Notes: generated by a model not told the origin, from the sequence alone. DNA of 27,332 nucleotides from a virus (IMGVR_UViG_3300020470_000169:1-27332), one strand, 5' to 3'; positions 1-27,332 are shown, counted from the first letter of the stretch. A program made the numbers and translations.

Positions 1-242
1 TCAGGTACTAAAGATGTCTCACGATATCTGTTAATGAGTTGAACCTCATTCTTGATACCGCCTTCCATATCAACATAGGAACCATATGCTCCGCCTGATA
101 TGAAACCACCTGGCGATTGTTGAATAATGGGAGTTCCATCATCTTCGACAGGTGCTACAAAAGAAGCCTGAGACTTCTTTTGCACATCTTTTACTCGTAA
201 TTCATCTTTCTTACGAGTTATTTCAAACCCAAAAATTTCCAT
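1..242 (-). CDS. 20: Portal vertex protein gp20, N-terminal fragment
   Basis: This is the first 80 codons of the dodecameric portal through which DNA enters the head and to which the neck attaches. The frame is open to the window edge, so the 3' part is missing. Translation begins MEIFGFEITRKKDELRVKDV. A little further on come SFVAPVEDDG and then GGAYGSYVDMEGGIKNE followed by LINRYRE. This pattern, an acidic 'P..DDG' stretch followed by 'YVD..G..KNE..LI.RYR', is typical of marine T4-like portal proteins. It directly follows the tail-tube gene, as in T4. The ATG at 242 is the only sensible start; a perfect TATAAATA ends just 5 bases before it, so the mRNA may be leaderless. Assignment is by remembered family pattern and synteny, not by a search. 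Confidence 0.88.
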   Translation of the reverse strand, partial: MEIFGFEITRKKDELRVKDVQKKSQASFVAPVEDDGTPIIQQSPGGFISGGAYGSYVDMEGGIKNEVQLINRYRETSLVP

Positions 243-247
243 AATAA

Positions 248-255
248 TATTTATA
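248..255 (-). promoter_or_regulatory. T4-type late promoter for gene 20
   Basis: Perfect TATAAATA on the minus strand, followed by TTATT and then the ATG at 242. T4 late promoters consist of this -10-like octamer alone, with transcription starting about 5-7 bases downstream. The predicted start is therefore at or beside the initiator codon. Confidence 0.7.
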
Positions 256-276
256 ACACCCTATTAGAGGTGTTAT
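253..276 (-). terminator. Hairpin between genes 19 and 20
   Basis: Perfect 8-bp inverted repeat ATAACACC/GGTGTTAT with an 8-base loop, just after the gene 19 stop. Its promoter-proximal arm overlaps the late promoter of gene 20. There is no good U-run, so it could be a weak terminator, a 3' mRNA-stabilising hairpin, or both. Confidence 0.45.
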
Positions 277-284
277 TCACTAAA

Positions 285-782
285 TTAAAGGACTCTTTCC
301 CAATGAGAATACTGGAATTCAACATCAAATGTCTCCAATGCATCGACTGTCTCGTATGATAAGTCAATCGCACCTATTGAAGTAGGAAACATATTAAAGA
401 ATTCGTATCTCGCAAGAACTGAGTCATCTTTATTTAATTGTTCGACAAATGCTCTGTCTACTAAGTAGTCTAATGATGTGATACCCTCACCACTGTCAAG
501 TTGTTGGATATCTGTTTGCCATGCTTCTAGAGCTGTTCTAGAACTGAACTCTACATCATTAATTATAGTCACTGTCCAAGGTTCAAATGTTCTGTCTCCT
601 GCGAGTTTTAGAACATGTCCTCTGAACTGTTGTTCAACTACACCTACCTGAGCAGCAGGAATCTGTGCTGACTGACATAAGAATTCAATCTTATCGCCAG
701 ACCTTGGTATAAAAACTCTAAAACGGTTGGCTCTCGGCCCGCCACCTAAGAGTTGTGCTTTAAATTGGTCTATACTTGCCAT
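285..782 (-). CDS. 19: Tail tube protein gp19
   Basis: Subunit of the inner tail tube that stacks in rings inside the contractile sheath and conducts DNA. At 165 aa it matches the T4 protein (about 163 aa). Recognisable features are an N-terminal MASIDQFKAQLLGGGPRANR, a central Gly-His-Val-Leu-Lys-Leu-Ala-Gly stretch with FEPWTVTIINDVEF, and the C-terminal pattern 'F.NMFPTSIG.IDLSYE..D..ETF.VEFQY..WE', all characteristic of myoviral tube proteins. It lies between the sheath and portal genes as in T4. A leader AGGAG is present just before the ATG at 782. The gap to the sheath stop is only about 10 bases, so the two are probably cotranscribed from the gene 18 promoter. Confidence 0.95.
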   Translation of the reverse strand: MASIDQFKAQLLGGGPRANRFRVFIPRSGDKIEFLCQSAQIPAAQVGVVEQQFRGHVLKLAGDRTFEPWTVTIINDVEFSSRTALEAWQTDIQQLDSGEGITSLDYLVDRAFVEQLNKDDSVLARYEFFNMFPTSIGAIDLSYETVDALETFDVEFQYSHWERVL

Positions 783-792
783 TTATTTCTCC

Positions 793-2793
793 TTAAACTG
801 CTCCGTAGATTTCTTCAAACTGAACGCCACTTCTAGTAGCGACAAAGTTCAATGTAATAAAGTTAATAGATTTATTAGGCTTCACGAAGATAGAACATAC
901 AAATTCGTTTCTATCTATCACTGAATCAGTGTTGTTTGTTTCATCACAAACTACTGAGAAGTCTACTAAACCTCGTCTGTTTTTAACATCTCTTAGGAAA
1001 GGTTCAACAGCAGCCCTAAACTGAGCACGAGTAAATGAATCGTTGAATTCAAATAATTGTGCCTTAGCGGCAGTTGAAATTGCTTTCTCTAATGTAATGA
1101 AGAGTCTTCTTACATTGATTCTATCAAATGCTGATGGTGAACTCAATGCAGTTTTATCTCCAAATAATACTGTTCCTTGACCTGGGAATGTGACGATTGG
1201 GTTAATTCTTGCACGATATAGGTCATCTCTAGATGCCTGTTTCGGATTAAATGCAAGTTTTGTTATGCCTAGATATTGTCCTCTAGAGAACCCAGCAGGT
1301 GAGAACCATGAATCTTGAAGTAAATCACTTCTTGCCATGATACCTGCGGTATGTCCATTACCTGGAATCCAACAATATTTGTCATTGTATCTTTCGTATT
1401 GGTAAACCCAACCACTGTCTAACACTGCGTAAGAACTAGATGTCACAGCAGCGAAATCTGCGATAACATTTGAACTTTGAGTTGCTTCACTTGAAACACC
1501 TACACAAGATGCTCTTCGTGGTGATGCAACTACTAAACAATCTTTTCTCAACTCTGCAAGTTGAATCGCATTGTTTACTAGACTGTTATGGTCTGCAAGT
1601 GTATCTTGAGCAGACTCAGAACCACCCCCAGCATCAGTAGATGTAGAACCTACGATTAGGAATGATATGTCTATTAATTCTGCATCGCCAAAGTGTTTTG
1701 TCCATGCATCGGACTTTTGTGCGACTGTTGGGTTTGCTCTTCCATATGCACCACCTGATAGTGATGAATTCTCTGGAAGTGCAGGTCTACTGAAAGCAGA
1801 ACCAACTGCTGTTGCGAGTGACCTTTGTTCGTTGGCAGAACTTAACATTGCTGTTGAGTGTCCTGACCAATAAATGTATTGTGATTGACTCTCGATTACA
1901 TCTCTATAATAGTTTGAGTTACCTACTGAATCTTTAGCGTCAGAAGCAAGTGATACAAAACCAAATGATTCTAGAACTGTATCTTTTGTTCCTGTGAATA
2001 ATCCATCTTCATCTACTACAACAACATGAATCTCATCATTTGATGCGCCAGCAGCGGCAGCGCCTGCTGATGTTCCTGGTGCCTTATCAAATAATGCATA
2101 GTGTTCCCAATATCTATCAACTTGTTCGTTATCAGCAACTGCATTTACTAAGCCTGCACTTGGTTGATTGATTGCCTTAATAGTTAAGGTGTTTGATGAG
2201 ATACCTGTCACACTGTAAAGTTGTGAGTGAGAAGCGAACTTAATGATATCGCCAACTAAGAATGATGCACCTGCATCAACTGTGATTGCAGTAGCACCCA
2301 CAGCATAGTTAGAACTATCATTGACTAAAGATACATTGTCATTGAAATATGCATTTGAAGATGCACAAACTGATACTTTAAGTGAGTTACCTAAAGCACC
2401 ACCACATCTTGCAATCCATTTTCCAACTGTACCTGCAGCCCCGCCAGATTTGTATGTATTGATGTAATCATCAGAGTGTTTTAATAATGTTGATGAGTTC
2501 CCACTTTGGTTAGCAGAAAACAAACCTGTGTTTGCAATTCTAACTACGGAAAGTGAAGAACCATATTTCAAGAATGATTCTGCTGAATAGAAGTCTTCAG
2601 CCCCAGCGTCAGTATTAGCTGGTTTATAAAACTCATCCACTAACTGTTGTCCGTCTGAAACTGTTTTTACTTCATCAACAGGACCCCATTGAAATATGCC
2701 AGCAAATGCGCCTCGTGTAGAGGAAACAGCTGGGACAACATTCGATAAGTCAATCTCCTTGACTTGAACGCCTGGTGAAACTTGAAATGCCAT
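793..2793 (-). CDS. 18: Contractile tail sheath protein gp18
   Basis: Forms the contractile sheath whose shortening drives the tail tube into the host. At 666 aa it is close to T4 gp18 (659 aa). The N-terminus has the sheath hallmark 'SPGV.V.EIDLS..VPAVSS..GAFAG.F.WGPV'. The C-terminal third carries the conserved domain with 'NP....PGQG.V.FGDKT', 'INVRRLF..LE..I' and a C-terminal 'F.ATRSGV.FEEIYG'. Around residues 160-200 there is a small beta-rich insert ('FLVGDIIKF...YSVTGISSNTLTI') that resembles segments in gp14 and gp15 here. It has its own perfect late promoter and an AGGAG ribosome site before the ATG at 2793. Confidence 0.96.
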   Translation of the reverse strand: MAFQVSPGVQVKEIDLSNVVPAVSSTRGAFAGIFQWGPVDEVKTVSDGQQLVDEFYKPANTDAGAEDFYSAESFLKYGSSLSVVRIANTGLFSANQSGNSSTLLKHSDDYINTYKSGGAAGTVGKWIARCGGALGNSLKVSVCASSNAYFNDNVSLVNDSSNYAVGATAITVDAGASFLVGDIIKFASHSQLYSVTGISSNTLTIKAINQPSAGLVNAVADNEQVDRYWEHYALFDKAPGTSAGAAAAGASNDEIHVVVVDEDGLFTGTKDTVLESFGFVSLASDAKDSVGNSNYYRDVIESQSQYIYWSGHSTAMLSSANEQRSLATAVGSAFSRPALPENSSLSGGAYGRANPTVAQKSDAWTKHFGDAELIDISFLIVGSTSTDAGGGSESAQDTLADHNSLVNNAIQLAELRKDCLVVASPRRASCVGVSSEATQSSNVIADFAAVTSSSYAVLDSGWVYQYERYNDKYCWIPGNGHTAGIMARSDLLQDSWFSPAGFSRGQYLGITKLAFNPKQASRDDLYRARINPIVTFPGQGTVLFGDKTALSSPSAFDRINVRRLFITLEKAISTAAKAQLFEFNDSFTRAQFRAAVEPFLRDVKNRRGLVDFSVVCDETNNTDSVIDRNEFVCSIFVKPNKSINFITLNFVATRSGVQFEEIYGAV

Positions 2794-2813
2794 ACTTTTC
2801 TCCTGTTAATGTA

Positions 2814-2828
2814 TTTTACATTGTAAAA
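2814..2828 (-). promoter_or_regulatory. Inverted repeat in the gene 18 leader
   Basis: TTTTACA and TGTAAAA flank one base, giving a 7-bp perfect inverted repeat between the late promoter and the ribosome site of gene 18. The one-base spacer makes a tight RNA hairpin unlikely, so it may instead be a protein-binding site or an accident of AT-rich DNA. Confidence 0.3.
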
Positions 2829-2842
2829 GTTGTTTACACTTT

Positions 2843-2850
2843 TATTTATA
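2843..2850 (-). promoter_or_regulatory. T4-type late promoter for genes 18-19
   Basis: Perfect TATAAATA on the minus strand in the 76-base gap between genes 17 and 18. It gives a leader of about 45 bases that contains an AGGAG ribosome site at 2800-2804, a conventional spacing for a very highly expressed structural gene. Confidence 0.75.
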
Positions 2851-2869
2851 TATTTTATTTATCTAACAA

Positions 2870-4447
2870 TCATTCTGAATACCATCTTGTGCCTGTAGAG
2901 TCTACAAAGGTATCATCATCTCTTTGTTCTCCAAATACACCTGCTGGTAACATATCATCTTCTATCAACTTCTGTTGTTCTGCATATAATAAATCTTTCA
3001 CTGCTGTATCTGTTAGATTCGTAAAGAAATCGGTTGTCACAAACCATGAAAATAGAACACAATTCATTACCATATCGTCATGATAACCTCTATCTGCCTC
3101 AAATGATGACCCTTTATTTACATATGTCATCAATTCTGTAATTGTGTGTCTGTCTACTACAGTCAATCTATTTTCTTCAAGCAGTTCTTTTAAGGTTGAA
3201 CAACCTACTCTTTTTATCTTTCTACTCATTGTGATACCAATATCTGTTGATTTTGTCATACCTTGAACAAAAACATTTGGATATTCGATATCATAATGTA
3301 GTTGTGTTGCGACCATAGAACCCTCTGCATTGTTTTCGATTATAACAAGGGCTTCGTTATATGGTCTACAATACTTATTTATTAAATCCGGAAACAGCAT
3401 GGGGCTTATCATGTTATCTCTATATGTGCAAACTTGTTTAAATGGTTTGACTGATACATCGAAGATACTAAAAGTAGAATAGTCTATACCTCTTCCTTGC
3501 GATACATCGACTGTTGCAACATAGTTATGACCTGCTTTTGGTCTTTCATATACTCGTATATTGTCTTTTTGCCAATCGGGGTCTATCGCTCTCATACCTA
3601 ATAATGTGTCTGCATTGATAAGTGTATTACCTGTTCCTAAGAAACTATTACCATACTCTTGTTCAAACTGTGCCTCAGATGTGTTTGCAATGGTCATTTT
3701 CTTCCATTCTTCATCACGACCTGGCACATCAAACCAGTTAATTAAAAAACTTTTATATTCAGATTGGTCATGAACTGCTGATTCATATATCTTATGAAAC
3801 ATATTACCTACACCATTTGCAGTAGATGTGATAATAACTTTAGAATCTTTACCAGATGTGATTACAGGATATGTCGCAGTATAGAATGTTTCTGCATCTT
3901 CTACGAAAGCAAACTCATCGAGATACAACATGTTAATTGACATACCACGAATTGATGATGAAGATGTTGCGGCTGCCACTATCTTACTATCATTACCAAA
4001 CTCAATATTACCTTTGTTTAGTATCTTAACTCCTGGTTGTAAGAAGAAAGGAACGGTTTCTAACATGGTTACGATTCTCGCAATCATTTCCCTTGCGATT
4101 GCCCCTTTGTTCGCCAGAATCGCCACAGTGACTTCTGGAGTGAACAGGAGATACCATAGTAGATACGCACAAGATGTGATTGATTTGCCTGACTGTCTAG
4201 CAGCCAATACTACACTAAATCTGTTGTCATTGTAGTGTTTGATTAACTCTTCTTGATATCCACGAAGTTCAAAAGGAACTAAACCCTCATCAAGTGATAT
4301 AATCTGAGTATATGTTTCTATAAAATGGCAGGGGTCTTCGGAACATTTTTGATATTCTACTAGTTGTTCTTCGGTATAAGATGTTTCTACACCTGCTCTC
4401 TTGATTAGATTATTACCTAGATAACCCTCATTCTTAGCCTGCACCAT
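2870..4447 (-). CDS. 17: Large terminase subunit gp17 (packaging ATPase/nuclease)
   Basis: Motor that pumps DNA into the prohead and cuts the concatemer. At 525 aa it is shorter than T4 gp17 (610 aa). The N-terminal ATPase shows a Walker A loop AARQSGKS at residues 82-89, a Walker B MLYLDE at 173-178 with catalytic Glu178, and a coupling motif TSTANG at 207-212. The C-terminal RNase H-type nuclease shows its three acidic positions: Asp314 in VATVDVSQG, Glu371 in VIIENNAEG and Asp457/Asp458 in YHDDM, matching T4 Asp401, Glu458 and Asp542. The start at 4447 overlaps the end of the methyltransferase gene by 14 bases, suggesting coupled translation. Confidence 0.97.
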   Translation of the reverse strand: MVQAKNEGYLGNNLIKRAGVETSYTEEQLVEYQKCSEDPCHFIETYTQIISLDEGLVPFELRGYQEELIKHYNDNRFSVVLAARQSGKSITSCAYLLWYLLFTPEVTVAILANKGAIAREMIARIVTMLETVPFFLQPGVKILNKGNIEFGNDSKIVAAATSSSSIRGMSINMLYLDEFAFVEDAETFYTATYPVITSGKDSKVIITSTANGVGNMFHKIYESAVHDQSEYKSFLINWFDVPGRDEEWKKMTIANTSEAQFEQEYGNSFLGTGNTLINADTLLGMRAIDPDWQKDNIRVYERPKAGHNYVATVDVSQGRGIDYSTFSIFDVSVKPFKQVCTYRDNMISPMLFPDLINKYCRPYNEALVIIENNAEGSMVATQLHYDIEYPNVFVQGMTKSTDIGITMSRKIKRVGCSTLKELLEENRLTVVDRHTITELMTYVNKGSSFEADRGYHDDMVMNCVLFSWFVTTDFFTNLTDTAVKDLLYAEQQKLIEDDMLPAGVFGEQRDDDTFVDSTGTRWYSE

Positions 4448-5186
4448 GTCTTAACCCCCAATGAGATATAGGTAAGTGATTACTAACTTCATACTCGTTA
4501 TCAAAAGATAATATCCAACCTAGATAATTATTAACTTGCATATACTTTAAATCTTTTATATGTCCTTTCCATATGATTTCTTTACTATCTACTCTGTTTT
4601 TGTATATTGAATTCAATGTTAAATCACTGTAGTGTTCTTCTATAAACTGTCTAGAATACTTACCATGAGAGTATAGTTTTATGTCTTCATACTCTGTTAT
4701 AGATTCTCCTTCTATACTTGATAGTTCAACTGTATTAGGATATAACTTATCTATAAAATTATTTTTCTTTGCATACTCTACTAAATCTAGTATGTGACCA
4801 ACTTCGAGTTCTTTATCTCCTTCTTCATAGAAGTTTCTAAGAAATCTTTTCTCATTCCAAAACTCTGATGTCAACCATTCATGTAGATAGATATCACATT
4901 CTGGTAATTCAGTTTCTAATAAATCTGCATGTATATACTCTACAGTGTCACCTAGTATTTCTTTCATTCTATGAATGAGTCTGCCTCTTCTTTCTAAGGC
5001 ATATACTTTCTTAGCACCATATTTAACTGCGAGATAACATAGTATACCTGAACCTGCGCCCAAATCTATTACTATTTTATCTTTTACATTCTCAGATATC
5101 CAATTTTCGTATGCGGTGTTTCTCTGAGAATCAGTAAAACAATATGCAGTTTTAAAGAATCTTAGTAGTTCTTCATTCTTTAACAT
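4434..5186 (-). CDS. PRMT-like SAM-dependent methyltransferase
   Basis: A 250-aa class I methyltransferase wedged between the small and large terminase genes, where T4 has nothing. The SAM-binding motif I is VIDLGAGSG at residues 39-47, with the motif II acid at Glu65 (YALE). Two features point to the protein arginine methyltransferase subgroup. Glu103 and Glu112 in LHEWLTSEFWNE have the same nine-residue spacing as the PRMT 'double-E' loop. The C-terminus carries SHW at 241-243, like the PRMT 'THW' loop. The protein stops soon after that, so it lacks the longer C-terminal strands of eukaryotic PRMTs. It overlaps both neighbours by exactly 14 bases. Methyltransferase is secure; arginine specificity and target are inference, and a packaging or capsid protein or a host protein are all possible. 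Confidence 0.85.
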   Translation of the reverse strand: MLKNEELLRFFKTAYCFTDSQRNTAYENWISENVKDKIVIDLGAGSGILCYLAVKYGAKKVYALERRGRLIHRMKEILGDTVEYIHADLLETELPECDIYLHEWLTSEFWNEKRFLRNFYEEGDKELEVGHILDLVEYAKKNNFIDKLYPNTVELSSIEGESITEYEDIKLYSHGKYSRQFIEEHYSDLTLNSIYKNRVDSKEIIWKGHIKDLKYMQVNNYLGWILSFDNEYEVSNHLPISHWGLRHGAG

Positions 5187-5571
5187 TCTTTTTTTTCAAA
5201 AACTTCTGTAGTTCAGAAGTTGAACCAACATATAAATGATTATGTTGAGTTCCCACTTTTTGTTCTTCGCCCTCTAATTTCTTTAATTTGCTTTGTAAGT
5301 CTATGAGTTTTTCTGCTGTCTCACCCACTGTTTTAATAAGTTGACCTGCAACTTCATAGGCTCTTGGGTGTTCTGTTTCTTTTGATAGTTCTAAGATACC
5401 ATCGATTGCATCTTGTCCTCTCTCTACAAGATTGTAAAGATTTTCTCTTGCATATCGATAGTCTGTTTCGACATTTTCTGTTCTGTCTGGAAGTTTGACA
5501 ACTGCTGTCTTTTCTTTGATATCAGATTCGATATCCAATATGGCATCCAGTTTTGAATCTATTTCACTCAT
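5173..5571 (-). CDS. 16: Small terminase subunit gp16
   Basis: DNA-recognition and regulatory subunit of the packaging motor; it stimulates the gp17 ATPase. At 132 aa it is somewhat shorter than T4 gp16 (164 aa). The central segment is characteristic: 'DY.YARENLY.L...G..AI..ILEL....EHPRAYEVAGQLIKT..E...KLIDLQ', a helical, coiled-coil-prone core with the conserved HPRAYEV. Residues 105-132 form a variable, Lys-rich tail. It sits just before the methyltransferase and gp17 genes. The ATG at 5571 lies 6 bases after the gene 15 stop, and a perfect late-promoter octamer lies inside the end of gene 15, so it may have its own transcript. Confidence 0.93.
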   Translation of the reverse strand: MSEIDSKLDAILDIESDIKEKTAVVKLPDRTENVETDYRYARENLYNLVERGQDAIDGILELSKETEHPRAYEVAGQLIKTVGETAEKLIDLQSKLKKLEGEEQKVGTQHNHLYVGSTSELQKFLKKKNVKE

Positions 5572-5577
5572 AATATA

Positions 5578-5910
5578 TTATCCAGTAATATTTATAACAC
5601 CGCCCATACCACTATGATTCTTACAATAGTAGTATAGATTTGCAGGTGCATCACTTGCCACTCTTATCTCAGTCCATGCATTGTCTTGTCCTGGTGTTCC
5701 ATTGTATGATACGCCAGTGAGATATTCTGAACCACCACCGTGTGTTCCATTTGATGTAGTAGAAAGTCTAAGTGGATGAGATGTGTTAGAAGAGTCTTCT
5801 TGGAAGAATCTATATGTGGCACCTCTGACAAAATTAAATGTGTATTGTTCTGTACCACCATAGTTGAATCTGTTTCCAGAACCAGAATTAGAAACTCTAA
5901 TATTATAATC
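5578..5910 (-). other. Cupredoxin-like domain at the gp15 C-terminus
   Basis: Residues 345-454 of gp15 form a beta-rich segment beginning DYNIRV and ending YYYCKNHSGMGG. A His (389, in SHPLRL) sits 51 residues before Cys440, followed by His443 and Met446. The C-x2-H-x2-M loop has the spacing of the amicyanin type 1 copper loop, and the upstream His is where the first ligand would lie. Copper binding itself is not shown; the fold could be kept for binding partners or surface glycans. Confidence 0.6.
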
Positions 5911-6942
5911 TGTTGAGTTGCCTTCACTGTATTGGTCGATTACACCATCATCAAAGAATTGAACATCTTCTGCAACTACAAATGAATCACTTGGGTCTAC
6001 TGAACCAACAAACTTTAATTTAGTATCGGCAGCTATTGTAATGTTTGCACCTAATACCATTGATAGTTTATTAGATGCAATAGATGATATTGTAGGATTA
6101 CTAGAGTTGCCTGTGCCAAATACTTCATCACCTACACTAATCTTACTGTTGATTGCAGTTGCGAATGTCACTGTAGATGAGTTAGATACTGCGTTTGCTA
6201 CTTCAGCGAAAGCAGGTTCATAGTGTTTAACTTCTTTTACTAGACCAGCCGCATTGATTTGAGTAGTTGTAAATTGATTATTACCATCACCTATGAATGT
6301 TCTTTCTTGAACTGATTTAATAATATTACCTGTATATACAGGACCAAAGAAGTATGTTTTCATTGTAAAATCTAAAGTGTATTCTATGATTCTTCTATCT
6401 TCAAAACTTCCTTCATAGTCATCTTGAAATGATACACTGTTTAATACAATCGGCACATCTCTATTTTCTGACATAGTATCAACCATCTTCATCGTGACTG
6501 TATACTCTGGTTGAAAATACGGTAATATCTGTTCTACGATTTGTAATGCATCATTCATGTTCTTTGTAAGAATAGATAATGTGAAGTTTAAATTGTATGG
6601 TGCAGGTGCGTATTGAAATCCTCTTTTGCCATCTGATTCTGATGCACTCTTAATTGTTCTATGTAATTTGTTTTGTTGTCTTTGAACATCATATTCAAAA
6701 CCTGTAAGTTCAAATGCCATACGAGGCAATGATATCGCACTTCTATTTTTATCAGATAGATTTGGTTCTTCTGCGATTCTATCTAAGAACTTTTGTTTTG
6801 GTCCATAAGATAAAGGAACAATAGGAGATGTTAATACAGTGCCATCTGATTTGACTTTCTTGTATTGTATATTATTAAACATGGTACCAAATACTGATAC
6901 ACATCTCTTTATTGTTTCATTGTAAAAATAAGTTCCAAACAT
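5578..6942 (-). CDS. 15: Proximal tail sheath stabilisation protein gp15 with extra C-terminal domains
   Basis: Caps the finished tail and joins it to the head via gp13/gp14. T4 gp15 has 272 aa; this one has 454. Residues 1 to about 215 are the gp15 core: FGTYFYNETIKRCVSVFG at the start, then 'KKFLDRI-like', 'LPRMAFEL..FEYD..RQ.NKL' and 'PYNLNF.L.I..KN..DALQIVEQILPYF.PE.TVT'. After it come a small beta-type segment (about 250-310) and a C-terminal domain (about 345-454) that looks cupredoxin-like, with His389, Cys440, His443 and Met446. The start at 6942 shares one base with the gene 14 stop (TAATG), so translation is probably coupled. The core is confident; the copper-site reading is tentative. 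Confidence 0.93.
   Translation of the reverse strand: MFGTYFYNETIKRCVSVFGTMFNNIQYKKVKSDGTVLTSPIVPLSYGPKQKFLDRIAEEPNLSDKNRSAISLPRMAFELTGFEYDVQRQQNKLHRTIKSASESDGKRGFQYAPAPYNLNFTLSILTKNMNDALQIVEQILPYFQPEYTVTMKMVDTMSENRDVPIVLNSVSFQDDYEGSFEDRRIIEYTLDFTMKTYFFGPVYTGNIIKSVQERTFIGDGNNQFTTTQINAAGLVKEVKHYEPAFAEVANAVSNSSTVTFATAINSKISVGDEVFGTGNSSNPTISSIASNKLSMVLGANITIAADTKLKFVGSVDPSDSFVVAEDVQFFDDGVIDQYSEGNSTDYNIRVSNSGSGNRFNYGGTEQYTFNFVRGATYRFFQEDSSNTSHPLRLSTTSNGTHGGGSEYLTGVSYNGTPGQDNAWTEIRVASDAPANLYYYCKNHSGMGGVINITG
5589..5596 (-). promoter_or_regulatory. T4-type late promoter for gene 16
   Basis: Perfect TATAAATA on the minus strand, inside the last codons of gene 15, about 17 bases before the gene 16 ATG. 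The sequence context (GGTGTTATAAATATTA) is the same as that of the gene 20 promoter, which raises the chance that it is functional. Confidence 0.55.
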
Positions 6943-7808
6943 TATGGTTCACCAAATGGGTTAGTTTCTGACAAGTCTAAGTAGTTGCCGTCTTGTTGTT
7001 CAAATGCCAAGTTCTGAGCAGATGCATCATTTGAGAATGTCATTCTATCATCTATAGATGCAATTGTATATTGTGCGCCTGATATTGCACCAACTAATAC
7101 ATCACCAGCGGCAAGTGTTGTTGTAATATCTTTCGCAAGTAGTTTACTTGTTGTGTTAGCCCATGATACAACTTCTGCAACAACTGTGCCACTCTTAGAT
7201 AGATTCTCATTCGCAACAAAGTCTGTATTGTTTCCATTGTTCATTGTCATCGATAATGAATATGCCTGTTCATCTTCAATCATATCGATATCACCAATAC
7301 CTGTATCGAAGTCTTCTTGACTGTATTCAAATAGTTCTGCTCTGAGTTTGAATACAAATAGTTTACCCACTTGATAGAATGGGTCTTCATGTTCTACGAA
7401 TTTAATTTCAAACATAGAACCTGATAATGGGAAGTATATTAAGTCGCCTTCGTTAGGTCTAAATGATGTTGCGAGGTTTGAATCTAATGATATGAATCTT
7501 TCCCAACTTCTAAGTGAGATTACGAATGTCGCTTGGTCTCTAACTTGAATACCAAACTTAGACATCAAATCACCCTCACCTTCGAAACCATCGGTGTTTT
7601 CGATATACATCTCTACTGAATACGCATCGCCATACTTAGATTGAACATCTTCGTTTAGTATGGTATCTTCTTCTACTACTTCTCTTGGAAGATAGAATAC
7701 TTCGTGTCCGTATAGTCTTAAAGACTCAACTACTAAATCTTCGTATAGTTGTTGTTCTGTTGAGACTGCGTGGTTGAAAAAAACATTTGTTGGCATATCA
7801 TTATCCAA
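6942..7808 (-). CDS. 14: Neck protein gp14
   Basis: Part of the gp13/gp14 neck that completes the DNA-filled head and receives the tail. At 288 aa it compares with 256 aa in T4. The core is recognisable by 'FFNH....EQQL.EDLVVES...YG..VFYLPRE......I..ED..SKY.DAY..EMYIEN.DGF.GEGDL.SKFG....D.A.F..S...W', followed by 'RPNEGDLIYFPLS...FEI.FVE.EDPFYQ.G'. Residues from about 205 on ('AKDITTTLAAGDVLVG...YTIASIDD') are a variable beta-type tail that resembles inserts in gp15 and gp18 here. It overlaps gene 13 by 8 bases and gene 15 by 1 base, forming a tight neck-gene operon. Confidence 0.95.
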   Translation of the reverse strand: MDNDMPTNVFFNHAVSTEQQLYEDLVVESLRLYGHEVFYLPREVVEEDTILNEDVQSKYGDAYSVEMYIENTDGFEGEGDLMSKFGIQVRDQATFVISLRSWERFISLDSNLATSFRPNEGDLIYFPLSGSMFEIKFVEHEDPFYQVGKLFVFKLRAELFEYSQEDFDTGIGDIDMIEDEQAYSLSMTMNNGNNTDFVANENLSKSGTVVAEVVSWANTTSKLLAKDITTTLAAGDVLVGAISGAQYTIASIDDRMTFSNDASAQNLAFEQQDGNYLDLSETNPFGEP

Positions 7809-8616
7809 TCATGTCCATAGGTAACATGTCATGATTTAATCTTGACTCTTCTTCGAGTCTTTGTATTTCTTCTTGTGCTTCTTGTTTCAATTGTTGACCA
7901 TCTAGTGTCACACCACCTGGTAACTGTATACCTTGAAACTTAGATAAGTTTTCACCCCACTGATATTTACATAGCGCAGTCGCATATTTCTTCAACCACA
8001 TATCGTTGTATATGTCGGTGAAGTCTGTAGGGTCTAATTTTCTATAACATTCTATAATTAAAAATTCGTTTGCATTAATCATATCTACATCCATATCAAG
8101 ATACAATCTATTCATATGTTGATTGAATCTGATAGGTTGTCGACCAACTAAAATGTTATCTAATAATCTAATATGTTGTTGAACCATTTCATAATACAAC
8201 ACATTTGTTGCAGTTAAATCATATAAGTCATTGAGTCTTAATTGATATCTAAGGTCAAACATATTGAGATTATGTTTGTCATTAAAAGGAAATATGTTCA
8301 TGACAGCCATCACAAAGTCTGGTAAGACTATGTAATTGTTCTGTTGTTTGAAGGCTTCGTTATTATACGCATGATTTCCAGCGGCATTCTCTGTGAATGA
8401 CTCATCTGCTTTCATGCCTGTTATTTTCGAATCAGTTATCTGATGTTTAAGATACATCTTAACTGAACCATCGTAATGGTATTGATGAAAGTATTGTAAA
8501 GCCTGGTCTATTCTATCATCAAATTGGTCATCATCGATGTTGATTTCTAGAACAGGTGCACCAAGAGCCCTTTTAATATACTCTTTGAGTGTTGCTTTTG
8601 AATTTGGAGCTGCCAT
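7801..8616 (-). CDS. 13: Neck protein gp13 (head completion)
   Basis: Head-completion protein acting with gp14 between portal and tail. It is 271 aa against 309 aa in T4. Diagnostic stretches are LKEYIKRALGAPVLEINI near residue 11 followed by 'DDQ..DRID.AL.YFHQYHYDG', and later 'QHIRLLDNILVGRQPIRFN.H.NRLYLDMD', then 'LIIECYRKLDP....DIYND.WLKKYATALCKYQWG.NLSKF'. The last 40 residues are Gln/Glu-rich and helical. A near-perfect late promoter (CATAAATA) and an AGGA ribosome site precede the ATG at 8616. It starts the 13-14-15 unit. Confidence 0.95.
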   Translation of the reverse strand: MAAPNSKATLKEYIKRALGAPVLEINIDDDQFDDRIDQALQYFHQYHYDGSVKMYLKHQITDSKITGMKADESFTENAAGNHAYNNEAFKQQNNYIVLPDFVMAVMNIFPFNDKHNLNMFDLRYQLRLNDLYDLTATNVLYYEMVQQHIRLLDNILVGRQPIRFNQHMNRLYLDMDVDMINANEFLIIECYRKLDPTDFTDIYNDMWLKKYATALCKYQWGENLSKFQGIQLPGGVTLDGQQLKQEAQEEIQRLEEESRLNHDMLPMDMIG

Positions 8617-8637
8617 AGTAATAATCCTGTTTATTAC

Positions 8638-8645
8638 TATTTATG
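8638..8645 (-). promoter_or_regulatory. Late promoter for genes 13-14-15
   Basis: CATAAATA on the minus strand (one mismatch to TATAAATA), about 21 bases before the gene 13 ATG, with an AGGA ribosome site between them. Confidence 0.6.
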
Positions 8646-8651
8646 CAAATT

Positions 8652-8912
8652 TTAATCTTGGAAATAAGTTTTAGTTTGAAGTCTATCTATTTTTTCGTCT
8701 ATTCTTTCTATAGAGTCGATAATTCTTTGAAAAGTTTGTTCCATTTGTTCTCTAGTGACATAATCTTTTGCAATCTCTTCTCTGGTCTTGTTGATAAGAA
8801 TGTCCATTCTTTTCTGTTCTGCAAAGATACCACGAATCATCCAACCTACAGGAACTACTACAACTGTAAGTATTACATTCCAAAGCAAGTGTGGGTCTAT
8901 GACTATATCCAT
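8652..8912 (-). CDS. Small membrane-anchored coiled-coil protein
   Basis: An 86-aa protein whose residues 8-30 form one hydrophobic segment (LLWNVILTVVVVPVGWMI), ending in a positive stretch, which predicts an N-out, C-in anchor. Residues 33-80 are a charged helical region with heptad-like spacing (MDILINKT, VTREQMEQ, IIDSIERIDEKIDRL), so oligomerisation through a coiled coil is likely. I do not recognise a named family. Small proteins of this shape occur in marine T4-like phages beside the neck genes; a role in lysis or membrane attachment is only a guess. A perfect late promoter ends 6 bases before its ATG and overlaps the stop of the upstream oxygenase gene. Confidence 0.75.
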   Translation of the reverse strand: MDIVIDPHLLWNVILTVVVVPVGWMIRGIFAEQKRMDILINKTREEIAKDYVTREQMEQTFQRIIDSIERIDEKIDRLQTKTYFQD

Positions 8913-8918
8913 ACAAAC

Positions 8919-8926
8919 TATTTATA
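8919..8926 (-). promoter_or_regulatory. Late promoter for the small membrane protein gene
   Basis: Perfect TATAAATA on the minus strand; its TAA is also the stop codon of the preceding oxygenase gene. Only GTTTGT separates it from the ATG at 8912, so the mRNA would have almost no leader. Confidence 0.65.
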
Positions 8927-9632
8927 AGTTTATCGGTCTGCCAGACTCATCTACTTCAAAGTTAAATCCACAGTTTTCTTCATCTAAAACTTTGCCACTT
9001 TTAATTCTTAGACCACTATGTAAATCATTTGTTTCGCAATTAAATGAGATACTATATCTGTCTTTATCAGTTGTATTTGGTTCAACCATATGCATCAAAC
9101 CACTAGGAAACAAAAACAAATCTCCTGTTCTAGGTGATTCAACTTCTGACTCTCTTATTCTAGGCATGTTTGGCATATTACCTACTACTTTAAAATGCGT
9201 ATCAATGAATCGTATATTACCCTCATCGCCATCTGCTTTGATATAGAATACGCCTGAATAGAAACAACCATTGTGTAAATGTGGTGCGTTCCAACCATGA
9301 GTATAGTTTATGTTTGCCCATGAATTATGCATTATACATTCAGCAGTTCCTGGCACTGCACCTAAGTAAGGCATAAGTTCATGTGCAACAACTCTTTTAA
9401 TTTCTCTCATCAATTTATTGAATATAGGATTATCATCTATACCATCATTAGATTGCCAACCATGACCTGCATTTGAGCGTCTTCTTCCTTGTGGGTCTCT
9501 TACTCTCATTGCATCTATTTCTTTTTTACACATATCAAAGTATTCAGCAGTCATACCTTTCTTGAAGTCTATCTCTTTGTGTAAATAAGACTTTGCAACT
9601 GTCACTGTTGGAAAAACTAATTTAATCGCCAT
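8922..9632 (-). CDS. Putative 2OG-Fe(II) oxygenase (marine phage type)
   Basis: A 236-aa protein with the double-stranded beta-helix pattern of 2-oxoglutarate/iron oxygenases. Candidate iron ligands are His118/His120 in APHLHNGCFYSGVFYI and His181 in FPSGLMHMVEPN; Arg192 in RYSISFN would bind 2-oxoglutarate. The first motif is His-x-His-Asn rather than the textbook His-x-Asp. This agrees with my memory of the phage/marine family TIGR02466 (PF13759), common near tail genes of cyanophages. Ligand assignment should be treated as provisional. The start overlaps the previous gene by 11 bases. The substrate is unknown; a virion protein side chain is plausible given the neighbouring repeat proteins and glycosyltransferase. 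Confidence 0.82.
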   Translation of the reverse strand: MAIKLVFPTVTVAKSYLHKEIDFKKGMTAEYFDMCKKEIDAMRVRDPQGRRRSNAGHGWQSNDGIDDNPIFNKLMREIKRVVAHELMPYLGAVPGTAECIMHNSWANINYTHGWNAPHLHNGCFYSGVFYIKADGDEGNIRFIDTHFKVVGNMPNMPRIRESEVESPRTGDLFLFPSGLMHMVEPNTTDKDRYSISFNCETNDLHSGLRIKSGKVLDEENCGFNFEVDESGRPINL

Positions 9633-10515
9633 CGTGATTTAACTCCGTAAGTTTCTTTTGTTCTTTTTTGAAGTCTTTATCCATATGCATAGGACACTCT
9701 GGTGGTGGTTCTTCTTCTGAATAGAACTGACCTTTCTCTTTCCAATATCCTTCATTTCTGTAAGGACCTAATTGATTTGTTTTTTCTTTTGTAAAATCAT
9801 ACTTAGTTCTGCCTTGTTCATCCATTGTCATCATATCATGATGAGATGTATGTTTACTTCTATTCTCATGCCATATCTTAGAATCTTTTAACTGATATGT
9901 TGCAACCCATTCTTCCCTTTTAAAAGGTATGACTTGACATAATGGTGTTCCTTTTGGTATAGTAAACGAATGATTTACTTTAGGATAGAATATGATTTGT
10001 GAATTGTCTTGGTTGACATTGAACTCATCTGTATCTATAATACCATGCCATGTTGCAAAGTATTCATTTTGAAATAGAAATGGGTCCAGATAATAACAAG
10101 AATATCCTTTAGGTGTAATTATGTTCCAAGGATTTCTACACTTAAATGCATCTTTGACATGACCAAACTCTCCGTCTTTAATGTATTCAAATGCATTATC
10201 AAATTGGTCACTCGGATGTGTGGGTGAGTTATAATTTTTATTACTTGGGTCACTTGTTGTAAAGTTTTCATTTGATAATGATTCTCTATCAGAACCACAT
10301 AGAACTTCTATATCTCTATTTGCAAGTAAATACCAACCTGATTTAGTCCAATCATGCATCGCTGGGCAAGCACGAATAGTTTGCGTTCTTCTTCCTCTTA
10401 TCGATTGAAAAACTTTCATTTTCTTCCACCATGAAGGAAGAACTGACTTCGCTAAGACAGGTTTAAAATTACGAAGTGTATCTTCGTTAAAAGTTGTAAA
10501 GTCTATCGTTGGCAT
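9622..10515 (-). CDS. DUF6065-like protein of unknown function
   Basis: A 297-aa protein of unknown role. Conserved-looking blocks are 'LPSWWKKMK' (26-34), 'IRACPAMHDWTKSGWYLLANRDIEV' split around residues 48-71, 'RNPWNIITPKGYS' (127-139), 'GIIDTDEF' (158-165) and 'IPKGTPLCQVIPFKREEW' (186-203). This order (Cys-Pro plus hydrophobic Trp block, NPW.I.TP.GYS, DTD, KGTP..Q.IP..R) recalls the family I know as DUF6065; I recall it from memory and have not searched. The C-terminal 70 residues are charged and probably disordered. It overlaps the oxygenase genes on both sides (29 and 11 bases), so all three are probably made together and may act in one pathway. Its beta-rich core could be another jelly-roll enzyme, but I see no clear metal triad. 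Confidence 0.7.
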   Translation of the reverse strand: MPTIDFTTFNEDTLRNFKPVLAKSVLPSWWKKMKVFQSIRGRRTQTIRACPAMHDWTKSGWYLLANRDIEVLCGSDRESLSNENFTTSDPSNKNYNSPTHPSDQFDNAFEYIKDGEFGHVKDAFKCRNPWNIITPKGYSCYYLDPFLFQNEYFATWHGIIDTDEFNVNQDNSQIIFYPKVNHSFTIPKGTPLCQVIPFKREEWVATYQLKDSKIWHENRSKHTSHHDMMTMDEQGRTKYDFTKEKTNQLGPYRNEGYWKEKGQFYSEEEPPPECPMHMDKDFKKEQKKLTELNHDGD

Positions 10516-11215
10516 TATATAATTCTTCTGAATCGACTAACTCGATTTCATCTCCTCTTAAAACTATTGAACATCTATCTGCGTATCTAGCTTTTTCATC
10601 TGGTGCATCAGCGCCATGTGGTATTCTTCCATCAAATATTAAAAGACGATTCGGAACAAACTCAATACTTCCGATACAATGTTCTTTAACATGTTCTTCT
10701 CTTCCATCTATACCTTCTTGAAAAGAATCGTATATTCTTAAATCACCACCCCATGCAGGATTCCAAAATGTATTATAATAATACAGAAATGATAAGTTCC
10801 ATTCATCATTTGGGTCACAATCAGCATGAGTTGTTCCATGTTGACCAAATGTTTGTGAATTTGTTCCCATGTATTGAAATCTTTTCCATTTGAATCCAAA
10901 GTCTGTGCATATTCTACGATTCAAATACTTGCCAGGCAATGATTGAAAATTTGTGCAATCTCCTCTTATTAAACTTCCGTCTTCTCTTTGACCAATAAAA
11001 AAGGCGGCGCCCCATAATTCATGATGTGGCAAACCTGTTTTACTTTGACCTCTTACTCTGTTAGACTTAGACCACATATTTGCTGAGTCTAAGTAATTTT
11101 CAATCCAATGATGTAAAGATGTTTCTAGATAATTATCAATAACATATACCTTGTCTAAAGGCATATCTTTTATCTTGAATGGTTTATCTAGGTAAGAGAC
11201 CTCTATCTGGTCCAT
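10487..11215 (-). CDS. Prolyl-4-hydroxylase-type 2OG-Fe(II) oxygenase
   Basis: A 242-aa protein with a complete canonical 2OG-Fe(II) site. The first ligands are His130 and Asp132 in HGTTHADCD, the distal ligand is His200 in FDGRIPHGADAP, and the 2-oxoglutarate anchor is Arg214 in ADRCSIVLRG. Between them lies 'NLSFLYYYN..WNPAWGGDLRIYD', the 'GG.L.IYD' strand typical of the prolyl 4-hydroxylase alpha-subunit family (P4Hc, PF13640). It is expected to be a cytoplasmic enzyme hydroxylating a protein side chain or small molecule. It is the second gene after the glycosyltransferase fusion and overlaps the DUF6065-like gene by 29 bases. Substrate is unknown; the Pro-containing repeat proteins encoded just upstream are attractive candidates (inference). 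Confidence 0.88.
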   Translation of the reverse strand: MDQIEVSYLDKPFKIKDMPLDKVYVIDNYLETSLHHWIENYLDSANMWSKSNRVRGQSKTGLPHHELWGAAFFIGQREDGSLIRGDCTNFQSLPGKYLNRRICTDFGFKWKRFQYMGTNSQTFGQHGTTHADCDPNDEWNLSFLYYYNTFWNPAWGGDLRIYDSFQEGIDGREEHVKEHCIGSIEFVPNRLLIFDGRIPHGADAPDEKARYADRCSIVLRGDEIELVDSEELYNANDRLYNF

Positions 11216-11218
11216 AGA

Positions 11219-11770
11219 TTACCCTATTAAAGATTGTTGTGGTCTAGGTAATTGATTTGCGTAATGTTCGTAATCTAAAAGTAAATCTTCTCTTGTTGAT
11301 TTAATTTCATTCGCAACATTTACATAAACATTCCAAACTGCATCGTAATATTCTAATACTCTTCTTGCATCAGACCTTAATGGATGATTTGAACCTTCTC
11401 TTCCAGCTGCAATACATTCTATAACATCTGTAAAACCATATGATGATACTTGTTCAGCACAATAATTATTACACATGTTTACTAAGTTTTCACTGTATTG
11501 ATTGTTTAGATTCACATGTTCTGGTGGTGCTGAATTATCAATATACTGTTCAATCGCATCTACTTCATCATCAGCAAGTGTAATCTTTTCTTGGTCGTCA
11601 AATAGAACATTCTCTTTCCATTTCATAATCTTAACTTCGATGTCATCATATACTAAAACATCGTAGTCAAAACCTAAATCAGGTCTATCAGTATTTTCGA
11701 ATGTCCATTCTAGGCCATTTGGTTTTCTAATAGTAAGATTTCCGTTCTCACAATAAATTAACATATTCAT
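11219..11770 (-). CDS. Possible tail-fibre assembly chaperone
   Basis: A 183-aa protein without a motif I can name with certainty. Residues 1-55 are beta-rich (LIYCENGNLTIRKPNG...). Residues 128-176 read 'HPLRSDARRVLEYYDAVW...' and end in 'HYANQLPRPQ'. A helix with 'A...L.Y.DAVW' followed by a short linker and 'LP.P' is the layout of many phage tail-fibre assembly chaperones, which sit next to fibre genes as this one does. The assignment is therefore plausible but not proved. An AGGAG lies 5 bases before the ATG at 11770; a second in-frame ATG two codons later is less well spaced. It lies between the ParB-like/glycosyltransferase gene and the hydroxylase gene. Confidence 0.55.
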   Translation of the reverse strand: MNMLIYCENGNLTIRKPNGLEWTFENTDRPDLGFDYDVLVYDDIEVKIMKWKENVLFDDQEKITLADDEVDAIEQYIDNSAPPEHVNLNNQYSENLVNMCNNYCAEQVSSYGFTDVIECIAAGREGSNHPLRSDARRVLEYYDAVWNVYVNVANEIKSTREDLLLDYEHYANQLPRPQQSLIG

Positions 11771-11788
11771 AATATCTCCTATTATACT

Positions 11789-13303
11789 CTATTTTATGTG
11801 TTTGTTCAATAGTCTTTCGTAAATATTTAGGTGTTCTATCTGAGAGGTATCCATGCCCTCAATCCAAGGACCACCTCTTGTATAATGATACGCACTTGGT
11901 CGCCAGTTAGTTTCTTCGGTATCATGTCCTTCTGTAAATACATACCAATCTGGTATCTCAGATATCTTATCTGTCCATTCAAATTGATGTAGATACTTAC
12001 CCGATTCTGTATTTACTATTTCAGGTGTAAGTTTCTTACAGTCTTCATGTGCATTATTGAATATCATTAGCGAAGACCATAGTTTCTTCGGATAAGAAAC
12101 ATTCTTTTCACCATTAAATTTAGTATCTACATACTTATCAAAATCATATTTGATACATGCGACTGCATCATCTAAATCTAAGAAGTAGAACATTGGTAAT
12201 ATACTTTCTGTAAATAGTATATCATCGTCTAAGAATATACTAAATCCTTCGTAATTTTCTAAGTATGGTATTAAGAATCTACTGTATGTAAACTCTGTTG
12301 ATTGATTTGCGTAATCTCTAGTATACTCTGGTATCTTTGAGATGTCAAGAAACTTGATTTCAGGTACCCACTTATCCATCTGATTATATGTTTCACCAGA
12401 ACCTGCACCAAAGATAATACCTGATTCTAAACATTTCTTGTTTAGTTCTGCAACACTTGTATGTCTAGAATCATAACCAATGTATATGTTTAGATGTTTA
12501 CCTTTTGATAGTTCAGATACTTTCTTATTGTAATCATAGACACTATCTCTAAATTTTAAGTTCTGCATATCAGTATTGAATTCAATATAACCATGAGTAT
12601 AACCAAAAGACATATTTCTATACTGACCTTCTTTTAAATTATCTTTCACCCAATTTATAATATCATCAACTGAAACTTCATCTACAGGTATCGCATCATG
12701 ACTATCCCATATCCACATCTCTAAACTCTCATCGTTCATACATTCGAATACACCAGAACGAACAGAACCTGGATGAATTGATAGTCTAAACATATCACCA
12801 GATTTGGTCACAATACCTTGAATAGGATTCCAAAGTCCTTCTTTGCGTATTGAATCAACTAACCAGTGTGCCTTTGCACCATGATAGTAAACTGAATCTG
12901 CTTGAGATTTTATTGCACCCTCAGATAAATGTTTTGTTATATCTACATATTCGTCATCTAGATTCATAAAGTCCATACCAGATTGACCTGGTTGTGGTGT
13001 CTCTGGTTTCTGAGTATAACCGTGAGGTAAAAAGTAATGATATGCGTATGCAAGAGATTGAAGTTTGTTCCAACCCATAAACTTTTTTTCTTTGACTAGT
13101 TTTAGTATATCACCCCATGTAACCTTTTTTAATTTACCTGTGTGATTCTCCATAACCCATTTAACTGACTTATATGTTTCAGTGTCTTGATAGTTGTTGT
13201 CTACTTCTAGTGAACCTAGATTGCAATGCCAAAATTTATCTTTGACATCATCTGTTGAAAATAATTCTTTGGTATGCTCAAAAGAGTTTGATTTTACGCT
13301 CAT
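11789..13303 (-). CDS. ParB-like domain fused to a GT-A glycosyltransferase
   Basis: A 504-aa two-domain protein. Residues about 136-190 (HGAKAHWLVDSIRKEGLWNP, then MFRLSIHPGSVRSGVFE) have the pattern of a ParB/sulfiredoxin-fold N-terminal domain ('L..SI...GL..PI....R...HPG..R'). Residues about 270-480 look like a GT-A glycosyltransferase related to family 8. They open with LNIYIGYDSRHTSVAEL, carry the metal-binding DxD motif in FLDDDILF (Asp359-361), and end with YHYTRGGPW (472-480), which parallels the 'H..G..KPW' motif of GT8. The first 130 residues are not recognised. It follows the second octad-repeat gene by 30 bases and has its own near-perfect late promoter. Glycosylation of fibre or repeat proteins is the natural guess; DNA or cell-surface substrates are not excluded. 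Confidence 0.8.
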   Translation of the reverse strand: MSVKSNSFEHTKELFSTDDVKDKFWHCNLGSLEVDNNYQDTETYKSVKWVMENHTGKLKKVTWGDILKLVKEKKFMGWNKLQSLAYAYHYFLPHGYTQKPETPQPGQSGMDFMNLDDEYVDITKHLSEGAIKSQADSVYYHGAKAHWLVDSIRKEGLWNPIQGIVTKSGDMFRLSIHPGSVRSGVFECMNDESLEMWIWDSHDAIPVDEVSVDDIINWVKDNLKEGQYRNMSFGYTHGYIEFNTDMQNLKFRDSVYDYNKKVSELSKGKHLNIYIGYDSRHTSVAELNKKCLESGIIFGAGSGETYNQMDKWVPEIKFLDISKIPEYTRDYANQSTEFTYSRFLIPYLENYEGFSIFLDDDILFTESILPMFYFLDLDDAVACIKYDFDKYVDTKFNGEKNVSYPKKLWSSLMIFNNAHEDCKKLTPEIVNTESGKYLHQFEWTDKISEIPDWYVFTEGHDTEETNWRPSAYHYTRGGPWIEGMDTSQIEHLNIYERLLNKHIK

Positions 13304-13330
13304 AATATAAATTCCTAATACTGTTTAGAG

Positions 13331-13338
13331 TATTTATG
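13331..13338 (-). promoter_or_regulatory. Late promoter for the glycosyltransferase gene
   Basis: CATAAATA on the minus strand (one mismatch to TATAAATA), overlapping the stop of the preceding octad-repeat gene and about 27 bases before the ATG at 13303. An AGGA ribosome site lies between. Confidence 0.55.
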
Positions 13339-14470
13339 ATGTAATAGGAGTACCAGGCCACTGATTAGCAGGGTTACCATCCCAACGGATTACTGGTGTT
13401 CTGCCTTGTCTTGCGTATGTAAATGGCGACCTGTGGTCATAAGTTGTAGGTGTTCTTCCTGTTGCCTGATATGTTGAAGGACTTCTGTGTTGATATGTGA
13501 AAGGTGTTTGACCTTGTCTCGCATATGTTGAAGGACTTCTGTGGTCATAAGTAAATGGTGTCTGACTACTTGCAGGATGCCTGTAGATAGACGGACTTCT
13601 ATGGTCATATGTAAACGGTGACCTGTGGTCATAAGTTGCAGGACTTCTATGTTGATATGTGAACGGAGTCTGATTATTTCTTATAACAGGATTCTGTGCG
13701 TTTACAGAAGCTCTATAGTTCGCTGTTGTTTGTGCATTTCTAATATTAGGTTCTTGTTGGTTTCTAATGTTAGGTTCTTGTGCATTTCTGATATTAGGTT
13801 CTTGTTTATCTCTAATTACAGGTTCTTGTGCGTTTGCAATGTAAGGTGTTTGTGCATTTCTGATAAACGGATTCTGAGTGCTAATCTGTTGGTCTCTAAT
13901 TACAGGTTCTTGTGCCGCCCTAATATTTGGTTCTTGTGCATTTGCAGGTTGTCTTGCATCTCTGATGTTTGGTTCTTGTGCTGACCTAATATTTGGTTGT
14001 TGTGCATTACTTGTAATCTGTTGGTCTCTAATTACAGGTTCTTGTTTCGCTCTAATGTTTGGTTCTTGTGCATTAGCGATATATGGTGATTGTGCGTTCT
14101 TAATTGTAGGTTGTTGATTATCTCTAATGTTTGGTTGTTGTGCTGATACAGGTAATCTATATCCTGCTGGTTGTTGTGCTGAACGAATATTAGGTTCTTG
14201 AGCAGATACAGGTAATCTATATCCTGCTGGTTGTCTTGCGTTTCTTATATTTGGTTGTTGAGCAGATGCAATATACGGTGATTGAAATGTAAATGGATTC
14301 TGACCAGTAAAAGGTTGTCTGCCTTGATTTATAAAAGGAGATTGGAAAGTAAACGGACTTTGAGATGTAAAAGGCTGCCTACCTTGATTTATAAAAGGCG
14401 ACTGAAAAGTAAACGGACTCTGAGCAGTGTTCGGTTGTTGTCCATTTGCTGTTGTAGGTAATCGTGGCAT
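13334..14470 (-). CDS. Octad-repeat protein D
   Basis: A 378-aa protein made almost entirely of eight-residue units of the form x-x-(Q/R)-x-P-x-(I/T)-(R/Y). Residues 10-70 are Phe-rich units (SPFTFQSPFINQGRQPFT), the middle is the NAQEPNIR type, and the C-terminal third is the DHRSPFTY type with variants such as QHRSPSTY and RQGQTPFT. The end leaves the pattern (RWDGNPANQWPGTPITS). There is no signal peptide, membrane segment or known domain. Such a regular, Pro-punctuated, low-hydrophobicity repeat suggests an extended fibre or coat. It lies in the same frame as the Hint-containing gene upstream, separated by one stop codon and one sense codon. The start at 14470 is the first ATG after that stop. 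Function unknown. Confidence 0.8.
   Translation of the reverse strand: MPRLPTTANGQQPNTAQSPFTFQSPFINQGRQPFTSQSPFTFQSPFINQGRQPFTGQNPFTFQSPYIASAQQPNIRNARQPAGYRLPVSAQEPNIRSAQQPAGYRLPVSAQQPNIRDNQQPTIKNAQSPYIANAQEPNIRAKQEPVIRDQQITSNAQQPNIRSAQEPNIRDARQPANAQEPNIRAAQEPVIRDQQISTQNPFIRNAQTPYIANAQEPVIRDKQEPNIRNAQEPNIRNQQEPNIRNAQTTANYRASVNAQNPVIRNNQTPFTYQHRSPATYDHRSPFTYDHRSPSIYRHPASSQTPFTYDHRSPSTYARQGQTPFTYQHRSPSTYQATGRTPTTYDHRSPFTYARQGRTPVIRWDGNPANQWPGTPITS
13370..14443 (-). repeat. 24-bp coding repeats of octad protein D
   Basis: Tandem degenerate 24-base units encoding the octads, about 45 in number. On the plus strand they show as recurring ggttcttgtgcatttgcaat-like and acttctatggtcatatgtaa-like words. 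Neighbouring copies differ mostly at synonymous or tolerated positions. Confidence 0.85.
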
Positions 14471-14473
14471 ATC

Positions 14474-16240
14474 TTATCTCTTCTGTTGTTCCCCTTGGTT
14501 ATTTCCATTACCAAAGTTATGAACTAGCATACCATTCGCAAAGAATGTATGTGTTCCTTCGATTCCTGATAAGTTGTGAACTATCATTTCTGAGTTTTCT
14601 TCTACAGAAAGTATTTCTAGTCCAACTTCATCTTCTCTATCAAACATGATAGCGTCTGTCATCGAGAATAAATTATCCCCGACTTTGATTTCATGAGAGT
14701 TTACACCCTCCATCCATTCGTGTTCTCTAACACATTTCTCTACATCGAAAGCACCCCACTCGCCATTTGCAAGCATGATTGGGTGACTATCGGTGACTTG
14801 TAATATTCTTCCATCAGATAATGCAACATCGTATACAGGACATGTTCTTGGTTCCATGATGAGAGATATTGGTTTTGGTTCTATCAACTTAGTATCTTCG
14901 TTCCAAGTCATTACTAATTGACCTAACATACAATGTTCTATAGGTGCATGACTTCCATCTGCAAGCCATATCATTGTTCCTGGTGCGAAACAACCACCTG
15001 TCGGCAATTGGACTGGATGCTGAACATTCACAATAACAGGACTTCTTGAAGAGTTAGGTTGTCTTGCACTATTCGGTTGTCTTGATTGGAAAGTGAATGG
15101 GTTCTGACCTGTATTCGGTTGTCTTGCACTATTCGGTTGTCTAGACTGGAATGTAAATGGATTCTGACCAGTGAAAGGTTGTCTTGCACTGTTAGGTTGT
15201 CTAGACTGATATGTGAAAGGTGACCTGTGATTATATGTAAACGGATTCTGATACGCTCTTGGGTCACGATATGTAAATGGTGACCTATGATTGTATGTGA
15301 ACGGATTACGATAAGCTCTTGGGTCTCTGTATGTAAATGGTGACCTGTGGTCATATGTAGACGGCGACCTATGGTCGTATGTCACTGGTTGTCTGTTCTG
15401 ATATGTTGACGGCGACCTATGGTCATATGTAAATGGCGACCTATGCTGATATGTTGTAGGGTTCTGATAAATCGATGGCGACCTGTGGTCATATGTAAAT
15501 GGCGACCTGTGTTGATATGTAAATGGCACCTGATATGTTGAAGGTGACCTATGGTCATATGTAAACGGACTTCTATGTTGATAAGTTGTCGGTGTTCTAG
15601 AAGGACTTCTATGTTGATATGTCGAAGGTTGCCTATTCTGATAAGTTGATGGCGACCTATGGTCATATGTAAAAGGACTTCTATGGTCGTATGTAGACGG
15701 TGACCTATGTTGATATATTATAGGACTTCTATGGTCATATGTAGAAGGATTCTGATAACTTCTAGGGTCTCTGTATGTAGACGGTGACCTGTGGTCATAT
15801 GTTCCTGGTTGTCTTGCATCTCTAATATTAGGTTGCTGTTGTGACCTTATGTTTGGTTCTTGTGCATCTCTAATTACAGGTTCTTGAGCAGATGCTGGGT
15901 GTTGATAGATTGCAGGTTGTCTTGCATCTCTAATATTTGGCTCTTGTGCATTTGCAATATAAGGATAAGGTTGTTGTGCCGACCTGATATTGGGTTCTTG
16001 TGCGTTTGCAATGTAAGGATAAGGATTCTGTTTATCTCTTATGTTTGGTTCTTGACCATTTGCAATATAAGGATATGGTTGTTGAACAGACTCTTGACCA
16101 GATGCATTGTTCCAACCTGTTGGTGTTTTAATATAGATTTGGTCTACATCTTTCCAAGTTCCTGATGCAGTCTTAACCCATGCGCCTCTAGTCGCATTCC
16201 AACCTGTTGGTGTTTTTACTTTCTGTGAGCCTGATGCCAT
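14474..16240 (-). CDS. Octad-repeat protein C with C-terminal Hint domain
   Basis: A 588-aa protein in three parts. Residues 1-50 hold two KTPTGWN motifs (9-15, 38-44) around WVKTASGTWKDVDQIYIK, a small 'VK..GTWK' module seen in phage tail proteins. Residues 53-410 are eight-residue repeats, NAQEPNIR type then DHRSPSTY type. Residues 417-575 are a Hint (hedgehog/intein) domain: Cys417 in CFAPGTMIWLADGS, the block B VTDSHPI with His486, and a C-terminal HTFFANGMLVHN ending His574-Asn575. The residue after Asn is Phe rather than Cys, Ser or Thr, so ordinary splicing is not expected; self-cleavage is. Thirteen residues follow before the stop. The gene has a near-consensus late promoter at 16259-16266. 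A self-processing structural fibre is the best guess. Confidence 0.85.
   Translation of the reverse strand: MASGSQKVKTPTGWNATRGAWVKTASGTWKDVDQIYIKTPTGWNNASGQESVQQPYPYIANGQEPNIRDKQNPYPYIANAQEPNIRSAQQPYPYIANAQEPNIRDARQPAIYQHPASAQEPVIRDAQEPNIRSQQQPNIRDARQPGTYDHRSPSTYRDPRSYQNPSTYDHRSPIIYQHRSPSTYDHRSPFTYDHRSPSTYQNRQPSTYQHRSPSRTPTTYQHRSPFTYDHRSPSTYQVPFTYQHRSPFTYDHRSPSIYQNPTTYQHRSPFTYDHRSPSTYQNRQPVTYDHRSPSTYDHRSPFTYRDPRAYRNPFTYNHRSPFTYRDPRAYQNPFTYNHRSPFTYQSRQPNSARQPFTGQNPFTFQSRQPNSARQPNTGQNPFTFQSRQPNSARQPNSSRSPVIVNVQHPVQLPTGGCFAPGTMIWLADGSHAPIEHCMLGQLVMTWNEDTKLIEPKPISLIMEPRTCPVYDVALSDGRILQVTDSHPIMLANGEWGAFDVEKCVREHEWMEGVNSHEIKVGDNLFSMTDAIMFDREDEVGLEILSVEENSEMIVHNLSGIEGTHTFFANGMLVHNFGNGNNQGEQQKR
14516..14992 (-). 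other. Hint (intein/hedgehog-type) autoprocessing domain
   Basis: Codons 417-575 of octad protein C. Block A starts at Cys417 (preceded by Gly-Gly); block B is TDSH at 483-486; blocks F/G are HTFF (564-567) and MLVHN (571-575). No homing-endonuclease domain is present: the span is only 159 residues, the size of mini-inteins and bacterial intein-like (BIL) domains. The +1 residue is Phe576, which resembles type B BIL domains that cleave rather than splice. Confidence 0.88.
15010..16084 (-). repeat. 24-bp coding repeats of octad protein C
   Basis: About 43 tandem degenerate 24-base units, with occasional 18-base (six-residue) units where RDPRAY and QNPFTY occur. They are closely similar in sequence to the arrays at 13370-14443, 23327-23948 and 24715-25360. 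Confidence 0.85.
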
Positions 16241-16258
16241 ATTATAAAGTCCTTAAAC

Positions 16259-16266
16259 TATTTATT
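16259..16266 (-). promoter_or_regulatory. Probable late promoter for octad protein C
   Basis: AATAAATA on the minus strand (one mismatch to TATAAATA), about 18 bases before the ATG at 16240 and overlapping the stop of the upstream fibre gene. Confidence 0.4.
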
Positions 16267-18511
16267 AAGAGTAAAGAATCCATAAATCACCAACTGCACC
16301 ATCACTTGAGCCTGGCGCTGATGTTGACTGATATATGTTTCTTGCAGTTCCGCCACTGTTGGTTGCGTTTGTTATTGTAATCGCACCTGTGTTGACGGCA
16401 CTCGGTGTAATCGTTAGATTACCACTTGATGCACCTGTAAATGTTCCTGTTCCAAATGTGATTGCATCAGCACTTTCGTCCCAACCCATGAATACATTTG
16501 CATCACTTCCTCTTTCGATAACAATACCAGCATCGCCTGATGCAGAACCACTGTTACCTGTTCCAAGTTCTATGAGTTGGTCTTCAATCGTTGTATTTGT
16601 TGCACTGTTTGTGACTGTAGAACCATTAACTGTTAAGTTACCACTAACTGTAAGGTCATCGAATGTTGGTGAATCAGATGTTCCTACTGCCTGTCCTATA
16701 CTTATTGTAGCAGTTGCGCCCTCTGAACCAGAACCACTTACTGATACACCAGTTCCTGCACTAACACCTGCAACATAATTACCTGTTGTATGTGTTGTTA
16801 AATCTACTGAATTATTTGCAATAGTTGTTGCAATTGATACATTACCTTTTGCAGTCTGAGTTGCGGTACCTGTGACATCACCTGTTAGTGCGAAGTCTGA
16901 ATCTGCAACTACGAAGTCTAGATTACCATCTGTATCATCGTATGATACTGAGATACCTGTTTCGGTACCATCTAACATACCACCAACAAAGTCTTCTACA
17001 TTTTCTTGTGTAAGTTGAGTGTTGTTTGTTGATACTGAACCACCCAATGCAACTGATTGACCATCAATTGTTATTGAACTGTTTGCAAGTTTAGCGTTTG
17101 CGATTGAACCTGCAAGTTTGTCATTTGCAATAGACCCTGCCAACATAGCATTAGTTATAACACCACTGCCAATAACAAAGTCTAAAGTTCCGTCTCCGTC
17201 TTCGTAGGTCACTGCAATACCTGTTTCTGTATTACCTGTTACCATGCCCCCAACAATATCTTGAACTTCTTCTGTTGTTAATTGTGTATTGTTTGTTGAT
17301 ATAGAACCACCAAGTGATACTGATGTGCCATCGATTGTTATTGCACTATTAGATAGTAATGAGTTGCCTATAGAACCTGCAAGTTTAGAAGCGGCGATTG
17401 AACCTGCCAACATGGCATTAGTAATACCGCCTGCCTTAACTTGAACTGCATCTGAGTCTAATTCGATTGAACTATCATCTACGCCAACTGCGAGAACACC
17501 TGATGAGTATGATAAACCATTACCAGCAACTGTTGATGATAATGCAATATCGTTTGCGTTTGCAGTGATACCATCACCACCCACAACATTAATAGTTGCA
17601 GCTCCTGATGTGGCGCCACCTGTTAGACCATCTCCTGCGACAACACTTGTTATGTCACCTTGTTGACCTGTGATTGTTAGTGAACCAGCGGCGTCATCGT
17701 ATGATAATGATATGCCAGTTCCTGCTGTTAGTAATGCACCAACTCTATCATCTACTCTTTCGTTTGTAAAATATAGATTAGATGAACCTTCTGTAATTTC
17801 GTCTGTATTATCTTTTGTTGCAACTTGAGCTTCTACGAAAGCCTTAACAGATTGTTGTGAAGGAACATGAGTTGCACTATCTGATGCCATGTTATCTTCA
17901 TCTTTGATTGCGTTTGCAATTCTGGCATCTGCTCTTGCGTTTGTGAAATATAAATTAGTTGAACCCTCTGTTATCTCATCTGTATTGTCTTTTGTTGCAA
18001 CTTGGGCATCAACATATGCTTTGATTGATTGTTGTGATGCAAGATGAGTGCTACTATTAGATGTCATATCATCTTCATCTTTTATAGCAGTTCCTGATAC
18101 AGTCCCATTTATAATAGGAGTTGTAAGTGTTTTATTTGTTAGTGTTTGAGTTCCTGATAATGTTGTGACCACTGATGTGTCAACTTCAATATCATTTGCG
18201 TTTGCAGTTATACCTGTCCCGCCAACAACATTTAATGTTGCCTCACCTGATGAAGCGTCACCAGTAAGACCAGTACCTGCAACGATACCTGTTATATCGC
18301 CTTGTTGACCTGTGATTGTTAATGTGCCAGCAGAATCATCATATGATAATGATATTCCTGTTCCTGCTGTTAAAAGGGCATTGACTCTATCATCAATCGC
18401 CTCGTTAGCGGCGGTACCAAATGCGGCTGCCGTTAAATCTCCTGAACTATCAATTGCCTCTGTAGAACCAATAGTCAGACCATTTTTGATTATGAAGTTT
18501 TTAGCAGACAT
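16265..18511 (-). CDS. Large tail-fibre-like structural protein
   Basis: A 748-aa, Gly/Ser/Thr/Asn/Asp-rich protein with the composition and motifs of marine phage fibre proteins: 'TEGSTNLYFTNARADARI', 'TLTNKTLTTPIINGT', 'GNLTVNGSTVTN' and the closing SSDGAVGDLWILYS. It has three internal duplications: residues 43-109 match 257-323, residues 144-199 match 203-256, and residues 361-446 match 450-534. This points to growth by tandem duplication. The N-terminus (NFIIKNGLTIGSTEAIDSSG) resembles that of the small protein encoded just upstream. Its ATG shares a base with that gene's stop (TAATG), and the preceding GGAGGA that encodes Gly-Gly of that protein serves as its ribosome site. A host-contact or virion-fibre role is inferred. 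Confidence 0.8.
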   Translation of the reverse strand: MSAKNFIIKNGLTIGSTEAIDSSGDLTAAAFGTAANEAIDDRVNALLTAGTGISLSYDDSAGTLTITGQQGDITGIVAGTGLTGDASSGEATLNVVGGTGITANANDIEVDTSVVTTLSGTQTLTNKTLTTPIINGTVSGTAIKDEDDMTSNSSTHLASQQSIKAYVDAQVATKDNTDEITEGSTNLYFTNARADARIANAIKDEDNMASDSATHVPSQQSVKAFVEAQVATKDNTDEITEGSSNLYFTNERVDDRVGALLTAGTGISLSYDDAAGSLTITGQQGDITSVVAGDGLTGGATSGAATINVVGGDGITANANDIALSSTVAGNGLSYSSGVLAVGVDDSSIELDSDAVQVKAGGITNAMLAGSIAASKLAGSIGNSLLSNSAITIDGTSVSLGGSISTNNTQLTTEEVQDIVGGMVTGNTETGIAVTYEDGDGTLDFVIGSGVITNAMLAGSIANDKLAGSIANAKLANSSITIDGQSVALGGSVSTNNTQLTQENVEDFVGGMLDGTETGISVSYDDTDGNLDFVVADSDFALTGDVTGTATQTAKGNVSIATTIANNSVDLTTHTTGNYVAGVSAGTGVSVSGSGSEGATATISIGQAVGTSDSPTFDDLTVSGNLTVNGSTVTNSATNTTIEDQLIELGTGNSGSASGDAGIVIERGSDANVFMGWDESADAITFGTGTFTGASSGNLTITPSAVNTGAITITNATNSGGTARNIYQSTSAPGSSDGAVGDLWILYS
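17755..18080 (-). repeat. Internal tandem duplication in the 748-aa fibre gene
   Basis: Two adjacent copies, about 17755-17910 and 17935-18080, encode near-identical 'KDED.M.S.S.TH..SQQS.KA.V.AQVATKDNTDEITEGS.NLYFTN' segments and remain similar at the nucleotide level. Confidence 0.75.
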
Positions 18512-18729
18512 TAGATAGTTCCTCCATCAATTGTTGCATTAGATAGTCTCGTATCAAATGCACTGTTGAATCTAGATGTTGTATGATATAGGTTTGTTGA
18601 ACCTTCTGTTATATCATCTGTATCAATAGTAGACAATGCACTTGCAACAATCTTTCCTGATGAATTTATAACTTCTGTCGACCCTACTGATAATCCATAT
18701 TCTATTACAAATGTATTTGTTGTTGCCAT
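18511..18729 (-). CDS. Short fibre-related protein with IDGGT tail
   Basis: A 72-aa protein that looks like a short version of the N-terminus of the following 748-aa protein: 'FVIEYGLSVGSTEVINSSGKI' compares with 'FIIKNGLTIGSTEAIDSSGDL'. It also has one 'TEGSTNLYHTTSRF' motif. It ends in TIDGGTI, a tail shared (IDGGTF) by two other proteins in this cluster. The GGAGGA that encodes Gly-Gly in that tail is also the ribosome site for the 748-aa gene, so translation is coupled. It could be a small accessory or adaptor subunit, or a remnant of a larger fibre gene. It has a near-perfect late promoter 40 bases upstream. Confidence 0.7.
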   Translation of the reverse strand: MATTNTFVIEYGLSVGSTEVINSSGKIVASALSTIDTDDITEGSTNLYHTTSRFNSAFDTRLSNATIDGGTI

Positions 18730-18753
18730 TTTGTGTCCTTTTAATTAAAAGTA

Positions 18754-18767
18754 AGTGTTATAACACT
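18754..18767 (-). promoter_or_regulatory. 14-bp perfect palindrome in a late leader
   Basis: AGTGTTATAACACT reads the same on both strands. It sits between the late promoter at 18770-18777 and the ATG of the 72-aa gene. It could bind a dimeric regulator or fold in the mRNA. Confidence 0.35.
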
Positions 18768-18769
18768 AT

Positions 18770-18777
18770 TATTTATG
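18770..18777 (-). promoter_or_regulatory. Late promoter for the 72-aa and 748-aa fibre genes
   Basis: CATAAATA on the minus strand (one mismatch to TATAAATA), directly after a hairpin. It gives a leader of about 35-40 bases. Confidence 0.55.
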
Positions 18778-18806
18778 AGATAGACGCTCTCTCCAGAGAC
18801 TATCTC
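18777..18806 (-). terminator. Hairpin after the 270-aa fibre gene
   Basis: GAGATAG/CTATCTC 7-bp stem, topped by a second short stem TCTC/GAGA around TCCA with an asymmetric bulge. It lies just after the stop of the 270-aa gene and abuts the next late promoter. No U-run follows, so it may stabilise a 3' end rather than terminate. Confidence 0.45.
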
Positions 18807-18825
18807 GTTAATTTTAAAATCTTTT

Positions 18826-19638
18826 TTAAACTGAATGGTCTATTCTTTTGAAATTATATACTGTAGAATTAGTTGATGCACTTGCGACTCTCAATCTGAG
18901 ATTGCCACTGTTTATATCCACTGTAAATGTTCCTAATTCACTAGAACCACCTTGTAGGACTGTGCCAAACTGCGTTATAGATGCACTTGAACCATCATGT
19001 ATGACATGAACTTCTGTTATCTCAAAGACGCCTCCTGTAGCGTCTGAGACTGTTATAGAGTATTTTGCACCTCTGTATGATGCAATTGCAATACTATCTA
19101 GTGTTGTTGCACTTGTAGATGTAGTAGTTAATGTTCCAGATGATAAATCACGATTTGCAAATGATAGTGTTCCACTTCCATTTGTTTGTAGAACTTGATT
19201 TGCTGAACCGTCACTTGAAGGATATGATAAACTAGCTGCTGTTAAAGTTGTTGCAGTTATATCACCTGCTTTAAAATCTGCAAGTGCATATCCTGTTCCT
19301 GATGTATTAACTGTTGTTCCAGGTTCTGCTTCTAGACCATCGAATAAAGTCCAAGTAGAATTAGAAGCATCTCTAAATAATCCTGTATATTCTGATGCAC
19401 CACCATCTGATAGTCCATCATTATAATTTCCGTATATACCAATATCAATTAAGTCGGCACTAGTATTTTGATTCGCAAGTTCAAACATCGAATCACCTAT
19501 CGATGTTGTTGTAGAGTTTACTGTGACTGTAGTTCCTGTTACCGTCAAGTTTCCTGCGACTGTTAAATCACCATCAACTTGTGTATCGAGAGCAGACTGA
19601 ACTCCTAGGTCTGCGAAGAATTTTACTTTAGATGCCAT
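18826..19638 (-). CDS. Fibre-like protein with shared C-terminal domain (A)
   Basis: A 270-aa protein in modules. Residues 20-45 carry 'DGDLTVAGNLTVTGTTVTVNSTTTSI', the marker of many marine phage fibres. The middle has 'SSDGSANQVLQTNGSGTLSFA', also present in the 274-aa protein. The last 80 residues ('SYRGAKYSITVSDATG', 'ITEVHVIHDGS', 'FGTVLQGG', 'GTFTVDINSGNLRLRV', 'STVYNFKRI') match the C-termini of the next two upstream proteins. A perfect late promoter ends 5 bases before the ATG and is itself preceded by a strong hairpin terminator, so this gene begins its own unit. A fibre tip or receptor-binding role is inferred from the module order (conserved body, shared head). Confidence 0.78.
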   Translation of the reverse strand: MASKVKFFADLGVQSALDTQVDGDLTVAGNLTVTGTTVTVNSTTTSIGDSMFELANQNTSADLIDIGIYGNYNDGLSDGGASEYTGLFRDASNSTWTLFDGLEAEPGTTVNTSGTGYALADFKAGDITATTLTAASLSYPSSDGSANQVLQTNGSGTLSFANRDLSSGTLTTTSTSATTLDSIAIASYRGAKYSITVSDATGGVFEITEVHVIHDGSSASITQFGTVLQGGSSELGTFTVDINSGNLRLRVASASTNSTVYNFKRIDHSV

Positions 19639-19643
19639 GCTAC

Positions 19644-19651
19644 TATTTATA
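19644..19651 (-). promoter_or_regulatory. Late promoter for the 270-aa fibre gene
   Basis: Perfect TATAAATA on the minus strand followed by GTAGC and the ATG at 19638. It predicts a leaderless or near-leaderless transcript. Confidence 0.72.
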
Positions 19652-19653
19652 AG

Positions 19654-19677
19654 AAAAAGGGGACCGAAGCCCCCTTT
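19654..19677 (-). terminator. Rho-independent terminator with CUUCGG loop
   Basis: On the minus strand AAAGGGGG, CTTCGG, TCCCC and then TTTTT: a GC-rich stem closed by a UUCG-type tetraloop and followed by a U-run. This is the most convincing intrinsic terminator in the window. It follows the 136-aa gene and immediately precedes the next late promoter. Confidence 0.85.
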
Positions 19678-19694
19678 CGTATGATTTAAAAATT

Positions 19695-20105
19695 CTAAGC
19701 GTCTACTAGAGTTCTATCAAATTTTATGACCGTTGAGTCTGAACTCGCAGGTGTGCATCTTAATCTGACATTTGCTCCTGAAATATCTGCATCGAATGTC
19801 GCTAGTGTGGCATCCTTTAATGTGCCATATGCTGTTAATGTGACCACTGAACCATCGTGAACTAACATAATCTCTGTTGAGTGAAAGTCTGTTCCTCTAG
19901 ACATTGCAACTATGTATCTTGCAGCTCTGAAATCAGCCTTAGCAAAAGTATCAAGATTAAACTGAGTAGTTGCAGTCTTTGTTGATGCGCCTCTCTTTTT
20001 GTTTTTATCTTGTGTTGGTTTACTAGTTTTGATTACATCGTCTGTAGAATCATATTCGATATGTCGGATAAGTTCAGCGAGTTTAAATGCTTTTGTTATT
20101 GCCAT
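19695..20105 (-). CDS. Fibre-like protein with shared C-terminal domain (B)
   Basis: A 136-aa protein consisting of a short N-terminal part (MAITKAFKLAELIRHIEYDS) and a linker with KNKKRGAS, followed by the C-terminal domain shared with its neighbours: 'FRAARYIVAMSRG', 'STEIMLVHDGS', 'AYGTL', 'LATFDADISGANVRLRC', 'STVIKFDRT'. It is effectively the shared domain with a minimal head. The N-terminal 'FKLAELIRHIEYDSTDD' pattern is known to me from other marine phage structural proteins but has no assigned function. A GGAG site lies before the ATG; it is 9 bases after the 274-aa gene, so cotranscribed with it. The strong terminator follows. Confidence 0.75.
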   Translation of the reverse strand: MAITKAFKLAELIRHIEYDSTDDVIKTSKPTQDKNKKRGASTKTATTQFNLDTFAKADFRAARYIVAMSRGTDFHSTEIMLVHDGSVVTLTAYGTLKDATLATFDADISGANVRLRCTPASSDSTVIKFDRTLVDA

Positions 20106-20114
20106 ATCTTACTC

Positions 20115-20939
20115 CTATGAATGTCTAATTTGGAATGTGTCTATTGTAGTGTTAGTGTTAGCAGGTGTGACGAGTAATCTCATGTTACCTGAATTAACAT
20201 CTGCACTCAATGAGAACAACGATGAGTTAGAATATACATCTCCGTATTGAACGAAGTATGCGTTTGAACCATCATTAATTAACAACACTTCAGCGGCATG
20301 TGTGCCTGCTGAGGCGTGTGTAGCATTGATGACATATTTAATTGCCTTATTCGCAACGGCGTTTGAACTCAATACTTGGTTTGCTGTAGTTGCTGAGAAC
20401 GAGGATGCTGTATAGTATCCTTGAACTAAGTCAGCAGCTGTGACTGCGACTACTTCAACTACATCACCACTTATTGCGTTTTGCGCCAGCGTGACAGTTG
20501 TAGAGTTGGTTGCGGTATAGTCTGTTCCACCATCTACAAGTTTAACACCATTTAAGAAAACTTGTTCTGACCCTACTGTGTAGGATAAAGAATTTGAATC
20601 ATCATCGTTTCCTGTAATTGATGTTGTATTACTTGTGATAGTATATTTGAATATTGATATACCTGAACCACCTAATGTTGCAAATGATAAAGTTCCTGAA
20701 CCATTGGTTTGTAGAACTTGGTTTGCAGAACCATCACTGGTTGGGAAAGTTATAGCGTCATTGATTGTAAGAGATGCAGGATTTGAGCCTATTTCTACGA
20801 TAGCTGCTGACCCATCATTTTTCTCGGTATACATTCTACCGTGATAGGTGTTTATTGCAACTTCCCCTAAAGCTAAATCACTTGTAGCAGGGACATCGTT
20901 CTGCGTAGAACTTCTCTTAAATTGAATAACTGTTGCCAT
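20115..20939 (-). CDS. Fibre-like protein with shared C-terminal domain (C)
   Basis: A 274-aa protein. The N-terminus 'VIQFKRSSTQNDVPATSDLALGEVAINTYHGRMYTEKND' is the standard phage fibre opening ('I..KRS......P...L..GE...N...G..Y'), probably the virion-attachment end. Residues 65-85 carry 'SSDGSANQVLQTNGSGTLSFA'. A middle beta-rich part includes 'EQVFLNGVKLVDGGTDYTATNSTTVTLAQNA', a module seen in many fibres. The last 80 residues are the domain shared with the two following proteins ('KAIKYVINATHA', 'AAEVLLINDGSN', 'VQYGDVYSN', 'LSADVNSGNMRLLVTP', 'TTIDTFQIRHS'). A strong GGAGGA ribosome site precedes the ATG. It follows the 488-aa gene by 26 bases. Confidence 0.8.
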   Translation of the reverse strand: MATVIQFKRSSTQNDVPATSDLALGEVAINTYHGRMYTEKNDGSAAIVEIGSNPASLTINDAITFPTSDGSANQVLQTNGSGTLSFATLGGSGISIFKYTITSNTTSITGNDDDSNSLSYTVGSEQVFLNGVKLVDGGTDYTATNSTTVTLAQNAISGDVVEVVAVTAADLVQGYYTASSFSATTANQVLSSNAVANKAIKYVINATHASAGTHAAEVLLINDGSNAYFVQYGDVYSNSSLFSLSADVNSGNMRLLVTPANTNTTIDTFQIRHS

Positions 20940-20965
20940 ATCTTCCTCCTATTGAGCGGCGTTAA

Positions 20966-22432
20966 TTAAAATGTTCCGCCGTCTATAGCAGTGATTGATA
21001 CTGCACCACTTGAAACTGTAAAGTTAGCACTTGCGAAAGAAGCAATACCTTTATTGGTTGTTGTTGCATCTTCACCAGCAATAGTGATACTTCCATTTCC
21101 GTTAGTGACATCGATTCCTTCCCCAGCAGTTAATGTGCCAGCAGCGAAATCGCCATTGCCACCATGACCAATTAATAATTGACCAGCTGTTGGTGCTGAA
21201 CCGTCAATAGAAGTTATAGAACCAGATAATGCAAGACCACTTGCTTCTAATCCACCAAACACTGCACCAAGTGCTGTACCTGAGAATGTTGAAGAAGAGT
21301 CTGTCGCACTTCCTAATGCTACGAACTTCCCTGTTGAATCGTCAAAACCGAAGAAACCAACTTTTGCACCTGATGAGTTATACTTAAATTTAATACCTCT
21401 ATCTAGGTTGTCATCTGAACTATCATCACCGATTTCAAAAACAGGGTCAGCGATAGACACTGTAGTTGAATTAACAGTAGTAGTTGTACCACTAACTGTT
21501 AGGTTACCAGCGATTGTGACATTATCAGGTAAACCGATTGTGACTGTATTACCTGAAGCACTTGTTGTTACCTCGTTTGCTGTACCAGCAAATACCATAG
21601 TTTCACTATCTAAGTCAATAGATAATGCACCACCTGAATCTGCTTGGAAGTCTAAGTCTTGTGCTGTGATGTTTGTATCTACATAATCTTTAACAGCAGC
21701 TGATGTTGGTATAGTTGTATCGTTGTCATTTGAACCAATGCCTTCTGACTCAGTGACGAATACTGCATCGTCAAAGTTTGCGAAGACAACGGCGTCATCT
21801 GCCAGTTTAGCAGCTGTGACTGCATCGGCAGCCAACATACCAGTTTCAACAGCGCCCGCTGAGATTGTTAGAGCACCATTTGATGCAAGTGTAGCATCTC
21901 CTGATACTGCGACATTATCAAAAGAATCACTTCCGTCATGGACAAGAATATGACCAGCACTTGCTGAACTGATATCAGTATCAGAAGCACCTGCAATTGA
22001 TGATGTTGTAGAAACGAAAGACAATACTCCAGAACCATTTGTTCCTAGAACTTGTCCGTTTGAACCATCTGATGATGGTAAGGTTAGTGTCAAATTACTC
22101 CCGATTGAATCGGCAGCTTTAAGTGCAACAAAATTAGAACCGTTATCAGAATCTTCCATTAACTGTAAAGATGCACCAGCAGATGAACCATTACCAACTT
22201 TAAAGTTGGCAGGAGTTGCCGTTGAGCCTGCAAGTATATCTGTATAGTATTTACCACCGATTGCATGAATCAATGCAGTGGAGTTATCTGAATCTACTGA
22301 TTCGATGAATAATTTTGCACCAGCACCAGAATTTGACCTATCCTGCACATACGCCAATTCGCCTTCAGCTAAATCTGAGATTGCTGGAGCGGCTGACCCT
22401 GTGCTTCGTTTGATTTGAATTACTGTTGCCAT
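20966..22432 (-). CDS. Tail-fibre-like protein with IDGGTF tail
   Basis: A 488-aa fibre-like protein. The N-terminus '[29 protein letters not shown]' is the widely used phage fibre attachment motif. Later come '[23 protein letters not shown]', a stretch with '[11 protein letters not shown]' and '[14 protein letters not shown]', and the module '[18 protein letters not shown]...FEIGDD...DRGIKFKY...[13 protein letters not shown]'. That last module recurs, diverged, in the 270-aa and 748-aa proteins. It ends ITAIDGGTF. Its leader is about 135 bases long from a perfect late promoter, with GGGA before the ATG. Role as a peripheral fibre or spike is by composition and motifs; a precise T4 counterpart cannot be given. 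Confidence 0.8.
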
Positions 22433-22578
22433 TTTTATTCCCTTTTAATAAAATAGTTGTTTATAAGCTTATTTTTCTCTACACTATTCGAGAAAGATTC
22501 ATACTGTATACTATCCTCTCACAATGAGGTTCGTGTCTCACTTGAATGACACATTGATTTGTTTAAGTATTTATATGA
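22433..22578 (-). promoter_or_regulatory. Long leader with hairpins and a tiny reading frame
   Basis: The longest gene-free stretch in the window. It starts with a perfect TATAAATA (22568-22575) and then holds GTGTC...GACAC and CTCA...TGAG inverted repeats. An 11-codon frame, ATG TGT CAT TCA, ends in TGA across the second of these. Leader-mediated control of the 488-aa gene is possible but not shown. Confidence 0.4.
22568..22575 (-). promoter_or_regulatory. Late promoter for the 488-aa fibre gene
   Basis: Perfect TATAAATA on the minus strand, 3 bases downstream of the preceding gene's stop codon. Confidence 0.65.
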
Positions 22579-22821
22579 TTAGAATGTTCCGCCGTCAATA
22601 ACTGTGGTTGTTTCCCACTTATCATTCGACTGATTGTATTGTAGAAGACCTTTATCTGTCTCTGATGCTTGAACATCTGAAAGTTCTTGAATTGATTTAG
22701 CAGTCAAGTCTACACCCGATTGAGAACCAATTGAGATTTGTTTTGCCCTTAGATTTGTTGTACCTGTAAGTTTACCACCAACAGTAGCAACTCTTGATAC
22801 TACACCTTTTATTGAACTCAT
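22579..22821 (-). CDS. Small fibre-accessory protein with IDGGTF tail
   Basis: An 80-aa protein: 'GKLTGTTNLRAKQISIGSQSG' followed by 'SIQELSDVQASETDKGLLQYNQSNDKWETTTVIDGGTF'. The 'L.DV..SE.DKGLLQYN...DKWE' stretch is a common module in marine phage fibres, here on its own. The terminal IDGGTF is the same as in the 488-aa protein and nearly that of the 72-aa protein. Its ATG overlaps the stop of the 111-aa gene by 4 bases (ATGA), so the two are translationally coupled and may form one small complex. No enzymatic feature. Confidence 0.72.
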   Translation of the reverse strand: MSSIKGVVSRVATVGGKLTGTTNLRAKQISIGSQSGVDLTAKSIQELSDVQASETDKGLLQYNQSNDKWETTTVIDGGTF

Positions 22822-23153
22822 CGTGTGACTCCTGGTGTTATGATTGCCTGTCCTTCGACTACTCTTGTTGTGACCCCTCCACCACTAGTTATGTTTAAAT
22901 CATAAACATATCTTCCTGCATCTAAACCTGATGTTTGAGTATCAGTCAATGATAATGTGACTTTACCTTGTGATGGTGTTCCTGTATTTGTAGAAAATAT
23001 TGCTGATACATTTGATGAACCATATGTCTTTCTTATTTGAGCGGCTGCTGAATAGCCAGTCAAGTCTAAGACTCCACCTGTTGCATCTGAGACATCTACT
23101 GTGACTGTAAAGTCTGTTCCTTGGTCAATAAATAAATTTGCGATAATAGCCAT
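22818..23153 (-). CDS. Small beta-rich virion protein
   Basis: A 111-aa, all-beta protein: 'ANLFIDQGTDFTVTVDVSDATGGVLDLTGYSAAAQIRK', then 'FSTNTG....GKVTLSLTDTQTSGLDAGRYVYDLNITSGGGVTTRVVEGQAIITPGVTR'. This is the pattern of small phage proteins built like the BppU/IgG-like N-terminal domain of baseplate upper proteins ('G.....D.TG..A...IRK..........G...L.L......L..G.Y.YD...........V..G...I.P.VT'). It is common in marine myophages next to fibres. It starts 5 bases after a perfect late promoter, so it probably has a leaderless message, and overlaps the 80-aa gene by 4 bases. Confidence 0.8.
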   Translation of the reverse strand: MAIIANLFIDQGTDFTVTVDVSDATGGVLDLTGYSAAAQIRKTYGSSNVSAIFSTNTGTPSQGKVTLSLTDTQTSGLDAGRYVYDLNITSGGGVTTRVVEGQAIITPGVTR

Positions 23154-23158
23154 ATAAC

Positions 23159-23166
23159 TATTTATA
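23159..23166 (-). promoter_or_regulatory. Late promoter for the 111-aa and 80-aa genes
   Basis: Perfect TATAAATA on the minus strand followed by GTTAT and the ATG at 23153. Confidence 0.72.
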
Positions 23167-23171
23167 CGATT

Positions 23172-23999
23172 TTATTCGTCAAAGTTTGTAGTTGGTCTTT
23201 GATGTATCTTTTCTACAGTTGAACTATCTTTCTTAACGAATACTTTTTGCACACTTCTTACGCCTTGTGAGTCTTTTAAGAATACGCCTTTTACTTTAGC
23301 AACTGGTCCTATAGGTCTTCTATTATTATATGTGTGTTGATATATGAAAGGACTTCTATGATTGTAAGGCACAGGAATTCTATGTATGTAAGGAACATTA
23401 GTTTGTGCGTTTGCAATACTAGGTTGTTGAACACCTATAGTCACTTGATATATTACAGGACTTCTATGTTGATATGTAAATGGTGTTTGATTATTTCTAA
23501 TATTAGGTTCTTGTTGTGCCCTTATATTAGGTTGTTGATTATTTCTTATATTAGGTTGTTGTGCATCTCTAATATTAGGTTCTTGTTGATTTCTAATAAA
23601 AGGATTTTGTGCATTTACAGGTAATCTATAGTTTGCAGTAGTCTGTCTATTTCTAATATTAGGTTCTTGTGCGTTTGCTGGATTTCTATAGAAAGCAGGT
23701 TGTTGTGCATTTCTAATATTAGGTTCTTGTTGGTCTCTGATTACAGGTTCTCTCGCATCTCTAATTACAGGTTCTTGTGCCGCTCTAATGTTAGGCTCTT
23801 GTGCATTTGCAATGTAAGGAGATTGAGCATTTTTAATTGTTGGTTGTTGATTATCTCTAATGTTTGGTTGTTGTTTTGACCTAATATTAGGCTCTTGTGC
23901 ATTTGCAATATAAGGAGACTGCTTACTTCTAATGTTGGGCTCTTGGCCAACATGACCTGATGGTTGTCTAGTTTGTCCTGGTTGTCTTCCTGTTGCCAT
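23172..23999 (-). CDS. Octad-repeat protein B with basic C-terminal module
   Basis: A 275-aa protein. Residues 18-224 are eight-residue units, nearly all of the NAQEPNIR type (SKQQPNIR, DNQQPTIK, AAQEPVIR, DQQEPNIR), with a few HRSP-type units near the end. Residues 233-266 switch to a basic module 'KVKGVFLKDSQGVRSVQKVFVKKDS', which parallels the 'VK..GTWK.V..IYIK' module at the N-terminus of octad protein C. This suggests a common attachment element placed at opposite ends. No signal peptide or membrane segment. It starts 2 bases after the stop of octad protein A and is not in the same frame. Structural role inferred; family unknown to me by name. Confidence 0.78.
   Translation of the reverse strand: MATGRQPGQTRQPSGHVGQEPNIRSKQSPYIANAQEPNIRSKQQPNIRDNQQPTIKNAQSPYIANAQEPNIRAAQEPVIRDAREPVIRDQQEPNIRNAQQPAFYRNPANAQEPNIRNRQTTANYRLPVNAQNPFIRNQQEPNIRDAQQPNIRNNQQPNIRAQQEPNIRNNQTPFTYQHRSPVIYQVTIGVQQPSIANAQTNVPYIHRIPVPYNHRSPFIYQHTYNNRRPIGPVAKVKGVFLKDSQGVRSVQKVFVKKDSSTVEKIHQRPTTNFDE
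23327..23948 (-). repeat. 24-bp coding repeats of octad protein B
   Basis: About 25 tandem degenerate 24-base units, mostly encoding xxQ-P-NIR octads. Plus-strand words such as ctaatattaggttcttgtg recur many times. Confidence 0.85.
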
Positions 24000-24001
24000 G
24001 A

Positions 24002-25402
24002 TTATCTCAATGAAATTCCTGATGATGCAGTCAAGTTGATTCCCATGCCTGCAACTGAATAAGTTGTAAATATCGAAGTCTGCCCAGACTTAGATAATCT
24101 AAGTGTAAATTCTAATCCATAAGCAGTGCATTGTGCAGTTCTAGGTTGTTGCATTTGAGGAGTTCCTGTATCTGCTCTCCATCCAAAAGCTCTGTTTGTA
24201 TTAGTTCCGTTATAAGAACCTGCACTACTAGAACCAGTGTAAACACTATAGTAAGTACCCGATGTAAAACCTCCACCTTGCGAATCAGCAGCGGTAAAAC
24301 CATCATAGTTTGCACCTTGAGCACTCACTGAATATTTAACATCTACTGCCCATGTATCATCAACACCTGGAGTCACGCCTGTTGGATAACCACTTATATT
24401 AGAACCAATCGATACTTGATTAAAATATAAAGTTGCATACGCATTATTACCGCCACCATTGTAGAACATGTGAACAGAACCTTGTTCACTAGTGTTATTA
24501 CCATAAGTTGAATATGGTATAGTTGATGAACTTTTCTGATAGTCAAAAGACATATTAGAGAAAGACTGAGCTGATTGACCCTCAGGTCTTTGTGTGTGAA
24601 CACCTGTAACCCAATTAGGCGCACTGAATCCTTGGGGTGTTGATGAAGGTCCTGTTGAATCGCCATCGATTGCATCGTATATTACAGGTGATTGTGTAAT
24701 AGTCGGTGTCTGAATAGTATATGTAAATGGCGACCTGTGGTTATAATCTACTGGTTGTCTGTTATTATATGTTGACGGCGACCTATGGTCATATGTAAAC
24801 GGACTTCTATGTTGATATGTTGACGGTGACCTATGTTGATATGTAAAAGGTTGTCTGTTCTGATATGTTGAAGGTGACCTATGGTCGTATGTAAACGGAC
24901 TTCTATGTTGATAAGTAAATGGCGACCTGTGATTATAAGTCAACGGCGACCTGTGTTGATATGTAAATGGATTTCTATATGATACAGGGTCACGATATGT
25001 AGAAGGTGACCTATGGTCATAAGTAGAAGGATTCTGATATGTTCTAGGGTCACGATATGTTGAAGGACTTCTATGTTGATATGTTGCAGGACTTCTGTGG
25101 TCGTAAGTAAAAGGACTTCTATGGTCGTATGTAGACGGCGACCTATGTTGATATGTTAAAGGACTTCTATGTTGATAAGTTCCTGGTTGCCTCGCATCTC
25201 TTATATTAGGTTCTTGTTGGTCTCTTGGTTGTTGCGCTGTAGTTGGTGTTCTATGTTGATATGTTGAAGGTTGTTGCGCTGTTCTATTATTAGGCTGTTG
25301 AGTTTGCCTAATATTAGGTTCTTGTGCGTTTTTTGGAACTCTGGCAATGTAGGGTTGTTGTCCTAGAACCTGGTCCTGTTTTATAAAAATATCGTCTGAC
25401 AT
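24002..25402 (-). CDS. Octad-repeat protein A with unique C-terminal domain
   Basis: A 466-aa protein. After a short unique N-terminus (MSDDIFIKQDQVLGQQPYIA) residues 22-228 are eight-residue repeats: a few QEPNIR units and then a long run of DHRSPSTY/QHRSPFTY units, with six-residue variants (RDPRTY, QNPSTY). Residues 241-466 form a Gly/Ser/Tyr-rich globular-looking region with 'FSAPNWVTGVHTQRPEG', 'VHMFYNGGGNNAYATLYFN', 'GVDDTWAVDVKYSV' and 'AYGLEFTLRLSKSG'. I do not recognise this region; its alternating pattern suggests a beta structure such as a lectin-like or fibre-tip domain. It follows the partial fibre gene by 4 bases and precedes octad protein B by 2. Confidence 0.78.
   Translation of the reverse strand: MSDDIFIKQDQVLGQQPYIARVPKNAQEPNIRQTQQPNNRTAQQPSTYQHRTPTTAQQPRDQQEPNIRDARQPGTYQHRSPLTYQHRSPSTYDHRSPFTYDHRSPATYQHRSPSTYRDPRTYQNPSTYDHRSPSTYRDPVSYRNPFTYQHRSPLTYNHRSPFTYQHRSPFTYDHRSPSTYQNRQPFTYQHRSPSTYQHRSPFTYDHRSPSTYNNRQPVDYNHRSPFTYTIQTPTITQSPVIYDAIDGDSTGPSSTPQGFSAPNWVTGVHTQRPEGQSAQSFSNMSFDYQKSSSTIPYSTYGNNTSEQGSVHMFYNGGGNNAYATLYFNQVSIGSNISGYPTGVTPGVDDTWAVDVKYSVSAQGANYDGFTAADSQGGGFTSGTYYSVYTGSSSAGSYNGTNTNRAFGWRADTGTPQMQQPRTAQCTAYGLEFTLRLSKSGQTSIFTTYSVAGMGINLTASSGISLR
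24715..25360 (-). repeat. 24-bp coding repeats of octad protein A
   Basis: About 26 tandem degenerate 24-base units with several 18-base units. The plus-strand word acttctatgttgatatgt and variants recur in register. Confidence 0.85.
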
Positions 25403-25406
25403 ATCA

Positions 25407-27332
25407 CTATACTAAGAAGTATAGATGACCTACTGATTTACCTGAACCACTTGGAAGACCACTACTTAAATCTGAGTCTGTAATCACCGAGTAGTCAAGT
25501 TCTACATCATCGCCATCTATCTTAACTCCATTACTTGTATTGACACTCATTGTGATTCTTCCATCTAATGCTGTATCTGTGCCACCGTCTGGGTTATCAG
25601 CGTATGATTTAGCAAGACCAACACCTGCAATGATAGTGTCATTTACTCTATCATCTGTAAAGTATTTATTAGTCTCTTCTGAGATGGAATCTGTGCCTGT
25701 TGAATTGTTTGCAACTTGTAAATTACCTGAACCATCAAATACTAATATTTGACCAGCACTTGCACCAGAAGTTGAACCTACATCTGATAAACTAGATATA
25801 GCAGAGTTCATTGTTGTATTGATTGATACATTACCTTTTGCAGTCTGAGTCACGGAACCTGTGACTGCACCAGTCAATGCAAAGTCTGAGTCTGCGACTA
25901 CAAAATCTAATGTGCCATCTGAATCTTCATAAGTGACTGAGATACCTGTTTCTGTATTACCTGTTACCATGCCACCAATAAAGTCTTCTACTTTTTCTTC
26001 GAAGTTTGTATTTACAAATGCTGAACCATTATATTCTAAGATATCACCACTTTGTATAGAAGATGTGGTGACATTGTTTAATGCACCTATATTAGCAGCT
26101 GCAATTCTAGCGTCTGCCCTTGCGTTTGTAAAGTATAAATTAGAACCCTCTGATAAATCTCCTGTATCATGGTTTGCGATACTTGAAACTGTTCCTGTTA
26201 ATAGTCCTGATGCGACATTCAATACTGTTGTTGAACCATCGTTTGTTATTACAGATAATCTTGCAGTTGCATCTGTTCCGTCTGTTCCATTATCAATAAT
26301 AGTTTGACCACCACTTGATAAAACATCACCAGTCATATTACCTGTTTGATTACCAACTAGATTACCAGTGAAAGTTGTTGAGTGAACATTTGACCATTTA
26401 AGTGATGAAAGACCTAGACTATATGCATTGTTTGTATCTGGTCTTAGATTAGATGCGGCTTTACCTGTGAATGTAATTGTATCAGATGCATTATCACCTA
26501 ATGTTGTATTACCATTTATTGATGCATTACCTGTGACTGATAAATCGCCACCAATACTTGCATCATCACCTACTGATAAATCATCTGTAGTTGTTAGTTG
26601 TTCTGCTTGAACTGTGCCTGAGAATGTTCCGTTTACTGCGTTTGTTATTGAACCACTTGATAGTGTTGCAACATTGTCTGTAATAATAGGGAACTGAACT
26701 TTCTTACCTGATACTGTAGATATAATATCATCTTCAGCAAAAGTTTTACCTGCAAGTTGTAATGTGAATCCTGATTCTAGAGTTGTTGTAGCAGATGAGT
26801 TATCACCATTTAGAATAACACCATTTGCGTTTGTATTATAGATTGTATTTTCTGCACTCTTCTGGAAGAATGATGAAGCTGTTCCTGCAATCTGAGTTCC
26901 TATAAATGCACCTGTGTATGAATAGATTGTAAGTCTATCACCAGCAGACATAGCATTTGATTGACCAGATGCATAAGTTCCTTGTAGAACTATTGATTCG
27001 TGATTACCTTGACCATCTGGACTTGCAACAATATAATCTACATCTTCTACTAAGTGTCTTTCATTTTTAAATACTTGAACTTTATCTTTCTTAAATAAAA
27101 GTTTTACTGAGAAGTTATCATTACCAGTAAATGTTGTTTGGTTATTTGTAGCAATATAAGTATACTCTTGTATAAAGAACTTCTTGTCTTCTAATATGTT
27201 AAGTGCATCTACAAGTGTGCCGTTTGTTCCTAATTTTAGTCCGTCACGAAGACCATCCTTTTCACCCACATCAAATGCGAGTTCATTATAGGTCTTTCTA
27301 AAGTCTTCTATAGTGCTGAAGTTGTCTACTGT
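25407..27332 (-). CDS. Large fibre-like structural protein, 5' end outside window
   Basis: At least 641 aa, open to the window edge. A GTG at 27269 could be read as a start, but the frame continues upstream without a stop and encodes 'NFSTIEDFRKTYNELAFDVG', which fits the family, so the true start lies outside. The N-terminal part ('NILEDKKFFIQEYTYIATNNQTTFTG' onward, about 1-145) resembles the attachment region of marine phage fibre proteins. The middle has 'GDLSVTGNASINGNTTLGDN' and 'NAYSLGLSSLKWSNV'. The C-terminal third has 'EGSNLYFTNARADARIA' and a block ('EDFIGGMVTGNTETGISVTY' to 'TQTAKGNVSI') almost identical to residues 506-565 of the 748-aa protein. It ends SGKSVGHLYFLV. Fibre or virion-decoration role inferred. 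Confidence 0.82.
   Translation of the reverse strand, partial: TVDNFSTIEDFRKTYNELAFDVGEKDGLRDGLKLGTNGTLVDALNILEDKKFFIQEYTYIATNNQTTFTGNDNFSVKLLFKKDKVQVFKNERHLVEDVDYIVASPDGQGNHESIVLQGTYASGQSNAMSAGDRLTIYSYTGAFIGTQIAGTASSFFQKSAENTIYNTNANGVILNGDNSSATTTLESGFTLQLAGKTFAEDDIISTVSGKKVQFPIITDNVATLSSGSITNAVNGTFSGTVQAEQLTTTDDLSVGDDASIGGDLSVTGNASINGNTTLGDNASDTITFTGKAASNLRPDTNNAYSLGLSSLKWSNVHSTTFTGNLVGNQTGNMTGDVLSSGGQTIIDNGTDGTDATARLSVITNDGSTTVLNVASGLLTGTVSSIANHDTGDLSEGSNLYFTNARADARIAAANIGALNNVTTSSIQSGDILEYNGSAFVNTNFEEKVEDFIGGMVTGNTETGISVTYEDSDGTLDFVVADSDFALTGAVTGSVTQTAKGNVSINTTMNSAISSLSDVGSTSGASAGQILVFDGSGNLQVANNSTGTDSISEETNKYFTDDRVNDTIIAGVGLAKSYADNPDGGTDTALDGRITMSVNTSNGVKIDGDDVELDYSVITDSDLSSGLPSGSGKSVGHLYFLV

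What the first reader, a model, noticed from the sequence alone, without database searches (positions are those of the whole stretch)
10487..16240. Possible hydroxyproline/glycosylation system acting on Pro-rich phage fibres
Directly downstream of Pro-punctuated repeat proteins (HRSPxTY units reminiscent in composition of extensin-type SP..Y repeats) lie a GT-A glycosyltransferase fusion, a P4H-type 2OG oxygenase with full HxD...H...R site, a DUF6065-like protein and a second 2OG oxygenase. The last three genes overlap one another. Hydroxylation of the octad Pro (or Asn/Arg/Tyr), followed by O-glycosylation, would give a phage counterpart of hydroxyproline-rich glycoproteins. The enzymes and repeats are seen; the link is inference.
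Basis: inference. Interest (0 to 1): 0.85.

Follow-up and report, generated by a model that had tools for sequence, protein, structure and literature searches.

The report
Phage fibre repeats with modifying enzymes
A widespread group of uncultured marine T4-like phages always pairs proline-punctuated repeat proteins with the same neighbouring set of hydroxylase-like and sugar-transferase-like genes, so the phage may chemically decorate its own fibres, although no decoration has been shown and the proposed plant-like (extensin) architecture does not fit.

Summary
On the minus strand, two proline-punctuated repeat proteins (octA, octB) are followed by a GT8-fold glycosyltransferase fusion, an unreported 183-aa ORF, a P4H-like 2OG oxygenase, a phrog_7084 protein and a second 2OG oxygenase (8922-9632, outside the stated range). 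The 'DUF6065' label is not supported; the model looks dUTPase-like.

Searching with repeats alone, 26/26 loci carry every cassette gene. Searching with the oxygenase, 30/30 carry repeats. Of 23 sister-lineage contigs, none has either. But this is one clade and probably one acquisition, and distant enzyme homologues occur in cyanophages in which no repeats were found. Late-promoter-like motifs precede octA and the enzyme set, which suits virion modification.

The extensin analogy fails on structure: Pro-Pro spacing is even in 99.4% of 4,442 intervals, which points to a two-residue (beta-like) register rather than polyproline helix.

Best reading: a late virion-modification cassette whose likeliest substrate is the repeat proteins (0.5). 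The specific hydroxyproline-then-sugar version is about 0.2. Host-surface modification is the main rival. OctA often carries a Hint domain with conserved autoprocessing residues. No chemistry is shown.

The parts
14474..16240 (-). octA: repeat protein with conserved N-terminus (KTPTGWN...) and a C-terminal Hint/intein-like domain (about residues 417-575)
14516..14992 (-). Hint domain of octA: G|C1FAPGT, TxxH (TDSH), terminal HN; residue after HN is F (not C/S/T). Coordinates approximate
   Evidence: Pfam Intein_splicing E 3e-5 and Hint E 0.003, both below cut-off; alignment of relatives
13334..14470 (-). octB: repeat protein ending in the conserved RTPVIRWDG...QWPGTPITS
11789..13303 (-). GT8-fold glycosyltransferase (residues ~268-504) fused to an N-terminal domain with YYHxAKAHW...HPGSVR (residues 1-265)
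11219..11770 (-). conserved 183-aa ORF, no family found, always between GT and P4H
10487..11215 (-). P4H-like 2OG-Fe(II) oxygenase (PF13640); H130xD132, H200, R214
8922..9632 (-). second 2OG-Fe(II) oxygenase (PF13759 / TIGR02466), with HLH in place of HxD/E
8652..8912 (-). 86-aa protein with a hydrophobic N-terminal segment (by eye), always the next gene
16259..16265 (-). late-promoter-like ATAAATA 25 nt upstream of octA
   Evidence: 14 on the coding strand against 1 on the other
13331..13337 (-). late-promoter-like ATAAATA 34 nt upstream of the GT, overlapping the end of octB
23172..23999 (-). octC: further repeat protein (C-terminus AKVKGVF...KIHQ)
24002..25402 (-). octD: further repeat protein with a non-repeat C-terminal domain

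Best explanation
The enzymes form a late-expressed cassette that modifies virion proteins, and the repeat (octad) proteins upstream are the likeliest substrate. Proposed mechanism: octA-D are made late as long beta-type fibres built on the motif [Q/R]-x-P-x-[T/I]-[Y/R/A]; the P4H-like enzyme and perhaps the second oxygenase hydroxylate a recurrent side chain in that motif (Pro is the most constant position), and the GT8-type enzyme then adds a sugar, to a new hydroxyl or to the recurrent Tyr/Thr/Ser; in many lineages octA is also cleaved or activated at Gly|Cys by its own Hint domain. Shown: genes, folds, invariant active-site residues, synteny, co-presence and co-absence. Inferred: late expression (promoter motifs), fibre location, beta structure, catalysis, substrate and residue.
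For: Reciprocal synteny: 26/26 repeat-selected loci have all six downstream genes, 30/30 oxygenase-selected loci have repeats, 0/23 sister-lineage contigs have either. The order octA-octB-GT-hyp-P4H-phrog_7084-OG2-TM86-gp13 is kept down to about 50% protein identity. Active-site residues of P4H and GT are invariant across that range. Late-promoter-like motifs sit before octA and the GT. The GT fold matches protein-modifying GT8-type enzymes (glycogenin, GlyE, the Skp1 glucoside galactosyltransferase 6mw5) among others. The P4H profile's best PDB match is a prolyl 4-hydroxylase (E 0.002), then HIF prolyl hydroxylases. Pro is the most constant repeat residue: 2,427 spacings of 8 against 37 of 16.
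Against: One clade and probably one gain, so synteny alone could be inheritance. GT8-type folds also glycosylate lipopolysaccharide (LgtC is among the best matches). Other 2OG oxygenases occur in the same genomes away from the repeats (L306). The phrog_7084 dUTPase-like fold and the GT's N-terminal domain have no obvious role in fibre modification. No proteomic evidence.
Confidence: 0.5

Rival explanations
1. The GT8-type enzyme and the oxygenases alter the host envelope (O-chain or other surface glycan) during infection, to exclude competing phages; sitting next to fibre genes reflects a host-recognition cluster.
For: Pelagimyophage host-recognition clusters carry many GTs, most often GT8, and the authors propose O-chain modification (PMC7029224). 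LgtC, a lipooligosaccharide galactosyltransferase, is among the best fold matches.
Against: That model does not explain the fixed order and 100% coupling with the repeat proteins, nor two oxygenases in the same string. Late-promoter-like motifs suggest expression at a late stage, late for changing the surface.
Confidence: 0.2
2. Hitch-hiking: the cassette modifies another virion protein (baseplate, neck or non-repeat fibres) or has unrelated roles, and is linked to the repeats only because the structural region is inherited as a block.
For: All members are one lineage. Distant homologues of both oxygenases occur in cyanophages in which no repeats were found. The same genomes have more 2OG oxygenases elsewhere.
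Against: Optional elements (Hint domain, MTase next to terL) come and go, while no enzyme is lost from any intact locus.
Confidence: 0.2
3. DNA or nucleotide modification: a 2OG oxygenase makes a hydroxylated base and the GT glucosylates it, as for base J, with the dUTPase-like protein acting on nucleotides.
For: Oxygenase plus GT is the logic of base J (own knowledge). phrog_7084 is dUTPase-like and keeps a GxIDxDxF segment like dUTPase motif III.
Against: The oxygenases match PF13640/PF13759, not Tet_JBP. The cassette lies inside late structural genes with late-promoter-like motifs, not among nucleotide or replication genes.
Confidence: 0.07

Closest known systems
Plant hydroxyproline-rich glycoproteins (extensins) with P4H and Hyp glycosyltransferases
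   Same: Pro/Ser/Tyr-rich repeat protein; P4H-like and GT-A enzymes nearby
   Different: Prolines are isolated and evenly spaced (mostly 6, 8, 10), one adjacent pair in 4,442 intervals; no SPPPP blocks. No modification shown.
Skp1 hydroxyproline glycosylation pathway of protists (own knowledge)
   Same: A cytoplasmic P4H plus GTs; a Skp1 galactosyltransferase (6mw5) is among the GT fold matches (Z 14.1)
   Different: Fold match only, tied with many other GT8-type enzymes; substrate is a repeat protein, not an F-box adaptor
Virus-encoded prolyl 4-hydroxylases and virion glycosyltransferases of chloroviruses and giant viruses (own knowledge)
   Same: Virus-encoded P4H-like enzyme; best PDB profile hit is a P4H (6t8m, E 0.002); a PBCV-1 capsid GT is among the GT fold matches (2p73, Z 12.5)
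   Different: Those are viruses of eukaryotes; here a T4-like phage with an unrelated repeat protein
Pelagimyophage/cyanophage host-recognition clusters with GT8 and 2OG genes (PMC7029224, PMC3037559)
   Same: T4-like marine phages with GT8 and 2OG genes, GTs near tail genes
   Different: Those papers propose host O-chain or 2-oxoglutarate roles; the passages read there do not describe the octad proteins or this fixed cassette
Bacterial intein-like (BIL)/Hint autoprocessing domains
   Same: Cys1, TxxH and terminal HN conserved in octA Hint domains
   Different: Placed at the C-terminus of a phage repeat protein with a short tail; no C/S/T at +1

Membership tests
2OG-Fe(II) oxygenase, P4H-type (PF13640) | Pfam domain above cut-off | tested here: met
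   33.5 bits against 27
2OG-Fe(II) oxygenase, P4H-type (PF13640) | HxD...H...R/K active site | tested here: met
   H130, D132, H200, R214 invariant in 27 sequences
Prolyl 4-hydroxylase (function) | hydroxylates peptidyl proline | not testable with these tools
   closest PDB profile hit is a P4H, E 0.002, suggestive only
2OG-FeII_Oxy_5 / TIGR02466 (second oxygenase) | family model above cut-off | tested here: met
   68.7 bits against 27; 92.9 against 62.5
2OG-FeII_Oxy_5 (second oxygenase) | complete Fe-binding triad | tested here: inconclusive
   H118xH120, H181, R192 invariant, but HxH rather than HxD/E
Glycosyltransferase family 8 | GT-A fold of the GT8 type | tested here: met
   Z 15.0, rmsd 3.2 over 190 residues to 3tzt; Z 14.5 to LgtC
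Glycosyltransferase family 8 | DxD metal site | tested here: met
   D359xD361 invariant
Glycosyltransferase family 8 | Pfam GT8 above curated cut-off | tested here: not met
   22.6 against 24.3 bits; so called 'GT8-like fold', not filed as a member
DUF6065 | Pfam model match | tested here: not met
   none in 26 members at E<=5
dUTPase superfamily (phrog_7084) | fold | tested here: inconclusive
   low-confidence model (pLDDT 59), but all 50 rows are dUTPases, Z 7.0-8.1; Foldseek E 0.04
dUTPase superfamily (phrog_7084) | catalytic motifs | tested here: inconclusive
   GxIDxDxF present, PRSS motif not seen (read by eye)
Extensin/HRGP | contiguous or periodic proline blocks giving polyproline-II | tested here: not met
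   spacing even in 4,414 of 4,442 intervals, one adjacent PP
T4 gp5 triple-stranded beta-helix (PF22178) | Pfam match above cut-off, reproducible across members | tested here: not met
   only octC, 21.0 against 30.9 bits; none of 10 other repeat proteins
BIL/Hint domain | Cys1, TxxH, terminal HN | tested here: met
   Pfam scores below cut-off
Splicing intein | C/S/T at +1 | tested here: not met
   F, M, Y, G, L, R or I instead

The most novel reading that the evidence does not exclude
A phage-encoded pathway that hydroxylates a recurrent residue (Pro or other) in its own beta-type repeat fibres and glycosylates it, coupled in many lineages to Hint-driven maturation of one fibre: a bacteriophage counterpart of a structural hydroxyprotein/glycoprotein system.
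Probability: 0.2. Interest if true: 0.85.

Novelty: new variant of a known kind. Interest (0 to 1): 0.6.

Why it matters
2OG oxygenases are among the commonest genes of unexplained purpose in marine T4-like phages. A lineage in which one of them is locked to a GT and to a highly regular repeat substrate candidate gives a concrete, testable hypothesis: post-translational modification of virion fibres. It would also define a new class of repeat protein with a strict two-residue register.

Tried and rejected
Extensin/HRGP architecture: rejected by even Pro spacing. T4 gp5 beta-helix membership: single sub-threshold hit, not reproduced; tblastn hits to Serratia phage gp5 and E. coli PhiR12_3 lie antisense to the annotated genes. 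DUF6065: no Pfam match. PDB search of a repeat protein: nothing. Octad DNA pattern in 84,980 prokaryote species genomes: two single hits; the one that could be read runs across stop codons, taken as chance. Cementoin Pfam hit to repeat proteins: treated as compositional. psbA search in six large contigs: none, so a cyanobacterial host is not indicated, though the records may be incomplete. Paper searches found no report of hydroxylated or hydroxyproline-containing phage fibres, in an open-access library only. The GT N-terminal domain recalls ParB-like HPGxxR proteins by eye; not tested, because the fold search was filled by the GT domain.

Full report
What the window is. The 27-kb window is a fragment of a T4-like marine myovirus. 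It holds tail tube, sheath, terminase large subunit, neck proteins and a fibre region, all on the minus strand. The closest isolate terminase is that of phage C48C1 at 57%. Six larger contigs of the same group show no psbA, so a cyanobacterial host is not indicated.

The observation. In order of transcription: octA (16240-14474), octB (14470-13334), GT (13303-11789), a 183-aa ORF (11770-11219), the P4H-like oxygenase (11215-10487), a phrog_7084 protein (10515-9622), a second 2OG oxygenase (9632-8922), an 86-aa ORF and gp13. The overlaps of 29 and 11 nt are as reported. Pfam supports both oxygenases above cut-off. The GT scores just under the GT8 cut-off, but its model (pLDDT 84) matches GT8-type enzymes at Z 14-15 over residues 268-504 and its DxD is invariant. 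H130, D132, H200 and R214 of the P4H-like protein are invariant in 27 relatives down to 50% identity. The second oxygenase has HLH where HxD/E is usual, so its metal site is uncertain. The 'DUF6065' label found no support. A low-confidence model of that protein returns only dUTPases among its listed matches, and an invariant GxIDxD segment resembles dUTPase motif III (read by eye).

The repeats. Across 119 non-redundant repeat proteins, Pro-Pro spacing is even in 4,414 of 4,442 intervals, against 47% in shuffles. The main spacings are 8 (2,427) and 6 (1,114). The core is [Q/R]-x-P-x-[T/I]-[Y/R/A]. In the window, the Ser of HRSP uses both AGT and TCN codons, so selection acts on the protein. 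A strict two-residue register suits extended beta structure and does not suit polyproline-II or collagen-like helices (three residues per turn; general knowledge). It therefore argues against the extensin analogy as architecture. It does not exclude hydroxylation of Pro.

The link. Forty-three loci were fetched with the P4H-like protein alone, more with its profile, and, independently, many with the repeats alone. Counting only distinct loci with enough flank: 26 of 26 repeat-selected loci carry GT, the 183-aa ORF, P4H, phrog_7084, the second oxygenase and the 86-aa ORF; 30 of 30 P4H-selected loci carry repeats upstream; none of 23 sister-lineage contigs (terminase about 53-60% identical to the window) with sequence upstream of gp13 has any cassette enzyme or repeat (gene orders). 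Optional elements such as the Hint domain and the methyltransferase next to terL vary within the clade, while no enzyme is missing from any intact locus. Two cautions apply. More distant homologues of the oxygenases are common in cyanophages in which no repeats were detected (the repeat search there ran with BLAST's low-complexity filter on), and the same genomes carry further 2OG oxygenases elsewhere, including a run of four oxygenase-like ORFs in one contig (L306).

Expression. The T4-type late-promoter core ATAAATA occurs 14 times on the coding strand and once on the other. Copies stand 25 nt before octA, 34 nt before the GT, and before the 86-aa ORF and gp13. This suggests, but does not prove, that the cassette is made late with virion proteins. 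It weighs against DNA modification and early host-surface change.

Hint domain. OctA ends in a Hint/intein-like domain in the window and in many relatives, with a Gly-rich linker in most, and Cys1, TxxH and terminal HN conserved, followed by a short tail without C/S/T at +1. Other lineages lack it. Cleavage or thioester formation at Gly|Cys is the natural inference; splicing is unlikely.

Verdict. A late virion-modification cassette with the repeat proteins as likeliest substrate is the best reading (0.5). Host O-chain modification, the role proposed in the literature for GT8 genes of pelagimyophages (PMC7029224), is the main rival, together with simple hitch-hiking in the structural block. 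No chemistry has been observed. The enzyme families are known; the repeat protein family and its fixed coupling to them were not found in the libraries and papers searched here.

Noticed in passing
window 14474-16240 (C-terminal third): Hint/intein-like domain with conserved Cys1, TxxH and HN at the end of a repeat protein; present in many relatives, absent in others.
   Followed up: partly
L306 4601-7545 (minus strand): Four oxygenase-like ORFs in a row at one end of a 140-kb relative; two of them were matched by PF13640. The other two were judged by eye.
   Followed up: no
window 9622-10515; Haloarcula/Halorubrum tailed viruses such as MZ334507.1: The phrog_7084 protein has its only isolate homologues, at this search depth, in haloarchaeal viruses and a dUTPase-like model; function unknown.
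   Followed up: partly
window 11789-13303, residues 1-265: N-terminal domain of the GT fusion with invariant YYHxAK.HW and HPG..R, resembling ParB-like proteins by eye; not tested.
   Followed up: no
phrog_274 (matches window 10487-11215): The phrog family matched by the P4H-like protein is annotated 'DNA endonuclease V', which looks like a misannotation, since the matching protein is a 2OG oxygenase.
   Followed up: partly
window 4434-5186: Methyltransferase-like gene between gp16 and terL, present in some relatives and missing in others.
   Followed up: no
window 23172-25402: Second pair of repeat proteins (octC, octD) with different C-terminal domains, conserved upstream of the fibre genes in relatives.
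   Followed up: partly
L031 2923-4167, L035 48-1292: P4H-like ORF with a long N-terminal extension (about 170 aa) in one sublineage.
   Followed up: no
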